Source: Eisenbergiella porci | GTDB taxonomy: Bacteria; Bacillota; Clostridia; Lachnospirales; Lachnospiraceae | Assembly: GCF_009696275.1 (NCBI RefSeq) | Contig: NZ_VUMI01000009.1 | Span: 62,001-126,000, forward strand | Reading direction: 5' to 3' | DNA length: 64,000 nt | In this document: in pieces, positions 1 to 64,000 of the stretch | Numbering within the stretch: position 1 is the first letter of the stretch | How the letters are laid out: each line of letters opens with the position of its first letter | Made by a program: the position numbers and the translations under genes | Notes under the pieces: model-generated | Told to the model about the DNA's origin: nothing | The model's database searches: none | Seen by the model: the letters and a program-made list of their open reading frames with translations, nothing else

Positions 1-405
1 TTTCTTAGAGGGCAGACGACCGAAAGTCGTCTTGCTTTCGCTCGGTTAAAAACGCAGCGGTACTAACGCCGCAAAATACGCGGCGTAAGGACCGGCGTTT
101 TTAAACGACCCTTACAGAAAACAACATCCGGGCAGGGCGGCAGACGGAAAGGCCGGGAGGCAGGACCGCGGCGGCGAGAGCCCCTGTGAGGCGGGAACGG
201 GAGACCTTTTTTCATGCGAAAACAGGTCGGTTTTTCATAGTAATCTTTTTTTCCTTATAGTATAATGGACGGGTGGGCAGCTGGGGCAGGGTGCGGCTGC
301 AAAGACGGGAGAACGTGATGCCGGGGAGGCTCCGGTGTCGGATGCGTTCCGGGGGAGCCGGGTATTTTTAACGGCTGTACGAAAGAAAAGAAGGGGAGAG
401 ATACT
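1..405. other. Leader region with nested palindromes, no gene seen
   Basis: No supported coding sequence. Bases 14-32 form a perfect 7-bp hairpin (AGACGAC, loop CGAAA, GTCGTCT). Just downstream, an ACGCCGC/GCGGCGT hairpin sits inside an outer AAAAACGC/GCGTTTTT pair, roughly 47-104. This could be the 3' end of an upstream transcript or an extragenic palindromic element. A TATAAT at 261-266 may be the -10 of the regulator that starts at 406, but no good -35 is visible. AAGGGGAGAG at 391-400 is the ribosome site of that gene. Confidence 0.5.
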
Positions 406-2676
406 GTGAGAAGACCTGTACGATATAGAGTGAACCAGTTATCCATGAATCTGCTGGTTTCCTATCTTTCTATCCTGGCGGCGCCGCTGCTTGCCATAGT
501 GATTATTTATTTTACGGCTACCAGCCTGCTTTTGTCCGTGCAGAAGGAAAAGATGTTTACAACGCTGAATATGACCGCGCTGGAGGTGAACCGGAGTATT
601 GAAGAGGCCGGGAATATGGGAGGCTATATCAGCAATTCCCCGGAGCTGCGGGATCTTTGCAGCAAGATCCGGCAGGAAAAGGATTATTATGATATGTATT
701 TGTATATCCGGTCGCTGTCGGATTATTCCATGTTCAACGCCGCCATAGAAAACATTTATTTTTTCTTTGAAAAAGGGGAATACATGGTGATGGACAAGGT
801 GGTGGTCCCCGCGGATGACAGAGGCTACGCTTCCGTGGGCATGCTTGGCAGCGAAAGCTATAAGGAGCTGCTGGAAACCTTCGCCGGCAAGGTATACAGC
901 AAGGATGTGCTCCGCCTGCAGGACGACGGGACGGATAAGAAGCTGATGGTGGCCCAGTCCTTCCCCTTCAGCGGTTATGAGAATCCCGAAGGGACGCTGG
1001 TGGTGGTGCTTAACGACAACCTGATAGAAGGACAGCTGCGCAACAACCTGATCCATGGGCAGGGAATAACGCTGATGCTGGATAAGGAGCGGGACGGAGA
1101 GTACTTCCAGAAAATCATTACCGGGGAAAACTGTGACGTGGGAGCGGACGAGCTGCCCATGGATTACATCCTAGGGAAAAAGGACGGGGAATTCTCCCTG
1201 CATGGGGAACGTTATATCATATGTGCGGTGGAAAATCCCGGTTCCCCTTACAGATATGTTTCCATACTGCCGAAAAAAACGCTGCTGGGCCAGATCGGTT
1301 CCATAAAATATATTATCGTGGCGCTGTGCGTGACGGCCATGCTGGCGGGGCTGGCCGTATGTATCGGGCTGTGGAGGAAGCGCAGGGACGTGGTTCTTTC
1401 CTTCAGCAGATATCAGGATGAATTCGGAACGGCCCAGGGCAACGGGAAGCCGGTGCGCAGCTTCTGGGAGGGCATTCCCTACCTGCTTGACAGCGCCGCC
1501 AATCTGCAGACAACGCTGAAGCTGCAGAAGAATTTCATGCGCACGGCAGTGGTGCGCAAGCTGCTGTTCGGAGAATATACCTCCGGCGCGGAGCTGGAAG
1601 AGGAGCTTAAGAGCGTGGACATCACCCTGGAGGGGGATGCCTACTGCGCTGCGGTAATTCAGATACGCAGCAGTGTTATGAGTAAGGATCTGGAGCAGTG
1701 GAACGAGCTGCGGCTGTTCATCAGGGAATACATACAGGAGCAGATCTGCATCTCCAAGATTTACTGTGAGCTGGATCAGTCCCGCAGCGCCCTGATTTTT
1801 CCCGTGAGCAGGGAGGAAGCGAGGGAGACCATCCGGGAGCTGCTGACAGACTTCGGGGAGAGCCTTCTCATGGAAAAAGAGCTGGAAACCTATGTGGGGC
1901 TGGGCAGGAATGTGACGGATCGGATGGAAATCGCCACCTCCTGTGACGATGCCAGGGAGATCACGGAATATCTGGCCTTCCATAACATGCGTACCGTGAT
2001 GTGCAAGGAGGAAATGCCGAAGCAGACGGACAGCTTCTTTTTCCCCATAGAGACGGAGCTTCTTCTTGTAAAGAGCATCCGCCAGGGCAACCAGGAGGAG
2101 ATTGACGATATTTTCCGGGTGCTCACCTTTGAAAACTTTACCTACAGGAAACTTTCCGTCACCATGGCGGGATACCTGACGGATCTAGTGCGGGCTACCG
2201 TGCTGCGGGCGCTGAAGGAGGAAGAGGACGCCGCTTCCGGCGCAGAGGAGCGGATTAACGGGGCGGAGAGCCTAGAAGAGCTAGCGGGGATATGCAGACA
2301 GCTGCTGGCCGGCGCCTCCGGTCAGAAGAGGAAAAAAGAGGAGCAGGATGCGGATGCCCTGAAGCAGTCGATCCGGAAAACGGTGGCTGAAAAATATAAC
2401 CGGCAGGATTTTAATCTCAGCCAGCTGGCGGAAGAGCTGCAGGTTTCTGAAAACAGGCTGTATAAGCAGTTTAAGTCGCTGTTTGGCATGAGCTTCAGCG
2501 AGTATCTGGAAAATGAAAGGATTAAAATGGCCTGCGAGCTTTTGAAAAAACAGGTCCCGGTAAAGGACGTGGCAGAGGCTGTGGGCTATGGCAGCGATTT
2601 TTCCTTCCGCAGGGCATTTAAGCGTGTTATGGGGCTGGCACCCAGCTATTATGCGGAGGGGCTGGATAATAAATGA
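406..2676 (+). CDS. Membrane-anchored AraC-family transcriptional regulator
   Basis: A 756-residue regulator of the class that joins a membrane sensor to an AraC DNA-binding domain. Residues about 15-38 form a first membrane helix, about 39-300 an extracytoplasmic sensor region, and about 302-324 a second membrane helix. A cytoplasmic linker follows, and the C-terminus (about 656-752) holds the two helix-turn-helix units, seen as LSQLAEELQVSENRLYKQF and the GYGSDFSFRRAFKR signature. Proteins of this build usually sense a sugar or peptide ligand outside the cell and switch on the neighbouring genes. The start is GTG at 406, chosen because AAGGGGAGAG lies just upstream. The next gene starts 43 bases after its stop, so the transglutaminase-like gene is the likely target. 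The ligand is not known. Confidence 0.88.
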   Translation: MRRPVRYRVNQLSMNLLVSYLSILAAPLLAIVIIYFTATSLLLSVQKEKMFTTLNMTALEVNRSIEEAGNMGGYISNSPELRDLCSKIRQEKDYYDMYLYIRSLSDYSMFNAAIENIYFFFEKGEYMVMDKVVVPADDRGYASVGMLGSESYKELLETFAGKVYSKDVLRLQDDGTDKKLMVAQSFPFSGYENPEGTLVVVLNDNLIEGQLRNNLIHGQGITLMLDKERDGEYFQKIITGENCDVGADELPMDYILGKKDGEFSLHGERYIICAVENPGSPYRYVSILPKKTLLGQIGSIKYIIVALCVTAMLAGLAVCIGLWRKRRDVVLSFSRYQDEFGTAQGNGKPVRSFWEGIPYLLDSAANLQTTLKLQKNFMRTAVVRKLLFGEYTSGAELEEELKSVDITLEGDAYCAAVIQIRSSVMSKDLEQWNELRLFIREYIQEQICISKIYCELDQSRSALIFPVSREEARETIRELLTDFGESLLMEKELETYVGLGRNVTDRMEIATSCDDAREITEYLAFHNMRTVMCKEEMPKQTDSFFFPIETELLLVKSIRQGNQEEIDDIFRVLTFENFTYRKLSVTMAGYLTDLVRATVLRALKEEEDAASGAEERINGAESLEELAGICRQLLAGASGQKRKKEEQDADALKQSIRKTVAEKYNRQDFNLSQLAEELQVSENRLYKQFKSLFGMSFSEYLENERIKMACELLKKQVPVKDVAEAVGYGSDFSFRRAFKRVMGLAPSYYAEGLDNK

Positions 2677-2719
2677 TGCATGGATGCGCGCGCCGGCGCG
2701 ATGGATGGGAGGTATGAAA

Positions 2720-5287
2720 ATGTTATCAAATCGTTTGATAGAATATGCGGAGAAAAAATATGCGGAAAGGCTGCCGTATCTGGAAACGGTGCGGGCCGGA
2801 CTGGAGGAGGGATTTTCCCGGTGCACGCCGGAGGAAGCGGCGCTGATGCGGTTTTTCTACGGCACGATGCCTCTGCGGGATGCGGGGGAGTATGATTTCC
2901 GGGTGTTCCTTTCCTTTGTCAGACATGGGCTTTGGCTGCGGGAGCATGTGGCGTGGTGCGCCGCCCTTCCGGAGGATATTTTTGTGAACCATGTGCTGTA
3001 TTACCGGATCAATTCCGAGGACATCAGTGAAAACAGGGCTTTTTTTTATGAACAGCTGAAGGATAGGCTGACCGGGAAGGAGCTCTGGAAATCACCCCGT
3101 CAGGCCGTAATCGAAATCAATTACTGGTGTGCGGAGCATGCAACGTACCAGGCGTCCGATATGAGAACCGCATCACCCATGACGGTATACAGGAGCGGGA
3201 AGGGGCGCTGTGGGGAGGAATCCACCTTTATGGTGACGGCGCTGCGCAGCGTCGGCATCCCTGCCCGACAGGTATACACTCCCAGATGGGCCCATTGCGA
3301 CGATAACCATGCCTGGGTGGAGGTATGGGCGGAGGGCCGGTGGTACTTCCTGGGGGCGTGCGAGCCGGAGGAGGTGCTTAACAAGGGATGGTTTTCCCAT
3401 GCATCCAGCCGCGCGCTGCTGGTGCACAGCAGGAATTTTTCAGATTTTACCGGAGAGGAAGCGGAGGAATGTATTGGCAGGGAGGGCGTGACCTGGTTCT
3501 ATAACAATACCTCCGTCTATGCCCGGACCCGCAGGCTTACGGTGGCGGTAAAGGATCGGGAGGGAAAGGCGGTAAAGGACGCGCTGGTTTCCTTTGAAAT
3601 CCTGAATATGGGAGAGTACTGCAGCGTGGCGTCGCTGTCAACGGATGAAAAAGGCGAGGTGTACTTGACGGCGGGGCTGGGAGATTTCCATGTGAGGGCG
3701 CAGGCCGGCGGTTATTTTGGAGAACAGCTCGTATCCGGGGCAAGGCAGGAGCGGGCGGAAATCGTGCTGGCCGCTGCTGTGGCGCAAGATAACTGGATCA
3801 GGGATGTGTGGGAGCCAAAGGAAATAACTGCACCGGAGGATTATCCCATGAATCCGGGCGCTGTGACACCGGAGCAGAAGCGGAGAAAGCGGCTGCGGCT
3901 TGCCGCCGCCAATAAAATGCGGGAGGAGAGAATCCGTTCCTTTTACCGGGAGGAGGCTGCGGCCAGGTATCCGGAGGAAAAGGAGCTGCTGCGCATTGCG
4001 GCCGGCAATTTTGACGAGGTGCTCCGGTTCCTGGAAAAGGATGGGAATCCCCACAGGAAAGCGCTGCTTCACAGCTTAAGCGCAAAGGATTATCTGGATG
4101 TAAGGGCAGCGGTGCTGGAGGATGCGCTTTGCGGGGCGGAAAAGGTCAGGGGCGCATGGCCGGAGGAAATTTACCGGGAATATCTGCTGTGCCCCAGGAT
4201 TTATTATGAAGAGCTGACGGCTTACCACAGCTTTATTGACGGGTATTTTACGGAAGCGGAGAAAGAAGCATTCAGGGAAGATCCGGAGAAGCTCTGGGCT
4301 TATATAGAAAAAGAAATCAGTTATGAACCGGCGCTTGATTACCGGACCATCTGCGCCACGCCGGTGGGCTGCCTGACGCTGAAGCAGGGGAATGAAACGT
4401 CGAGGAAAATCCTGTTTGCGGCAGCCTGCCGTACCCTGGGGATTCCCGCCAGGCTGAACCGGGTGACGGCGGAGCCGGAGTATTATACGGGAACGCAGTT
4501 CCGTACGCCGGGGAAGAGCGTTGGACAAGGGAAAGCTGATGCCGCGCCGGGGAATACGGACGCGTCGTTGGTATTGCAGGTGGAGGACGGCAGCAAATGG
4601 ATTTATTATCAGACCTGGACGATTGGGAAGCTGGACGGCCTGCAGTTTGTTACCTTGGATTATGAAGGCCTGCGTTTTGGCGGAAACTGCCTGGAGCTGT
4701 CCCTGGAGCCGGGGATTTACCGGCTGCTCATCACCTCGCGCATGCCAAACGGCAACCAGCATGTGGCGGAGCGTACCTTCCGGCTGACAGACGGAGAGCG
4801 CAGGGAAATATCCATGAGTCTGCGGGAGGGCAGCCTGGAGGATATGCTTGTGAACAATGAGCTTCCTGATTTTGAGGTGACGGATGCGGACGGGAAATGC
4901 TGTCCTGCGGCCCGGCTTACGGCCGGAGGCAGCGCGGTACTCTGTTTTCTGGAGGAAGGCGCGGAGCCTACGGAGCATGTTTTAAATGAACTGATGCAGC
5001 AGGCGGGCGACTGGAATGCGGCGGAGGCGAAGCTTATATTTATCGTAAGGGACGAGGAGGCGCTTGCCAACGCCACGCTTGCCCGCACACTGGAGAAAAT
5101 CCCCTGTGTTTCCGTTTATTTTGACCCGGAGGGAGAAACGCCGGAGCCAATCGCCAGACGGATGTATGTGGATCCGGAAAAGCTTCCGCTGCTGGTGGTG
5201 ACAAAGGACGGTATGACAGGGATTTACGCAAGCAGCGGCTATAATGTGGGAAGCGTGGATCTCATGCTGAAAATTCTGAGCAGATAA
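2720..5287 (+). CDS. Large transglutaminase-like protein with thioredoxin-like C-terminus
   Basis: An 855-residue protein with no signal peptide. The transglutaminase-like core has Cys164 (GRCGEES), His197 (NHAWVEVW) and Glu215 (GACEPE) where an Asp is more usual. About 270-350 resembles a carboxypeptidase-regulatory beta sandwich. About 540-600 repeats the transglutaminase pattern (YEPALDY, then LKQGNETSRK and GIPARLNRVT), but the catalytic Cys is replaced. About 712-853 looks like a thioredoxin/AhpC fold (ELPDFEVTDADGK, KLPLLVVTKDG) without a CxxC pair. Family members cleave or rearrange peptide amide bonds; the substrate is not known. The start is ATG 2720 with GGGAGG at 2707-2712; the reading frame is open upstream to 2588 but overlaps the previous gene. 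It likely shares a transcript with the AraC regulator. Confidence 0.8.
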   Translation: MLSNRLIEYAEKKYAERLPYLETVRAGLEEGFSRCTPEEAALMRFFYGTMPLRDAGEYDFRVFLSFVRHGLWLREHVAWCAALPEDIFVNHVLYYRINSEDISENRAFFYEQLKDRLTGKELWKSPRQAVIEINYWCAEHATYQASDMRTASPMTVYRSGKGRCGEESTFMVTALRSVGIPARQVYTPRWAHCDDNHAWVEVWAEGRWYFLGACEPEEVLNKGWFSHASSRALLVHSRNFSDFTGEEAEECIGREGVTWFYNNTSVYARTRRLTVAVKDREGKAVKDALVSFEILNMGEYCSVASLSTDEKGEVYLTAGLGDFHVRAQAGGYFGEQLVSGARQERAEIVLAAAVAQDNWIRDVWEPKEITAPEDYPMNPGAVTPEQKRRKRLRLAAANKMREERIRSFYREEAAARYPEEKELLRIAAGNFDEVLRFLEKDGNPHRKALLHSLSAKDYLDVRAAVLEDALCGAEKVRGAWPEEIYREYLLCPRIYYEELTAYHSFIDGYFTEAEKEAFREDPEKLWAYIEKEISYEPALDYRTICATPVGCLTLKQGNETSRKILFAAACRTLGIPARLNRVTAEPEYYTGTQFRTPGKSVGQGKADAAPGNTDASLVLQVEDGSKWIYYQTWTIGKLDGLQFVTLDYEGLRFGGNCLELSLEPGIYRLLITSRMPNGNQHVAERTFRLTDGERREISMSLREGSLEDMLVNNELPDFEVTDADGKCCPAARLTAGGSAVLCFLEEGAEPTEHVLNELMQQAGDWNAAEAKLIFIVRDEEALANATLARTLEKIPCVSVYFDPEGETPEPIARRMYVDPEKLPLLVVTKDGMTGIYASSGYNVGSVDLMLKILSR

Positions 5288-5323
5288 AGGGGGAAGCCGC
5301 CCTGAGGCGGCACAAAGACGGAC

Positions 5324-6175
5324 GTGAAGGAAAAGAATACAAAAGCGGTTATTGTTCTGAATGTGGTTGGTATTTTTCTGTATACGGTAGGGATGAGGAG
5401 CTTTGCGGCGCCGGCCAGGATTGCGCCCGGCGGCGCCAGCGGTATCGCCATCCTGGTGAATTTCCTGACGGGTTTTCCCATGGGCTTGTTCTGCGCCCTG
5501 TTTAATTTCCCGATTTTGGCGGTTGTGCTGTGGAAAAAGATTTTCCCGGCCGGATTTGTGGGAAAGGCGACGGCAAGCATTGTACTGCTGTCACTGATGA
5601 CGGACCTGCTGGCGCCCGTCCTGCCTCATTATCAGGGAAATGCCCTTCTGGCGGCGCTGTTTGCCGGGGCCTTCATGGGCACGGGGCTGGCAATGGTTTA
5701 TCTGGGCACATCGGATACGGGCGGCATTACCATGATTGGCCTGATCCTGCAGAAGTATTTTCCCCACCTGAAGGTGGGAACGCTTGTGTCCGCCATCAAT
5801 ATGGTAATCGTCCTGGCCTCCGGTGTGGTTTACCGGAACATTGACAGCATCCTGTATGCTATTGTGACGGTATATGTGTCCGGGCTTTTTATGGACAGGC
5901 TGGTGAACCAGGCGAATTCCAAGGATTTGATTATTGTAATGAGTGAATGCACGGACAAGGTGCGCTGCGTTTTCCTGGATGAGCATAAAGGAATCACCAT
6001 TCTGAAGGGGGAGGGCGGTTATACCAGCGAAACCCAGAGGGTGATTCTGGGAGCGGCAGGGAAGGCGGACTGTTCAAAAATCCAGGAAAAAATCCGCAGG
6101 GTGGATCCAAAGGCTTTAATCATTGTGGCGGAGGCCAGCAATGTGGTGGGCAAGGGCTTCGGAAGAATGCTGTGA
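5324..6175 (+). CDS. YitT-family integral membrane protein (DUF161/DUF2179)
   Basis: A 283-residue membrane protein. Five to six hydrophobic segments lie in residues 1-200, with the Gly/Ala-rich GGASGIAILVNFLTG and STDTGGI-like (GTSDTGGITMIGLI) motifs typical of the family. A soluble C-terminal DUF2179-like domain follows (about 220-275, with TILKGEGGYT). The biochemical role of YitT proteins is unsettled; they are often annotated as membrane proteins or possible transporters. The start is GTG 5324 with only a weak ribosome site, and a GCCGCC/GGCGGC hairpin lies between it and the previous stop. Its position between a transglutaminase-like gene and an aminopeptidase hints at amino-acid or peptide handling, but that is inference. 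Confidence 0.85.
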   Translation: MKEKNTKAVIVLNVVGIFLYTVGMRSFAAPARIAPGGASGIAILVNFLTGFPMGLFCALFNFPILAVVLWKKIFPAGFVGKATASIVLLSLMTDLLAPVLPHYQGNALLAALFAGAFMGTGLAMVYLGTSDTGGITMIGLILQKYFPHLKVGTLVSAINMVIVLASGVVYRNIDSILYAIVTVYVSGLFMDRLVNQANSKDLIIVMSECTDKVRCVFLDEHKGITILKGEGGYTSETQRVILGAAGKADCSKIQEKIRRVDPKALIIVAEASNVVGKGFGRML

Positions 6176-6227
6176 TTCCGGCGGGAAGGCTTTGTCATGG
6201 AATCTGGATAAAAGGGAGGATGGAAAA

Positions 6228-7649
6228 ATGGTTACGGTAACGGAAGGGAAGAATGCCCGTTTTTATATTGATTTTGCGTGGGAGAAGGATCCCCATATCA
6301 GAAGCTTCCGGCTGGGGCTGGAGGAGGTTTTTGAAGGAAAATACCTGGAGACGCTGTATGTGCCTGTTCAGGGACAGGCGTTTCTGCTGGTTGGGTGCGG
6401 TAAGGAAAAGGAGACAGGGCTTCTGGAGGTGAAGGAAATCCTGGCGGCCGCCTCAGCCAGGTGCCGGGAGATGAAGGTGAAGGAATGCTCCGTTGATATC
6501 TCTGTTTTCACGCAGCTTCTGGGGAAGGATGCGGTGACGCAGAGCGTGCTGGGGCTGGAGCTGGGAGGCTACAGCTATTCTTTTTCCGGGGAAAAGAGGG
6601 AGGAGGCTCCCTGCTGTTTCCAGCTGGAAAGGGTCAGCGGGCTTGAAGGGCTGGAAGAATTAATTGAAGAGGCGCAAGAGCTGGCAGGGGATATCCTTTT
6701 TGCCAGGGATCTGGTAAATACGCCGGGGAACCATCTGCGTCCCATGGATCTGGACCGGGCGGTGACGGGCTTCGTGGAGGATGTGGAAATCGAGGCGCAG
6801 ACCTTTGTTTACGGACAGCTGCGCGCCATGAAAATGGAGGGGCTGTACGGCGTGGGCGGCAGCAGTGAGTATCCGCCCTGTATGCTCGTCCTGCGCTACC
6901 GGGGGAATCCGGACAGCAGCGAGGTATACGGCCTGGTAGGAAAGGGCGTGACCTGCGATACCGGAGGCTATTGTCTGAAACCCAGCGGTTCCATGGCCGG
7001 GATCAAGGGGGATATGGCAGGGGCGGCCGCCGTTGCGGGAGCGCTCCATGCTGTGGCGGCTAGGAAGCTTAAGGTGAATGTAACGGCCTGCCTGCCCATG
7101 TGTGAAAACAGGATTTCCCAGTCTGCGCTGCTGCCGGGGGATGTGATCACAGGGTACGGCGGCAAAACCATTGAGGTTCTCAATACTGATGCGGAAGGCA
7201 GGCTGATTCTGGCGGATGCGGTGAGCTTTTGTATCCGTGATGAAGGGATAACGAAGCTTTTGGATATCGCAACGCTGACCGGGGCGGCCTGGAACGCGCT
7301 GGGCTATACCATCGCGGGGGCGATGTCGGATGATGATGATTTTTACAGGATATTTGAAAAAGGACTGGCGCATTCGGCGGAAAAATACCTTCGTTTTCCT
7401 TTCGGCAGGGAGCATGTGGAAATGATTAAGAGCAGCGTGGCCGATGTGAAAAATGTAGGCTCCAGCTGCTGCGGGACAATCACGGCAGGCCTGTTTATCC
7501 GGGAATTCTGTGAGGGAAAGCCCTGGATTCATCTGGACATTGCAGGTACGGCCTGGTGCGATACGCCCACCTATGCGTTTGAAGCCAAAGGGGCGACAGG
7601 CGCAGGGGTTGCTTCGGTGTATTTCATGCTGAAGGAAGCGGCCGAATAA
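6228..7649 (+). CDS. M17 leucyl aminopeptidase family protein
   Basis: A 473-residue cytosolic metallo-aminopeptidase that removes N-terminal residues from peptides. The metal-binding block GKGVTCDTGGYCLKPSG is followed by GDMAGAAAV and the family signature NTDAEGRLIL near residue 318. The N-terminal domain is divergent, as is common in this family. The frame is open back to 6123, inside the YitT gene, but ATG 6228 is the likely start because AAGGGAGG (6211-6218) lies upstream at good spacing. It ends a likely four-gene unit with the AraC regulator, the transglutaminase-like protein and YitT. One substitution deserves care: Cys and Tyr in CDTGGYCLKP replace the usual FDTGGISLKP residues. Confidence 0.88.
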   Translation: MVTVTEGKNARFYIDFAWEKDPHIRSFRLGLEEVFEGKYLETLYVPVQGQAFLLVGCGKEKETGLLEVKEILAAASARCREMKVKECSVDISVFTQLLGKDAVTQSVLGLELGGYSYSFSGEKREEAPCCFQLERVSGLEGLEELIEEAQELAGDILFARDLVNTPGNHLRPMDLDRAVTGFVEDVEIEAQTFVYGQLRAMKMEGLYGVGGSSEYPPCMLVLRYRGNPDSSEVYGLVGKGVTCDTGGYCLKPSGSMAGIKGDMAGAAAVAGALHAVAARKLKVNVTACLPMCENRISQSALLPGDVITGYGGKTIEVLNTDAEGRLILADAVSFCIRDEGITKLLDIATLTGAAWNALGYTIAGAMSDDDDFYRIFEKGLAHSAEKYLRFPFGREHVEMIKSSVADVKNVGSSCCGTITAGLFIREFCEGKPWIHLDIAGTAWCDTPTYAFEAKGATGAGVASVYFMLKEAAE

Positions 7650-7708
7650 CGGGAATGCCGCAGCGGCCGTTTCCTTTCCTTTTTATCGTAACAATTATAA
7701 AATAGTTT

Positions 7709-8053
7709 TAACGGGACATAAACAGTGAGAGACTGGATGCCGCTTTGAATTTTATTACGTTTTTGGCGGATTCCTATAATTATAACGCCGCATTTGAGGG
7801 GATTTATACGGCGCCTGTTTTTAAAAACCAGATAGCCAGTATTTCCACCCCGCAGTATCTGGAGGCGGAAAGTGTGATTGAGAGACATTTCCATGATTCC
7901 ATAGCATGGCTGAGAATCCGGGGGTTTTCACAGATGGATGCCTCCTGCATCCTGGAATTTATGGAAAGCGGGAGCGGGATGACAGCGCAGGACTGTCTCA
8001 GGAATATGGACAGGCTGCGTGCGGAGCGCATGCAGGAAAATCCGGTAAGGTAG
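7709..8053 (+). pseudogene. C-terminal remnant of an ABC solute-binding protein
   Basis: The frame is open from the stop at 7709 to 8053 and has no ATG; the only nearby starts are ATA, CTG and TTG 7745. The translated part ([15 protein letters not shown], then TAPVFKNQ) resembles the C-terminal lobe of family 1 extracellular sugar-binding proteins. No N-terminal lobe, signal peptide or convincing ribosome site exists. It is therefore read as a truncated fragment and not as a working gene. The exact subfamily cannot be told from this piece. Confidence 0.55.
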
Positions 8054-8062
8054 GGGTTGCAG

Positions 8063-8470
8063 ATGAAGAGTGGTATGGGGAAAAAGGCGGGAACCCGGAT
8101 TTTTGCGGGTGCTCTGGTCGGGTGATTATAGTGTTCGCGCTGGTTTCAGCGTTTTATATCCATAATTTTGATCAGACCCTGCTGGAGGAAAACCAGAGCC
8201 ATCTGGCGGAGGTGGCGGATCATATCGTTACCTATATCCAGGCGGCGGTGGAGGATACGCTGGATACCCTGGAGACGGCGGCGGATGCCCTGCCTCTTAT
8301 GGAACAGGAGGAGTGTGTCGGTTATCTGAAGCAAATGGTGGACAGGCATGGTTTCACCTATGCGGGGTATGCGGGTAGAGACGGTATGCTTCATGCGACG
8401 CAGGAGCTGCCGTATTCTTATATTGGAAAAGTCGCCCCGTATGCGGGAATATTTTTCAAGGTGCATGGAT
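8063..8470 (+). pseudogene. Broken N-terminus of a membrane sensor protein
   Basis: ATG 8063 begins MKSGMGKKAGTRIFAGALVG and stops at a TGA. Shifting one base continues as VIIVFALVSAFYI, a membrane helix, then a helical extracytoplasmic segment (LEENQSHLAEVADHIVTYIQ) and a GRDGMLHATQ-like sensor strand. This is the pattern of the first membrane helix plus periplasmic sensor domain of a histidine kinase, chemoreceptor or diguanylate cyclase. Sense is lost near 8450-8480, where the sequence passes into a GH3 fragment. Both the frameshift and the missing output domain mark it as dead. Confidence 0.55.
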
Positions 8471-8494
8471 CAGATACAGGTTGCCTATATCCTA

Positions 8495-8845
8495 TGCAGT
8501 GATGAGCGCTCCTTTGCCGAAGCGTTGTATACAGGGCTTTGCGGGGCTTGTGATGACAGACTGGTTTACCTCACAGGATCCGTCCTTTATGTTTGGCGCG
8601 GCTGTGCATAAGTATCCCATTTCTTCCTCCCCGCTGTGCATAAAAGCAGGGAATGACCTGCAGATGCCGGGCTGCCAGAAGAATGTGGACGATATTGTAG
8701 AGGCGGTGGAGCATCCGGAAAAGGCAGGGGAGGAAGCGCTTACGCTGGGTGAGCTGCAGGCCTGCGCCGCCCGGATTCTGAATGTTATAGCCCGTTCCAG
8801 CTGCTATGAGGGCAGCGCGCCTTATGGGGAGCAGTTCGGAGAACT
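8495..8845 (+). pseudogene. C-terminal remnant of a GH3 glycoside hydrolase
   Basis: The frame that includes 8531-8840 reads FAGLVMTDWF, then SSVHKYP-like FGAAVHKYPISSSP, then IKAGNDLQMPG and LTLGELQACAARIL. VMTDW carries the nucleophile Asp motif of GH3, and GNDLQMPG and the Leu-Gly-x-Leu-Gln block are the following conserved elements in GH3 enzymes that end with the catalytic domain. There is no N-terminal half and no start signal. It is fused by rearrangement to a sensor fragment upstream and an oppositely oriented ABC ATPase fragment downstream. The intact GH3 gene at 51983 has the other domain order, so this is not a simple copy of it. Confidence 0.65.
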
Positions 8846-8891
8846 GCCCTGGATTGGCCGGTGCGAACGGGGGAGAAATTCTGAAAAACAG

Positions 8892-9383
8892 GTCGAGGCC
8901 GTTGGCAGGCTCATCCAAAATCAGGAGCCGGGGACTTTTAAGAAGGGCGTTGGCCAGGGCCAGCCGCTGCTTCATTCCCAGGGAATATTGGGAAAAGGTT
9001 TTTTGGCTGTCAGAGGAAAGATCCACCGTATCAAGGGACTGCTCTATCTGGGACGGATCCGGCTTCCTTGTCAGACGGGAGAAGATGGTGAGATTTTCCT
9101 TTGCCGTCATTTGGGGATAAAAGCCGGGAGCTTCGATGCTGCTTCCGATGCGGTTGTAAATGTCCCGGGGAAAGCCCTTCATGGGGAGGCCGAAGAGAAG
9201 GATGGAGCCGGAGGTTGGGCGGGCCAGGCCTAAAAGCATTTTCATAACCGTAGTTTTCCCGGCGCCGTTTCTTCCCAGAAGGCCGTAAATTGCGCCCTGG
9301 GGGACGGGCAGGGTTACATCCCGGACAGCGGCGTGTTCTCCGTAGCATTTGGTCAGATTTTGGGTTTCGATGATATAGTTCAT
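8892..9383 (-). pseudogene. Truncated peptide-resistance ABC transporter ATPase
   Basis: About 164 residues of a LanF/BcrA-type ATPase. Walker A (GRNGAGKTT), the ABC signature (YSLGMKQR) and Walker B (LLILDEPANGLD) are all visible. The protein then leaves the family abruptly at LD, before the H-loop, and the frame runs on into the antisense of the GH3 fragment. The break near 8892 is a recombination junction. It lies downstream of a decayed response regulator and kinase on the same strand, so the three were probably one peptide-sensing resistance operon. An intact homologue is at 28341-29042. Confidence 0.75.
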
Positions 9384-9644
9384 AAGAATGCCGTTTCCTT
9401 TCTGCGATTGCCCGCATCAGCTCGGACAGCCTGACTGCTGCGGTTGTTATCAGTATATAGGCAATCTTTCAACTTTTTATCTGGTTTTGGAAAAATATCA
9501 GAATGAGGAAATCCCCGGCAGCGGTTCAATGAGAAGAGGCAGAATTGTAAAACGCAGCGGCATTTGCGGGGGAAGAGGCCGCGGACAGTCTTTAGTCCCC
9601 CGCTTTTTGCAGTGTCTTTGAATCCTGGAACAGCAGAAAAGAGG

Positions 9645-10402
9645 CGACGGGAGATGATTTCAGGATCGGCGGACAGAGGAGATCCGGGAAGCTGCGATTC
9701 CGGGACAAAGGACTTGTGAAGCCGCTCGCAGAGCATGGCGGCTGTACGGAAGAGATCCTCCTCCAGCTTTCGGGGGCGGATGAGGGAAGGGATGGCCCGG
9801 ATGCCGTCCGGCGTCTGCAGGGAATTCATGGCCTCTATGTAGTTTTCCATGCGGGCAAGGTGTTTTTTCATTACTGCGGCCTGCTTCTGCAGATCTTTGT
9901 GAGACAGGCTGCCTGCGGACAGCTCCTGGAATTCCAGGTAGCCCTTGATAATGGTGAGCGGCGTGCGCATATCGTGGGCAAAGGCGGCGTTAATGCGCTT
10001 TTTTTCTTCCGCCTGGCTCCACAGAAGATGGTAATTATCTTCCAGGGCAAGGCGCATGCTTTCCACGCTGAGGCAAAGCTCGCCCATTTCATCGGCACTG
10101 TCATAGGAAAGACGAAAGTCCAGATCCTGCCTGCCGATTCTGGCGGCGGCTTCCTTGATCAGTCGGACCGGTTCCTCCAGCTTGCATTTATAGAAGAGAT
10201 AGGCGGCTGCGGCCAGACAGAGGGCGGAAGAGAGACAGACTATGAGAGGGGAGGACAGCGCATAGTATTTTTCCGGAAGGAGCTGAAGCAGGCCCGCAGT
10301 TGCCAGGCATAAGAAGATATCCAGCAGAAGGAAAAGCAGGATAAGGAGGGCGAAGCTTTTCCGGATGGTTAGTTTTTTGAAGGTGTGCTTTATTCTTTCC
10401 AT
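9645..10402 (-). pseudogene. Histidine kinase lacking its ATPase domain
   Basis: ATG 10402 starts MERIKHTFKK; two membrane helices follow (ALLILLFLLLDIFLCLA and the one at about 55-75), then a HAMP linker and the HisKA box FAHDMRTPLTIIKGYLEF with its phospho-accepting His. After SADPEIISR, where the N-box of the HATPase domain should follow, the sequence becomes unrelated, although the frame stays open by chance to 9380. The protein therefore cannot bind ATP. Its start overlaps the end of the response regulator frame (ATGGAAAGAATAA), a typical coupled two-component arrangement. Loss of the ATPase domain goes with the other truncations in this region. Confidence 0.8.
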
Positions 10403-11076
10403 GTATATCCCACTCCCCATATGGTTTCAATATAATCTTTACAGCCGTATTCCTCAAATACGCTGCGTATTTTGCGGATATGCTCCGCCACTACGGTGCT
10501 GCAGCCCTCGGCGTCGTATCCCCAGATTCGTAAATGCGTTCCCGGTCAAAGACCTGGCGGGGATTTTGGGAAAGCAGGCTGACGATGGCAAAATATTTTT
10601 TGGCGAGGGGCAGCTCCCGGCCGGCGGAAAAGACCTTTCTTCTGCCGTAGTCGATGACCAGGCTGTCCGTGAATTTTGCCAGGGAGGATGCGGCGCTGCG
10701 CTGTTCCCTGCGCAGATGGGCGGCCACGCGGGCTTCCAGCTCCAGAAGTGAAAAGGGTTTTACAATATAGTCATCGCCGCCCGCCAGGAAGGCCCTCACC
10801 TTATCCGCGTCCTCCACCCGGGCGGTCAGAAACAGGATGCGACAATTGATGAAGTCCCGGATTCCCGCATAGGCTGAAGCCGTCTTCTCCGGGCATATTG
10901 ATGTCAAGAAGAATGAGGTCAGGGCGGGTTTCCACCTGCCGAAGGGCCTGGGAAGCGCTGTCGGCGGTTATGGCTTCATAGCCCTTGATTTGAAAGAAGG
11001 AGTGCAGCATTTCCGTGATATCCTGTTCGTCGTCTATGATGAGTATTTTCTTTTTCTGTGGAGGCTTTTTTTCCAT
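10390..11076 (-). pseudogene. Response regulator (OmpR type) with two frameshifts
   Basis: ATG 11076 opens a receiver domain: ILIIDDEQDI with the acidic pocket and LILLDINMPGEDGF with the phospho-accepting Asp. Near 10870 the frame changes; one base over it continues GIRDFINCRILFLTARVED, then GGDDYIVKPFS. The winged-helix domain follows, and near 10530 a second shift is needed to read WGYDAEGCSTVVAEHIRKIR and IETIWGVGYTWKE, ending at 10390 over the kinase start. All parts of the ancestral protein are still present, so the damage is two single-base indels. These could be real decay or, less likely given the truncated partners, sequence errors. Confidence 0.82.
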
Positions 11077-11217
11077 GGGGAGTTTCGGTCCTTTCCTGGG
11101 CGGGTGGGTTTCTTTTATGATAGCAGGTAATTATCTGGTTTTTATCAAATTTAGGATATTGAATTATAGCATAAAACAGACCAACCTATACAGCTTTTGA
11201 CCGGTTCTACTATCGTC
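11077..11217. other. Leader of decayed response regulator
   Basis: Holds the upstream region of the broken regulator on the minus strand, with GAAAGGACC before its ATG. No gene is seen. Confidence 0.4.
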
Positions 11218-11246
11218 TTGACAATTCTATATCGTGGCTATGTTAT
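11218..11246 (+). promoter_or_regulatory. Promoter of short RNA
   Basis: TTGACA at 11218-11223 and TGTTAT at 11241-11246 are separated by 17 bases. Only about 75 bases lie between the expected start site and a strong terminator, so it makes a short transcript. Confidence 0.65.
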
Positions 11247-11252
11247 AAGGAA

Positions 11253-11327
11253 AGAAAAGACGCTATGTGCATTATGTCACAAAGCGAATCCCCAGAGAGT
11301 TGCAGCTCCCTGGGGATTCTTTTTTCC
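11253..11327 (+). ncRNA. Candidate antisense RNA antitoxin
   Basis: A short transcription unit of about 75 nt is bounded by the promoter at 11218-11246 and a terminator hairpin at 11286-11325 (GAATCCCCAG paired with CTGGGGATTC, then a T run). It faces the small hydrophobic peptide gene on the opposite strand and would overlap the 3' part of that gene's message if that message runs through the hairpin. This is the layout of Fst/RNAII and TxpA/RatA type I modules. A short ORF starting at ATG 11264 reads through the terminator and is not believed. Confidence 0.5.
11286..11327 (+). terminator. Rho-independent terminator
   Basis: A perfect 10-bp stem, GAATCCCCAG (11286-11295) with CTGGGGATTC (11310-11319), is followed by a run of T. 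On the opposite strand the stem lacks a T run, so it mainly serves + strand transcripts. Confidence 0.85.
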
Positions 11328-11373
11328 TTAATCAGGGCAGGAGAACCCAGTTTGGCTTCTGTTTTCTTAGCTT

Positions 11374-11457
11374 TTATTTTCTATCCGGCCATTTGCCGAT
11401 ATAATAGCAAACCACATCAGCCACAACAGAAATAAGAGAAAATGTTATGTATTGCAT
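11374..11457 (-). CDS. Putative 27-residue hydrophobic type I toxin
   Basis: A small ORF that reads MQYITFSLISVVADVVCYY and continues IGKWPDRK. One hydrophobic helix (residues 3-20) is followed by a short, charged tail with Lys-Trp and Asp-Arg-Lys. This is the build of the Fst/holin-like toxin peptides of Firmicutes, which sit in the membrane and stop growth when overproduced. AAAGGGTGG lies 6 bases before the start, a good ribosome site. The convergent short RNA at 11253-11327 would be the antitoxin. No clear promoter was found upstream on the minus strand. The family call rests on pattern and arrangement and is not certain. Confidence 0.5.
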   Translation of the reverse strand: MQYITFSLISVVADVVCYYIGKWPDRK

Positions 11458-11555
11458 TATGCCACCCTTTAAGCTGCTTTTAAATTACCCCTAAACTTCC
11501 CGTATAAGAATAAATCAAGTTTATCTGAGAAAAAATCATTGTTTTACTCCCTGTC

Positions 11556-11584
11556 TTGTGAAAAAATAGTTATAGCAGTTTTAT
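11556..11584 (+). promoter_or_regulatory. Putative promoter of the GH43 gene
   Basis: TTGTGA at 11556-11561, 17-base spacer, TTTTAT at 11579-11584, 22 bases before the chosen start. Moderate match only. Confidence 0.4.
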
Positions 11585-11606
11585 GTTGGATAACAGGAGG
11601 GAACCA

Positions 11607-13445
11607 ATGGAAAACAGAGATAACGGAAAAAATAATTACGAATTACTGTGCTACACCAGGCAGCCTGGGGAGGACAGCATCTATTCGGAGAAGCTGGCAT
11701 ACAGCATGCATCTGGCGCTGCGCAGGGAGGGAGAAAGCTTTGTTCCGCTGAATCACAACGCAGGCATACTGTACGCAAAGGCAACGCAGCGGGAGGACGG
11801 AACGCTGCATGCGAAGAGCCTGAAAAATCCGTGGCTTTTTCAGATGGAAGACGGTACTTTCGGGATCCTTGCGGGCAGGACGGAAGCGGACGGCAGTGAG
11901 GATGAAGAGTCCAGGGGAAAGCTGCTCCTTTTTACCTCAAAGGATCTGGTGCGGTATCATGAGGAAGAGCTGCTTGATCTGAATACGGGAGTACAGGCAG
12001 AGGATGCGGTATGCAGGTATGATGCGGACAAGGGATGCTATTGCCTGAAGTGGAAGGATGCGCAGGGCGGCTGCTTTGCATACAATCTGCCGGAGCTTTC
12101 CGGGGAGGCGGTGAAAGCGGCGCAGACTGAGAGGCTGGAGGACGGCGCAGCGCTTGCGGAGATGGCAGTCCTGCCGGGTTCAGGAGAAGCTCCGGAAGGG
12201 GCAAGGCTTCGCAATATTATATCCATAGGGGAGGAAACGGCAGAGAGGCTGCGGTGTAAATTCCTGGTGCCGGTGAATGTGGCAAATGAGGTGCCGGAGC
12301 GGATATGCGCGGCATCGCCGGAGGATGTGCAGAAGGTCAGGGCGAACGCTAAATACAGCGACGGCACCTGTGTGGAAAAAAGAGTGGACTGGTACACCGG
12401 GGAGGTGGATTTTGCCCATCCGGGCACTTACCGGGTGACGGGCAGGGTGCATCAGAATCATTATGAATTTCCTGTTGCATGGCATCGTGCCGACCCCTGC
12501 ATCGGCAAGTGGAAGGGAAAATATTATTTTATTGCCACCAATGATTATGACAACAATCATTCCCTGTATATCCGGGAAGCGGATACGATTCCGGAGCTTG
12601 TTACGGCCCAGGAAATCTGTATTTTGAATACCTCCATGTACCCCCATCTGGGGAATCTGCTCTGGGCGCCTGAGTTCCATATTATACGGGACAGGCTGTA
12701 TATTTTCCATGCGGGGACGCCGCAGGAGTTTGAGAAGGAGCAGTGCCATGTGATGGCGCTGAAGGAGAACGGAAATCCCATGAAGGCCTCCGACTGGGAG
12801 ATGCCGGTAAGAGTGGTTAAAAAGGACGGAAGCTATCTGTACGGGGAACAGGGAATTACGCTTGATATGACGGAGTTTGAGGTCAGCGGAAGGGTTTATG
12901 CGGCATGGTCCCAGCGCCAGTTCCATCCTGTGGATCAGGGCGCGTGGCTGTATATCGCAGAACTGAATCCTGAGGAGCCGTGGAAGCTGATATCCGATCC
13001 TGTCCTGCTTTCCATGCCGGAATATGGCTGGGCAAATAATCATACCTTTGTGGATGAGGGGCCTTTTACCCTGATAACGGATAAAAAAATATTCCTTACC
13101 TTTTCCAGTGCAGCTGTGGACAGCACCTATGTGGTGGGTCTGCTCAGCGCAGATCCTGATGCGGATCTGCTCAACCCGGAAAGCTGGGTGAAGGAAAATT
13201 ATCCGCTGATGTCCTCCAGGAGCAAGGAAGGGGAATATGGAACAGGCCATAATTCCTACGTAACGGATGAAGACGGGCTGGTGTGGAATGCCTACCACGG
13301 CAAGCCGGGTGTTGACGGGCCGAGAAGCTCAGGACTGCGCCGTGTGCATTTTGGCGCCGACGGCTATCCGATCCTGGAAATGACGGAGGAAAAGGATCTG
13401 GCGCCGGAGCTGACGGAGGTTTCCATGGAGGTTGTGGTGAAATAA
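11607..13445 (+). CDS. GH43-like five-bladed beta-propeller glycosidase
   Basis: A 612-residue cytoplasmic protein without a signal peptide. Residues about 300-560 have GH43 features: WHRADPCIGKWKGKYYF, with the Asp that acts as general base, then NLLWAPEFH and VDEGPFTL, whose Glu is a candidate general acid. An N-terminal domain of about 290 residues precedes it, itself with propeller-like strand repeats (NPWLFQMEDGTFGILA), suggesting a second, degenerate propeller. GH43 enzymes remove arabinose, xylose or galactose from plant polysaccharide fragments; the substrate here is not known. ATG 11607 is chosen over 11583 because AGGAGG sits just before it. A TTGTGA/TTTTAT promoter lies at 11556-11584. 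It converges with an AraC regulator gene. Confidence 0.8.
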   Translation: MENRDNGKNNYELLCYTRQPGEDSIYSEKLAYSMHLALRREGESFVPLNHNAGILYAKATQREDGTLHAKSLKNPWLFQMEDGTFGILAGRTEADGSEDEESRGKLLLFTSKDLVRYHEEELLDLNTGVQAEDAVCRYDADKGCYCLKWKDAQGGCFAYNLPELSGEAVKAAQTERLEDGAALAEMAVLPGSGEAPEGARLRNIISIGEETAERLRCKFLVPVNVANEVPERICAASPEDVQKVRANAKYSDGTCVEKRVDWYTGEVDFAHPGTYRVTGRVHQNHYEFPVAWHRADPCIGKWKGKYYFIATNDYDNNHSLYIREADTIPELVTAQEICILNTSMYPHLGNLLWAPEFHIIRDRLYIFHAGTPQEFEKEQCHVMALKENGNPMKASDWEMPVRVVKKDGSYLYGEQGITLDMTEFEVSGRVYAAWSQRQFHPVDQGAWLYIAELNPEEPWKLISDPVLLSMPEYGWANNHTFVDEGPFTLITDKKIFLTFSSAAVDSTYVVGLLSADPDADLLNPESWVKENYPLMSSRSKEGEYGTGHNSYVTDEDGLVWNAYHGKPGVDGPRSSGLRRVHFGADGYPILEMTEEKDLAPELTEVSMEVVVK

Positions 13446-13461
13446 CAGGTTGGCCTTTCCT

Positions 13462-14253
13462 TTACGGAAGCCTGTCCGGGCTGCGTTTTTCTGCGGATGC
13501 CCGGAACGAACGCGGGCTTTCTCCCGTAATCCGCTTAAACTGGCGGCAGAAATGCTCCACATTGTGGTAGCCGCAGAATTCCGAGATGGCCGCAATTGTT
13601 TTCCCGGTGTAGCGCAGCTGATCCTTTGCCAGTCTTATGCGGGCATTAATACAGTCATCCATACAGGAAATGCCGAAGGTGTTTTTATAGACAACCTGCA
13701 TATAGCCCTCGCTCAGGTGGAGCTGCCGCGCCATGTCCGGCACGCTCCAGGGAAGCTGGGGGCTGTTGTAGATGGATTTGCGCAGGTTCACCAGTTCATG
13801 GTAATGGGAAGACAGCGAACCCGGAATTTTCAGGGAGGCTTCCTGCAGCTCGGAAAAAAGAAGCTGCAGGAGCTGGCCTGTTATCCGCTCATTATGTGCG
13901 CCGGGAAATGCATTTTTCCAGGTGAGCAGCTGGAACAGGTTGTGGCAGTAATCCGCATCCGGCAGGGAAAAGGGGATTCCCTGGATCGGGAGAGAGGAAA
14001 CATATTCTTCATCCGAATCGAAACGCAGCCAGTCATTTTCATATCTGTCCCCGCAGGCGCAGTAATAAATAGGGGAAAAAGGCGGAAAAAGGACGGCGGA
14101 TTTGGCCGGATATTCCTGCAGACTGCCGTCCACCCGGAAAAGGGCGGGGGTATGCGTGAGCACCAATAGCCAGCAGTCGTGGCCTTCCGGCACATCAAAT
14201 ACGAAGCTGCCGTCGTGTACGGCATTATATTCTACATAACGGATATGATTCAT
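13462..14253 (-). CDS. AraC-family transcriptional regulator
   Basis: A 263-residue soluble regulator. The N-terminal half is a cupin-like sensing domain (DVPEGHDCWLLVLTHT). The C-terminal about 100 residues hold two helix-turn-helix units, with LPWSVPDMARQLHLSEGYMQ and FCGYHNVEHFCRQFKRITG. Such regulators bind a sugar and activate nearby carbohydrate genes. The start is taken at ATG 14253 because GGAGGCGTCC precedes it; the upstream open stretch to 14373 has no better signal. It converges with the GH43 gene, 17 bases between the two stops, and probably controls it. Confidence 0.85.
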   Translation of the reverse strand: MNHIRYVEYNAVHDGSFVFDVPEGHDCWLLVLTHTPALFRVDGSLQEYPAKSAVLFPPFSPIYYCACGDRYENDWLRFDSDEEYVSSLPIQGIPFSLPDADYCHNLFQLLTWKNAFPGAHNERITGQLLQLLFSELQEASLKIPGSLSSHYHELVNLRKSIYNSPQLPWSVPDMARQLHLSEGYMQVVYKNTFGISCMDDCINARIRLAKDQLRYTGKTIAAISEFCGYHNVEHFCRQFKRITGESPRSFRASAEKRSPDRLP

Positions 14254-14432
14254 GGACGCCTCCATAAACAGTTTTATTGCAGCCTGGGAAATATGGAGCA
14301 GATGCAGGGGAAAAATATAGGAAACGGCCTTTGGCATTGTTTTTTCCCCTGTGGTTTTGCTGCAAATTTTCAATAGTATACCTCAGGCCCTGCGCCGCGT
14401 CAAATCAATGTCGGAAAAATCAATTAATATAC

Positions 14433-14530
14433 GGAAAATCATTACCCGGAAAATCATTACCTGGGAAATCAATACCGGGGAAATCAATACCGGGGAAATT
14501 GATGTCAGTGAAATTAGCGCCGGGATAATC
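14433..14530 (+). repeat. Tandem 15-bp repeats
   Basis: About six and a half copies of a unit like GGGAAATCAATACCG lie head to tail (starts at 14433, 14448, 14463, 14478, 14493, 14508), directly before the P-loop kinase gene. Two neighbouring copies are identical and the outer ones drift. In one frame the units encode Gly-Lys-Ser-Leu/Ile-Pro five-residue repeats. No start signal makes that frame believable. Confidence 0.85.
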
Positions 14531-14551
14531 ACGAAAAAGGGAGGAAAACCA

Positions 14552-15073
14552 ATGAAACCGGATAAAAAATTCCCGTTATTTATTGTATCAGGAGCCAGCG
14601 GTGTGGGAAAGAGCACGATGTGTGAAATCCTGTTTAAAAAAGAAACGGATTATATTGTGCTTGAAAGCGATATTCTATGGCAGGAGGTTTTTAATACGCC
14701 CCAGGATAATTACCGGAATTTCAGGGAAGTGTGGATGACCATGTGCGCCAATGTTTCCCAAATCGGCATGCCTGTGGTTCTGTGCGGCTGTGGGATTCCG
14801 GAGCAGTTTGAAATATGCGACGCAAGGGAATATTTTACGCAGATTCACTATCTGGCCGTGGTCTGTGAAACGCCAATCCTGGAAAAAAGAATGCGGGAGG
14901 GGCGGGGTATCCAAGAAGAAGACTGGATTCGCAGCTCCGTTTCCTTCAACCTGTGGCTGAGGGAAAATGCGTCAAAAACGCAGCCGCAGATTACGCTGCT
15001 GGATAACACAAACCTGACGCCGGAAGAAGCGGCAGAAGAGGCCGATAAATGGATCAGGAAACAAGGATGGTAA
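14552..15073 (+). CDS. Small P-loop nucleotide kinase-like protein
   Basis: A 173-residue soluble protein with Walker A GASGVGKST near its N-terminus, followed by an acidic ESDILW segment typical of nucleoside/shikimate-type kinases, and a C-terminal LDNTNLTPEE motif seen in AAA_33-like kinases. It probably phosphorylates a small molecule; the substrate is unknown. ATG 14552 is the start because GGGAGG lies 8 bases upstream. The frame is open upstream through the 15-bp repeats but without a start signal. Its 3' end overlaps the end of the convergent MerR gene by 20 bases. Confidence 0.75.
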   Translation: MKPDKKFPLFIVSGASGVGKSTMCEILFKKETDYIVLESDILWQEVFNTPQDNYRNFREVWMTMCANVSQIGMPVVLCGCGIPEQFEICDAREYFTQIHYLAVVCETPILEKRMREGRGIQEEDWIRSSVSFNLWLRENASKTQPQITLLDNTNLTPEEAAEEADKWIRKQGW

Positions 15074-15878
15074 CCTGGGTTACATATTCCTCACTGTCGG
15101 AAATGGCAAATTCATTCAGGCCGATTTCATAGGAATACCCCTGAAGCTCCCAGCCTTTTTTCCGGGCAAAGGCCAGCATCCGGCCATAGAGTGCGGGAAG
15201 CCTGTCCCAGCTGCCCACACAGAAAGCGCGCAGGTAAAGCCCGGCAGGTTTTCTGTAAATACCACTGATTTGTGCAGGCTGCTCCAGGCTGGTGAACAGG
15301 CCGTCGTACTCGTCAAAACGGTGCTGCCTGATTTTTTCCAGGGAAAGCAGGCTTCCGCAGCCGGTCTTGTATTCAGACAGATCCCATGCGGTCTGCAGGT
15401 GGGAAAGAAGCGTGTCCATCTGCATTTGCTTCTGCTCCGGGAGCGGTTCCGAAGGGGGAAGCGGCGTGATAAAAAGATATTCCTCTTCACATTGGACGGT
15501 GTCAATCTGACCGTCCTTTATTTGCATACTCAGATGCAGCATTTCCTGTTTTTTCTGCATGATGGCACGAAGCTTAGTAAGGCGCCGGATTGTCTCGTCA
15601 ATTTCACCGATTTTCCTCTCCGAAAGGGCGAGAAAGCTTTGTGCATTGGGCGAATGCAGATAGGACCTGATTTCGTCGATGGACATATGGAGCTCACGCA
15701 GCGCCAGGATGTTTTCCAAATCCGCGCTTTGCTGCCAGGTATAGTACCGGTAGTCGTTTTCCCCCTTGAAGGCAGGGGAGAAAAGCCCTATTTCATCATA
15801 ATAGTGCAGCGTTCTTTTGTTCAGATGGTGAAGCCTTGCGAATTGTCCTGTGGTAAAAAGCAGGGATTTTGTGGGCAT
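15054..15878 (-). CDS. MerR-family regulator with effector-binding domain
   Basis: A 274-residue regulator. The N-terminal winged helix reads FTTGQFARLHHLNKRTLHYY, the classic MerR helix-turn-helix, followed by a long coiled dimer helix (about 80-130). The C-terminal about 150 residues resemble a GyrI-like small-molecule binding domain (BltR/BmrR type). ATG 15878 is used because GGAGG lies 6 bases before it. It is divergent from the acetyltransferase gene, and the 140-base gap contains a promoter with the 19-base spacer that MerR proteins need to activate, so it very probably controls that gene and itself in response to a drug-like compound. Confidence 0.9.
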   Translation of the reverse strand: MPTKSLLFTTGQFARLHHLNKRTLHYYDEIGLFSPAFKGENDYRYYTWQQSADLENILALRELHMSIDEIRSYLHSPNAQSFLALSERKIGEIDETIRRLTKLRAIMQKKQEMLHLSMQIKDGQIDTVQCEEEYLFITPLPPSEPLPEQKQMQMDTLLSHLQTAWDLSEYKTGCGSLLSLEKIRQHRFDEYDGLFTSLEQPAQISGIYRKPAGLYLRAFCVGSWDRLPALYGRMLAFARKKGWELQGYSYEIGLNEFAISDSEEYVTQVTILVS

Positions 15879-15945
15879 AAATTCCTCCATGCTGCCGCGG
15901 CACTGCCATTTTTACGGCGCGTTCTGTTTTTATTGTAAAAATCTC

Positions 15946-15976
15946 TTGACCTTACAGTTACTGTATCCTTTAGGAT
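15946..15976 (+). promoter_or_regulatory. MerR-type promoter with operator in a 19-bp spacer
   Basis: TTGACC (15946-15951) and TAGGAT (15971-15976) are 19 bases apart, the stretched spacing that MerR regulators correct. Inside lies the palindrome TACAGTTACTGTA (15953-15965). It points at the acetyltransferase gene. Confidence 0.85.
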
Positions 15977-16018
15977 GACTATAACATAAAAAGAAAACAG
16001 GGAAAAGAGGTTTCAGAA

Positions 16019-16684
16019 ATGGAAGAAAAAACAGTACTTCGTGATTATGAAAGAAAGGATGCGCCGTTTCTGCAGGATATCATAAGAAAAACCTGGCAGC
16101 ATGACAGGTTCTGTTCCCCTGGAACAGCAAAAAGGCTGTCACGCCTTTATCTGGCAGGGTGTATGGCGAATCAGACTTTTATGAAGGTAGCGGAGGTGGG
16201 AGGAAGGCCGGCAGGCGTGATTATGGGAAAGGACTGCGGGGCGTGGAAGCCTTCCGTAACCGGCCTGCTGCGGCAGACGGCGGCAGCGCTGGCGCTGCTG
16301 TCAGGAAAGGAGGGAAGGGAAGTTGCCCGGGCTTTTTCGGGAATTAACCAGGTGGACAAAGAATTGCTTAAGGAGAGTAAAAAGGAATATCCGGGAGAGC
16401 TTTCCTTCTTTGCACTGGACGAAAGATACCGCGGCCTGGGAATCGGGAAGAAGCTGTTCCGGGTTTTGCTTGATTATATGGAACAACAGAAAATATCCCG
16501 TTTTTATCTGTATACGGACAACAGCTGCAATTATGGCTTCTATGAACATCAGGGAATGCGGCGCTGCGGACAGAAAAGTTATAAGGTCCCGCTTGCTGTG
16601 GATAATGAGATGCAGTTTTTTCTGTATGAGTATGATGCCAGGGCTGATGTTTCCCGGGATAGGGAAGAAACGGTCTGCGTTTAA
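16019..16684 (+). CDS. GNAT-family N-acetyltransferase
   Basis: A 221-residue protein that transfers an acetyl group from acetyl-CoA to an amine. The acetyl-CoA binding loop is seen as LDERYRGLGIGKKLFRVLL, and the following NYGFYEHQGMRR segment is the usual GNAT beta6-alpha4 region. An insertion of about 60 residues (65-125) sits between the first strands. The acceptor is unknown; control by a MerR protein of the drug-sensing kind suggests a detoxifying or resistance role. GAAAAGAGG precedes the ATG. Confidence 0.85.
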   Translation: MEEKTVLRDYERKDAPFLQDIIRKTWQHDRFCSPGTAKRLSRLYLAGCMANQTFMKVAEVGGRPAGVIMGKDCGAWKPSVTGLLRQTAAALALLSGKEGREVARAFSGINQVDKELLKESKKEYPGELSFFALDERYRGLGIGKKLFRVLLDYMEQQKISRFYLYTDNSCNYGFYEHQGMRRCGQKSYKVPLAVDNEMQFFLYEYDARADVSRDREETVCV

Positions 16685-16857
16685 GAAGGGGAAAGAGGGG
16701 CTCTGCAATGGATGACACATTACTCTATCAGAAGCCGGTTATGTTACTGCGGATTCCTGCAGTGGTGGCGCCCGCCATCCTCATGACGGTCATCCAGCCC
16801 TCCTGTTCCATGATGACGGGATTTTTTATTTCCAATATACTGGAGGAACAGGAGTTG

Positions 16858-17016
16858 TCATGCTGCTTTTTAACGGCTGGATGATGTATTATGCAGATGA
16901 GAACGGAGTGGCCGCAAGCACTGTTACCTTATTTATTTGGCCTGATGAGCGTATTATATACAGGCTATATGTTCGGCATTTCCCCGATGCTCAGTTTTTA
17001 TTACGGGGCGGGGTGA
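16858..17016 (+). pseudogene. Fragment of a MATE efflux pump
   Basis: Two short frames joined by a frameshift near 16922 read LLFNGWMMYYADENGVAAS and then LFGLMSVLYTGYMFGISPML ending FYYGAG and a stop. The Asn-Gly-Val-Ala-Ala-Ser and Ser-Pro-Met-x-Ser-x-Tyr-Tyr-Gly-Ala motifs are those of the middle of MepA-like MATE pumps. There is no start and the end is cut. It lies between the acetyltransferase and an esterase. The complete MATE gene at 18279 is of a different subgroup. Confidence 0.55.
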
Positions 17017-17870
17017 TAAAAGCCTGCCTGCGTTTTCATAAAGCCTCTGAAAATATCCCAAAGCTCCCGGCTCCAGAAATTCCCCTCATGGACTGCGCCG
17101 TCCACACAGATAAAGCTGACCTGGGCTCCGCATTCCTCCAGACGCTTCACCAGCTGCTCGCTTTGAGAAAAGCTGACAGTGGGATCGGCGCTTCCGTGGG
17201 CGATCATAAAAGGCACATAGCTTTTCCCCTCCTGCACATAGTTTATGGGGCTCATTTTTTTCAATAACTCTTTATCGAGAGTGCCTCCGCAGAAGAGTGT
17301 GAACAAAGCGGCGGCCTCCGAACGTACCTCAGGCTGGGGGGATTCAAGAAAAGCGGTCAGATCCGTGGGGCCGAAGCAGTCAATCACAGCGCATACGCTG
17401 TCTGAAAATTCAGGATATTCATCGGTTTTAAATTCCGGCATATCCCCTGTCAGGCCGAGAAGGAGAGCGGTATTTCCTCCGGAGGAGGTGCCGAAGGCAA
17501 GAACCTTATCCGGATCGATATGATACTGCTCTGCGTTGGCACGCAGAAAACGGATCGCTGTCTTGACATCCTGGAGGAATGCCGGCGCCGGATGGCCTTC
17601 TTCTATATTCCTGTGGGTAACGGATGCGACCACAAAGCCATCATCGGCAAAGCGGGCCAGCTGCGGGATTTCATAGTTGGTATCCGGGAAATGCCAGGCG
17701 CTCCCCTGGATGAAAACAATCAGCGGATACCGTTTTTCGCACGCATCCTCCGGTATCTGCGGCATGAGCAGATCCAGCGTGATATCCTTGCCGGTATGGG
17801 TGGAATAGACGATTTTGGGAGAGAGGACGGAAAGTCCTTTCAGGCTGGGGTTGCTTGCAATGTGAAGCAT
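17001..17870 (-). CDS. Alpha/beta hydrolase (esterase/acetyl-xylan-esterase-like)
   Basis: A 289-residue cytosolic serine hydrolase. The oxyanion strand IVFIQGSAWHFP, the nucleophile elbow FGTSSGGNTA with Ser, Asp near SADPTVSF and the catalytic His in DGAVHEGNFW give a full triad. The architecture matches the BD-FAE/alpha-beta hydrolase-3 group, which includes esterases that remove acetyl or feruloyl groups from sugars. ATG 17870 follows an excellent AGGAGGAAAA site. It is a single gene; nothing in the neighbours fixes its substrate. Confidence 0.85.
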   Translation of the reverse strand: MLHIASNPSLKGLSVLSPKIVYSTHTGKDITLDLLMPQIPEDACEKRYPLIVFIQGSAWHFPDTNYEIPQLARFADDGFVVASVTHRNIEEGHPAPAFLQDVKTAIRFLRANAEQYHIDPDKVLAFGTSSGGNTALLLGLTGDMPEFKTDEYPEFSDSVCAVIDCFGPTDLTAFLESPQPEVRSEAAALFTLFCGGTLDKELLKKMSPINYVQEGKSYVPFMIAHGSADPTVSFSQSEQLVKRLEECGAQVSFICVDGAVHEGNFWSRELWDIFRGFMKTQAGFYHPAP

Positions 17871-18210
17871 ATATTTTTCCTCCTAGTTTAAATATTGGTA
17901 TCGTGTTCGATAGATGAATTATACCACATATATTCTGAAATCCGCTATTGATACCGTCTGTAAATATGGTTTTCCCAATTGGTAAGATCTGCTTCGGGGT
18001 CAAAAATATCTGATCCCATGAGCAGCAGACGCCTTTTCTTTCTTTTTCCCTGCAATATCTTTTGTTGCAGATGCAGCCACATATCCATTTCCCTTTTCTA
18101 CGTTTGTTCCAGAGGTAGGTAATAGGAATTGCGCGGAATGGCTTCCCATTGGCCATAATGTAAATTGTAAAATCCTGTAGATATATAACCTGTTTTTTTC
18201 TCTTCCCCTA
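17871..18210. other. Intergenic region, possible minus-strand remnant
   Basis: On the minus strand two frames are open between about 17930 and 18170, one of them reading YGQWEAIPRNSYYLPLEQT before a stop and a further 47-codon stretch. This may be the end of a lost gene, but I recognise no family. No RNA element is seen. Confidence 0.25.
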
Positions 18211-18238
18211 TTGTAATATGGAAAAAGAACGATATAAT
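18211..18238 (+). promoter_or_regulatory. Promoter of the MATE gene
   Basis: TTGTAA at 18211-18216, a 16-base spacer, and a perfect TATAAT at 18233-18238, 40 bases before the start codon. Confidence 0.6.
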
Positions 18239-18278
18239 GGAAAATACTTGGTAATTTTGATTGAGAGGTATTGTAAGA

Positions 18279-19721
18279 ATGAGGGGAAAAGCATTAAAAA
18301 AGAATCAGGTTGACTGGAGCGTATTTTTCAAGGCGGTGGTGACGATTGCCCTGCCCATTGCCCTGCAGAATTTCCTGTCTACAACGGCAAGTATGGTGGA
18401 TACGATTATGATAGGCAGTCAGGGAGAGCTGTCGGTGGCGGCGGTGGGAATCTGTTCTCAGATTTCGTCACTGTTTTTCTCCTGCTATTTCGGGTTTGCG
18501 GGCGGTTCTCTGCTGTTTTTTTCTCAATATTGGGGCGCGGGGAATCATAAGGGGATTAATAAGACCTTTGGAATTTCCATGACCTGCATGCTGGCGGTGG
18601 CGCTTATCTTCGCGGTGACGGCGATCACAAGCCCCGGTTTTTTGCTGGGGATTTATACGGATAAGCAGAATATTATCCAGGTGGGGATTCCTTACATAAG
18701 GATCGTTGGTTTTGCTTATCCGCTGCAGGTATTTGCGGTTCTGATAAGCTTCCTGATGCGTTCCACAGAAAGGGTAAAAGCCCCTTTAATCAGCTCGATT
18801 CTGGCTCTTATCACTAACTTTATTTTGAACTGGATCCTCATTTACGGCCGTTTCGGCATGCCGAAGATGGGAGCGGCCGGTGCAGCGGTGGGAACTCTTG
18901 TTTCAGGAATCGTGAATCTGATTGTACTGCTCACCTTCCTGCTGCGGGATAAGAATACGTTGGTTCTTAAGCTCAGGGAGATGTTTGCATGGGGAGACGG
19001 ATTCCTGAAAATATATCTGAACAAATGCTTTCCGATCATTTGCAATGAGCTTTTCTACGGAATCGGACAGATGCTGATAAATGTTGTTATCGGAAGACAA
19101 AATGAATCGGCCATTGCCGCCATGGCGGCCTTCCGTGTGCTGGAGGGCTTTGTATTTGCCTTTTTCGGAGGCCTGGCGGATGCCAGCTCCGTGGTGGTGG
19201 GCAAGGAGGTCGGCGCAGGACATCATATGAAAGGCTATCAGTATGTTAAGGGCTTTGCTCTTCTCTGCCCGGCCATTACCTTCTGTATCTGTGCCATCGG
19301 CCTGTCCTTTAATGCGCCCCTGCTTCGTCTTTTCGGCCTGGGGGCGGAAGCCATGTTTTATGGAAAATACATGATTATGATTTATCTGGCGGCGGGAACC
19401 ATCCGTACGTGTAATTATATTATGAACAGCTGCTACCGCGCGGGCGGGGAATCCATTTTCGGAACCGTGCTGGAAATCGTATGTCTTTTTACCATCAGTG
19501 TGCCTGCGACATGGATTGCCGGCATGGTGCTGCATCTGCCTTTCCTGGCAGTGTTCGCTTTCCTGTATACGGATGAGTTAATCCGGCTGGTATTTGAGGT
19601 TTATTATACCAGAACAGGTAAATGGGTTAAGCCGGTTACGGAGGAAGGAAAGGCTGCAGTACAGCAGTTCCGGGAAGAACTGGCGGAGAGCAGAGGGTTG
19701 AAAAAGGCGGTGGAAAACTGA
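18279..19721 (+). CDS. MATE-family multidrug/cation antiporter
   Basis: A 480-residue membrane protein with about 12 hydrophobic segments in two similar halves, as in MATE pumps (IALPIALQNFLSTTASMVDT in the first half; FPIICNELFYGIG at the start of the second). These export drugs or metabolites in exchange for Na+ or H+. ATG 18279 is chosen with GAGAGG nine bases upstream; a TTG at 18261 is also in frame. The gene stands alone with its own promoter and a 13-bp hairpin downstream. Confidence 0.92.
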   Translation: MRGKALKKNQVDWSVFFKAVVTIALPIALQNFLSTTASMVDTIMIGSQGELSVAAVGICSQISSLFFSCYFGFAGGSLLFFSQYWGAGNHKGINKTFGISMTCMLAVALIFAVTAITSPGFLLGIYTDKQNIIQVGIPYIRIVGFAYPLQVFAVLISFLMRSTERVKAPLISSILALITNFILNWILIYGRFGMPKMGAAGAAVGTLVSGIVNLIVLLTFLLRDKNTLVLKLREMFAWGDGFLKIYLNKCFPIICNELFYGIGQMLINVVIGRQNESAIAAMAAFRVLEGFVFAFFGGLADASSVVVGKEVGAGHHMKGYQYVKGFALLCPAITFCICAIGLSFNAPLLRLFGLGAEAMFYGKYMIMIYLAAGTIRTCNYIMNSCYRAGGESIFGTVLEIVCLFTISVPATWIAGMVLHLPFLAVFAFLYTDELIRLVFEVYYTRTGKWVKPVTEEGKAAVQQFREELAESRGLKKAVEN

Positions 19722-19767
19722 GGCGGAAACGGCCGGAGATAAAATAAAATTAATAAGATAACAGCGG

Positions 19768-19806
19768 TATGTCGGGAGAGTCTGACGTGCCGCTGTTTCT
19801 GTATTC
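19768..19806 (+). terminator. Hairpin after the MATE gene
   Basis: ACAGCGG(T)A(T)GTC pairs with GACGTGCCGCTGT allowing two G-U pairs, followed by TTTCTGT. A moderate Rho-independent terminator. Confidence 0.55.
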
Positions 19807-20136
19807 GGAATAGATATAATGGGGTTCTTGTTTCAATCAAATAATTATACTATACTTTCAGGGCCGTATCCATGCTGTTAAAGAATATTGCAACGAATTA
19901 CATAGATGCTTGTATGAATTTTTAATTGATCTGGCTTTTAATAGAAACAAATTATGGAAAAGGTCTTCTCAAAAACGGTCAACGACTATATAATCGCATT
20001 AACCAGATCGGTTAATGGATTCCACACATTTAACAGCGGCATAGTTTCTGTAGATAGTCGTATAAGATGTTTACAGGCTGCAAACGGGCCGACGTCCACA
20101 AGGCCGGATTGATGGCATATAAGGAAAGGAATTTCA
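19807..20136. promoter_or_regulatory. TetR gene leader with palindromic operator
   Basis: No gene is seen. The perfect inverted repeat CATTAACC/GGTTAATG (arms 19997-20004 and 20010-20017, 5-bp centre) directly follows a TATAAT at 19989-19994. It is a likely self-regulation operator for the TetR gene downstream. AAGGAAAGG lies before the TetR ATG. Confidence 0.55.
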
Positions 20137-20748
20137 ATGAATCCCAAATTCTTTCAGTTACCTGAAGAAAAACAACAGCAGATTATCAACGCCGCCTATA
20201 AGGTATTTGCCGGGAATTCCTATAAGAAGGCGCCGATGTCTGAAATTGCTGACGAATGCGGCATATCCAAAGCGCTGCTGTTTCACTATTTTAAAAATAA
20301 AAAGGAACTGTATCTTTTCCTGTGGAAGCAGGCAGAAGAGCTGACCGGAAATGCTGTCCGGGAATTCGGAGTCATGGATACGACAGATTTTTTTGAAATA
20401 CTGGAGAAAAACCTGCGGGTAAAATGTTCATTGACGAGAGTGTATCCTTATATTGGCGCCTTTTGTTTAAACGCCTATTATGAGCAGGAGGAAGAAATCA
20501 GAAAATGTATTCAGCCGGAATTTTCCCAGTTAAAACGGATGGGGGAAAAACATATTTTTGAACGGATGGACCTTTCTGTATTTCGGAAGGATGTGGATTT
20601 GGAACTGATGTATCAGGAAATTTTGTGGACGACGGAAGGTTATCTGTGCCGGAGATACCGCATGCAGGATGTTGATGCGGAGGAAATAGAAAAGGATTTT
20701 CTGAGACTTATAAAGCAGTGGAGAAGGATTTATTATAAGGCGCATTAA
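20137..20748 (+). CDS. TetR/AcrR-family transcriptional regulator
   Basis: A 203-residue dimeric repressor. The N-terminal helix-turn-helix reads AAYKVFAGNSYKKAPMSEIA followed by ECGISKALLFHYFKNK, the family signature. The C-terminal about 140 residues are an all-helical ligand domain. It is followed with one-base overlap by a 51-codon ORF and then by an alpha/beta hydrolase and a HAD gene, so it probably represses this small operon and itself through the palindrome at 19997-20017. Confidence 0.9.
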   Translation: MNPKFFQLPEEKQQQIINAAYKVFAGNSYKKAPMSEIADECGISKALLFHYFKNKKELYLFLWKQAEELTGNAVREFGVMDTTDFFEILEKNLRVKCSLTRVYPYIGAFCLNAYYEQEEEIRKCIQPEFSQLKRMGEKHIFERMDLSVFRKDVDLELMYQEILWTTEGYLCRRYRMQDVDAEEIEKDFLRLIKQWRRIYYKAH

Positions 20749-20903
20749 TGGAATGCCTGCAATATTTCAGAGTAACGCAGAGTTATAATATTACCGGAAA
20801 ACATATAGGATCGATGGTGTATCTGGAAAAAAAGAATTACGGGCCGCATAGGTTTTCGCTGCATGGGGAAGCGCCTGTAACACACAGATTGGAGCAAAAA
20901 TGA
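20748..20903 (+). CDS. 51-residue ORF resembling a LysR N-terminus
   Basis: The start overlaps the TetR stop (TAATG) and the stop overlaps the hydrolase start (ATGA), the geometry of translational coupling. The peptide starts MECLQYFRVTQSYNITGKH, similar to the first helices of LysR-type regulators, but it then loses the helix-turn-helix. It may be a degenerate leader piece or a short coupling ORF. No ribosome site is obvious. Confidence 0.35.
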   Translation: MECLQYFRVTQSYNITGKHIGSMVYLEKKNYGPHRFSLHGEAPVTHRLEQK

Positions 20904-21676
20904 AATTTCATGAGTTCGGAGACTGCGGGAATCCGCACATCATGCTGATTCATGGAGGCGGAAATTCCTGGTGGAATTATTTAAGGCAGGCCCGTGTCCT
21001 GTCTGAGAAATACCACGTCATTCTGCCGACGCTGGACGGGCATGGGGAAGAGTATCTGACCGAATATATTTCTACGGAGGATACGGCGGATAAGCTGATG
21101 GAATATATAGAAAAGAAATGTGGCGGCCATCTTTTTGCACTGGGAGGAGTGTCTTTGGGAGGACAGATCGTAATGGAGCTGTTGTCCCGGAAAAAGGATT
21201 TAGTCCAAAAGGCGGTGATTGACGGCAGTATCTGTTATCCACAGCCTGCTATGGCACGTTACTGCATAGCGACGATCCGTTTATGCGGGAGGCTGATGTT
21301 CGGGAAGACGGCATGCAGGTTCCAGCTTGCGGCAATGAATCGTTTTTTTCCCTCATCCATGCGTTATCCGAAGGAAATAGCAGGATATTACCTGCAGGAC
21401 ATGCCGCGTCTTCGTAAAGAAACGCTGTATGCGGTATACCGTACATATATGATGCAGTATACGCTGAAGGAAAGCGTCCGCAGCACAAATGCGGAGGTAA
21501 TGTACCTGTACGGAGAAAAGGAAATGAAATGTGTCCGGGAATCGGCCCGGATGTTTGGGGAGTTGGTGCCCCACTGCAGGATATATGAAGCAAAAGGATA
21601 TAATCACGGATATTTATCCGTATATCTGCCGGAGGAATGGCTGAAGCTGATTCTGCCTTTTCTGGAAGAACGGTAA
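20900..21676 (+). CDS. Alpha/beta hydrolase
   Basis: A 258-residue soluble serine hydrolase. HGGGNSWW forms the oxyanion loop, GGVSLGGQI the nucleophile elbow with Ser, and GYNHGY near residue 235 holds the catalytic His. This matches the alpha/beta hydrolase-6 group (esterases, lipases, C-C hydrolases), so the substrate is open. The ATG overlaps the stop of the 51-codon ORF, and the gene sits between TetR and a HAD gene, probably one transcript controlled by TetR. Confidence 0.82.
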   Translation: MKFHEFGDCGNPHIMLIHGGGNSWWNYLRQARVLSEKYHVILPTLDGHGEEYLTEYISTEDTADKLMEYIEKKCGGHLFALGGVSLGGQIVMELLSRKKDLVQKAVIDGSICYPQPAMARYCIATIRLCGRLMFGKTACRFQLAAMNRFFPSSMRYPKEIAGYYLQDMPRLRKETLYAVYRTYMMQYTLKESVRSTNAEVMYLYGEKEMKCVRESARMFGELVPHCRIYEAKGYNHGYLSVYLPEEWLKLILPFLEER

Positions 21677-21706
21677 AAAAAGTGAGTATTACTACAGGAG
21701 AATTGT

Positions 21707-22396
21707 ATGGAAACTGCAGGCTGCTGTTTTTTTGACTTATTCTTTACATTAATTAAACCGGAATACTATCCTGATATGAGTGAGAACGAGGTGCTGGGTT
21801 TGAGCATTGAGGAATGGGAATCCTATGCAGAGGATAAAGCGCTGTACCTTGAACGGGCCGGCGGATTTGTCACGGAGGAAAGCAAAATCATAGAAGATAT
21901 TACAATGCTTCTCCCCATGCAGGTTAATCCTTTTCAGAAAAAAGAGCTGCTGCGTCAGAGGAAAGCGAGAATGCAGCATGCGCTTATGAATGTGGACGGA
22001 AGAATCCTGGAAATGCTGGAGCGGCTGAAGCTGTCAGGCTGGAAGCTTTGTCTTATCAGCAATGCAGATGTGATAGATTGTATGTACTGGAAAGAATCCC
22101 CGCTGTTTTCCTGTTTTGATAAGGCGCTTTTTTCCTGCTGCGAAAGGCTTTTGAAGCCGGATGTCAGAATCTATCAAAGGGCAATGCAATATATGAATTG
22201 TACCCCGGAACAGAGCATTTTCATCGGTGACGGCGGTTCCGATGAATTGCGAGGGGCTGAAAATGCAGGGATGAAAACGGTTTTTACTGAATATCTGGAA
22301 CGCAAACCGGAGGAGCGGCGGCGGGATCTTATGAAGGAGGCGGACTGGCATATTACAGATATCGCGGAGCTGCCAGGGATAGTCAGCAGGGGATAG
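21707..22396 (+). CDS. HAD-superfamily protein with altered motif I
   Basis: A 229-residue haloacid dehalogenase-like protein. Motif I reads FFDLFFTLI, which keeps the nucleophile Asp but replaces the second Asp of DxD with Phe. Motif II is CLISNAD, motif III Lys sits in LLKPDVRIYQ, and motif IV is IFIGDGGSDEL. The missing D+2 argues against an ordinary phosphatase and is closer to dehalogenase-type or divergent members. AGGAG precedes the ATG, 30 bases after the hydrolase gene, so it belongs to the TetR operon. Confidence 0.8.
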   Translation: METAGCCFFDLFFTLIKPEYYPDMSENEVLGLSIEEWESYAEDKALYLERAGGFVTEESKIIEDITMLLPMQVNPFQKKELLRQRKARMQHALMNVDGRILEMLERLKLSGWKLCLISNADVIDCMYWKESPLFSCFDKALFSCCERLLKPDVRIYQRAMQYMNCTPEQSIFIGDGGSDELRGAENAGMKTVFTEYLERKPEERRRDLMKEADWHITDIAELPGIVSRG

Positions 22397-22411
22397 TGGG
22401 AGAAAAAATCT

Positions 22412-22900
22412 TTAGTCCTGAGCCCGGTTTTGAACCTTGATTTCATTCTCCAGAAACTCTTTGATAAAAGGATAGTTTTCCTCATTTAATGAAGGCATAA
22501 ACGCCATAAACCGGCATTTCTGGTAATGGGTGTCCTCCATATGGAAATCATAGCCCATCATACATTTCGGGTTGCAGTCGTCCGGATTTATGAGACGCTT
22601 GCAGGGAGATGCTTTTCTGATATCTTTTTTCATCTTTTCCGGGAGAGTTTCCAGAAAATTCTCATATACATTTAAGCCCTGGGGAAAAATCCTCATTTTT
22701 ACGCCTGTTTTGCGGCATACGAAGGTTGCCAGAGTTTTCTTTGTCTGCGGCAGGATATAGGAAACAGTAAAGCCGCTTTTTGCTGTTTTGATTTCACATT
22801 TGCAGCCCTGCGCCAGAAGAAAATCGTTGATTTCGGAAGCGAGAGGTTTGCTGTTGTCATCTATGGTTTCAAGGAATGCGGGAAATTGATTATCGGCCAT
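22412..22900 (-). CDS. Conserved-looking protein of unknown function
   Basis: A 162-residue soluble protein that I do not recognise. It has several Cys residues (GCKCEI, SPCKR, CNPKCMMGYDFH, KCRF) that could bind metal, and no membrane helix or signal. A clean AAAGGAG site lies before its ATG (AAAAAGGAGTATTCAAAATG), and codon use matches the neighbours, so it is probably expressed. It is divergent from the phosphoesterase gene and convergent with the HAD gene. Confidence 0.65.
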   Translation of the reverse strand: MADNQFPAFLETIDDNSKPLASEINDFLLAQGCKCEIKTAKSGFTVSYILPQTKKTLATFVCRKTGVKMRIFPQGLNVYENFLETLPEKMKKDIRKASPCKRLINPDDCNPKCMMGYDFHMEDTHYQKCRFMAFMPSLNEENYPFIKEFLENEIKVQNRAQD

Positions 22901-23159
22901 TTTGAATACTCCTTTTTGGTATGGGGTGCTGTGGGTACTACTACCAGTTTAATGACCTTTACTGTGTCAATCCTCTCAATTCCTGCACAAAAAAGAGAGC
23001 TGTATACCTGAAGCTGAGAAAAAACCAAACCGGCAGGGATACTGATTTTCATACCATATTTTGAGTGGCTTTTCAGTCGGTCAGCGGATAAAATAATATA
23101 GGATACATGAAAAATACCGTTTGCCGCAATTTTGTTTTTGAATCCCAGGAGGAAGGAAA

Positions 23160-24053
23160 ATGATTCGATTTGCTGTTTTTACTGACCTGCACTATGACCA
23201 CATTCCGGACGGAGACAGAAGAATAAAGGAGTTTCTGGAAACAGTCAGGCTGAAAAATCCTGATTTTATCCTGTCTCTGGGTGATTTGTGTTATCCGGCC
23301 GCTGAAAACAGAAAAGTTATTGACGTCCTTGAACAATCCGGCGTACCGGTGTATCATACAATCGGCAATCATGATACGGATCGGTATTCGCTTGAAGAAG
23401 TGATGGATTTTCTGAAAATAAAGTCATCCTATTATTCCTTCCTTATTGATGACGTTAAATTTATCGTCCTCAATACCTGCTATATCCGGGATGGGCAAAA
23501 ATGCATTCCCTTCCTGAAGCGTAATTATGATAAGACAAAACAGGCTTATCCCTGGCTTCCGCAGGTGGAAGCGGACTGGCTTTTGCAGGAACTGGAATCG
23601 GAAGACTGCTATTATGTTGTGTTTTCCCACCACAGCCTGGTAAATGATTTTAGAGACAGGGGAATCGCAAACAGAGAAGCAGTCAGGGCGCTGCTTGAAA
23701 ACCGAAAGGTTCTTTTCTGCATGAACGGCCATGATCATGGGGATGGCTGCACTATAATAAATGGAATTCCATATATTACACTCAACTCCATGTCGTATAT
23801 CTGGCACGGTATGAAAGAACTGTACGCCTACGATGCAAAGACACATGAAAAATACCCTTCTCTCAAGGATATGATTTTATATCAGGAGCCGCTGCATGCG
23901 TTCGTTGAAATAAGTGATAAAGAGGCGCGTATAAAGGGTATGGATGGCCATTATCACACAATTACCCCGGAAGATGCGGAAATAGGCAGGACATGGAACG
24001 GTGTTTCCATTGAACCAAAGGTCTTATCCCGAACTGTGAAGTTACCCAGATAA
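23160..24053 (+). CDS. Metallophosphoesterase (calcineurin-like)
   Basis: A 297-residue dinuclear metal phosphoesterase. All five motifs are present: FTDLHYDH, SLGDLCYP, IGNHD, FSHHS and NGHDHGDGC. Such enzymes split phosphomonoesters or phosphodiesters; the substrate is unknown. No signal peptide is seen. An AGGAGGAAGG site precedes the ATG. The isoprenylcysteine-methyltransferase-like gene follows 17 bases later, so the two are likely co-transcribed. Confidence 0.9.
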   Translation: MIRFAVFTDLHYDHIPDGDRRIKEFLETVRLKNPDFILSLGDLCYPAAENRKVIDVLEQSGVPVYHTIGNHDTDRYSLEEVMDFLKIKSSYYSFLIDDVKFIVLNTCYIRDGQKCIPFLKRNYDKTKQAYPWLPQVEADWLLQELESEDCYYVVFSHHSLVNDFRDRGIANREAVRALLENRKVLFCMNGHDHGDGCTIINGIPYITLNSMSYIWHGMKELYAYDAKTHEKYPSLKDMILYQEPLHAFVEISDKEARIKGMDGHYHTITPEDAEIGRTWNGVSIEPKVLSRTVKLPR

Positions 24054-24070
24054 AAGGAGAGGAAATATTT

Positions 24071-24592
24071 ATGAATGGATTTCTGCTGCTAATCCCTTTT
24101 TTACTGATAAGGTTTGGCGTCCTTTCACATTTGGACAGGGCTGCGGTAAAACGCGCGGCTTTTTTCGCGCCGATGGCCGGAAAGGAAATTGCGGCATATT
24201 GGATATACCAGCTTTCCAGTGCCGCAATTTTTATCGTACTGTTTTTTCTTAAAGTGCCAATTGATTTTTCCTGGCAATTTTGGTCGGGGACGCTGTTCTA
24301 TCTTTTGGGATTGGTTCTGTGCACTGCATCAGTGATAGATTTTGCAGCCCCATCCGGTGAAGGTCTGAACAAAAACGGACTTTACCGGTTCTCACGTAAT
24401 CCCATGTATTTATCATATTTTTTACTGTTTATGGGCTGTGCCCTGCTCACGCATTCTGTGCTGCTTGGCGGAATCGTTATCATATTCCAGCTGTCTTCCC
24501 ACTGGATTATTCTTTCAGAAGAACGGTGGTGCATTGGCAAATTCGGGGATGCCTACAGGCAGTATATGAAAAGGGTAAGGCGGTATATATAG
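24071..24592 (+). CDS. Isoprenylcysteine methyltransferase-like membrane protein
   Basis: A 173-residue protein with four to five membrane helices. The C-terminal block NGLYRFSRNPMYLSYFLLF followed by a Glu-Glu pair (LSEERWCIGKFGDAYRQYM) is the ICMT/PEMT family signature for S-adenosylmethionine binding. In bacteria the methyl acceptor is generally unknown. AAAAGGAGAGG precedes the ATG. It forms a two-gene unit with the phosphoesterase. Confidence 0.85.
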   Translation: MNGFLLLIPFLLIRFGVLSHLDRAAVKRAAFFAPMAGKEIAAYWIYQLSSAAIFIVLFFLKVPIDFSWQFWSGTLFYLLGLVLCTASVIDFAAPSGEGLNKNGLYRFSRNPMYLSYFLLFMGCALLTHSVLLGGIVIIFQLSSHWIILSEERWCIGKFGDAYRQYMKRVRRYI

Positions 24593-24771
24593 GTACTTTT
24601 TCAGTTCCGGGGGCGCTCAGGATGTTAAGACCAGGGCGTCTTTTCCTGACATTTCCTGTTATTTTTCCATAATCATTCCTGGTTATCAGTCCTCAAGTAC
24701 CCTTGAAAAGTTCAGGGAAGAAACGCCAAATACAATGGGGAACGATGTTGCTGCTGCGGGGTATTGGATTT

Positions 24772-26112
24772 TTATAAATTCCTGCGGAACTTAATGACAG
24801 CCATGCCGCCGGATTCGCAGTTTTTCAGTTCCAGCTGTCTACTGTGCGTTGTAACCACCTGCGCTGCGAACCAAAGTCCGAGTCCATTGTGTCCGTCAGA
24901 ACTCCGCGCCGTATCATCACGCCACAGGCGTTCTGTCGCATGGTGCAGCGCGGCCCTGCTGAAGCCGGGACCTTCGTCACGCACGGTAATTTGCCAGCCG
25001 TTTGCCAGTATGCATCCTTCCAGATATACGCTGCCGCCTTCCGGCGTATGCTCAATGGCATTCTGCACCACATTGCCGAGAGCGCGAAGCAAATGGTCTT
25101 TTTGTATTCGGGCGGAACCCTCCAGGCTGTTTTGGCTGTGCAGAAAAATCCCGTTGGCTTGTGCAAGGGCGTTTGCGCTCAGGCAAAGCTCGTCAAACAT
25201 GGCGGGCAGAGCGGTATTTTCAAACGTTTCGTCCGCATCGGATGAGGTTTCCAGAAGGCTGGCAACATAATGTTTTGCACGGTCGCTGTTTGATATGATG
25301 GTTTTTACCATTCTCTGGCAGTTCTCAGGCAAATTTTCATCCAGCAGAAGCTCCGCGTTTCCCCCTATCAGTGTGAGCGGAGTTTTCAGATCGTGGGCGA
25401 GTGCGGCTATTTCCGCCTCACGTTCCTGTTGGGCCGCCCATTGGGAGGACAGGGAGCTGTATAATGCTTCCCGCATATGTTCCATGGCGTCCAGCGCCTG
25501 ATCATATTCCCGTATGCCCGCATGAGGGACTGTAAAATCCAGCTCCTGTGCGCCTACCCTATCACTCACTTCACCGAACAGCCTGAGCCTGGCGGCAAGG
25601 CGCCGGCGGAGCCGCAGGGTATTAAAAATCAGGCAGAACACCCACCCCGCGCCAAGCACGGCCAGCCACAGGTATTCAAAAGGAGGAAGCAGATTGCGCA
25701 GGATTGGATTTACAAATTCCGACCTGAAATACCATTGAATAATAACGGTACTCCCGTCCGCGTAGGTGCGACGCGAAACATGGACGTCATCAGGAGCCTG
25801 CAGAAAAAATTCTCTCAGAGTCTCCAGTTTCTTTCCTTCCACATTGCTTTCCAACACGTTACCGTCCGGTGCAAACAAAGCATATTCGGGCAGAAAATCC
25901 GCACCCGGGGAAATAAAGTTTTTTGTGTCTTCGGCCAGAATCCGCTCCGTCTGTTGATTGGAGACGTAGCCCTGGTAAATAATACCGGCGTTTCGAAGCT
26001 GCGTAAAGCAAAGCATCCATACCAGGCCGCACAGCAGCATGCAGCCGAGCATAACGACGGCAAAGCGCAGAAGAACGAAGGTAAGACTTACAGAACGCTG
26101 TTTTTTTGCCAT
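24772..26112 (-). CDS. Sensor histidine kinase of peptide-immunity operon
   Basis: A 446-residue membrane kinase. Helix 1 is about 10-32, then an extracytoplasmic loop of about 110 residues, helix 2 about 150-170, and a HAMP linker. HisKA is IAALAHDLKTPLTLIGG with the phospho-accepting His. HATPase motifs are NVVQNAIEHTPEG, DEGPGF and GHNGLGLW. It overlaps the response regulator frame by 25 bases. It is the last gene of a five-gene minus-strand operon and probably senses a cationic or lantibiotic peptide. Confidence 0.92.
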   Translation of the reverse strand: MAKKQRSVSLTFVLLRFAVVMLGCMLLCGLVWMLCFTQLRNAGIIYQGYVSNQQTERILAEDTKNFISPGADFLPEYALFAPDGNVLESNVEGKKLETLREFFLQAPDDVHVSRRTYADGSTVIIQWYFRSEFVNPILRNLLPPFEYLWLAVLGAGWVFCLIFNTLRLRRRLAARLRLFGEVSDRVGAQELDFTVPHAGIREYDQALDAMEHMREALYSSLSSQWAAQQEREAEIAALAHDLKTPLTLIGGNAELLLDENLPENCQRMVKTIISNSDRAKHYVASLLETSSDADETFENTALPAMFDELCLSANALAQANGIFLHSQNSLEGSARIQKDHLLRALGNVVQNAIEHTPEGGSVYLEGCILANGWQITVRDEGPGFSRAALHHATERLWRDDTARSSDGHNGLGLWFAAQVVTTHSRQLELKNCESGGMAVIKFRRNL

Positions 26113-26762
26113 TTATACCCCACCCCCCAGACTGTCTCAACAGGGCTTAATCCTTCGGCCTTCAGTTTGGCGCGGATATTTTTGACATGTTCCGCAATAG
26201 CCGACGGATCGCCCCCGGCGTCAAAGCCGAAAACTGCATCATATAATTGTTCTTTGGTAAAAACCTGTCCCGCGTGCAGGGCAAGGTGTTCACAGAACGC
26301 ATATTCGCCCCTGGTAAGGGGCAGTGTGCGTTCTCCGGCAAAAGCCTCTTTTGCCTGCATGTCAAAACGTACGCCGCCCCGGTTCATGGTACGGACCGGA
26401 CTGCGCGCCTCGCGCCGCAGATGGGCGTTTACCCGCGCGCGCAGTTCCGCGATACTGAAGGGCTTCTTAATATAATCATCGGCGCCCAGGCCAAAGCCCT
26501 GCACAAGGGCAGCATCTTCCGCCCTGGCTGTTAAGAACAGGATGGGGCAATCCACCTCATCACGGATACGGCCGCAAAGGGAAAAGCCATCCTCGCCGGG
26601 CATCATCACATCAAGCAGCAGCAAATCATACGCCTGACACCGCTCGGCCTGTACCGCCGCCGCATCCGGCTCAATATCCACCCGATGCCCGTCCTTCTCC
26701 AGGGCAGCGCGCACCAGAGCCAGCATTTCAAGATCATCATCAACAACCAACACCCTAAACAT
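26088..26762 (-). CDS. OmpR-family response regulator of peptide-immunity operon
   Basis: A 224-residue regulator. The receiver domain shows VLVVDDDLEM, LLLLDVMMPGEDGF with phospho-Asp, and IKKPFS. The winged-helix DNA-binding domain ends VETVWGVGYKWQK. ATG 26762 has AAGGAGGATTT just before it; an upstream open frame to 26879 lacks signals. It lies between the LanG-like permease and the kinase, and the 89-base gap before it holds a copy of an RNA-like repeat with a hidden ribosome site. It probably activates the transporter operon. Confidence 0.93.
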   Translation of the reverse strand: MFRVLVVDDDLEMLALVRAALEKDGHRVDIEPDAAAVQAERCQAYDLLLLDVMMPGEDGFSLCGRIRDEVDCPILFLTARAEDAALVQGFGLGADDYIKKPFSIAELRARVNAHLRREARSPVRTMNRGGVRFDMQAKEAFAGERTLPLTRGEYAFCEHLALHAGQVFTKEQLYDAVFGFDAGGDPSAIAEHVKNIRAKLKAEGLSPVETVWGVGYKWQKNSVL

Positions 26763-26835
26763 CAAATCCTCCTTATAATCCTCCTTGTTTTGCGGAGCAA
26801 AATGCGAGCCCAGGGCGAGCAGAGGATTTACCTCC
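26763..26835 (-). promoter_or_regulatory. Structured repeat that can mask a ribosome site (copy C)
   Basis: Read on the minus strand, AATCCTC (26822-26828) is followed by the hairpin TTTTGCTCCGCAAAA and then AAGGAGGATT. AATCCTC can pair with GAGGATT and so hide the Shine-Dalgarno sequence. A second AAGGAGGATT directly precedes the regulator's ATG. About 50 bases match the element before the GH gene at 39540 almost exactly. Confidence 0.6.
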
Positions 26836-26851
26836 TTGTTTTCCTCTATGT

Positions 26852-27583
26852 TTACTCCTGCACAATGTTGCCTTCCCATCTGTCAAACCACAGTACCGAC
26901 AAAATAAGAACAGCCAAAGTAATAATTATCAAAGAAATTATCCCGGAAAAAACAGGAATATTCGAAAAGCCAAAGAGTTTTTTCAAAAACCTGACGCCCC
27001 ATTCCCAGGGAATGAACGGCCAAATCTGATCGCCAATCGCGTTTTCAAAATAACCTGCTGATATTGTGCCTGCAATTCCTGTGAATGCCGAAATACCCGC
27101 CCCCAACCTGAAAGCAATGAATATGTGTAATAAATACAAAAATATATTGCCAAATAAAAAAATTATAAATATCAAAAGGTTAGAAGTATAATCCATTATA
27201 CTGATGCCCAGAAAAAACCTGACTCCCACATAGAAGCACAGCTCATATAGTATCATACTTAAAGCAGACAAGAACATAAGAAAGAACAATTTCCCTAAAT
27301 ATACACCTTTTCGTGTTTCCGTTAAGCCAAGGGAATTTTGAATATTGCTTATATTTCTGTCCAGGTTAATCAAAACCGGCACCGCAATACCTGCAAAAAC
27401 AGGGAAACATATCTGCAGTATAATAAAAAACAGCCTCACATCAGGAATAATATGATATCCCGCATACTTATAATAAACTAAAAATACCGCGGTAATCACG
27501 ACCGGCAGTACCAAATGCAGTAAAATAACCGGTGTCCGTCTGATTTTGGTAAAATCGGAAATAAACTCCCTTATAACAGTCAT
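26852..27583 (-). CDS. ABC permease, LanG/MutG type
   Basis: A 243-residue membrane protein with six hydrophobic segments. The N-terminus (SDFTKIRRTPVILLHLVLPV) matches the short cytoplasmic lead of MutG/LanG permeases, which pair with LanE and the LanF ATPase to expel lantibiotics or related peptides from the membrane. It overlaps the preceding permease by four bases (ATGA-type). No lantibiotic precursor gene is nearby, so the role is most likely immunity or resistance without production. Confidence 0.85.
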   Translation of the reverse strand: MTVIREFISDFTKIRRTPVILLHLVLPVVITAVFLVYYKYAGYHIIPDVRLFFIILQICFPVFAGIAVPVLINLDRNISNIQNSLGLTETRKGVYLGKLFFLMFLSALSMILYELCFYVGVRFFLGISIMDYTSNLLIFIIFLFGNIFLYLLHIFIAFRLGAGISAFTGIAGTISAGYFENAIGDQIWPFIPWEWGVRFLKKLFGFSNIPVFSGIISLIIITLAVLILSVLWFDRWEGNIVQE

Positions 27584-28341
27584 TTACGATATACCTGCCT
27601 TTCATACCAAAAGGAAAATGAGACGGAAAGAACTGCCGCGGCCAACAGGGAAACCAATACCAGCAACAGACTTCCTCCCGGGCTCAGTATCAAACGTGAG
27701 CCTGTTTCCGCCAGTAATCCACTGGGCAGCACGCCAAATAAGGTAACCATAAACCTGGCGGGCCAGCTATAAGGGAAGAACCAGAACAAAGGCGTAAGGG
27801 AAAAGAACAAACCTCCCAAAGCGCAGGCAAACAGATTTATTAATGTGGAACCGACAAAACCGATTTTCCGGTCCAAAAATAAACAGAAGGGAACCTGCCA
27901 TAAAAAGGAGAGCCACAGCAAACAATATCCTGCCACATAAAGCACGCTGCGCCCAAGTGCTGCCCGGATGCCTGAAAACATGCATTCAGAGATCACAGTG
28001 ATGAACGACAGCAACAGAGATATTATCAAAAGGGTAAGCGCAGTTAAAATAATTTTAGAAATAAATGTTTTCTTCAGGTCAACAGGCAGACTGTAAAGCG
28101 TCCTGTATCCATGCTTTTGCTCTTTTTTATTTGCCAGATGGCATAAAATAGTAACGGATAAGCAGGCAACCGGCATACACCAGTTACACACGACAGAACT
28201 GGAAAAACCGCCCATGCCAATGCCGATAAAAATAAAAATCACAGACATTAAGATTAAACCTGCCGGAACCAACAGGATGAGTTTCCTGAACAGGGAACGC
28301 CTGAATTTCAGGTTTTCTGCTTTCATATAGGTAATAATCAT
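27580..28341 (-). CDS. ABC permease, LanE/MutE/EpiE type
   Basis: A 253-residue membrane protein with about six helices. The start MIITYMKAENLKFRRSLFRK is characteristic of EpiE/MutE family permeases, and LFWFFPYSWPARFM near residue 190 is a typical late loop. It partners the LanG-like permease downstream and the ATPase upstream, sharing single-base or four-base overlaps with both, which points to a single translation-coupled operon. Confidence 0.87.
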   Translation of the reverse strand: MIITYMKAENLKFRRSLFRKLILLVPAGLILMSVIFIFIGIGMGGFSSSVVCNWCMPVACLSVTILCHLANKKEQKHGYRTLYSLPVDLKKTFISKIILTALTLLIISLLLSFITVISECMFSGIRAALGRSVLYVAGYCLLWLSFLWQVPFCLFLDRKIGFVGSTLINLFACALGGLFFSLTPLFWFFPYSWPARFMVTLFGVLPSGLLAETGSRLILSPGGSLLLVLVSLLAAAVLSVSFSFWYERQVYRK

Positions 28342-29042
28342 CAGGCCTCACGCTCCTTCCTCACAATATCCATAAAAAGTTGTTCCAGATTTTCACCCGT
28401 ATCAATTGCATCCTGATACAGAAGCGACCCATTGTATATGATTCCAATATCATCAGCAACCTGCGCGACCTCGCTTAAAATATGGCTCGATACGATGACA
28501 GACATCCCGGACGCCGCAAATTCCCGAAGCATACGCCTTAATTCTTCAATGCCGAAAGGGTCCAGCCCGTTTGTGGGTTCATCCAGGACCAATAATTTCG
28601 GATGATTCAGCAGTGCCAATGCGATCCCCAGTCTCTGTTTCATTCCCAGGGAAAAATCTGAGGCCTTTTTGTTTTTGGCATCCGTCAGGTCCAGTTTCTG
28701 TAAAACGTCATCACAATTGTTCACAGGAATCCCCATAAGCGTTGCCCTCACTTTTAAATTTTCAAAAGCTGTTAAATTCTCATACAGCGGTGGAGATTCG
28801 ATTAACGAACCGATATTTAGTAAATCCTTCCGGGTCCAGGGGTGATCGCTGAAAAGTATTTCACCGGAATCAGGTGTGATAATACCTGCGATCATCTTTA
28901 ACAGAGTGGATTTTCCAGCCCCGTTCGGCCCTAATAAACCGTAGACGGAATTTTTCCTGACAGACATGCTTAAATCTTTTACGGCACGGGTTTTTTTAAA
29001 GCTTTTGAAGACATGATTGGTTTTTAATATATATTCGGACAT
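28341..29042 (-). CDS. ABC ATPase, LanF type (peptide immunity)
   Basis: A 233-residue ATPase. Walker A GPNGAGKSTLL, Q-loop, signature FSLGMKQRLG, Walker B LLVLDEPTNGLDP and H-loop SSHIL are all intact. It powers the two permeases that follow. GGAGGAAAAAG stands before the ATG, making it the first gene of the operon. It resembles the truncated ATPase at 8892-9383, so the genome once held at least two such systems. Confidence 0.92.
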   Translation of the reverse strand: MSEYILKTNHVFKSFKKTRAVKDLSMSVRKNSVYGLLGPNGAGKSTLLKMIAGIITPDSGEILFSDHPWTRKDLLNIGSLIESPPLYENLTAFENLKVRATLMGIPVNNCDDVLQKLDLTDAKNKKASDFSLGMKQRLGIALALLNHPKLLVLDEPTNGLDPFGIEELRRMLREFAASGMSVIVSSHILSEVAQVADDIGIIYNGSLLYQDAIDTGENLEQLFMDIVRKEREA

Positions 29043-29396
29043 CTTTTTCCTCCATTTCTATTCAGCCGCCGGCAATAGACTGTATTCCCAAAGAAGCGGC
29101 GCTTTTGTTTCGGTGCTTTTATGGTAACAGTTAATTTTAAGGATTTTATAAAGAAGCAGATATTTTTTTGAAAAAATATCAGGAAGCAGTACGGATAGTG
29201 TAATCGCACAGGACCCTGCAACGGAGTGTATGGTATTGAAAAGTGCATGTAACCGTTCAGGCTCATCTACACTTTTATGAGGGAATTCCTTATGCGGAAA
29301 ATAATGGCGGGAGAACGTTGCATTTTGAAAAGAAATCAGGTAAATTAAAAGAAAAAACGGAGCATTGCCAGATGCGTTCCGCAGGCCGGAGAAGCG
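29043..29396. other. Intergenic region with an extragenic repeat motif
   Basis: No gene. It carries the leader of the immunity operon (minus) and one copy of the GTAACCGTTCAG motif at 29249-29260, a sequence that recurs in several other gaps of this window. Confidence 0.4.
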
Positions 29397-30200
29397 ATGG
29401 AAAATAAATGCGTAATTAAAAACAGTAAAACAGTCGATTTATTCTTATTTATGGGACAGTCAAATATGGCGGGCAGAGGGATTGTTTCTGAAAAATGGGC
29501 GCAGCCGGCGCCTCAGATTATGGAAGGGGCAGGATATGAATACCGGGCAATATCGGCCCCGGATAAGCTGTATCCGCTGACGGAACCGTTTGGAAGGCAG
29601 GAAAATGCGGAGGATGGGATTAATGACGGCAATATGAAAACAGGTTCTCTTGTTACAGCTTTTGTGAATGCCTGCTATCAGAAAACGGGAGTTCCCATTG
29701 TGGGTGTTTCTGCGTCCAAGGGCGGCTCATCCATTCTGCAGTGGCAGCCGGGCACACCTTATTTATCAGATACGCTGCGGCGTCTGGCAAAAGCCAGGAG
29801 ATTTCTGGAGAAGGAAGGGATTTTTATCCGGCATACATTTATGCTGTGGTGCCAGGGAGAGACAGATGGGGATCATCATATGACTGCCGGGGATTATCAA
29901 AGCTATTTTATGCAAATGTGGGAACGTATGAAAATGGAAGGCATGGAGAGATGCTTTCTCATACGGATTGGAAGATATAACGGTGCGGAGAAAATCAGCT
30001 ATGAGGATATCAGACAGGCGCAGGAAGCCCTTGCCCAAAAGGTCCCGGAGGTGGTAATGGTGTCCCGTAAATTTGCGGAAATGAAGGCGCGCGGGCTGAT
30101 GAAGGATGAGTTTCACTATTATCAGCAGGCATACAATGAAGTAGGCATACAGGCAGGTGAAAATACAGCGGAATATATCAGGATGGAATCAGGCTTGTGA
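29397..30200 (+). CDS. SGNH-type sialate O-acetylesterase-like hydrolase
   Basis: A 267-residue cytosolic esterase of the DUF303/CE6-like group. FLFMGQSNMAGRG holds the nucleophile Ser, VSASKGGSSI the second block with Gly, WCQGETDG the third, and DEFHY near residue 237 the Asp-x-x-His pair. These enzymes remove acetyl groups from sialic acid or xylan-derived sugars. A weak GGAGAAGCG lies before ATG 29397. It is a single gene. Confidence 0.87.
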   Translation: MENKCVIKNSKTVDLFLFMGQSNMAGRGIVSEKWAQPAPQIMEGAGYEYRAISAPDKLYPLTEPFGRQENAEDGINDGNMKTGSLVTAFVNACYQKTGVPIVGVSASKGGSSILQWQPGTPYLSDTLRRLAKARRFLEKEGIFIRHTFMLWCQGETDGDHHMTAGDYQSYFMQMWERMKMEGMERCFLIRIGRYNGAEKISYEDIRQAQEALAQKVPEVVMVSRKFAEMKARGLMKDEFHYYQQAYNEVGIQAGENTAEYIRMESGL

Positions 30201-30500
30201 ACGCAGGAGCCTGGTTCTGCCGTCTGCGGCTGGCTGGTTAAATTAAAAAAGCTGTGGAGGCATAAAGCTGTAAAAGGACAAAGCTATAAAAGAATAAAGC
30301 TGTAAAAGCCCAAAGTCTATAAAAGTCCAAAATCTATAAAAGTCTTAAGTCTATAAAAGTTGTAAAATGTCAAAACCAAAATGCTTGACACATGGATAGA
30401 AGAATGTCAGAATAGAGTTACTTTCAGGAAGCGATCGCTTCTGTAATTTCTTCTACATAACATTTCTGATTTCATCTTCTGTGGATTTATTTACTTTATC
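30201..30500. repeat. Tandem 16-17 bp repeats and weak promoter
   Basis: Bases 30262-30370 hold six degenerate copies of a unit like AAAGTCTATAAAAGTCC, each with the core TATAAAAG or TGTAAAAG. A TTGACA at 30385-30390 with CAGAAT 17 bases on may be a weak promoter. No gene is seen. Confidence 0.65.
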
Positions 30501-30529
30501 TTGCTATATTTCAAACTTTCTTTTATAAT
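30501..30529 (+). promoter_or_regulatory. Promoter of the Rpn gene
   Basis: TTGCTA (30501-30506), 17-base spacer, perfect TATAAT (30524-30529), about 95 bases before the start codon. Confidence 0.55.
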
Positions 30530-30624
30530 ATTCTTATAAAAATCCCTTTTGATATTTTATTATGATTTGGTTTGCGGAAGCGGTTTTTTCCTGAAAAATC
30601 TTAGGTTCAAGGAGAAAATCTGCC

Positions 30625-31578
30625 ATGCACACAAATGAAGCAGTACTGGCCCGCAAGCCCCAGAAGGCGTATAAGGACCGCATGTTCCGGATGTTATTTT
30701 CGGAACGGAAAGATTTACTGGAGCTGTATAACGCATTGTGTCAGAAGGATTATACGGATCCGGACGCATTGGAAATCACCACACTGGATGATGTAATCTA
30801 TATGGGGATGAAGAATGATGTTTCCTTTCTTCTGGATGGAAGAATGGGTTTATTTGAACATCAGAGCACCTTTAATCCCAATATGCCGCTGCGGGGATTA
30901 TTTTATTTTTCAGACCTGTATAAACGCTTCTTCCATGATCGTTTAATTTATTCCACCAGGCTTTTGAAGATTCCTACGCCGGTATATGTTGTCTTTTACA
31001 ATGGGGAACAGCAGCTGCCGGACGTTTCGGTTTTAAAGCTGTCGGATGCGTTTATGCAGGGAGCGGATATGGCCTGTCTGGAGGTACGTGTCCGTATACT
31101 GAATATTAATGAGGGGCATAATGCGGAATTAATGGGACGGTGCCGGAAGCTAGAGGAATATGCCATATTTATAGGATGCGTGAGAGAGTTCCTGAAGTCT
31201 ACGGAACCGGCGGAAGCAATCCGGAAGGCAATGGAACTGTGTATTGAGAAGGGGATATTGGCCGTTTTTTTGAGTCAGAGGAGGGCAGAGGTAATGAATG
31301 CGCTTTTAACGGAATATGACGAAGAAAAGGTGATGAAGAGCCTGAGTAAGGAATTTTATGAGGATGGCTACGAAGATGGACGGGAAGCTGGGCTGGCGGA
31401 AGGGTTAGCAGAAGGACTAGCGGAGGGGTTAGCAGAAGGAATACACGCTTTTGTAAGCTATAACCTGGAAGTTGGTAAGCCTGGGGAACAGATAGTCAGT
31501 GAAATGATAAAGATTTTTTCTCTGTCAAAGGCACAGGCGGAAAAAAATTTTGCGGAGTTCACGGAAAGTTTCTGTTGA
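30625..31578 (+). CDS. Rpn-family PD-(D/E)XK nuclease with internal start
   Basis: A 317-residue Rpn/PDDEXK transposase-like nuclease. The family start KAYKDRMFRMLF, KNDVSFLLDGRMGLFEHQST with the catalytic Asp, Glu and Gln, and YFSDLYKRF are plain. Rpn proteins cut DNA, promote recombination and act in phage defence. Residues 235-263 contain Leu-Ala-Glu-Gly repeats. Inside the gene, AGGAGG (31279-31284) stands nine bases before an in-frame ATG at 31294, so a separate C-terminal product may be made, as in described Rpn genes whose short product blocks the full one. The C-terminus ends NFAEFTESFC where its duplicate ends KYIQQ. Confidence 0.88.
   Translation: MHTNEAVLARKPQKAYKDRMFRMLFSERKDLLELYNALCQKDYTDPDALEITTLDDVIYMGMKNDVSFLLDGRMGLFEHQSTFNPNMPLRGLFYFSDLYKRFFHDRLIYSTRLLKIPTPVYVVFYNGEQQLPDVSVLKLSDAFMQGADMACLEVRVRILNINEGHNAELMGRCRKLEEYAIFIGCVREFLKSTEPAEAIRKAMELCIEKGILAVFLSQRRAEVMNALLTEYDEEKVMKSLSKEFYEDGYEDGREAGLAEGLAEGLAEGLAEGIHAFVSYNLEVGKPGEQIVSEMIKIFSLSKAQAEKNFAEFTESFC
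31294..31578 (+). CDS. Possible internally started C-terminal Rpn product
   Basis: In frame with the Rpn gene; starts MNALLTEYDEEK behind AGGAGG at nine bases. It would be a 94-residue protein with the Leu-Ala-Glu-Gly repeat and the C-terminal helical part but no nuclease domain. Known Rpn loci make such short inhibitors from internal starts. Expression here is inference. Confidence 0.4.
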   Translation: MNALLTEYDEEKVMKSLSKEFYEDGYEDGREAGLAEGLAEGLAEGLAEGIHAFVSYNLEVGKPGEQIVSEMIKIFSLSKAQAEKNFAEFTESFC

Positions 31579-31612
31579 AAAGTATGTGAGAAGTATATTG
31601 AGGAATATGCCA

Positions 31613-31880
31613 TTTTTTGAGTCAGAGGAGGGCAGAGGTAATGAATGCGCTTTTAACGGAATATGACGAAGAAAAGGTGATGAAGAGCCTGAGTAAGGAA
31701 TTTTATGAGGATGGCTACGAAGATGGACGGGAAGCTGGGCTGGCAGAAGGGCTGGCAGAAGGACTAGCAGAAGGAATACACGCTTTTGTAAGCTATAACC
31801 TGGAAGTTGGCAAGTCTGGGGAACAGATAGTCAGCGAAATGATAAAGATTTTTTCTCTGTCAAAGGCACAGGCGGAAAAA
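31613..31880 (+). repeat. Direct duplication of the Rpn 3' region
   Basis: Bases 31266-31545 are repeated at 31613-31880, with near-identity including the internal ribosome site. The copy lacks one 12-bp unit of the Leu-Ala-Glu-Gly repeat and one T of a T7 tract, which takes it out of frame with what lies before it. Confidence 0.95.
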
Positions 31881-31895
31881 TATATACAGCAATGA
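31641..31895 (+). CDS. Stand-alone Rpn C-terminal domain protein
   Basis: An 84-residue ORF beginning MNALLTEYDEEKVMK, almost identical to the C-terminal part of the upstream Rpn nuclease but without its catalytic domain. The same AGGAGG ribosome site lies nine bases before the ATG. It ends SKAQAEKYIQQ, which looks like the ancestral tail. Product of a tandem duplication; it could act as a free inhibitor of the nuclease, or be a harmless relic. The Leu-Ala-Glu-Gly repeat has three units plus a remnant, one fewer than upstream. Confidence 0.6.
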   Translation: MNALLTEYDEEKVMKSLSKEFYEDGYEDGREAGLAEGLAEGLAEGIHAFVSYNLEVGKSGEQIVSEMIKIFSLSKAQAEKYIQQ

Positions 31896-31969
31896 GTTAT
31901 GGAATAGATTAAAAAGCTAAAATGGCGTATCCCAGGTTTGCTGACAGGGAGGCCGTTTTTCACAAAAGG

Positions 31970-31996
31970 AATGCCGGGCATAATGTCCGGCATTTT
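31970..31996 (+). terminator. Terminator after Rpn locus
   Basis: AATGCCGGGCA pairs with TGTCCGGCATT across a TAA loop and is followed by TTTTG. Confidence 0.7.
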
Positions 31997-32009
31997 GACT
32001 ATACGGGAG

Positions 32010-32190
32010 AACTTTTTTATTTCCGCGGGCAATGCACCAGGCAGCCATGCTTGCATGGATATTTGGTGACTGCCGCGAGGGGTGCTATGTGCCAGTGGCA
32101 CATGTTTTGCACCGACCGAAGCGGAGCGTAGACCAAATATCCCGCTGCCTTGCAGTGCTGCAAGCTTGATATTCAATTGTTTACCGCGGG
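32010..32190. repeat. Extragenic palindromic element
   Basis: The arms GGCAGC...GGATATTTGGT (near 32041-32069) and ACCAAATATCC...GCTGCC (near 32132-32151) face each other, and an outer CCGCGGG-like pair lies at the edges. It holds no gene and looks like a small dispersed palindrome between convergent genes. Confidence 0.5.
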
Positions 32191-32666
32191 GGATTCGATT
32201 GCCCCTTTTCAATGAGGGAACGCAGCAGCTCAGGAGCGGCCTGTGAGTATAATTTCCCGTCCCATTTCATACTGGGTCCATTTGCACAGTTTTTCATACA
32301 GCCGGTGAGGCGGTAGGAAAAACCGCCTTTGGCACTGATTCCGCCGTTTTTTACCTGATAATTTTTTTCTATAAAAGCATGGAGACGGGCGCATTCCCGT
32401 TTTTGGCATCTGGGGCCGGCACAGAGCTCAAGGCTGTGCGGTGCAGTTTGAGTTCGAAGGCCGGGACAGCGTTTGAGAATTGCCGTCAGTATAGCCGGAC
32501 GGATGTCAAGCTGCGCGGTGATTTCCTCCAGCGCGCAGGCCGGGATGCTGCCGCCGTTTTCGGCCTGGACCTCGCGCAAAAGCTCAATGAGAGCCTGCTG
32601 ATCCTGGGATACGTTCTGACCTCGGTAATATTCGATTGCTTCTGTTAAGTTCCAATCTGCTTCCAT
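32181..32666 (-). CDS. Thioredoxin-like [2Fe-2S] protein (NuoE/HydC type)
   Basis: A 161-residue iron-sulfur protein. The N-terminal helical part (about 1-75) and a thioredoxin-fold domain carry four Cys in ELCAGPRCQKRE (spacing CxxxxC) and TGCMKNCANGPS (CxxxC), the [2Fe-2S] pattern of NADH dehydrogenase subunit E and of the small subunits of Fe-hydrogenases and formate dehydrogenases. It usually passes electrons from NADH within a complex, but no partner subunits are present here, so it is an orphan. The ATG at 32666 follows GGAAATTTTT, a weak site. Confidence 0.85.
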   Translation of the reverse strand: MEADWNLTEAIEYYRGQNVSQDQQALIELLREVQAENGGSIPACALEEITAQLDIRPAILTAILKRCPGLRTQTAPHSLELCAGPRCQKRECARLHAFIEKNYQVKNGGISAKGGFSYRLTGCMKNCANGPSMKWDGKLYSQAAPELLRSLIEKGQSNPPR

Positions 32667-32775
32667 AAAAATTTCCTGTCATCTGTATTTTATGTTATCT
32701 GTATTGCGTGTTGAATAGTGTTTCCTAAGCGAGGTCATTCTATTACACGCAGGCTGATTTAAAAAGGTGAAAGCA

Positions 32776-32880
32776 ATGGCTTTTTATCATATGGATAGGG
32801 CTGTCAGGCAGGTCGATGCCTGGTGTAACAACTGGTTATTGCACTACGTATCGTGTAAAGAAACTGAACAGCTATGTTAA
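32776..32880 (+). CDS. Possible 34-residue small protein
   Basis: ORF beginning MAFYHMDRAVRQVDAWCNNW, ending at TAA 32880. AAAGGTGA stands five bases before the ATG, and a hairpin (AAGCGTCTC/GAGACGCTT, 32881-32909) followed by TTCTC directly follows the stop. No homologue is recognised and no convincing promoter is seen. Confidence 0.25.
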   Translation: MAFYHMDRAVRQVDAWCNNWLLHYVSCKETEQLC

Positions 32881-32912
32881 GTGAAGCGTCTCACGTAAGA
32901 ACGGAGACGCTT
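32881..32912 (+). terminator. Hairpin at the end of the LacI gene
   Basis: AAGCGTCTC pairs with GAGACGCTT over an 11-base loop, then TTCTCTTTT. It lies over the last codons of the minus-strand LacI gene and would end + strand transcripts. Confidence 0.55.
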
Positions 32913-33907
32913 TCTCTTTTGATTAACTGGGTGGACATGGAGATTTTCAGGTATTCCTTTTTGTTATCGGCAATCCGGTCCATCAGGCGCGCAATGGCGG
33001 CGGCGCCCAGCTCCTGCTTGCGGACCCGCATGGTGGAGAGGGACGGGACCATCATATCGCAGAGCGGCATATCGTCAAAACCGATAATGGAAATATCCTC
33101 CGGCAGCCGGAAGCCGCGTTCCCGGAAGGCCTTCATGGCGGCGGCGGCAATGATGTCGTTATCCGCAAAATAAGCATCCGCCAGCTCCGGATCCGCATCC
33201 AGAACCGTCAGCATATCCTGATAGCCTTCCTCAGCCGTAGGGGAAATGGCGTGGACGTAAGGATGAGAGGTGCTGATACCGTTTGTACGCAGCGCTTTAT
33301 AATAGCCGTCGGCGCGTTCCGCAAAGTTGCTGATTTCCAGATTGGAACGCAGGTAGCCGATTTTTTTATGACCGCATTTAATCAGGTAGCTGGTGGCATT
33401 GAAAGCTCCCTGAATATTATTGATCAGTACGCAGTCGTATTTCAGCTCATCATAATAACAGTCAAGTACCACAATCGGTACGGGAAAATCCCTGAATTTT
33501 TTGAAATCCTCCCTTTGCATTTCCGTAGCCAGAAGCAGAATGCCGATGCAGTCCACCTCCTTCAGTGATGCGAGCTGGGCGGAAATATCCATATTTTCAT
33601 AAAAATAGGAAATATGCAGCACGCAGTTCTGACGGCGGCATTCCTGGGTAATGCCTTCCGTCAGCTGGGAAAAGAAGGGCGTATCGGCCGCTATTTTTCC
33701 ATGTTTTTTATAATTGATTAGCTGAATGACTCTGGAAGAGGCGGAAGCGGGCAGGGCGCTTTTGGGGGTGTAGCCGTATTTGGCCGCCGTGGTTAAGACA
33801 AGGTCCCTGGTTGCTTCGCTGATTCCCGGTTTGTTGTTGAATACCATGGAAACGGTTGCGGGAGATACGTTGATGAGTTGAGCTAATTCCTTTGCTGAAA
33901 TTTCCAT
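32891..33907 (-). CDS. LacI-family transcriptional repressor
   Basis: A 338-residue repressor. The N-terminal headpiece ISAKELAQLINVSPATVSMV with FNNKPGISEATR is the LacI helix-turn-helix and hinge; the rest is a periplasmic-binding-protein-like sugar sensor. It is divergent from the isomerase/transketolase/kinase operon, with a large palindrome and an AT-rich promoter region between, so it is the likely local regulator of that operon. Confidence 0.92.
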   Translation of the reverse strand: MEISAKELAQLINVSPATVSMVFNNKPGISEATRDLVLTTAAKYGYTPKSALPASASSRVIQLINYKKHGKIAADTPFFSQLTEGITQECRRQNCVLHISYFYENMDISAQLASLKEVDCIGILLLATEMQREDFKKFRDFPVPIVVLDCYYDELKYDCVLINNIQGAFNATSYLIKCGHKKIGYLRSNLEISNFAERADGYYKALRTNGISTSHPYVHAISPTAEEGYQDMLTVLDADPELADAYFADNDIIAAAAMKAFRERGFRLPEDISIIGFDDMPLCDMMVPSLSTMRVRKQELGAAAIARLMDRIADNKKEYLKISMSTQLIKRESVSVLT

Positions 33908-33975
33908 TGGGGTCTCCTGGCTGTTAAATTTATTATTTAATTTTAATACGCCTTTTAACAGAAGTCAAGGGCGGC

Positions 33976-34398
33976 GCTTCCAGCATCGGCTGTGAGGGGG
34001 ACGGGGGCTGCGGGGGTCCGGGCTGTGGGGAGGGGAGGGGCTGGGGGAGGTGGTTTCTGTGTCGTTCCGGCCGGGGCTGCTGTGGGGTGTTTTGTGTTCC
34101 AGTTTCAAAAACGGCGGTGTTTCTAACTGTTCCGTCAGGTCAGGCTTCTGCCAACGCGGCCAAAACTCCTCACGCAGCGACTTGGGAGTCGGCTGCGTTC
34201 GTCAGACAGGCCGCTAAGGGCGGCAGAATCCTGGCCTGGCGGAGCAGTAAGAAACATCGCCGTTTTTTCATATGGAACACAAAATCACCCCACAGCAGCC
34301 CCGGCCGAAACGACATAGAAACCACCTCCCCCAGCCCCTCCCCTCCCCACAGCCCGGACCCCCGCAGCCCCGTCCCCCTCACAGCCGATGCTGGAAGC
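33976..34398. repeat. Large inverted repeat, 177-bp arms
   Basis: Bases 33976-34152 and 34222-34398 are reverse complements with few differences, around a 69-bp centre. The outer 130 bases are nearly perfect and very GC-rich; the inner part differs mostly by transitions that would still pair as G-U in RNA. Several overlapping open frames exist on both strands but have no start signals. It looks like a MITE-like or extragenic palindromic element. Confidence 0.9.
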
Positions 34399-34472
34399 TG
34401 GGGGTATTAGTAGCGGGAGGTAGGGGCGTTTGGAAAAAAATAAAATTTAGTAAATTAAGATAGTGAAATGGC

Positions 34473-34501
34473 TTGACAATTTAATTAATATTCAATAATA
34501 T
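34473..34501 (+). promoter_or_regulatory. Promoter of the sugar isomerase operon
   Basis: TTGACA (34473-34478), 17-base spacer, TAATAT (34496-34501). The near-palindrome AATTAATTTCGAATTTAATT just downstream (about 34519-34538) is a candidate operator for the LacI regulator. Confidence 0.65.
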
Positions 34502-34628
34502 TAAGCTAAAGTTAAACAAATTAATTTCGAATTTAATTAAGTTTAACTGTAGAGTTATTGGTTGGTTTGGGGTGAATTTGGAGGCTTTGGATGGCGTCTT
34601 ATGCGCGGGTGCGCGGAAGGGAGAGAGT

Positions 34629-36038
34629 ATGAAGAAAATTAAAATTGGGTTTTTGCCTACGAGGAGGAGTATTTTCAGTACGCCGGATGCGGTGAAGTAT
34701 GCAAATCTTACGAGGGAGAGGCTGCGGGAGCTGGGGGTGGAGTTTGTGGATATTGTGGATGTGAATGAGGAGGGGCTTTTTTATGATGAGGGGGATCGGG
34801 AGAGGATTCAGGAAAAGTTCAGGGCGGAAGGTGTAAAGGGGATTTTTATTCCGCATTGTAATTTTGGTACGGAGTATGTGTGTGCCAGGCTGGCTAAGGA
34901 GATGGGGCTGCCGGTGCTTTTGTGGGGGCCGCGGGATGAGAGGCCTGATGAGAATGGGGTGCGGCTTCGGGACAGTCAGTGCGGGTTGTTTGCTACGGGG
35001 AAGGTGTTGAGGCGGTTTCAGGTGCCGTTTACATATATGACGAATTGCAGGCTGGGGGATCCGGAGTTTGAGAGGGGGATGAGGAATTTCCTGGCGGTTT
35101 GTAATGTGGTGGATGTGTTCCGGCATACGAGGATTCTGCAGATTGCTCCCAGGCCGTTTGATTTCTGGTCCACGATGTGTAATGAGGGGGAGCTGTTGGA
35201 GCGGTTTAATATTCAGCTGTCACCGATTCCCATGCCTGAGCTGATGGCGGAGATGGAGAGGGTGAAGGAAGAGGGATGCGAGGCCGCGAAGGTGGTGGAG
35301 TATTGTAATAGTAATATGTGTGTGAAGATTAAGCCGGAGGAGCTTGCAAATGTGGCGGCGCTGAAGGTTGCCATGAAGAATCTGGCCGGGAAGTATGGGT
35401 GTAATGCCATTGCAATTCAGTGCTGGAATGCCCTGCAGGGGGAGATTGGGATTATGCCCTGTGCTGCAAATTCTCTTTTGAATGAGGAGGGGATTCCGGT
35501 GGTGTGTGAGACGGATATTCATGGGGCGATTACCGCTGTTTTGGTGGAGGCTGCGGGAATGGATGAGAACAGGAGCTTTTTCGCGGACTGGACGGTGAGG
35601 CATCCGGATAATGAGAACGGAGAGCTGTTGCAGCATTGCGGGCCCTGGCCGATTTCCGTGGCGCAGGAGAAGCCGGTTATCGGTTATCCTCTGGCCTTTG
35701 AGCATCCGGGCGCGGTGGAGGCGCAGGCAAAGCTGGGTGAGATGACGCTGGCGCGTTTTGACGGGGATAACGGGGAATATTCCATGCTTCTTGGAAATGC
35801 AAAGGGCGTGGAGGGGCCGTATACCAAGGGAACCTATGTGTGGGTGGAGGTTAAGAACCTGAAGCGTCTGGAGGCTAAGCTTGTGGAGGGGCCTTATATT
35901 CATCATTGTGTGGGTATCCATGCAGATGTGGTGCCGGTGCTGTATGAGGCGTGCAAGTATATGGGTGTGAAGGCGGATCTTTATGATGACAATCCGGAGG
36001 AAGTAAAGGAAGCGTTTTGTCAGGCAGGAGTTTTATGA
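34629..36038 (+). CDS. L-fucose/L-arabinose isomerase-like sugar isomerase
   Basis: A 469-residue protein of the fucose/arabinose isomerase fold. The N-terminal Rossmann-type domain (KIGFLPTRRSIFS, VKGIFIPHCNFGTEY) is followed by a catalytic part with CWNALQGEIGIMPC, VVCETDIHGAI and HHCVGIH, which carry the conserved acidic and His metal ligands. It would interconvert an aldose and a ketose with Mn2+. ATG 34629 is chosen with GGGAGAG just before; the frame is open to 34572. It is the first gene of a unit with two transketolase halves and a kinase, so its product sugar is probably phosphorylated and split by transketolase. Confidence 0.8.
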   Translation: MKKIKIGFLPTRRSIFSTPDAVKYANLTRERLRELGVEFVDIVDVNEEGLFYDEGDRERIQEKFRAEGVKGIFIPHCNFGTEYVCARLAKEMGLPVLLWGPRDERPDENGVRLRDSQCGLFATGKVLRRFQVPFTYMTNCRLGDPEFERGMRNFLAVCNVVDVFRHTRILQIAPRPFDFWSTMCNEGELLERFNIQLSPIPMPELMAEMERVKEEGCEAAKVVEYCNSNMCVKIKPEELANVAALKVAMKNLAGKYGCNAIAIQCWNALQGEIGIMPCAANSLLNEEGIPVVCETDIHGAITAVLVEAAGMDENRSFFADWTVRHPDNENGELLQHCGPWPISVAQEKPVIGYPLAFEHPGAVEAQAKLGEMTLARFDGDNGEYSMLLGNAKGVEGPYTKGTYVWVEVKNLKRLEAKLVEGPYIHHCVGIHADVVPVLYEACKYMGVKADLYDDNPEEVKEAFCQAGVL

Positions 36039-36059
36039 AAGGTTAAGAGGAGAATGGGC

Positions 36060-36899
36060 ATGGATGAGATGAAAAAACTGGCGGCACTGGCCTATGAGCT
36101 GCGTGAGGATGTGGTGAATATGGTGGTGGAGGGAAAGGGCGGACATATCGGCGGGGATATGAGCGTCATGGATATTCTGGTGTCGCTTTATTTTAAGGAA
36201 ATGAATATCAGTCCTGAGAATCAGGAGTCTGCTGACAGGGATCGTTTTATTATGAGCAAGGGGCATTCGGTGGAGGCTTATTATGCGGTGCTGGCCAGGA
36301 AGGGTTTTTTTCCAAAAGATGAGGTGATGCGGAAGTTTTCCAGATTTGGCTCGCCTTATATCGGGCATCCGAACAATAAGCTTCCGGGGATTGAGATGAA
36401 TTCCGGTTCACTGGGGCATGGGCTTCCGGTGTCGGTGGGGATGGCCCTGGCCGGGAAAATGGATCACAGGGATTACCGGGTATATACCGTTATGGGAGAC
36501 GGCGAGCTGGCGGAAGGGTCTGTATGGGAAGGCGCTATGGCGGCTTCTCAGTATAAGCTGGATAACCTGTGCGCGGTGGTGGACCGCAACCGTCTGCAGA
36601 TTTCGGGAAGCACGGAGGATGTGATGGGGCAGGACAGCCAGGAGGAGCGTTGGGCGTCCTTTGGCTGGAACGTGCTCAGCGTGGACGGCAACTGTATGGA
36701 GGAGCTGTGCGGCGCATGGGCGGCGGCAAGAGCCTGTAAGGGGCGGCCTACGGTGGTGATTGCCAATACGGTGAAGGGCTGTGGTTCCGCAGTGATGGAA
36801 AATAAGGCGCCCTGGCATCATAAGGTGCCAGGGGAAGAGGAATATGCACAGATTATGAAGGATTTGAAGGAGAGAAGGGAGGCCCTTTGTCATGAATAA
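36060..36899 (+). CDS. Transketolase, N-terminal subunit
   Basis: A 279-residue thiamine-diphosphate-binding half. The motif GDGELAEGSVWEGAMAA (GDG...) and SKGHSVEAYYAVLA, SLGHGLPVSVGMAL are classical; NTVKGCG precedes the end. Together with the next gene it forms one transketolase moving two-carbon ketol units. ATG 36060 is preferred because GAGGAG is seven bases upstream (36047-36052); ATG 36054 would leave one base. It lies 21 bases after the isomerase gene and overlaps the next gene by eight bases. Confidence 0.93.
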   Translation: MDEMKKLAALAYELREDVVNMVVEGKGGHIGGDMSVMDILVSLYFKEMNISPENQESADRDRFIMSKGHSVEAYYAVLARKGFFPKDEVMRKFSRFGSPYIGHPNNKLPGIEMNSGSLGHGLPVSVGMALAGKMDHRDYRVYTVMGDGELAEGSVWEGAMAASQYKLDNLCAVVDRNRLQISGSTEDVMGQDSQEERWASFGWNVLSVDGNCMEELCGAWAAARACKGRPTVVIANTVKGCGSAVMENKAPWHHKVPGEEEYAQIMKDLKERREALCHE

Positions 36900-37830
36900 A
36901 ATACCGAACAGACAGGCTATCTGTGAAGTGCTTATGGAAAAGGCGGAAACGGATAAGGATATTGTGGTGCTTTGCAGCGATTCCCGGGGAAGCGCTTCGC
37001 TGGCGCCTTTTGCCGCCAAATATCCGGAGCAGTTCGTGGAGGTGGGTATTGCGGAGCAGGATTTGGTGAGCATTTCCGCAGGGCTTGCCAAATGCGGGAA
37101 AAAACCGTTTGCGGCTTCTCCTGCCTGCTTCCTTTCCACAAGAAGCTATGAACAGGCAAAAATAGACTGCGCTTATTCGGATACCAATGTGACTCTGGTG
37201 GGAATCAGCGGCGGCGTCAGCTATGGGGCGTTGGGAATGAGCCATCATTCCGCGCAGGATATTGCAGCCATGTCCGCAATCCCAAACATGCGGGTTTATC
37301 TGCCAAGCGATCGGTTCCAGACGGCAAAGCTCATTGAGGCGCTGCTTCAGGATACCAGGCCTGCCTATCTGCGTGTGGGGAGAAATGCGGTGGAGGATAT
37401 TTACAGCGAAAATAATATTCCGTTTGTGATGGATAAGGCTACGGTGCTGGCTGAAGGGACGGATGTGCTTCTTGTGGCCTGCGGGGAGATGGTGCGTCCG
37501 GCCCTGGATGCCGTTGCGCTGTTGAAGGAGCAGGGGATCAGCGCTGGGCTTCTGGATATGTATTGTGTGAAGCCGTTGGATAAGGAAGCGATAGTGGACG
37601 CGGCGGGGAAGGTGAAGGCTGTGATCAGCGTGGAGGAGCATGCGCCCTTCGGCGGCCTTGGTTCCATGGTGAGCCAGGTGGTGGGCAGTGCCTGTCCCCG
37701 CCGTGTGATCAATATGGCGCTGCCGGATGCACCGGTGATTTCGGGAACCTCTCGGGAAGTGTTTGACTATTATGGGCTGAATGCGGAAGGCATTGCGGCA
37801 AAGGCGGCGGAGATTTTAAAGGAACTGTAA
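36892..37830 (+). CDS. Transketolase, C-terminal subunit
   Basis: A 312-residue half with the pyrimidine-binding domain (VVLCSDSRGSASL, VEVGIAEQDLVSISAGLA with the cofactor-activating Glu) and the C-terminal domain (GLLDMYCVKPLD, SVEEHAPFGGLGSM). The start overlaps the N-terminal subunit by eight bases, typical of coupled expression of a two-part enzyme. Split transketolases in Clostridia serve either the pentose phosphate pathway or special sugar routes; the isomerase and kinase neighbours argue for the latter. Confidence 0.93.
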   Translation: MNKIPNRQAICEVLMEKAETDKDIVVLCSDSRGSASLAPFAAKYPEQFVEVGIAEQDLVSISAGLAKCGKKPFAASPACFLSTRSYEQAKIDCAYSDTNVTLVGISGGVSYGALGMSHHSAQDIAAMSAIPNMRVYLPSDRFQTAKLIEALLQDTRPAYLRVGRNAVEDIYSENNIPFVMDKATVLAEGTDVLLVACGEMVRPALDAVALLKEQGISAGLLDMYCVKPLDKEAIVDAAGKVKAVISVEEHAPFGGLGSMVSQVVGSACPRRVINMALPDAPVISGTSREVFDYYGLNAEGIAAKAAEILKEL

Positions 37831-37909
37831 TAGACTAAGCGGTTCTTTCACAGTTACCAGGCAGCTATGAAAATTTGGGAGTTTCAAAAAAATTTAAGGG
37901 GATAAAAAG

Positions 37910-39397
37910 GTGGAACAAAAATTTATCATAAGCATAGACCAGAGCACCCAGGGAACGAAGGCGCTGTTGTTTGACGGCTGCGGGAAACTGCTGGCAAGGG
38001 AGGATCTGGCCCATCGTCAGCTGGTGAATGCACAGGGGTGGGTGTCCCATGACCTGCGTGAAATCGCGGATAATACGGTCCGTGCGGTGGGGCTCCTTAT
38101 GGAAAAAAACGGGGTTTCGCCGGCGCAGATCGTTGCTGTAGGCATCAGTAACCAGAGAGAAACAACGGCCATGTGGGATCGCGGGAGCGGGGAGCCGCTG
38201 GCCGATGCCGTCGTCTGGCAGTGTGGCCGGGCGGGGAGTATTGTCCGGGATATTGCAAAGCGGGGATTTGATAGTATAATAAAAGAAAAAACGGGGATAC
38301 CCTTGTCCGCTTATTTCCCGGCAGCCAAAATGGCGTGGCTGCTGGGGCAGGAGGAAGGGCTTACAGAGCGGGCCGGGCGGGGAGAAATCTGTCTGGGCAC
38401 CATTGACAGCTGGCTGATCTGGCAGCTGACGCAGGAGCATGCGTTTAAGACGGATTATTCCAATGCCTCAAGAACCCAGCTGATGAATCTGAAAACCCTT
38501 GCATGGGATGAGGAGCTTGCCGGAATTTTCGGGATTCCTATGGAGTGCCTGGCGCAGATCTGCGATTCGGATGCGGTTTATGGCCATACCACCATGAACG
38601 GGCTGTTTGAAAAGCCTGTTCCCATCTGCGGGGTGCTGGGAGATTCCCATGCCGCGCTGTTCGGGCAGGGCTGCCTGCAGCCCGGTATGAGCAAGGCCAC
38701 CTACGGAACCGGTTCCTCTCTGATGATGAATATCGGCGGGCAGCCCATTCCCAGCAGTCACGGCGTGGTGACCTCTCTGGCCTGGAAGCATAAGGGGAGA
38801 GTGGATTATGTGCTGGAGGGGAACCTGAATTATACCGGCGCGGTGATTACCTGGCTGAAGAAGGATGTGGGGCTCATCGGCTCCGCAGGGGAGACGGAGT
38901 CTCTCGCCACAGCCGCCAATCCTGCGGATCGGACCTATCTGGTTCCTGCTTTTACCGGTTTGGGGGCGCCCTATTGGGACGAGTCAGCCGCCGCTTCCTT
39001 AAGCGGTATGACGAGAGTTACGGGCAAAGCGGAAATTGTCCGCGCCGCGCTTGACTGCATTGCCTATCAGATAACGGATCTGGTTCTGGCCATGGAGCAG
39101 GATACGGGAATTCCCATGAAGGAGCTGCGGGTGGACGGAGGGCCTGCCAGAAACCGTTATCTGATGCAGTTCCAGAGCGATATTTCCGGGAAAACACTGA
39201 AAATCCCTCAGGCGGAGGAGCTTTCCGGCATCGGGGCCGCCTATATGGCGGGCATTTCCGCGGGGGTGTATTCGGAGGAGGAATTATTTTCCGGTTGGGA
39301 GGGGAGCATTTTTACTCCTTCCATGGACGTAAATGTGCGCAGGGAGAAATTGGACGGCTGGAAAAAAGCGGTGGCCGGCGTGTTGGATCATACATAA
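37910..39397 (+). CDS. FGGY-family carbohydrate kinase
   Basis: A 495-residue sugar or polyol kinase of the glycerol-kinase fold. SIDQSTQGTKALLFD binds phosphate, SNQRETTAMWD and LGDSHAALFGQG mark the substrate side, and GTGSSLMMN with LRVDGGPARNRYLMQFQSD give the FGGY signature. The overall pattern resembles glycerol kinase, but the setting beside an isomerase and a transketolase suggests a ketose substrate. It starts GTG 37910 with AAGGGG eight bases upstream, 79 bases after the transketolase gene. Confidence 0.9.
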   Translation: MEQKFIISIDQSTQGTKALLFDGCGKLLAREDLAHRQLVNAQGWVSHDLREIADNTVRAVGLLMEKNGVSPAQIVAVGISNQRETTAMWDRGSGEPLADAVVWQCGRAGSIVRDIAKRGFDSIIKEKTGIPLSAYFPAAKMAWLLGQEEGLTERAGRGEICLGTIDSWLIWQLTQEHAFKTDYSNASRTQLMNLKTLAWDEELAGIFGIPMECLAQICDSDAVYGHTTMNGLFEKPVPICGVLGDSHAALFGQGCLQPGMSKATYGTGSSLMMNIGGQPIPSSHGVVTSLAWKHKGRVDYVLEGNLNYTGAVITWLKKDVGLIGSAGETESLATAANPADRTYLVPAFTGLGAPYWDESAAASLSGMTRVTGKAEIVRAALDCIAYQITDLVLAMEQDTGIPMKELRVDGGPARNRYLMQFQSDISGKTLKIPQAEELSGIGAAYMAGISAGVYSEEELFSGWEGSIFTPSMDVNVRREKLDGWKKAVAGVLDHT

Positions 39398-39416
39398 AAA
39401 GCAGAAAGAGGAGCAG

Positions 39417-39539
39417 AATTCCTCTGCTCGTCAGAGGATAAATTTCTAAAGAAATTGCATTTTGTTCCGCAAAACCAGGAGGAAAATCCTCTGCTCGCGC
39501 AGGGCTCGCATTTTGCTCCGCAAAACAAGGAGGATTAAA
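39417..39539 (+). promoter_or_regulatory. Two tandem copies (A, B) of SD-masking repeat
   Basis: Copy A: TTCCTC (39419-39424), hairpin TTTTGTTCCGCAAAA (39460-39474), AGGAGGAA. Copy B: AATCCTC (39485-39491), hairpin TTTTGCTCCGCAAAA (39510-39524), AAGGAGGATT (39527-39536). In each copy the first box can pair with the ribosome site of the same copy, and the two differ in a compensatory way. Copy B lies six bases before ATG 39540, so it would control the GH gene. Confidence 0.6.
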
Positions 39540-41078
39540 ATGAGTAAGTTGTTATTTCAGGAACAGGTAGAAAGATGGGGGATGCTGGAGGTAAGCTGCC
39601 AGGGGCCTGCGGAGGGAAATCCTTTTGTCGATCACCATATTCAGGGCGTCTTTACCGGAGAAAAGGAAACGGTAAAGACGGACGGTTTTTATGATGGGGA
39701 CGGTGTTTATAAGGTACGCTTTATGCCCTCCTTTGAGGGGAGCTACTGCTTTGCCATAAGCGCGGATTTCCTGGAAAAAGAGGAGACAGGAAGCTTTGTG
39801 AGCCTTCCTGCGGGGGAAGGAAACCATGGCCCGGTGCGTGTGGCTGATACCTACCATTTTGCATATGAGGACGGAACAAGGTACTATTCCATCGGAACCA
39901 CCTGTTATGTATGGGATCTGCAGTCAGATGAAAGAATTGCACAGACGCTGGAAACACTAAAGGCAAGTGCATTCAACAAAATCCGCTTCTGTATTTTTCC
40001 CAAGCATTATGACTATAACCTGGGAGAGCCGAGATCTTATCCCTATGAGGGGACGCCCATGGATTCCAGCGTGCTGACCAAGGAGAATTTCTGGGGCTAT
40101 ACAGGAAAAACGGAAGGAAATGACTGGGATTTCTACCGGTTTAACCCGGTTCATTTCAAGCATATCGAAAAATGCATCCTTGCCCTGCAGGAGTTGGGGA
40201 TAGAGGCGGATTTGATCGTGATGCATCCTTATGATCGCTGGGGCTTTTCCCAGATGACGAAGGAACAGGATGATTTTTACTGGAATTATGTGATTGCCAG
40301 ATTTTCCGCATACCGCAATGTATGGTGGTCGTTGGCAAATGAATATGATTTAATGAAAAATAAGACCACGGAGGACTGGGAGCGTTACGGCGCGATTCTG
40401 TGTGAAAAGGATGCGTACCGCCATCTGCGTTCCATCCATAACTGCATGGGGGTGTATGATCACAGCAGGCCCTGGATCACTCATTGCAGCATTCAGAGGC
40501 AGGATATTTACAAAACCTCTGAGCTGGTGGATGAGTGGCGTGAAAAATACCGTAAGCCTATCGTTATGGATGAAATCGCCTATGAAGGCAATATCCAGCA
40601 CGGCTGGGGCAATATCAGCGGCGAGGAAATGCTGCGCCGTTTCTGGGAAGCGGCCTGCAGGGGCGGGTATCCCGGCCATGGGGAAACCTATATGAACCCG
40701 GATGATATTCTCTGGTGGTCCCATGGCGGAACACTGCATGGGGAGAGCTGGAAGCGTTTTGAACTGCTTCATGATATTATGTGCGAAACGCCCGGAAACG
40801 GCCTGATGCCGCTTACCAGAGGTTTTGATGAAATCTGTGCCGTACCGCAGGAGGCAGAGGGGGAAGAGAAACCGGTGAAAGACTATTATCTGATGTATTA
40901 CAGCTTCATGCGTCCCTCCTTCCGGGATTATTATTTTGATGATGAGACGAAGTTCCGGGTGAAGGTGATTGATACCTGGGAAATGACGGTTGAAGACAGA
41001 GGGGTATTTAGCGGAAAATTCCGGGTGGAGCTGCCGGGGGAGGCTTATATGGCGGTTCAGATTAAGAAAGAAGCATAA
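39540..41078 (+). CDS. Cytosolic GH-A clan hydrolase (DUF5060/DUF4038-like)
   Basis: A 512-residue enzyme with no signal peptide. An N-terminal beta-sandwich (about 1-95) resembles DUF5060. The central barrel resembles DUF4038 and has the two carboxylates expected of a GH-A clan retaining glycosidase: Glu268 in SLANEYDLM and Glu345 in VMDEIAYEG. The C-terminus is a beta domain like DUF5605. Related DUF4038 enzymes include GH140 apiosidases, but substrate assignment from sequence alone is uncertain. ATG 39540 is six bases after AAGGAGG. It lies at the end of the isomerase/transketolase/kinase unit and probably frees the sugar they use. Confidence 0.78.
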   Translation: MSKLLFQEQVERWGMLEVSCQGPAEGNPFVDHHIQGVFTGEKETVKTDGFYDGDGVYKVRFMPSFEGSYCFAISADFLEKEETGSFVSLPAGEGNHGPVRVADTYHFAYEDGTRYYSIGTTCYVWDLQSDERIAQTLETLKASAFNKIRFCIFPKHYDYNLGEPRSYPYEGTPMDSSVLTKENFWGYTGKTEGNDWDFYRFNPVHFKHIEKCILALQELGIEADLIVMHPYDRWGFSQMTKEQDDFYWNYVIARFSAYRNVWWSLANEYDLMKNKTTEDWERYGAILCEKDAYRHLRSIHNCMGVYDHSRPWITHCSIQRQDIYKTSELVDEWREKYRKPIVMDEIAYEGNIQHGWGNISGEEMLRRFWEAACRGGYPGHGETYMNPDDILWWSHGGTLHGESWKRFELLHDIMCETPGNGLMPLTRGFDEICAVPQEAEGEEKPVKDYYLMYYSFMRPSFRDYYFDDETKFRVKVIDTWEMTVEDRGVFSGKFRVELPGEAYMAVQIKKEA

Positions 41079-41145
41079 AACAGGAGCATAAAACAGCAGC
41101 GGTCCGGGCGGCCGGGACGCTGAAAGATGGCAGAAGGAAGGCTTT

Positions 41146-41994
41146 ATGCGCAATGACGATTACTACATGGAATTAAACGAATCCATCGTACTGATGGACA
41201 AACGCACGGAAGGCCCGGGAGATGCCAGGTTCCATTTCCACGAGGATTATGAAATCTTCCTCTTCCTGGAGGGCGATGTGGATCTGTACATAGAGCAGTC
41301 TGTCCATCATATGCAAAGAGGCCATCTCGCGGTCTTTAACGACCGCGAGATCCACCGCGCCTGCCATTACGGCAAAATCCCCTTTCACAGGATTGCCATA
41401 CATTTTCATCCCCGGCTGGTGCATGGAATGTGCACTCCGGCCACGAATCTTCTGGGCTGCTTCCAGAACCACCGGCCAGGAAAAGACAACGTCATTCTGC
41501 TTTCAGAGGAACAGACGGAGACGCTGCTTTGCATGAATGAAAAGCTCCGTCAGGCCAGCCAGTCGGAAAAATACGGCTCTGATGTGCTCATGACCGCCTG
41601 CCTGGCCGAGCTGCTGGTATACGTCAATTCCCTTTACCGGGATTTTAAGCAGGAACAGCCAGCGGCGGCGGATAAAACAATCGGTGAGGTCATGGATTAT
41701 ATCGATGCCAATCTTTCGCCGGAGCTGTCACTGCAAAGCATTGCGGCCTGTTTTTCCATCGACAGATATTATCTGAGCCATCTGTTCCGGCAGCAGACGG
41801 GCAGCACCTTATATCAGTACATTCTGATTAAAAAGATTGCGGCGGCAAAGCAGCACCTTCTGGACGGAAAAACGGTGACGGAGACCTGTTATCTGTCAGG
41901 CTTTAATGACTACAATAATTTTATCAGGACCTTTAAGAAAATGACCGGGGTTTCTCCGGGACATTATTATAAAAAGAGCTTTCTTGGAAAATAA
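41146..41994 (+). CDS. AraC-family transcriptional regulator
   Basis: A 282-residue regulator. The N-terminal cupin (FHFHEDYEIFLFLEGDVDLY) binds a small ligand; the C-terminal domain shows LSLQSIAACFSIDRYYLSHL, FRQQTGSTLYQY and YLSGFNDYNNFIRTFKKMTG, the paired helix-turn-helix. AGAAGGAAGG precedes the ATG. It follows the GH gene by 67 bases and likely activates the locus in answer to the sugar released. A second control layer beside the LacI repressor is plausible. Confidence 0.9.
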   Translation: MRNDDYYMELNESIVLMDKRTEGPGDARFHFHEDYEIFLFLEGDVDLYIEQSVHHMQRGHLAVFNDREIHRACHYGKIPFHRIAIHFHPRLVHGMCTPATNLLGCFQNHRPGKDNVILLSEEQTETLLCMNEKLRQASQSEKYGSDVLMTACLAELLVYVNSLYRDFKQEQPAAADKTIGEVMDYIDANLSPELSLQSIAACFSIDRYYLSHLFRQQTGSTLYQYILIKKIAAAKQHLLDGKTVTETCYLSGFNDYNNFIRTFKKMTGVSPGHYYKKSFLGK

Positions 41995-42429
41995 ACGGTA
42001 ACGATCCAGCCGCCTTCGGCGAGGGGCACTGCCACCACGTTTTCTCACGGTTTGCGCAGTGAATGCGCAAACCTGCTGGAACTATTATAGGTGATGACCA
42101 ATATCTAATATAATCTCTTTCATATCTCTTGTAAATAAGCGGTTCTCATTTTTCCTTTATGTGTATTGGACTTGTATTTAATAACACAATAAACGCATGT
42201 TTTAAGACAAAACACGCAAAGAATTCACCTGCGGCATATGCTACGATACGTTTAGGAAAACAGAAAATCAGTAATAAGAGGCCCATCGCACAGCGATTTA
42301 ATTGGCCGAATGGGGTAACGGTTCAGCCTTGTACAGAGAACGCAGCGCCGTAGGGAAAATGCCGACAGCCCGTGCCGCAAAACCGGCCGGAATGAAACAT
42401 CCGTGCAGAACGGAAGGAGGAAGTATGCA
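41995..42429. other. Intergenic region with extragenic repeat motifs
   Basis: No supported gene. The repeat motif occurs twice, GTAACGATCCAG at 41998-42009 and GTAACGGTTCAG at 42315-42326. Between them lies a perfect stem GGTTTGCGCA/TGCGCAAACC (about 42050-42074). TATAAT near 42108 may be a -10 for the oxidoreductase genes. AGGAGG at 42415-42420 serves the next gene. Confidence 0.45.
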
Positions 42430-43602
42430 ATGATACAGGCAGCAGTGATAGGGACGGGAAATATTTCAGGAAGTCATATTGAGGGACTGCTCACATTTCC
42501 GGAAAGGTGCCGCATCGCGGCGCTGGTTGATATCTATCCGGAAAAGGCGGAGGCCGCCAGGAAAAAATATCATTTGGAAGGGGCACAGGTTTTTGACAGC
42601 CATGAGAAGCTGCTGGAATCCGGATTGAAAATAGATCTTGTACATATCTGTACGCCGCCCTCCAGCCATGCGGAAATCGCAGTACATTGCATGGATGCAG
42701 GCTGTAATGTACTGGTGGAAAAGCCTATGGCGCCCAGCTTAAAGGAATGCGACGCCATGCTGGAAGCGGAAAAAAGGAACGGAGTAACCATGGGAGTGGT
42801 GGCCCAGAACCGTTTCAGGAACAGCATTTACAAGCTGAAAAAGACGGCGGACAGCGGGCTGGCCGGTAAGATACGGTGCGCCCATGTAAATTCCCTGTGG
42901 TGGAGAGGGCATTGCTACTATGATCTGTGGTGGCGGGGAACCTGGGAAAAAGAGGGTGGCGGCCCGACACTGAACCATGCAGTGCACCATATCGATATGA
43001 TCAACTGGATTCAGGGAGGCCTTCCCACGGAAGTGACCTCGGTGCTTGCCAATGTAATGCATGATAATTCAGAGGTGGAGGATCTTTCCTTTGCAGCCCT
43101 CCGTTACGCGGATGGCTCTGTGGCGGAAGTCACAAGCTCCGTGGTTCACCACGGCGAGGAGCAGGGGATTGTGCTGCAGTGTGAGAAGGCGAAGCTGGCG
43201 GCGCCCTGGTCCTGTGTGGCGGAGGTCACGCAGGCCAATGGTTTTCCGGTGCCGGGGCATAACCAGGAGCTGATGCAGAAGCTGAAGGATACCTATGCCG
43301 CCCTGCCGGATCTGCTCTATGAAGGGCATACCGGAGAAATCGAAAATGTCCTTACTGCTCTGGAAACACACACTCGCCCTTTCATTACCGGAGAAGACGG
43401 CAGGAAAACGGTGGAACTGATCACGGCAATCTATAAAGCCGGATTCCAGAAACGCACGGTAACTCTGCCGATTGCACCGGAGGACGAATATTATACGATG
43501 GAAGGGCTCCTGAAAAATGCGGTCCATTTCTATGAAAAGTCCGCCAGTGTGGAAAATTTTGCACCGGAAGAGATCTCGGTGGGAAATTATGATCAGAAAT
43601 AG
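42430..43602 (+). CDS. Gfo/Idh/MocA-family oxidoreductase
   Basis: A 390-residue NAD(P)-dependent sugar or cyclitol dehydrogenase. The N-terminal Rossmann fold opens AAVIGTGNISGSHIEGLL; the catalytic motif is VLVEKPMAPSL with Lys, and GGPTLNHAVHHIDMINW holds the conserved His pair. Substrate is unknown. ATG 42430 is nine bases after AGGAGG. The next gene is another family member 66 bases on, so they probably work on the same sugar. Confidence 0.9.
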   Translation: MIQAAVIGTGNISGSHIEGLLTFPERCRIAALVDIYPEKAEAARKKYHLEGAQVFDSHEKLLESGLKIDLVHICTPPSSHAEIAVHCMDAGCNVLVEKPMAPSLKECDAMLEAEKRNGVTMGVVAQNRFRNSIYKLKKTADSGLAGKIRCAHVNSLWWRGHCYYDLWWRGTWEKEGGGPTLNHAVHHIDMINWIQGGLPTEVTSVLANVMHDNSEVEDLSFAALRYADGSVAEVTSSVVHHGEEQGIVLQCEKAKLAAPWSCVAEVTQANGFPVPGHNQELMQKLKDTYAALPDLLYEGHTGEIENVLTALETHTRPFITGEDGRKTVELITAIYKAGFQKRTVTLPIAPEDEYYTMEGLLKNAVHFYEKSASVENFAPEEISVGNYDQK

Positions 43603-43668
43603 GGAAAAGAGACTTAAAACCGTTATTTAAAAAATAAAATATGCTGCAGCGAGCAAAGGGGAGCAAAG

Positions 43669-44748
43669 ATGGATAAAAGAGATGGTATGAACTATGCACC
43701 TAAGGGAAAGCCCAACCCGGTGGTGGAAAAAGGAGAATTTATGATTGCGGCCGTAGGGCTGGATCACGGGCATATTTACGGGATGACCAACGGTCTGCTG
43801 GAAGCGGGTGCTTCGCTGAAATGGGTATACGATCCGGATCCTGCCAAGGTGGAAGCCTTCCTTAAGGCTTACCCGCAGGAAGCTGCCAGGAGGGCGGAGA
43901 GCGAAGAACAGGTGCTTTCCGACCCGGAAGTGAAGCTGGTGGCATCCGCCTGTATCACGTCGGAGCGGGCTGCCCTTGGCGTGCGCGTGATGAAGGCCGG
44001 CAAGGATTATTTCGTGGATAAAGCGCCGCTGACTACGCTGGAACAGCTGGATATGGTAAAGAAAACTGTGGAAGAGACCGGTAAAAAATACATGGTAAGC
44101 TACAGCGAACGGCTTCAGGTGGAAAGCGCCGTTTATGCAGGCGAGCTGATCAGGCAGGGAGCCATCGGCAAGGTAATCCAGGTGCTGGGGATGGGCCCTC
44201 ACCGCCTGAATGCCCCCTCCCGTCCCGCCTGGTTTTTTGAAAAGGAGAAATACGGCGGAATCCTGTGCGATATCGGCAGCCATCAGATTGAACAGTTTCT
44301 CTATTATACAGGAGCCACGGACGCAACCATCGTAAACAGTGAAATCGGCAATTACAACCATCCGGAATATCCGGAGCTGGATGATTTCGGAGACGCCACG
44401 CTGGTGGGAAACAACGGAGCCATGGGTTACTTCAGGGTGGACTGGTTTACGCCCGACGGTCTTTCCACCTGGGGAGACGGACGGACCTTCATTCTGGGAA
44501 CGGAAGGCTACATTGAACTGCGTAAATATGTGGATTTGGCAAAGGAAGAAAAAGGGGATCATGTTTTCTGGGCGGATAAGGACGGAGAGCATTACATCAA
44601 TGTGAGCGGCCAGGTAGGGTTTCCGTATTTCGGACAGCTGATTCTGGACTGTATCAACCGGACGGAGAATGCCATGACCCAGGCCCATGCCCTGAAAGCG
44701 GCGGAGCTGTGTGTGAAGGCCCAGATGCTGGCGCGGAAAGTGAAATAA
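43669..44748 (+). CDS. Gfo/Idh/MocA-family oxidoreductase
   Basis: A 359-residue oxidoreductase. A 24-residue lead (MNYAPKGKPNPVVEKGEF) precedes the dinucleotide fold MIAAVGLDHGHIYGM. The motif YFVDKAPLTTLEQLD replaces the common EKP with DKA, keeping Lys. GGILCDIGSHQIEQFLYY gives the conserved Asp and His. The start could also be 43687 or 43741; 43669 is kept because AAAGGGGAGC lies before it. It pairs with the upstream oxidoreductase and ends in front of a strong terminator. Confidence 0.87.
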   Translation: MDKRDGMNYAPKGKPNPVVEKGEFMIAAVGLDHGHIYGMTNGLLEAGASLKWVYDPDPAKVEAFLKAYPQEAARRAESEEQVLSDPEVKLVASACITSERAALGVRVMKAGKDYFVDKAPLTTLEQLDMVKKTVEETGKKYMVSYSERLQVESAVYAGELIRQGAIGKVIQVLGMGPHRLNAPSRPAWFFEKEKYGGILCDIGSHQIEQFLYYTGATDATIVNSEIGNYNHPEYPELDDFGDATLVGNNGAMGYFRVDWFTPDGLSTWGDGRTFILGTEGYIELRKYVDLAKEEKGDHVFWADKDGEHYINVSGQVGFPYFGQLILDCINRTENAMTQAHALKAAELCVKAQMLARKVK

Positions 44749-44815
44749 CTGTAACCATTCGGATGGCTGAAAGGTTGCAGGATGCTTCCCTTTGGCAGGA
44801 TAAAGAATAATGAGG

Positions 44816-44868
44816 AAAAAGCAGCAATCATTTAAAGGAGATCCTAAATCAATGATAGCTGCTTTTTT
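44816..44868 (+). terminator. Strong terminator of the oxidoreductase unit
   Basis: AAAAAGCAGC(A)ATCATT pairs with AATGAT(A)GCTGCTTTTTT, a 16-bp stem with a T run. The A run on the other side makes it usable in both directions. Confidence 0.85.
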
Positions 44869-44999
44869 AATATCTTACTCAAACTTCGCACCATGTTGCA
44901 TCTGCATTAAAAGCTGCTAATGCCTACAAAAAGAAGGGAATTCCTGTAATGTAACGGATTATAAGCCATGGAAGCCCTGAACCGGGATTTTTAAACGGG
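44869..44999. other. Gap with no feature seen
   Basis: Nothing recognisable lies between the two hairpins. Confidence 0.3.
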
Positions 45000-45037
45000 C
45001 CAAAGCCCCGGCTGGGTGAACAGTACCGGGGCTTTGG
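45000..45037. terminator. Hairpin between convergent units
   Basis: A perfect 12-bp stem CCAAAGCCCCGG/CCGGGGCTTTGG around a 14-base loop just past the end of the GH32 gene. It lacks a close T run. Confidence 0.5.
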
Positions 45038-45061
45038 GATAAGCGATATGAATGATAGTTG

Positions 45062-46465
45062 TTATTGAATTTGGTAAAAGTCCGCGCTGATTTCTCCTGT
45101 GACACATATCTTTTCATAGGGGTGTACAGGAAAAACGCTGACGGTAAAAGGAGTCATTCCGTCATCCGCAAGAACCTCCAGGATACATCTGTCGAAGACG
45201 ATTTCCATGATGGAGGTGTTTTGACAAAGCCTGGGGGCGCGGTTTATGCCATAGCAGTCGCTGTCATAGTCCTTCTGGAAGCCTGTTTGCCCGCCGTGGC
45301 GTCTGTCAACGATGATTTCCTCCTCCGTGACTTCAATTTCTACGGATTCCCCTGTGCTGTTTCGGAATGTGATTTTTCCGGGGCCGTTGACGGTGGTCTT
45401 TAAGCCGAAGGTCTGCGTATGCAGTCTGTTGTCTCCCGGAAACAGCGGTAAGGCGGAGGCTTTCAGGGAATCCAGTCCTGGGAAGGAAAAGGCAAGCCGG
45501 TAGCCCTGTGCTGTCTTTACAAGCTTCATCTGCCTGGCGAGAGTCATCTGGCCCCGGAAGCCGTCGGCATCGGTGGGGGCCTGGCCCGCGTAATCCCAGT
45601 TATCCGCCCAGCCAAGCATTACCTTTTCCTCCAGGTTCTGGAAGGTAACCGCCGCATAATTATCCGTTCCGTAATCAGGCAGAAGGGGGACGGCAGACTG
45701 TTCTGTGTCATGGAAGGTATCTCCGTCAAAGATCCCAACATAATACTGGGTGATGTGGGACATTCTGTGGACGCTGTCCTTATCCTTGCCTGCCTGCCCG
45801 GGCGGCAGGATCATACTGATGATAAGAATCCATTTTTCGCCTTCCTCTGTCATGAGAGGGAAGCAGTCCGGGCATTCGCAGATGCCTCCAAGCCCATGGA
45901 TGCCTGCTTCAAAATCCCCTGTTTTTTTCCAGTCCTTCAGATTTTCTGAACTGTAGAATTCCACCCTGCTTCCGGCAGCAAGCACCAGGCTGTAACAGTT
46001 TTTTACCGGATTAAAGAAAACCTTAGGATCGCGGAAGTCCGGTTTGTCCTTGTTGGGAATCACGGGATTTCCATAATATTTTTCAAAATGCTCATAGTCA
46101 AGGCTGTAGGCAATGCTTTGCTGTTCCAGGTGATCTGAAATGCGATGGTTGGTATAAACCGCTATCAGAGGTGGGTTTTCAATACTTCCCAGACCGGAAA
46201 CATTCGCCCTGTCAAGCACGCAGGAGCCTGAAAAAATACATCCGAGTTCATCGGGGTAGAGGGCAACGGGAAGGTGCTCCCAATGGAGCAGATCCTCAGA
46301 AACCGCATGGCCCCAGTGCATAGGCCCCCAGTTGGGGGCCGCCGGATAATACTGGTAAAACAGATGATATCGGCCGTTTACATATACCATGCCGTTGGGA
46401 TCATTCATCCAGTTTGCCGGAGGTGTAAAATGAACTACAGGTTTATATTTGTTTTTTGTTTGCAT
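45062..46465 (-). CDS. GH32 sucrose/fructan hydrolase
   Basis: A 467-residue cytosolic invertase/levanase-like enzyme. The nucleophile motif NWMNDPNG (Asp22), FSGS, RDPKVF with the transition-state Asp, and ICECPDCF with the acid/base Glu are all present, followed by a C-terminal beta sandwich (about 335-465). It hydrolyses beta-fructosyl bonds in sucrose or small fructans taken up by the ABC transporter encoded just upstream on the same strand. The gene is 74 bases after the solute-binding protein gene and is the last of that operon. Confidence 0.93.
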   Translation of the reverse strand: MQTKNKYKPVVHFTPPANWMNDPNGMVYVNGRYHLFYQYYPAAPNWGPMHWGHAVSEDLLHWEHLPVALYPDELGCIFSGSCVLDRANVSGLGSIENPPLIAVYTNHRISDHLEQQSIAYSLDYEHFEKYYGNPVIPNKDKPDFRDPKVFFNPVKNCYSLVLAAGSRVEFYSSENLKDWKKTGDFEAGIHGLGGICECPDCFPLMTEEGEKWILIISMILPPGQAGKDKDSVHRMSHITQYYVGIFDGDTFHDTEQSAVPLLPDYGTDNYAAVTFQNLEEKVMLGWADNWDYAGQAPTDADGFRGQMTLARQMKLVKTAQGYRLAFSFPGLDSLKASALPLFPGDNRLHTQTFGLKTTVNGPGKITFRNSTGESVEIEVTEEEIIVDRRHGGQTGFQKDYDSDCYGINRAPRLCQNTSIMEIVFDRCILEVLADDGMTPFTVSVFPVHPYEKICVTGEISADFYQIQ

Positions 46466-46539
46466 CTGTTCAGATTATCTCCTTTTTCTTATTTTCAAAC
46501 GATTGTAAAGCATGGTATAAACGGTTTACAATGTCCGTC

Positions 46540-48351
46540 TTATTTACTGCTTCTGTCAACTGCGGACTGATAGATGGAAACCAGATCCTCAACGCCTGCG
46601 GACTGCAGTTCGCCAAGGTATGCGTTCCAGTTGTCGTCCGTCACGCCGCCTGTTACCCACTGATTGATATAACGGTCAACGATATCGGAGATGGTGGGCT
46701 GAATCTGGGCGAGCCGTGATAATTCATCGGTGGTCATCATAACACGGGGAATTGTGTCGTTTTCTGCCATAATGTCTTCCTTGCCGTTGGTTTTCTGGTT
46801 TTCCAGAAGCTGTACGGCGTCATAGGCATAGCCTGCAACTGTTTCATAGTACTCATCCAGAACGATCATGGAACCGCGGCAGGTGGTGGAGTTTACGCGT
46901 GCTTCGCCGAAGTTGGTGTATTCTGTCTGAGCCACATATCTTCCCTGCTCATCAAGCGGAGTCCGTAAAATACCATTGTCATCCTTTACATAGTTATAGC
47001 CTTCCGCACCCCAGTTGGACTGGATGGATATGGCGGGATCACCTACCATATAATCCACGAATTTGGCAATGACATGAGGGAATTTGCAGGTGGTGGTGAT
47101 TGCGGTATTGGAGGAATCCTGAAGCTCGGAATAGTTATTTTCAAAACCGGTCATACCTGCTTCACCCTGCAGCCGGGGAATGGCAACATATTCATCATGG
47201 ACATCCAGGTTGGTGATTTCCTGATCGGTCCAGGTGCCGAAGCATCCGATTCTGGCTACATCTTCCTTAATCAAGGAGGATTTATAGGAAGCGCTTTCAT
47301 CCGCTTCAAAGGAACCGTTCCAGATAAGGCCTTCGTTATAAAGCATATTGAAAAATTCTGCGGTTTTGCGGAAGGCTTCATCCTGGGCCGTGAAAGTTAC
47401 TTTGCCGTCAATCAGTCTTAAATGATCCGCATAGGCATTGCCGCCGCAGTAGGAATCAGCGCATCCGAAAGCGCCGGTAAAACGGTAGAACATGTTGTAG
47501 GAACCGAAGGTATCGGTAGCGCCGAACCAGGTAGCCATGGGAATTTCATCTGCAGCGCCGTTTCCGTTCAGATCTCCACCATCGCGGAAAGCTTTCAGAC
47601 AGTCAACCCATTCGTCAACAGTGGTGGGAACTTCCTTCCCTACCTCATCCAGCCATGTCTTGTTAATCAGCAGGGGGCCGCCGGTCAGGACAAGACCGTA
47701 CATTTCCTCGATATACGGGAAGCCGTAGGTATGGCCATCGGGAGCGGTTATTTCGGACCAGTAATTTTCGCTGTCATCCAGAATCTTTTTCAGGTTGGGC
47801 ATATATTCGTTAATCAACCCTTCCGTCGGCAGGAAGATATCCTGATCTGCGTACTGAACTACGATATTGCCGGATTTTCCGTCGCCGAAGTTCCAGAATA
47901 CATCGGGAAGCTCTTCGCCGGAGGCAAGCATCAGATTTATTTTCTCCTGGGCACCTTCGGAAGGAATCGCCTGCCAGTCGAATTCAATACCGGTATCCTC
48001 GAACCATACCTTGCACATTTCCAGATCCTTAACCGGTACGACTCTGTCCGCCGTGTTAACGATCAATGCGGAGATTTTGCCGTATTTTTCCTCAAAGGCA
48101 GCCGGGTCCTTGATGATAGGAAGTGTGCCGTCCAGGTTCAGGATTCCAGCGTCCACAGCCTCCTGTTCTTCCTTGGTCAGACCGCTGTCCGCAGCTGAGG
48201 AAGCCGCTGCTACAGCCTCTTCCATATTTTCAGCAGTCTGTCCTCCGGAGCCTGTGCTGGCTGCGCCTGATGAGGAGCTGCTGCCGCAGCCGGAAATCAG
48301 CCCGGCCGCCATAGTCAGTGTGAGCAGTAAAGAAACAATTTTCTTTTTCAT
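46540..48351 (-). CDS. Sugar ABC transporter binding lipoprotein
   Basis: A 603-residue surface lipoprotein. The signal peptide MKKKIVSLLLTLTMAAG runs to a lipobox LISGC with the acylated Cys, followed by a Ser/Gly-rich linker. The mature part is a two-lobe family 1 binding protein of the large LplA/YtcQ type. It captures an oligosaccharide, probably a fructan or sucrose-like sugar given the GH32 gene next door, and hands it to the two permeases. No ATPase gene is in the operon, so a shared MsmX-type ATPase elsewhere is expected. Confidence 0.9.
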   Translation of the reverse strand: MKKKIVSLLLTLTMAAGLISGCGSSSSSGAASTGSGGQTAENMEEAVAAASSAADSGLTKEEQEAVDAGILNLDGTLPIIKDPAAFEEKYGKISALIVNTADRVVPVKDLEMCKVWFEDTGIEFDWQAIPSEGAQEKINLMLASGEELPDVFWNFGDGKSGNIVVQYADQDIFLPTEGLINEYMPNLKKILDDSENYWSEITAPDGHTYGFPYIEEMYGLVLTGGPLLINKTWLDEVGKEVPTTVDEWVDCLKAFRDGGDLNGNGAADEIPMATWFGATDTFGSYNMFYRFTGAFGCADSYCGGNAYADHLRLIDGKVTFTAQDEAFRKTAEFFNMLYNEGLIWNGSFEADESASYKSSLIKEDVARIGCFGTWTDQEITNLDVHDEYVAIPRLQGEAGMTGFENNYSELQDSSNTAITTTCKFPHVIAKFVDYMVGDPAISIQSNWGAEGYNYVKDDNGILRTPLDEQGRYVAQTEYTNFGEARVNSTTCRGSMIVLDEYYETVAGYAYDAVQLLENQKTNGKEDIMAENDTIPRVMMTTDELSRLAQIQPTISDIVDRYINQWVTGGVTDDNWNAYLGELQSAGVEDLVSIYQSAVDRSSK

Positions 48352-48435
48352 GTATTTTCCTCCTAATATTGAAAAATTGGTAACTGTTGTATTAAATATA
48401 TCTTCCTGGTTTTGGGAAGATATGATTAACCGGGA

Positions 48436-49368
48436 TTACCCCTTGACTGCGCCGATGGTTACGCCCTTTGCAAAATACTTCTGGATGAATGGATATACAA
48501 CCAGAAGCGGTGCTGCGGATACGACGACGATACAGTATTTCAGCTGTTCCGCCAGCTTCTGCTTGGTAACCATGGCGTCTCCCGAGGAGCCCATCTGGTT
48601 TGCCTGGTTCATGAGGACCAGGTTTCTCAGAACAACCTGCAGTGGCATCTTGCTGTCATCCTGCAGATACATCAGTGCGTTAAAGAACTGGTTCCACATC
48701 GCTGTTGCATAGAACAGACACATAACTGCGATGATGGTGGAAGATAGCGGGATTGCAATCTTGAAGAAAAAGGTGAAATCCGAGCACCCGTCTACCTTGG
48801 AAGCCTCCAGCAGCTCATCCGGAACGCCGGCCTCAAAGAAGGAACGGCAGACGATCAGGTTATAGGCGGAAACGGCAACGGGCAGCACCATCGCCCAAAT
48901 GGAGTTATAGATTCCCAGATTCCTGATGGTCAGGTAGAGGGGAATGATTCCTCCGTTGAAGAACATGGTAAAGGTAAACAGAAAAATCAGGCCGCGTCTC
49001 CCAGGGAGATCCTTTCGGGATAAGGCATAGCCGGCAGGGATTGTGGCAAACAGCGAAACAATGGTGCCGACAACGGTATATGTAATTGTATTTTTATAGG
49101 CTGTCCACAGGGGGGTATAGCTTAAAGTGGTTTTATAGCCGTTTAGATAAAGCTTGACCGGATAAAACAGCGGTTTCCCGGAATTTACGATAACCGGGTC
49201 CGTGATGGAGGCGATTACCACGTAGTAAATGGGGTACACTATCACCAGACAGATGATTATCATGATTACCGCGTTGACGATATTGAAAATCCTGTCCCCT
49301 ACGGATAATTTCATTTTGGTTTTATGAATGGCCGGGTTCGCGGCCTTTTTTGATGCCTGCTTATTCAT
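48436..49368 (-). CDS. Sugar ABC transporter permease (LplC/YtcP type)
   Basis: A 310-residue inner-membrane permease with six helices after a charged N-terminus. The EAA-type loop is seen as FEAGVPDELLEASKVDGCSD, the site that docks the ATPase. The C-terminal VYPFIQKYFAKGVTIGAVKG is the standard ending of the LplC family. ATG 49368 is used because GGGAGGAACC lies before it. Works with the permease gene 17 bases upstream. Confidence 0.92.
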   Translation of the reverse strand: MNKQASKKAANPAIHKTKMKLSVGDRIFNIVNAVIMIIICLVIVYPIYYVVIASITDPVIVNSGKPLFYPVKLYLNGYKTTLSYTPLWTAYKNTITYTVVGTIVSLFATIPAGYALSRKDLPGRRGLIFLFTFTMFFNGGIIPLYLTIRNLGIYNSIWAMVLPVAVSAYNLIVCRSFFEAGVPDELLEASKVDGCSDFTFFFKIAIPLSSTIIAVMCLFYATAMWNQFFNALMYLQDDSKMPLQVVLRNLVLMNQANQMGSSGDAMVTKQKLAEQLKYCIVVVSAAPLLVVYPFIQKYFAKGVTIGAVKG

Positions 49369-49385
49369 CCTGGTTCCTCCCATTC

Positions 49386-50321
49386 TTAGAAAATACTGAT
49401 ATCGCTTACTTTTTTCGCTATAAAGTTCGCGGTTACAAGTATGATGAAGTTAACAACGGAATTAAATAGGCCGACGGCCGTAGCGAAGCTGTACTGCGCC
49501 GTCTGCAGGCCGACCTTGTAAACATAGGTGGATATCAGCTCGCTTACGATGGTATTAGAGCCGTTCTGCATCAGGTATGCTTTCTCATAGCCGACATTCA
49601 TGATATTGCCGATTTGCAGGATGAGCATCAGGATGATTGTGGGCAGAATCATGGGAATATCGATATACAGAATCCGCTGGAATCTGGAAGCGCCGTCTAT
49701 TGTGGCGGCCTCGTAGTAATCAGGGCTGATGGCGGTCAGCGCCGCAATGAAGATAACTGCGTTAAAGCCCATGGTCTGCCAGATGTTGGAACCGATAAAC
49801 AGAGTACGGAACCACTCCGGGAGAGAAGTGAACAGGGTTTCTTTGCCGCCTGCGCTTGTCACCAGGTTGTTTACAACACCGTTTGCTGCAAAAAAGACGG
49901 ATATAATGCTCACAACTACAACGTTTGACATAAAGTAGGGCGCATAGCTGATGGTCTGAATTGTCTTTTTAATCCGATTGCCCTGAATCTGATTCAGCAG
50001 CAGTGCGAAGATAATCGGAATCGGGAAAGCGATAACAAGGCTTTCCAGGCTGATAACAATGGTGTTTTTGATAGCATTCAGGGCAATGCTTGTACTGAAA
50101 AACTGCTGGAAGTATTTTAGTATGGGGTCGGCCCAGGGGCTGCCGAGAATTCCTGCCCTGATTTTATAGTCCTTAAAGGCAATGACGACCCCGTACATGG
50201 GGTAATAGGCAAAAATAACTGCCCAGAGCAGGGTGGGTATGAGAAGTACATACAGCTGCCATGCTTTTAATGTCTTTTTAACATTGGTTTTAAACAATCC
50301 ACTCTTGTTCACCACTTTCAT
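49386..50321 (-). CDS. Sugar ABC transporter permease (LplB type)
   Basis: A 311-residue six-helix permease. The EAA-loop reads ISPDYYEAATIDGASRFQ and the family lead is LIPTLLWAVIFAYYPMYGVV. AGGAGG stands seven bases before the ATG. It is the first gene of the operon permease-permease-binding protein-GH32 and lies downstream of an excellent promoter with a LacI-type operator. Confidence 0.92.
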   Translation of the reverse strand: MKVVNKSGLFKTNVKKTLKAWQLYVLLIPTLLWAVIFAYYPMYGVVIAFKDYKIRAGILGSPWADPILKYFQQFFSTSIALNAIKNTIVISLESLVIAFPIPIIFALLLNQIQGNRIKKTIQTISYAPYFMSNVVVVSIISVFFAANGVVNNLVTSAGGKETLFTSLPEWFRTLFIGSNIWQTMGFNAVIFIAALTAISPDYYEAATIDGASRFQRILYIDIPMILPTIILMLILQIGNIMNVGYEKAYLMQNGSNTIVSELISTYVYKVGLQTAQYSFATAVGLFNSVVNFIILVTANFIAKKVSDISIF

Positions 50322-50345
50322 CGCTTATCCTCCTAACCAAATCGT

Positions 50346-50396
50346 ATGGAACGGTTCCATGTTTAGAATAATAAGCACTTTTTATAGGCGTGTCAA
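50346..50396 (-). promoter_or_regulatory. Promoter and LacI operator of the fructan operon
   Basis: On the minus strand TTGACA (50391-50396) and TATTAT (50368-50373) are 17 bases apart. The perfect palindrome ATGGAAC-C-GTTCCAT (50346-50360) lies just after, where a bound repressor would block transcription. A second, similar palindrome, TGGAACAA/TTGTTCCA, lies at about 50556-50576. Confidence 0.85.
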
Positions 50397-50563
50397 CCAT
50401 ATTTTGGAAATGAGTCAGCATTTCATATAAAAGCAACAAAAATGAATCGTTTTAACTATGAATATATCACAAAGAAAATGTGGAAGATGAAAAGAAATAT
50501 AAAAAAAGACCATTTTGACGGGCTGCCAAAATGGTCTTTTAATTGTTTGTTTGTATGGAACAA

Positions 50564-51538
50564 TTACGTTGTTCCACGTCCGCGCCAATGGACGGGAACC
50601 AGGCGGAGGCAGGTGTCGGGTTCCCTGCCTTCTATCAGAGAAAGCACGGCATCTACGCATTCCCTTGCGATGCCGGGGCAGTCCTGTTCGATAACGGACA
50701 GCTCCGGATAAGTGAGATTGGTGATTTCAGTGCCGTCATAGCCTATGATTTTGAACTGTCCGGGAACCTCAAGCCCCATCTGCCTGGCCACGGCCAGACA
50801 GCTCAGGGCGCCGATGTCATTTGTCATACATCCATCGGTATCCTTAATGATGTCCCAGTATTTGTGAATGATGTTTTTGTTGTAGGAATAGCTCATGGCA
50901 TCCCATTCCATATTTACGGAAATCACCTCACAGCCGTTTTCCCTGAGTACCATTTCCATTACTTTGTGGCGGATGTTGGCGCTTTTTTCCCAATCAAAGC
51001 CGCCGTAGAACTGGATGATTTTCCGGCAGCCGCCCTTTAAAAATACCTCCGCGGCAATCCTCCCTCCCTGTTCGTGATCCGAGCGGATCAGTGGGACATC
51101 TGCGGACCAGTAGCGATCCATGCTGACGATTGCCCGTCCGTTTCTTCCGTTAAAGCCTGGGATTGGATCGACGCATGCGATGAGCCCGTCCACCACATTC
51201 TCTTCCAACATTTCCATAAATTCAACCTGACGGTTTACAATGTCGATGGTATTGCAGACGATACATTTGTAATTATGCCGGGACAGCTCGTATTCGATAC
51301 AGCGCATTATCCTGGCAAAAAAAGGATGTTCCAGGCTGGGGACCATGACGCCCACGAAGCCGGTTTTCCTGCCTGCCTGTGTTTTTACAGCAGGGGCGGG
51401 CTTATAGTTCAGTTCTTCCATACTTTCGTATATTTTTTTCTTCGTTTCTTCTGCCACATAGCCGCTGTTGTTTAAAGTCCGGGACACGGTTCCCACTCCC
51501 ACGCCGGCTTTCCGGGCTACATCCCTCATGCTTGCCAT
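50564..51538 (-). CDS. LacI-family transcriptional repressor
   Basis: A 324-residue repressor. MRDVARKAGVGVGTVSRTLN with NSGYVAEETKKKI is the headpiece; YKPAPAVKTQAGRKTGFVGV is the hinge and start of the sugar-sensing core. It lies directly upstream of the GH32/ABC operon on the same strand and most likely binds the ATGGAAC-C-GTTCCAT operator there. TGGAACA half sites upstream of its own start (near 51590-51605) suggest self-control. Confidence 0.92.
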   Translation of the reverse strand: MASMRDVARKAGVGVGTVSRTLNNSGYVAEETKKKIYESMEELNYKPAPAVKTQAGRKTGFVGVMVPSLEHPFFARIMRCIEYELSRHNYKCIVCNTIDIVNRQVEFMEMLEENVVDGLIACVDPIPGFNGRNGRAIVSMDRYWSADVPLIRSDHEQGGRIAAEVFLKGGCRKIIQFYGGFDWEKSANIRHKVMEMVLRENGCEVISVNMEWDAMSYSYNKNIIHKYWDIIKDTDGCMTNDIGALSCLAVARQMGLEVPGQFKIIGYDGTEITNLTYPELSVIEQDCPGIARECVDAVLSLIEGREPDTCLRLVPVHWRGRGTT

Positions 51539-51759
51539 ATCGTATTCCCCCGTTTTTATATTGTTTCACAAAAAATGTGTATTCTGGATGTTTCATATTG
51601 TTCCATAAAACTATCATAGCATAAAATTGCAAATTGTCAAAGCTGGTGCAGTATGCAGGCGGTAGGAGAAAGTGTAACAATTCGGGCATCCGGACGGCTG
51701 CAGGAGAATCTGATAACCGGAAGAAGAAATGAGATAGTTTTGTGTTGTGGTTATATGAA

Positions 51760-51788
51760 TTGACATTTCTGCACAAATCATCTAAAAT
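51760..51788 (+). promoter_or_regulatory. Promoter of the GH3 operon
   Basis: TTGACA (51760-51765), 17-base spacer, TAAAAT (51783-51788), about 190 bases before the GH3 start. Confidence 0.7.
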
Positions 51789-51852
51789 AAATATGTTCAC
51801 GAGCACACGCCTGCGCGGCAAAGAGAAGGACTGCGCAGGTGTATGGAATTGC

Positions 51853-51949
51853 GTAACGATTCAGCGGGACAGCGCGATGACTGCGCTGACCATAATCCGT
51901 TGCTTCAGGATGGATTTTGGCAGTAACTGTGAAAGGACTGAATAGTTAC
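51853..51949. repeat. 97-bp element with inverted ends
   Basis: GTAACGATTCAG (51853-51864) and CTGAATAGTTAC (51938-51949) are inverted copies of one motif. The inside carries CAGCGC/GCGCTG. Single copies of the motif occur at other gaps of the window. Confidence 0.55.
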
Positions 51950-51982
51950 GGACTTGCAATTGATTCAGAAAGGGGTTCATGT

Positions 51983-54064
51983 ATGAGAGCGACGAAGGAA
52001 TACCGCCTTTCCTGCACGGAAGAGGCAAAGAAAATTGTGGATCGGCTGACACTGGAGCAGAAGGTGTGGCTGATGAGCGGCAACATTGACATTACCAGGA
52101 TGAGACAGGAAGACATGGCGCAGATGATGGAGGCCATGCAGGATGATTCCAACCATTATAATGTAACGCCCTATGCGGCGGGCGGACTGGAAGAGGAGAA
52201 GGTTCCTCCCATGCTTTTTGTGGACGGGCCCAGGGGTGTTGTATGCGGTAACTGGCAGAGCACCTGCTTCCCGGTGTCCATGGCCAGAGGCGCTACTTTT
52301 GATCCTGAGCTGGAGGAACGGGTGGGACACTGCATCGGCAGGGAGACCAGGGCGTTCGGAGGCAATCTGTTTGCCGGTGTCTGCATTAACATGCCCTATA
52401 ATCCGGGCTGGGGACGCAGCCAGGAAACCTACGGCGAGGAAACCTATCAGATCGGGCGGATGGGAGCGGCGCTGGTAAAAGGCGTGCAGGGTGAGGACAT
52501 TATGGCATGTGTGAAGCACTATGCCTTCAACAATATGGAAAATGCCCGGTTCAAATGCAGCGTAACCTGCGACCAGCGCACCGAGCAGGAGGTTTATCTT
52601 CCGCATTTCAAGGACTGCGTGGATGCCGGGGCGGCCAGCATCATGAGCTCCTATAACCGTTACAACGGCGTACAGTGCGGCCATCATAAATATCTGCTCC
52701 GTCAGGTTCTGAAGAAAGAATGGGATTTTGACGGTTTCGTAATGTCCGACTTCTGCTGGGGCGTCAGGGATACCGTGGAGGCTGCCCAGGGCGGACAGGA
52801 TATGGAAATGATGTGGACCCAGTTTTTCGGTGACCGCCTGGTAAAAGCGGTGCAGGACGGTTTTGTGTCCGAGGAGGATATTAACGATGCGGCGCTGCGT
52901 ATCGTGCGCACAATCATCGCTTTTGATAAAGAACATAAGGAATACGATATGTCCGTAGTAGGCTGTCCAGAGCATATCGCAGTGGCAAAGGAAGCAGCGG
53001 AAAAAGGAATCACCCTGATTAAAAACAATAACGTGCTTCCTCTGAAAAAAAGTGAAACAAAGAAAATTGCCCTGATTGGAAAACTGGCAAATACCGCGGT
53101 TATCGGCGATCACGGTTCCAGCTGGGTGCGTCCTCCCTATGTGGTAACGCCGGTGGAAGGGCTGAAAAAAGCCAACGGAGGCTGTGAAGTAATCTACAAT
53201 GACGGTTCGGATCTGGAGAGTGCAAAGGCGCTTGCGAAGGACGCGGATGCGGTTGTTTTTGTAGTGGGCTATAACTATGACGATGAAGGCGAGTTTATTT
53301 CTGAAAACGAAAGCAGCAATTACATAGGCTCCATGGGCGGCGACCGCAAGAAGAGCCTGGGCCTGCATGAAGATGAGGCGGAGCTTCTTAAGCAGGTTGG
53401 GCCTGTGAATGAAAAATCTACAGTGGTTTTAATCGGCGGAAACATGATCATGATGACGGAATGGTATGACTGTGTAAATGCCGTAATGATGGCTTATTAT
53501 CCCGGCATGGAGGGCGGCACCGCCATTGCGGAAATCATTTACGGTGATGTGAATCCTTCCGGCAAGCTGCCCTATGTAATCCCCGTATCGGAAGAGGACC
53601 TTCCCCATGTGGACTGGGAAGCGACCGATCAGTATTATGAATATTACCATGGCTATACCCGCCTGGAAAAGAACGGCGTGAAGCCCCTGGTTCCCTATGG
53701 CTTTGGCTTAAGCTACACAACCTTTGAAATTACGGCGCCCGAAGCAAAGGTGGAGGGCGATAATCTGGTGGTGACGGCCAACGTGAAAAATACCGGAAAT
53801 ATGGACGGTGACGAGGTAGTACAGCTCTATGTGGGTTTTGAAAATTCTGCGGTTGACCGCCCTGTAAAGCAGCTGCGCGGTTTTCAGCGCGTCAGCCTGA
53901 AAGCGGGAGAGGAAAAGAAGGTAACGGTTTCCACACCTCTTGAAAAACTGAAATGGTACAATCCGGTTTACCGCGAATGGCAGCTTGAACATGTGGAACA
54001 CTCTGTCTATGTAGGCTCAAGCAGTGCTTCAGTAGATTTGGTTAAGACATCCATCGTCTTATAA
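51983..54064 (+). CDS. GH3 beta-glycosidase
   Basis: A 693-residue cytosolic enzyme. The N-terminal barrel carries the nucleophile Asp256 in FVMSDFCWG and substrate motifs VKHYAFNNME. The second alpha/beta domain (about 340-560) and a fibronectin-III-like C-terminal domain (VTANVKNTGNMDGDEVVQLY) follow in the usual GH3 order. It splits terminal beta-glucose or beta-xylose from oligosaccharides. ATG 51983 is preferred with AAAGGGG nearby; an open upstream stretch to 51917 has no signal. A terminator follows, then a GPH symporter gene. Confidence 0.92.
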   Translation: MRATKEYRLSCTEEAKKIVDRLTLEQKVWLMSGNIDITRMRQEDMAQMMEAMQDDSNHYNVTPYAAGGLEEEKVPPMLFVDGPRGVVCGNWQSTCFPVSMARGATFDPELEERVGHCIGRETRAFGGNLFAGVCINMPYNPGWGRSQETYGEETYQIGRMGAALVKGVQGEDIMACVKHYAFNNMENARFKCSVTCDQRTEQEVYLPHFKDCVDAGAASIMSSYNRYNGVQCGHHKYLLRQVLKKEWDFDGFVMSDFCWGVRDTVEAAQGGQDMEMMWTQFFGDRLVKAVQDGFVSEEDINDAALRIVRTIIAFDKEHKEYDMSVVGCPEHIAVAKEAAEKGITLIKNNNVLPLKKSETKKIALIGKLANTAVIGDHGSSWVRPPYVVTPVEGLKKANGGCEVIYNDGSDLESAKALAKDADAVVFVVGYNYDDEGEFISENESSNYIGSMGGDRKKSLGLHEDEAELLKQVGPVNEKSTVVLIGGNMIMMTEWYDCVNAVMMAYYPGMEGGTAIAEIIYGDVNPSGKLPYVIPVSEEDLPHVDWEATDQYYEYYHGYTRLEKNGVKPLVPYGFGLSYTTFEITAPEAKVEGDNLVVTANVKNTGNMDGDEVVQLYVGFENSAVDRPVKQLRGFQRVSLKAGEEKKVTVSTPLEKLKWYNPVYREWQLEHVEHSVYVGSSSASVDLVKTSIVL

Positions 54065-54096
54065 ATACTTAAAGCCCGGAACAAAATAGAAAAACT

Positions 54097-54131
54097 GAAG
54101 GCGTGCTGGCAGACAGCCGCCTTCTTTTTTT
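54097..54131 (+). terminator. Terminator after the GH3 gene
   Basis: GAAGGCG (54097-54103) pairs with CGCCTTC (54118-54124), followed by seven T. It stands only 34 bases before the symporter gene, so partial read-through may tune expression. Confidence 0.85.
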
Positions 54132-54164
54132 CACTCCTGAATCACTTTCTTATAGTCAACAGTA

Positions 54165-55532
54165 ATGGAAGAGAAAAAGTATTTAAAATGGTACAACAAG
54201 GTAGGTTACGGTTCCGGTGACCTGGCAGCCAATATGGTTTATGGCCTGCTCACCAGCTTTGTACTGATTTATCTGACGGATACAGTGGGACTGAACGCCG
54301 GAATTGTGGGAACGCTGATGATGTTCTCCAAGTTTGCGGACGGTGTGACGGATGTATTCTTCGGAACCCTGATCGACAAGACACATTCCAAAATGGGCAA
54401 GGCGCGTCCCTGGATGCTCTGGTCCTATCTGGGAAATGCGGTTATGCTGATTGCCATTTTTGCCATTCCCAAAAGTATGGGAGACACTGCGAAATATGCG
54501 TACTTCTTTATCACCTATACGTTGCTGAACGCTGTTTTCTATACGGCGAACAACATCGCTTACGCATCCCTTACCTCCCTGATCACTAAAAATGGAAATG
54601 AACGTGTACAGATGGGATCCATCCGTTTCATGTTTTCCCTGGCTACGAACCTGGTGGTGGCTTCCATTACGGTAAATGCCGTAGCTTCCATGGGCGGCGG
54701 CGCTGCCGGCTGGAGAAATGTCGCCATTGTTTATGCCATCATCGGCCTGATTGTGAATACCATTTCCGTGCTGTCCGTAAAAGAGCTTCCGGAGGAAGAA
54801 GCGGAAGAGGGGAAGCAGACGGAAAATGCGCCTGCGGAGAAGCTTTCACTGCTGGAAGCCATCAAGCTGCTGCTTGCCAATAAATACTATATCATCATCG
54901 CCCTTATTTACGTTTTTATCTACATGCAGACCGGAATTACGGGCGTTGGCATTTATTACATGACCTATATCCTGGGAAATCCCGCGCTGCTGGGAACCTT
55001 CTCCATGGCAAGCATGTTCCCCATGATCATCGGCCTTGCCTTCACGCCGGCCCTGGTGAAAAAAATGAAGGGGATGTACAAGGTAAATCTGTACGGCTAC
55101 TGCTTTGCATTTCTGTTCCGAATCCTGTTTATCGCAGCCGGTTATATGGGAAACGTTCCGCTGATGCTGTGCGCTTCCGTACTTGCAGGCCTGGGAACAA
55201 GCCCCGTAACGGGAGACCTGAACGCGCTGATTGCAGCGGCTTCCGACTACACCTACCGCACCAGGGGAAAACGTGTGGACGGCACCATGTTTTCCTGCTC
55301 TTCCCTGGGAATCAAGATCGGCAGCGGCATCGGGACAGCCCTGGCAGGATGGCTTCTTGCGGCCGGCGGCTACGTGGCAAATGCAGCGGTACAGCCCCAG
55401 TCCTGCATCAATATGCTTAATTTCCTGTACCTGTGGTTCCCTTTGATTATGGTGGTAATCATGATAATCCTGCTGTCTCAGCTGAAGGTGGAAAAAGCCA
55501 ATGCAGACTGGGATGCGGCGCATAAAGCCTGA
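54165..55532 (+). CDS. GPH-type glycoside:cation symporter
   Basis: A 455-residue membrane transporter with 12 helices. The start KWYNKVGYGSGDLAANMVYG and the loop GVTDVFFGTLIDKTHSKMGKARPW (Asp/Arg signature) define the glycoside-pentoside-hexuronide family (MelB/XynP). It brings in short glycosides with Na+ or H+, which the upstream GH3 enzyme would then split. The region before the ATG has no clear ribosome site, so initiation may rely on read-through from GH3 or the start may be weak. Confidence 0.9.
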   Translation: MEEKKYLKWYNKVGYGSGDLAANMVYGLLTSFVLIYLTDTVGLNAGIVGTLMMFSKFADGVTDVFFGTLIDKTHSKMGKARPWMLWSYLGNAVMLIAIFAIPKSMGDTAKYAYFFITYTLLNAVFYTANNIAYASLTSLITKNGNERVQMGSIRFMFSLATNLVVASITVNAVASMGGGAAGWRNVAIVYAIIGLIVNTISVLSVKELPEEEAEEGKQTENAPAEKLSLLEAIKLLLANKYYIIIALIYVFIYMQTGITGVGIYYMTYILGNPALLGTFSMASMFPMIIGLAFTPALVKKMKGMYKVNLYGYCFAFLFRILFIAAGYMGNVPLMLCASVLAGLGTSPVTGDLNALIAAASDYTYRTRGKRVDGTMFSCSSLGIKIGSGIGTALAGWLLAAGGYVANAAVQPQSCINMLNFLYLWFPLIMVVIMIILLSQLKVEKANADWDAAHKA

Positions 55533-55573
55533 TATTTTTAACCTTGTTATATCATCCTGCTGTGATGATACAT

Positions 55574-55609
55574 AAAAAGCCAGAGGCTATCCCGGTCCCT
55601 GGCTTTTTT
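55574..55609. terminator. Bidirectional terminator
   Basis: AAAAAGCCAG (55574-55583) pairs with CTGGCTTTTTT (55599-55609). It has A and T runs on its two sides and stands between convergent genes. Confidence 0.85.
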
Positions 55610-55614
55610 ATGTT

Positions 55615-56694
55615 TCAGGCCTCATGCCGCCGCCGGTAATCCAGCGGCGTTTCCCCGAAGGCCTTCTGAAAAACACGGTAAAAATGGCTGCGGTTGGAAA
55701 AGCCCAGTTCTGCAATGATTTCCGAAATGCTCATATCCGTGTCCAAAAGCAATCTTTTCGCCTCCTGCAGATAAATTCCCTGCCCGAATTCCAGAATGGT
55801 TTTTCCGGTATATTTTTTTACAATACGGTTTAAATACTCGCCGTTATAATGAAGCTGCTTCTCCAGATATTCCCGGGTGCTCCTGCCATGGCTTGCCTCC
55901 ATGATATGGGTGACCTTTGAAAAAATATATTCCTGGCTGCTGGAATCGGACTGTACCCGGGACATGCAGTACAGGGAGGGCGTATGCAGAAGCTGGAGAA
56001 AACGGGCAAAGGTTCCTTTCAGGAAAAAGAAGGAGCCAGGGTCCGTTTTCTGTAATTCCGTCACCAGAAAATTAAACAGCGGGTTGAGCCTGTCAAGGAC
56101 GTTTTCCGCAGGGATGACCGGAAGATAATCCAGATACACCTTGTCAAACTGCCTGTTTTTATTCCTACTGTCCAGATAAAGCTGATAGATGGGATTGACC
56201 TCCGATAAAGAATCTGCCGCAAGCGCTTCTTCTCCGTATTCCGTCATCAGCTGTTCCAGAAAGACATCCTGGAACATGAAAAATACCACCTGGAAATCTC
56301 CGGCAAAATCCTCGCAGTGTTTTATATTTTTATTCATGACACAGCACTGCCCCGGACCATAGGTAAATGTCTGGTTCTCCACATGGTTGGTCACGCTGCC
56401 GGAAAGGACATACATGATTTCAAAGCAGGAATGCTGATGCAGCGGCCTTTTCAGAAGGCTTCTGTTTCCGGTAAAGGGAAAATGCGATGAATAGCAGCAT
56501 TCGTGGGTGATCTGGTACATGGAAATAAAGTCCTTCTGCTCATGGCAGGTTTCCAAAATGATCATAAACGGCGTGTTCAGCTCATAAAGCTGCAGGATAT
56601 TGCTGTCCGGATTCCGGATTACAAGATTGGAGGGGACGTCTTTGAGCAGCGCCTCCATATTTCTTCCTTTTAATTGTGTCAAATCAGATTCCAT
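55615..56694 (-). CDS. AraC-family transcriptional regulator
   Basis: A 359-residue regulator. A cupin-like sensor (HQHSCFEIMYVLSGSVTNHV) is followed by a helical middle part, and the C-terminus reads LHYNGEYLNRIVKKYTGKTI and IIAELGFSNRSHFYRVFQKA. Both 56694 and 56658 have ribosome-like sequences before them. It converges with the GPH symporter gene and is the likely activator of the GH3/GPH pair. Confidence 0.88.
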   Translation of the reverse strand: MESDLTQLKGRNMEALLKDVPSNLVIRNPDSNILQLYELNTPFMIILETCHEQKDFISMYQITHECCYSSHFPFTGNRSLLKRPLHQHSCFEIMYVLSGSVTNHVENQTFTYGPGQCCVMNKNIKHCEDFAGDFQVVFFMFQDVFLEQLMTEYGEEALAADSLSEVNPIYQLYLDSRNKNRQFDKVYLDYLPVIPAENVLDRLNPLFNFLVTELQKTDPGSFFFLKGTFARFLQLLHTPSLYCMSRVQSDSSSQEYIFSKVTHIMEASHGRSTREYLEKQLHYNGEYLNRIVKKYTGKTILEFGQGIYLQEAKRLLLDTDMSISEIIAELGFSNRSHFYRVFQKAFGETPLDYRRRHEA

Positions 56695-56918
56695 AATTCA
56701 CCCCGAAGTTGGTTTTGGTTACAGTTTGGCGCCGGAGATTCGGTTCCGGACATTGCCGCCGCGCTGTAAAATTTTTATACTGATACTGTACGAGAGAAAA
56801 ACGGTATCTGCGGAACGGATAGCCATGTTTTTCTGCTATGTTCAGTATACACGAACACACAAAAAGAAGAAACAGGGAAAATACCGGAAAGGAAAGGCTG
56901 TGTAAAACGGCAGGATAA

Positions 56919-57115
56919 GCCACGGAGGAAAACTTTGCCCAGGTGGATATCGCGGCCGCGGGTTACAATTATGCGCCCTATCCCTGGAAAGCGGTATACT
57001 GCGGTGATATGAACCTGCTTGGGGACAGGCGCCCGCTTTCCTATTGGCGGGAGATTATCTGGGGCCTCAGAAGCGCGGATCAGGAATCAGAAGAAAATTA
57101 TTTTGACACATCGGC
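56919..57115 (+). pseudogene. GH2 beta-galactosidase remnant
   Basis: The stretch reads FAQVDIAAAGYNYAPYPWKA and then VYCGDMNLLGDRRPLSYWRE, which matches the end of the GH2 catalytic barrel (the ...VAGYNY... and ...SYYRD-W-G... motifs). A stop lies just before it, and the sequence loses family likeness after IIWGLRS. No start, no N-terminal domains: a relic of a deleted gene. Confidence 0.65.
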
Positions 57116-57188
57116 CCTGCCCTTTGAAGGCAGACTCAGAGCTGCGGTCAGAGGTATGGGTGAAAAAGGCTTTCGGACAGAAATCTGA

Positions 57189-57899
57189 ATGGGAATTCTG
57201 TCCGGAGGCCTTTTTAATCAATAGCCGCAGGCAATTATGCGGCCCCCTGTTTTTTCCTTGTTTTCAGGCATTCGCAACCAGCGGCTGCGCAGATGTACAG
57301 TCCGTTTTATGGCATGCAACCGCAGCCCCTGCTATAGTGAATCCAGCGGATAACAGAAAGGAGATATTTATTAAAGTATCTGAACCTGTACACCCTGGGC
57401 TGCACCTTCCCTCAGCTGCTTGTGGAGTAAAAAAATGGCTGTCTTATTTTTCCTTCCTTTTTTTATCGGGACGCCCGTCGCCCTAAAAGTAAGTTACAAT
57501 TCAGGCTGGTCTGCGCTTTGGCTGTGCAGACCAGCGCTTCGCGCTGACCGTAAGAAAGTGATTCAGGAGTGCCAAAAGTAATCTTAAATTTTTATAAAAT
57601 TCGGAATGGATATTGCCGTATCCGCAGCCATATGCTAAACTGGCAACAATAAACGAAGCAGCGTTTTCGGCTGCACAAATTTTCAGCCCATGCGGCATCT
57701 TAAATTTCATAAGTAACTGACTGATGTTTAACAGTTGCTTCCGTATTTCCCAAACTCAATCCCGCCGGATACTGACACCGTCACTAATCTTTAATACAAT
57801 CCATCTTTTTAACAAAAAAATATTAACTGTTCCTTGATAATTGAATAGACTTTATACTCTTAATATGATATCATTATTCCGAGACAGGAGGGAAGACTT
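57189..57899. other. Intergenic region with hairpins and repeats
   Basis: No supported gene. It holds the motif GTTACAATTCAG (57493-57504) followed by a perfect stem GCTGGTCTGC/GCAGACCAGC (about 57505-57535) and a 21-bp sequence (57551-57571) that is the reverse complement of 54132-54152. Short open stretches near 57370-57440 lack a recognisable family. AGGAGGGAAG before 57900 is the next gene's ribosome site; TATAAT-like sequences lie near 57862. Confidence 0.5.
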
Positions 57900-58160
57900 A
57901 TGGACGAAGAATTAAGATCAATGTTAACTGTAATTATTAAAGAGATTAGATATGTAAAGGATGATGTTCAGGAGCTAAAGGAAGGTGTAAAAGTACTGAA
58001 GGAAGACGTAAGCGTCCTGAAGGAGGATGTAAAAGAGCTGAAAGAAGACATAGTGGCCGAAAACCATATAAACCTCATTGACAAAATGAATGAGTCTATT
58101 CGTGCATCCGATAAAACACTGATGTACGAAATAGCAGTCGATACCTTAAAACAAGGGTAA
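57900..58160 (+). CDS. Small coiled-coil protein, possibly frameshifted
   Basis: An 86-residue protein that starts MDEELRSMLTVIIKEIRYVK and carries four consecutive seven-residue repeats (VQELKEG, VKVLKED, VSVLKED, VKELKED), a clear coiled coil. GACAGGAGGGAAG stands before the ATG. It stops at 58160 soon after TTAAAACAA; one base back, the other frame continues TRVNRLEKEMDKIKKSKR to a stop at 58216, extending the heptads. So a one-base indel or a -1 slip at the A run is likely. Function unknown; such proteins often act as scaffolds or adaptors. Confidence 0.6.
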   Translation: MDEELRSMLTVIIKEIRYVKDDVQELKEGVKVLKEDVSVLKEDVKELKEDIVAENHINLIDKMNESIRASDKTLMYEIAVDTLKQG

Positions 58161-58435
58161 ACAGGCTGGAAAAAGAAATGGATAAAATAAAAAAATCGAA
58201 ACGCGTAACCGTATAAGAAATATCATTATCATAAAAGAGTGTAAAGCCTGTTGAGTTATCGCGGCGAACACTCTTTTTTGATTTTAACCGAATAGATGAT
58301 ACCCCATATGTCACCTTCTGTACGAAAAATCCTTCTTCCCTCAAATTATTATGGAAATTTCAGGGTAAAAGCTTTATCATAGAATAGTATGCAATATCCG
58401 CATATTCAGTAAAGCTTGAAAGGGGATAGGAAGGA

Positions 58436-59407
58436 ATGAAAAAGGAAACACTTGCGATATGGCAAAAAGGGGAATATCAGTATCCTCTGGCTTTTGGATT
58501 CGTGCCGAAGCTGGTGAGCTATATCCATGAAGAAGGGGAACTGGCAAGACCCTGTATGCTGGTAGTGCCGGGAGGCGCTTACTGCGTGGTTTCTCCCACA
58601 GAGGGAGAAATTGTGGCGATGGAGTTTTATGAGAAAGGCTATAATGCCTTTGTTTTAACCTATACGACAAATCCGCTGATGCTGGAGCCGCTGAAAGACC
58701 AGCCTATGCGGGATCTGTCAAGAGCAATTCGTTTTATCAGAAGCCGGGCGGGAGAGTTCCGTATAGATCCGGACAGGCTGGTCATCTGCGGTTTTTCCGC
58801 AGGCGGGCATCTTTGTGCCAGTGTATGCGTTCACTTTGCAGATATCAGCGATGAGGTTTATGAAGGAATATCCAACCGGCCGGACGCCGCCATTCTTTCC
58901 TATCCGGTGATCACTTCAGGGGATAAGGCGCACCAGGGATCCATCCAGGCGCTGCTGGGAGCGGATGCCACAGAGGCGGAACTTAAATACATGTCTTTGG
59001 AAACACAGGTGACCGAAAATACGCCGCCCTGTTTTCTGTGGCAGACTGCGACGGACGAGGCGGTTCCTGTGGAAAACAGCTATCTGTTCGCACAGGCTCT
59101 TAAAGAAAAGGGCATAACCTTCGCCCATCACGTATTTTCCTGCGGAAAACACGGGCTTTCCCTTGCCAATGAAAAATGGGCGGCAGGAGATTACGGGGAA
59201 CCTTATACCATGGAGCAGACCCTTGCGATAGCAGAAAATGTAAGGAATGGAAATCTGGAGGTTCCCAAAGAAACGAAAGACAGCTTCCTCTCACAGTTTG
59301 ACATGAGCGAGGCGGAAAAAGCGGCGGCGGATCAGAAGGAAGCGAACGAAGAGGCTGTAATCTGGCCGGTGCTTGCCCATCAGTGGCTGAAGACAGTGCT
59401 TGGCTGA
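58436..59407 (+). CDS. Alpha/beta hydrolase (carbohydrate-esterase-like)
   Basis: A 323-residue cytosolic esterase. LVVPGGAYCVVSPTEGE is the oxyanion region, ICGFSAGGHL the nucleophile elbow with Ser, TDEAVPVENS the acid region, and SCGKHGLSL the catalytic His. It belongs to the BD-FAE/acetyl-xylan esterase-like group and probably removes acetyl groups from imported sugars. GGAAGG precedes the ATG. It stands alone. Confidence 0.87.
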   Translation: MKKETLAIWQKGEYQYPLAFGFVPKLVSYIHEEGELARPCMLVVPGGAYCVVSPTEGEIVAMEFYEKGYNAFVLTYTTNPLMLEPLKDQPMRDLSRAIRFIRSRAGEFRIDPDRLVICGFSAGGHLCASVCVHFADISDEVYEGISNRPDAAILSYPVITSGDKAHQGSIQALLGADATEAELKYMSLETQVTENTPPCFLWQTATDEAVPVENSYLFAQALKEKGITFAHHVFSCGKHGLSLANEKWAAGDYGEPYTMEQTLAIAENVRNGNLEVPKETKDSFLSQFDMSEAEKAAADQKEANEEAVIWPVLAHQWLKTVLG

Positions 59408-59540
59408 TTAAAAACAGGTCAGGCCATCAGGACAAAAAATAATCAGAACAAAAAAAGAATCTGTTTCCCGGAAGCTTTTCCATAAGCCATAAGCCGTAAG
59501 CGTTCCGTGATACAGATTCTTTTCCGGTTTTAAGAAAAAA

Positions 59541-60158
59541 TCAGGTCTGAGGGGAGCGGTTCTTATTAAACATAATCAGCGCCTCCCGGCAGGCAAATTC
59601 GCCCATTTCATAGTACCCCCTGGTAAAACGGTTCAGACGTTCCAGGCTGACTGCGCGGTTTGCCTTCTTGGGCTGGTCATTTATGAAGGTAATCCCCTCC
59701 GTGTAATATTCCGCATCGAATTCCGGCGTGCCCTCTTCCTCATAATAAGGATCAAAAAGAAAGGCGGTATCCCCTTCAATTCCGGTGAGAAGCACGTAAT
59801 GGCCCACTTCCAGAAAAACATGCAGCAGCACAACGCCGCCTTTTTCCAGGGCAGCATATATTTTATTCCCTTCCGAAATGGTCACCTCTTCGCCGGACAG
59901 GAACTCGCAGCGGATGGGAAACGGCTTGACCTGACTGAAATGGTTCAGCCAGCTTGCCACGAAATTCATGGCTGCGGCAGAGGTCCCGTGCTTGCAAAGT
60001 TCGCCCGCTTCATTATAAGTATCCATACAATAGAGCATAATAAACTTAATGACATCAGGAAAGATTTCTTCCCGGTCAAATAAGTAACGGATGCCATTAA
60101 TTAAGGAAACAGGACCGCAGTCGTATTCGGAGGACTGATAAATTAAAAAATTTTTCAT
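59541..60158 (-). CDS. C39-like cysteine peptidase domain protein
   Basis: A 205-residue protein of the papain-like C39_2 kind. The catalytic Cys is in EYDCGPVSLINGI, His in LEVGHYVLLTGI and Asp in FLFDPYYEE. It has no signal peptide and no transporter domain, so it is a free cytosolic peptidase or inactive relative, not a bacteriocin exporter. ATG 60158 is used because AAAGGT lies before it; the frame is open to 60221. It has no operon partners. Confidence 0.75.
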   Translation of the reverse strand: MKNFLIYQSSEYDCGPVSLINGIRYLFDREEIFPDVIKFIMLYCMDTYNEAGELCKHGTSAAAMNFVASWLNHFSQVKPFPIRCEFLSGEEVTISEGNKIYAALEKGGVVLLHVFLEVGHYVLLTGIEGDTAFLFDPYYEEEGTPEFDAEYYTEGITFINDQPKKANRAVSLERLNRFTRGYYEMGEFACREALIMFNKNRSPQT

Positions 60159-60571
60159 TTTTATTGTACCTTTATAACAGAGTGTAGTAAAATAAACAAG
60201 GTTAAGGAAATGAAAATGCAAATTGATTGTAATATAACCCTATAGACAGGTTTTGTCAAGAAAAGCGGGATAGAAAGCTACAAAAAGTGTTGCAAAGCAG
60301 CTCCGCAAACAGTGCAGTTGTACGCAGCTTCCTTTTTGCAGAAATTCTTTCTGGTTATTAAAAGGAAATCCGGCCGTCTGGCACCGGTTTTCCTGCTTTT
60401 ACAGAACTGTAACTGAAAAGAATACAAATTTCACTTTTTTTGTCCCAAAAATATTGACAATCCGTTACCGTAACGATATAATAAACCAATTTAATTCATA
60501 TTTGTCAAGTAGGAAAAGTATGGTATATATTATTTTATGCTGGTAAGCATGGAGAGTGAAGGAGGAGAATT
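60159..60571. promoter_or_regulatory. Control region of the peptide ABC operon
   Basis: TTGACA (60454-60459) and TATAAT (60477-60482) stand 17 bases apart, a near-ideal promoter. The spacer holds the perfect palindrome CGTTAC-C-GTAACG (60463-60475), a probable repressor site. AAGGAGGAG precedes the ATG at 60572. No gene is seen in the rest. Confidence 0.8.
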
Positions 60572-62236
60572 ATGAGAAAAATCATGAACAGAACAATGAG
60601 CCTGCTGTTTGTTGCCATCATGGCTTTTTCCCTGGCAGCCTGCGGCGCATCGGGGGATAACAGCGGCGCCGCGCCTGCCGAAAGCAAAGCGGCGGGGGAA
60701 ACAGCGGGAGCGCAGACCGGCAGTTCAGGTGAGAAGATTGTGAATGTAGGCGTAACGGATACGCTGGGCAGCCTGAACCCGCTGCAGCTAAACGGCGGTG
60801 AGATCAACAAGTACGCCACCGCGCTGATGTTTCTTCCGCTGATGGAGCTGGATGCGGATCTGAATTTCCAGGGAATGGTAGCGGATTCCATCACTACCGA
60901 GGATAATAAGAACTTTGTGGTTCATATCGACGATGCGGCAAAGTGGTCCGACGGCACGCCGATCACGGCGGAGGATGTGGCTTATACAGCCCTCAGGCTG
61001 GCAAGCCCGGTAATTAACAATACCGCAATGATGTATTATGTTTTCGAAGGCGTGGGTGACGATGGTTTTGTGGAAGCGGGCGCCGACAGCGTGGCGGGCA
61101 TCAATGTAATTGATGAGAAGACTGTGCAGTTTACCACGAAAGAAGCAATGTCACTGACCACCTTCCAGAATTCCTACGCCAGATACCTGCTGACGCTTCC
61201 CAAGCATGTCATTGAGAAGTACAGCGAGGAAGAGCTGGCTACAGCGGACTGGTTCAACAAGCCGGATGTAATCAGCGGACCGTTCTATGTGACGGATTAT
61301 GATGTAGATCATTATATATCATATAAGGCCAATCCCGATTACTGGAGAGGCGCGCCCAAGCTTGACAAGCTGAACATTAAAATCGTGGACGGAAGCCAGC
61401 TGTATGCGGGCCTGCAGTCCGGTGAAATCGATATTACCCAGCATACCATGAGCGTGATTCCTCCCGAGGATTACGCCAGCGTGGAAGCGCTTGACAACGT
61501 GGAAGTAGTTTACGGCTCTCCCGTAACCAATCAGTCCATGTTTATCCAGACCGGAAACATTCCTGATGTGAGAGTGCGCCAGGCAATGCTTTATGCTATC
61601 AACAGAGAACAGATACTGAACGAACTGCTGAACGGCCACGGAGAAGTGGTGGACGGATTTTTATCCAGCGCCAGCCCGTTTTTTGATGACAGCATTACGC
61701 CGGTCCCCTATGATCCGGATAAGGCGAAAGCCCTTCTTGCGGATGCCGGGTGGGATGGCTCACAGACACTGCGTTTCTATGTAAATTCCGGGGACAGCAC
61801 CTTTGTGAACGCGGCAACCGTTATGGTAGCCCAGTGGGCGGCCGTAGGCATCAAGGCGGAGGTTCAGACCGTTGATTTCGCTACGCTGATGTCTGTGGCA
61901 GGAACGAGAGATTATGATATTCTGGCCGTACAGTACACCTATGCGCCTGTGGATCCTTATCCGGATGTGGCGTGGCTGCTGGGCGGAGAAGGCAGCTGGA
62001 CCGGTTACGGCGACGCCCAGGTGGACGAAGCTCTCAGGGCCACACAGCTGACCAGCGATATGGAAGAAACAAAACAGCTTTATTCCACAGTGGATAAAAA
62101 AGTACAGGAGGATGTCCCCATGATTTCCGCTTATATTATCAGCGCTCAGGGGGCGGTAAATAAACGGCTTACAGGAGCGGTACCCAGCGTGTACGGATTC
62201 TTCAACGACGTGCAGAACTGGGATGTGGCAGAATAA
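60572..62236 (+). CDS. Peptide/nickel-type ABC transporter binding lipoprotein
   Basis: A 554-residue lipoprotein. The signal runs to the lipobox SLAAC with acylated Cys, then a Gly/Ala/Ser linker. The mature protein is a family 5 (DppA/OppA) binding protein, with KWSDGTPITAEDVAYT and PDVRVRQAMLYAINREQI as family signatures. Substrates of this family include dipeptides, oligopeptides, opines and some sugars. It is the first gene of an operon with two ATPases; its promoter carries a palindrome suggesting tight repression. Confidence 0.93.
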   Translation: MRKIMNRTMSLLFVAIMAFSLAACGASGDNSGAAPAESKAAGETAGAQTGSSGEKIVNVGVTDTLGSLNPLQLNGGEINKYATALMFLPLMELDADLNFQGMVADSITTEDNKNFVVHIDDAAKWSDGTPITAEDVAYTALRLASPVINNTAMMYYVFEGVGDDGFVEAGADSVAGINVIDEKTVQFTTKEAMSLTTFQNSYARYLLTLPKHVIEKYSEEELATADWFNKPDVISGPFYVTDYDVDHYISYKANPDYWRGAPKLDKLNIKIVDGSQLYAGLQSGEIDITQHTMSVIPPEDYASVEALDNVEVVYGSPVTNQSMFIQTGNIPDVRVRQAMLYAINREQILNELLNGHGEVVDGFLSSASPFFDDSITPVPYDPDKAKALLADAGWDGSQTLRFYVNSGDSTFVNAATVMVAQWAAVGIKAEVQTVDFATLMSVAGTRDYDILAVQYTYAPVDPYPDVAWLLGGEGSWTGYGDAQVDEALRATQLTSDMEETKQLYSTVDKKVQEDVPMISAYIISAQGAVNKRLTGAVPSVYGFFNDVQNWDVAE

Positions 62237-62270
62237 TGCCTGTAAGGCGGAATGCAAGTGAGGAAACGAT

Positions 62271-63317
62271 ATGTCGCATTTACTTGAGGTAAACGGGCTG
62301 ACCACTGCTTTTACAGGGGATTACGGAAGAACGGTCAGCGTGGATCATGTTGATTTTTATGTGGACGAGGGCGAAGTGGTCTGTATTGTAGGAGAGTCAG
62401 GCTGCGGAAAAAGTGTTACCTCACTGTCTATTATGGGTTTATTAGGAAGGGGCGGAGCTGTCATTGACGGCTCTGTCCTGTTTGATGGTAAGAATCTTCT
62501 GGAGATGACGGAAAAGGAGCTGGATGACATCCGGGGAAATCGCATGACCATGATCTTCCAGGATCCGCTCACCTCCTTAAATCCGGTGTTTACAGTGGGA
62601 AGCCAGATTACGGAAAGCATCCGCAGGCATCTGCATTTATCCAAAGAAGAAGCCGCCGCACGGGCGGAGTCCATTCTTGCCAGGGTGGGAATGCCGGATG
62701 CGCACGCTGTTATGAAGAAATATCCCCATACCCTGTCAGGCGGGATGCGCCAGCGCGCCATGATCGCCATGGCCCTTTGCTGCAACCCGGCGCTGCTCAT
62801 TGCGGATGAGCCTACAACCGCCCTGGATGTTACGATACAGGCGCAGATTATGGGGCTGTTAAAGGAACTGCGCAGGGAAATCGGAATGTCTATCATCCTG
62901 ATCACCCATGACATCGGCCTGGTGGCCAGCATGGCGGACCGGGTGTTGGTGATGTATGCCGGACAGATTATTGAAGAAGCGCCGGTAAGGGAGCTGTTTC
63001 ATGCGCCGAAGCACCCATATACCAAAGCGTTGCTGGCCACGGTGCCCAGCATTCACGATGGAGAGGACAGACAGTTATTTTCCATCCCTGGAATTGTGCC
63101 GGAGAATTACGATGATATTACAGGCTGCCGTTTTGCGGACCGCTGCGAATACCGCAGGCCGGAATGTGACAAACCCCAGAAGGATTACCCTTTTGGTGAA
63201 AAACACCGGGCAAAATGTGTAGTCATGAAGGAAAGGGAAAATAAAGATGGCTCAGGACAGAGTGAAACAGATTCCCCTGATAGAAGTGGAAAACATGAAA
63301 AAGTATTACCCGATTAA
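62271..63317 (+). CDS. ABC ATPase, DppD/OppD type
   Basis: A 348-residue ATPase. Walker A GESGCGKSVTS, signature LSGGMRQRAMIAM, Walker B LLIADEPTTALDVTIQAQ and H-loop LITHDIG are intact. The C-terminal oligopeptide-transporter domain follows with three Cys (CRFADRCEYRRPEC) that may bind an iron-sulfur cluster as in the DppD family. Its end overlaps the next gene by 71 bases. Works with the DppF-like partner. Confidence 0.95.
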   Translation: MSHLLEVNGLTTAFTGDYGRTVSVDHVDFYVDEGEVVCIVGESGCGKSVTSLSIMGLLGRGGAVIDGSVLFDGKNLLEMTEKELDDIRGNRMTMIFQDPLTSLNPVFTVGSQITESIRRHLHLSKEEAAARAESILARVGMPDAHAVMKKYPHTLSGGMRQRAMIAMALCCNPALLIADEPTTALDVTIQAQIMGLLKELRREIGMSIILITHDIGLVASMADRVLVMYAGQIIEEAPVRELFHAPKHPYTKALLATVPSIHDGEDRQLFSIPGIVPENYDDITGCRFADRCEYRRPECDKPQKDYPFGEKHRAKCVVMKERENKDGSGQSETDSPDRSGKHEKVLPD

Positions 63318-64000
63318 GGGCGGCATCATCACACATACCACTGGCTTTGTTAAAGCCGTGGACGGTGTGACTTTTTCCGTTATGGAGGGTGAAACGCTGG
63401 GGCTGGTGGGAGAATCCGGCTGCGGCAAATCCACTATCGGCAGGCAGCTTGTAAGGATGGAGCGTCCTACGGAGGGGAAAATATATTATGAAGGCAGGGA
63501 TTTGGCCGCGTGCAGCGCAGGGGAGATGAAAAAGATCCGCACCCAGCTGCAGATGGTTTTTCAGGATTCCTATTCTTCCCTGAACCCAAGGAAGCATATT
63601 TATGAAATCCTTTCCCAGCCAATGCTTTACCATCACATTTCCACCCCGGAAACCGTGTCTAAGGATGTGGATCAGATTCTGGATATGGTGGGGCTGTCCA
63701 GGAACGTGCTGGGAAGATACCCGCACGAATTTTCCGGCGGACAACGGCAGAGAATCGGGATTGCAAAGGCGCTGTCCTTAAAGCCCAGATTCCTTGTGTG
63801 TGATGAGCCTGTCAGCGCGCTGGATGTTTCCATACAGGCGCAGATCCTCAATCTGCTGCGTCAGCTGCAAAAAGATCTTCATCTGACCAGCCTGTTTGTG
63901 GGACACGGCCTGGGCGCTGTAAACTATGTGAGCGACCGGATCGCAGTCATGTATCTGGGCAAAATTGTAGAGCTGGGAAAGGCGGAGGAGGTGTTCCATT
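63247..64000 (+). CDS. ABC ATPase, DppF/OppF type (cut by window end)
   Basis: Starts ATG 63247 after GAAAGGGA and runs beyond 64000. Walker A GESGCGKSTIG, signature FSGGQRQRIGIA and Walker B LVCDEPVSALDVSIQAQ are present; H-loop region reads FVGHGLGAV, with Gly where the usual sequence has Asp (HDL). It pairs with the DppD-like ATPase. The permease genes are not between the binding protein and the ATPases and should lie beyond the window. Confidence 0.92.
   Translation, partial: MAQDRVKQIPLIEVENMKKYYPIKGGIITHTTGFVKAVDGVTFSVMEGETLGLVGESGCGKSTIGRQLVRMERPTEGKIYYEGRDLAACSAGEMKKIRTQLQMVFQDSYSSLNPRKHIYEILSQPMLYHHISTPETVSKDVDQILDMVGLSRNVLGRYPHEFSGGQRQRIGIAKALSLKPRFLVCDEPVSALDVSIQAQILNLLRQLQKDLHLTSLFVGHGLGAVNYVSDRIAVMYLGKIVELGKAEEVFH

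Follow-up and report, generated by a model that had tools for sequence, protein, structure and literature searches.

Small repeats are common in bacteria. REP elements and BIMEs, which occur together with RAYT (Y1) transposases, are palindromic, intergenic, tandem and strand-oriented, and the Rickettsia palindromic elements are small repeats that can lie in frame in coding sequences. In the ROSE and fourU RNA thermometers a helix closes over the Shine-Dalgarno (SD) sequence, and in the guides of IS200/IS605 elements and the EBS/IBS pairs of introns the target is recognized by base pairing. The BOX, RUP and SPRITE repeats of Streptococcus are short, dispersed and non-coding, with inverted ends and predicted RNA stem-loops, and BOX is modular, being built of repeated units (PMC3049150). 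MITEs such as Nezha are short and non-coding and have inverted ends (PMC3049150). The element described here, carried by Eisenbergiella porci, resembles both groups: it is short, non-coding and dispersed, it forms stem-loops, and its terminal inverted repeats are the two strands of a helix, P1, formed by a 5' box and the SD; a GGAGG that resembles a duplication, or may belong to the element, stands at both ends. It enters ribosome-binding sites and brings a replacement SD, neither of which is described for BOX, RUP and SPRITE in the excerpted text of the source, and the sites compared between species are unshared, whereas according to the same text approximately half of the repeat insertions in Streptococcus are common to all strains of a species (PMC3049150). 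Unlike a MITE, it had no parent transposon detectable with a left-half pattern in four genomes, and two of its end bases follow the target. Small interspersed hairpin repeats are thus a known broad kind, from which SD targeting, SD replacement and target-matched ends set this element apart; a search of the openly licensed literature found no description of a repeat that enters and restores a ribosome-binding site while fitting its own end to the target. On balance, we regard it as probable that this is a small, non-autonomous, SD-invading mobile DNA element of Lachnospiraceae, roughly 52 bases long, whose box is re-set to each target and whose predicted masking of the SD is a consequence of that fit.

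The stretch of DNA analysed, 64,000 nucleotides in length, is referred to as the window; G and L numbers denote genomes and loci. Three copies had been pointed out in a preliminary description, two in tandem before the gene beginning at 39540 and one before the gene beginning at 26762, and all three were found at these positions (Table 1). Copy A was a weaker, partial match to the covariance model (47.1 bits, model positions 10-58), and its AATTTC-TAAA-GAAATT hairpin module is also present in several other copies. The ortholog of the apiosidase-like gene in AP025576.1 (L004) is without the element and reads AAAAGGAGAGAATGGGTTATG. At 26088-27583 on the minus strand, copy C lies between a gene for a lantibiotic-immunity-type (MutG-like) ABC permease and the response regulator gene.

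Table 1. Positions in the window of element copies A, B and C, their parts and the adjoining genes
Feature	Position	Strand	Remarks
Presumed original SD of the apiosidase-like gene, GAGGAG	39408-39413	+	5' flank of copy A
Copy A, 5' box ATTCCTC	39418-39424	+	5' strand of P1
Copy A, P2 region (TGC...GCA) with extra AATTTC-TAAA-GAAATT hairpin module	39425-39459	+	
Copy A, P3 hairpin TTTTGTTCCGCAAAA	39460-39474	+	contains a U-G pair
Copy A, 3' GGAGG	39478-39482	+	copy B begins directly after
Copy B, element (AAAATCCTC...CAAGGAGG)	39483-39533	+	covariance model, 83.4 bits
Copy B, 5' box AATCCTC	39485-39491	+	5' strand of P1
Copy B, P2 (TGC...GCA)	39492-39510	+	
Copy B, P3 hairpin TTTTGCTCCGCAAAA	39511-39525	+	
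Copy B, SD GGAGG with flank ATT, GGAGGATT	39529-39536	+	3' strand of P1
Gene downstream of copies A and B	39540-41078	+	DUF5060 / Apiosidase-like / DUF5605 glycoside hydrolase; ATG at 39540
Copy C, element including its 5' GGAGG and 3' flank	26774-26835	-	covariance model, 78.7 bits
Copy C, 5' box AATCCTC	26828-26822	-	
Copy C, P3 hairpin	26802-26788	-	
Copy C, SD GGAGG with flank ATT, GGAGGATT	26784-26777	-	
Second SD GGAGGA	26772-26767	-	outside the copy C element, closer to the start codon (ATG 26762)
Gene downstream of copy C	26088-26762	-	OmpR/PhoB-type response regulator

A 23-nt core, with at most 3 mismatches, matched the 6.1-Mb genome 33 times and its reversed control 0 times; the matches are therefore not due to chance. 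A covariance model (R1) was built from 28 copies, and matches were counted at E <= 1e-3. This genome (G000) had 43, G001 had 17 and G012 had 19, counting array units and partial copies; the model found none in four further congeners, and the core pattern had no match in ten congeners. Matches were present in at least 22 of a sample of 397 Lachnospiraceae genomes, each from a different genus and this genome included, and in at least 3 of 391 genomes of a class-wide sample, namely this genome, another Lachnospiraceae and one of another family. Both figures are lower bounds, because the filters were stricter and 13 candidates were scored per genome. The copy in the other family is single and lies near a contig end, upstream of the same XRE regulator gene that has a copy before it in two Lachnospiraceae. 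As far as sampled, the element is patchy and mainly occurs in one family, the Lachnospiraceae.

In two genomes of different genera (L216 in G112 and L252 in G299), one copy belongs to a NikA-like mobilisation gene and a second, approximately 376 bp away, to the following gene. The mobilisation gene is a likely vehicle for spread between genera, and mobilisable elements may help the spread. Two exact patterns gave 0 matches in the viral_contigs set, searched for a phage vehicle; three unannotated faecal 'Bacteriophage sp.' scaffolds carry copies. The element is present on a megaplasmid of [Eubacterium] eligens ATCC 27750 (NC_012780.1), where at L350:3001-3065 it occupies an SD overlapping a patatin gene's end, and the last residues of the annotated protein are encoded by the element (EDKSSPRQRGSDFPAENKED). 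This was the sole case seen of the element in frame in a coding sequence; in this it resembles the Rickettsia palindromic elements, from which it differs in having the SD as its target.

GGAGG forms the 3' end of nearly all copies examined. Core-pattern matches gave 51 loci in the own genus, of which 18 internal array units were set aside. A start codon and an open frame followed soon after the 3' SD in 31 of the remaining 33, at 2-14 nt as called; the extremes of this range are TTG calls, and the ATG of copy C lies farther off, beyond its second SD. For copies from other genera (89 model matches minus duplicates and internal units), a start codon was found at 4-11 nt in 61 of 62. The criteria for a start codon and open frame after the element were permissive. 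All copies read have a single orientation relative to the SD. The downstream genes include purA, tig, serC, ilvD, infA and gyrA, identified by family matches mostly to N-terminal pieces, and also genes for a FlxA-like protein, a NUDIX protein and the NikA-like mobilisation protein; transporters, glycosidases and others, as well as yqfD, trk, nagA, mtnA and spoVAE, were named by eye. No common function, and hence no regulon, was seen among the downstream genes of the examined copies. In the window, a crude ORF call divided 267 GGAGG sequences, those of the elements included, into 13 SDs, 231 in predicted coding sequence and 23 elsewhere, so that SDs make up 13 of the 36 outside predicted coding sequence. 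That GGAGG in coding sequence is unused would be expected from selection, whereas that other non-coding GGAGG is unused would not. The preference of the element for SDs therefore looks real, although the count is crude.

Nine genes were read in sister species to compare filled with empty orthologous sites. The purA gene is filled in G012 and empty in G001 and 11 other congeners (filled in 1 of 13). The filled site runs from TTAGGAGG through the element (AAAATTCC...CAAGGAGG) into AATCAG, and the empty site of G001 reads TTAGGAGGAATAAAG. The left flank in G012 (GGAATAGTTAGGAGG) is the one present at the empty G001 site, and the right one (AATCAGAAATG) closely resembles its G001 counterpart (AATAAAGAAATG); between them lies an insert of 53 bp that ends in a second GGAGG. 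The tig gene is filled by a 53-bp unit in G001 and empty in G012, G000 and G010, and the empty sites in G012 and G000 both read ATACAAGGAGGAAGCAG (ATACAAGGAGGAAGCAGTAAAATG). The yqfD, serC, ilvD, trk and nagA genes were each filled in only one of the three or four species read, the serC copy consisting of five tandem units with a period of 53. For mtnA and spoVAE the element is absent in the relatives read, the flanks being too diverged to align or to define an insertion; the spoVAE copy is itself degenerate. The insertion point is directly 3' of GGAGG and inside the stretch paired in P1, and the element brings the next GGAGG; the junction inside arrays is identical. The GGAGG at both ends of the insert may be a duplication or part of the element. 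These empty sites indicate that the element inserts directly 3' of the GGAGG of SD sites. The replacement GGAGG at its 3' end would let usually essential genes tolerate the insertion, and re-insertion or duplication after its own GGAGG would generate the head-to-tail arrays, whose junctions recur with periods of 52-55 bp. In proposing a mobile control cassette from the unrelated downstream genes, the preliminary description is borne out as regards mobility and the absence of a common function.

The element was predicted to fold into a three-way junction consisting of P1 (the box with the SD and its flank), P2 (TGC...GCA) and P3 (TTTTGC...GCAAAA). In the consensus the three helices abut, and the only unpaired bases are CAA before the SD strand of P1. 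The fold proposed earlier comprised a box paired with the SD and a hairpin. These parts stand as P1 and P3, respectively; P2 had been overlooked, and the fold has three helices. The P3 palindrome occurs as TTTTGC/GCAAAA, TTTTCC/GGAAAA, TTTTTC/GAAAAA and CTTTGC/GCAAAG. A local hairpin CCTCTG/CAGAGG was considered as the second stem and set aside in favour of TGC...GCA; 84.9% of the cells of CCTCTG/CAGAGG are paired but they show no covariation.

In 28 aligned copies, P1 has 16 cells in which both sides differ. P1 and P3 combined gave 17 such cells, a value reached by 0 of 500 shuffles and compared with at most 5 in slid controls; a weaker measure, the number of pairs with a change on both sides, was 3 and was reached by 31 of 500 shuffles. 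A larger set of 94 copies from 22 genera was parsed from sequence alone, and in both sets the shuffles take no account of relatedness. Of the 94 copies, 88 have the first base following GAGG paired with the box (shuffle mean 74.6) and 85 the second (shuffle mean 53.6); the middle pair of P2 is formed in 93 (shuffle mean 64.3). None of 5000 shuffles was as high in any of these three cases. Between the P2 variants TGC...GCA and TCC...GGA, the middle pair swaps G-C and C-G in concert. No clear covariation was found for the third flank base (71 of 94 paired against 68.5, reached by 20% of shuffles) or the fourth (27 of 94 against 23.6, reached by 5%). The 94-copy count omits four unparsable copies (L102, L108, L110 and L270), internal array units, copies that are degenerate or consist of the right half only (L087, L095, L104, L105, L111 and L276) and 25 weaker or extra copies, and its table holds eight parsed in the wrong register (L106, L179, L218, L229, L245, L272, L274 and L275). 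The compensatory base changes originally noticed between box and SD thus recur over both sets, and P2 covaries as well. The transcribed or single strand would accordingly be expected to fold into the three-helix junction, in which P1 pairs the 5' box with the SD and with at least two bases beyond it, for which covariation was seen.

The two variable box bases were compared with the flank of each target. In 17 pairs of copies with at most one substitution in the body and different box bases, the own flank was complementary in 33 of 34 cases and the swapped flank in 3 of 34; the pairs share members, so that these counts are descriptive and carry no probability. One unchanged 43-nt body occurs in three genomes with box and flank AT and AT (L089), TC and GA (L118), and TT and AA (L121 and L182), and L124 and L133, from one genome, have a common body with AT/AT and TT/AA, respectively. 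In the two cleanest cases, purA and tig, the empty orthologs have the same flank bases; the flank is therefore native, and the box fits it rather than the other way round. At nagA the flank of the filled site is AA compared with AT in G001, G012 and one of two G010 loci, and the flank is thus not always demonstrably native. Near-identical bodies with boxes that each match their own flank suggest that re-setting of the box takes place on insertion or shortly afterwards, since slow compensatory drift would have to alter the box, partly by a one-base insertion, while sparing 43 bases. We infer from these comparisons that the two bases are re-set to the complement of the target flank, most simply by templated gap-filling or repair across the folded P1. 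The nagA flank and the copies before the XRE regulator gene, described below, weigh against this.

Alternatively, the box might act as a guide that pairs with the target GGAGGnn before insertion, box mutants being re-targeted, by analogy with the IS200/IS605 and intron systems. In 28 of 31 own-genus copies both box bases could pair with the flank of the target, the insertion point lies within the paired stretch, and the copies read share one orientation to the SD, all of which such a guide would give. However, identical bodies carry different boxes in one genome (L121 and L118; L124 and L133), which would require repeated mutation of the box alone, and no link to a Y1 enzyme was found. A guide role is accordingly rather unlikely, and re-setting of the box on insertion is preferred.

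A mover was sought among three enzyme families. An IS200/IS605-type Y1 transposase was an attractive candidate, because insertion occurs 3' of a fixed pentamer and needs no duplication. Nevertheless, Y1_Tnp was present in 11 of 24 carriers and in 11 of 20 presumed non-carriers, showing no association, and was absent from the heavy carriers G323, G073 and G336; this candidate was rejected. The presumed non-carriers are genomes with no pattern or model match, G008 and G036 by the core pattern alone, which missed the true carrier G018. RVT_1 (reverse transcriptase) was absent in 6 of 14 carriers and 2 of 9 non-carriers, and Transposase_20, which we take to be an IS110-type domain, in 6 of 14 and 5 of 9. 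All three are lacking in G426, a carrier genome in a single contig; most of the others are drafts, where insertion elements can be missing. A longer autonomous copy with the same ends was also rejected, since the right half lies close to 35 of the 37 matches for the left half; of the remaining two, L178 is a deletion copy and L207 resembles a chance match. This search used one pattern with at most 2 mismatches in G000, G001, G012 and G020, the last of which gave no match because its P2 differs. The negative results for a mobilising enzyme among these families and for a longer form tell against the preferred reading as a mobile element.

These results also bear on whether the element is an ordinary palindromic repeat of the REP or MITE type, moved by a resident transposase, purged wherever else it inserted, and with P1 matched by quasi-palindrome correction in replication. 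Its multi-copy, hairpin-rich and modular nature, its tandem arrays, its patchy occurrence across genera and the decay of some copies are in keeping with such a repeat, and it shares its main traits with REP and BIME. It differs from the latter in ending in an SD and in the lack of Y1 in the heavy carriers; moreover, none of the three enzyme families is common to all carriers, and non-SD non-coding GGAGG is available yet hardly used by the crude count. We consider an ordinary repeat of this type very improbable. Within the preferred account of an SD-invading element, we put forward only tentatively the stronger proposition that the element homes to SDs and rewrites its own 5' bases according to the target during the insertion reaction, giving a tailor-made SD-masking helix without a Y1, IS110-type or reverse transcriptase mover, possibly through host replication or repair working on single strands that have folded.

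Masking of the SD, as envisaged in the preliminary description, was predicted by folding. For 79 copies, the predicted cost of freeing the SD averaged 5.7 kcal/mol. With P1 and P2 enforced, the fold was lower than the SD-open form in 72 of the 79 and within 1 kcal/mol of the minimum in 35, so that other SD-masking folds compete. Predicted SD accessibility averaged 0.27 at 7 filled and 0.48 at 18 empty sites; the values overlap and are indicative only, the SD and start having been chosen automatically, wrongly in the case of purA in G001. In copy C the second SD lies outside the element, and masking of the element's own SD need therefore not hide the one nearer the start.

It had further been proposed that the element is a translational switch, and a portable cis-regulatory RNA responding to temperature, a ligand, a protein or ribosome availability, with P1 hiding the SD, the fold under selection and the cassette kept where useful, would account for the covariation of P1 and P2, the predicted cost of opening the SD and the excess of copies at SDs over other non-coding GGAGG in the crude count. 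As in riboswitches and thermometers, a covarying helix, P1, is predicted to hide the SD. The XRE regulator gene offers a further point in its favour: its copies (L220, L221 and L354 in G166, G185 and G623, from two families) have TT/AA in G166 and TG/CA in G185 and G623, which can be read as compensatory change after insertion, if there was one old insertion. However, the downstream genes form no regulon, the loops vary and none resembling a conserved ligand core was seen by eye among the copies, in some diverged copies the SD or the pairing is gone (L341, L342 and L346, by eye), copy C has its second SD outside the mask, and boxes specific to the target change while the body does not. Accessibility is moreover only moderately lower at filled sites. 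The helix that in ROSE and fourU likewise closes over the SD differs here from target to target. No Rfam 15 family was found over the element, either in the window at the gathering score or at eight loci at E <= 1. For these reasons the switch found no support, and a regulatory RNA of this kind appears unlikely. The compensatory changes among dispersed copies point to coupling with insertion rather than to slow selection for a regulatory fold. The predicted masking would most likely affect translation modestly and constitutively, or couple it to translation upstream where the element lies inside an operon; masking would then be a consequence of insertion, with translation of the host gene probably lowered or coupled, and not the work of a dedicated sensor.

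If the reading as an SD-invading element is right, the element alters the leaders of housekeeping genes in gut Lachnospiraceae, and filled and empty orthologs constitute a natural experiment on SD masking. Covariation among dispersed copies could then stem from the mode of insertion, which calls for caution where regulatory RNAs are called from covariation only.

Several further repeats and RNAs were observed. At L264:255-681 (G073:C158) a longer array contains 37-base partial units (model positions 17-53) beside full ones, and at L214:2801-2968 a TwoAYGGAY RNA (RF01731, 112 bits) lies near one copy. Two families of direct repeats are present at 31266-31883 of the window, one of 162 bp with a spacing of 347 bp and 97% identity, the other of 180 bp with a spacing of 335 bp and 86% identity, and A+T-rich short tandem repeats of the AAGTCTATAAAAG type, with a spacing of 17, at 30239-30360.
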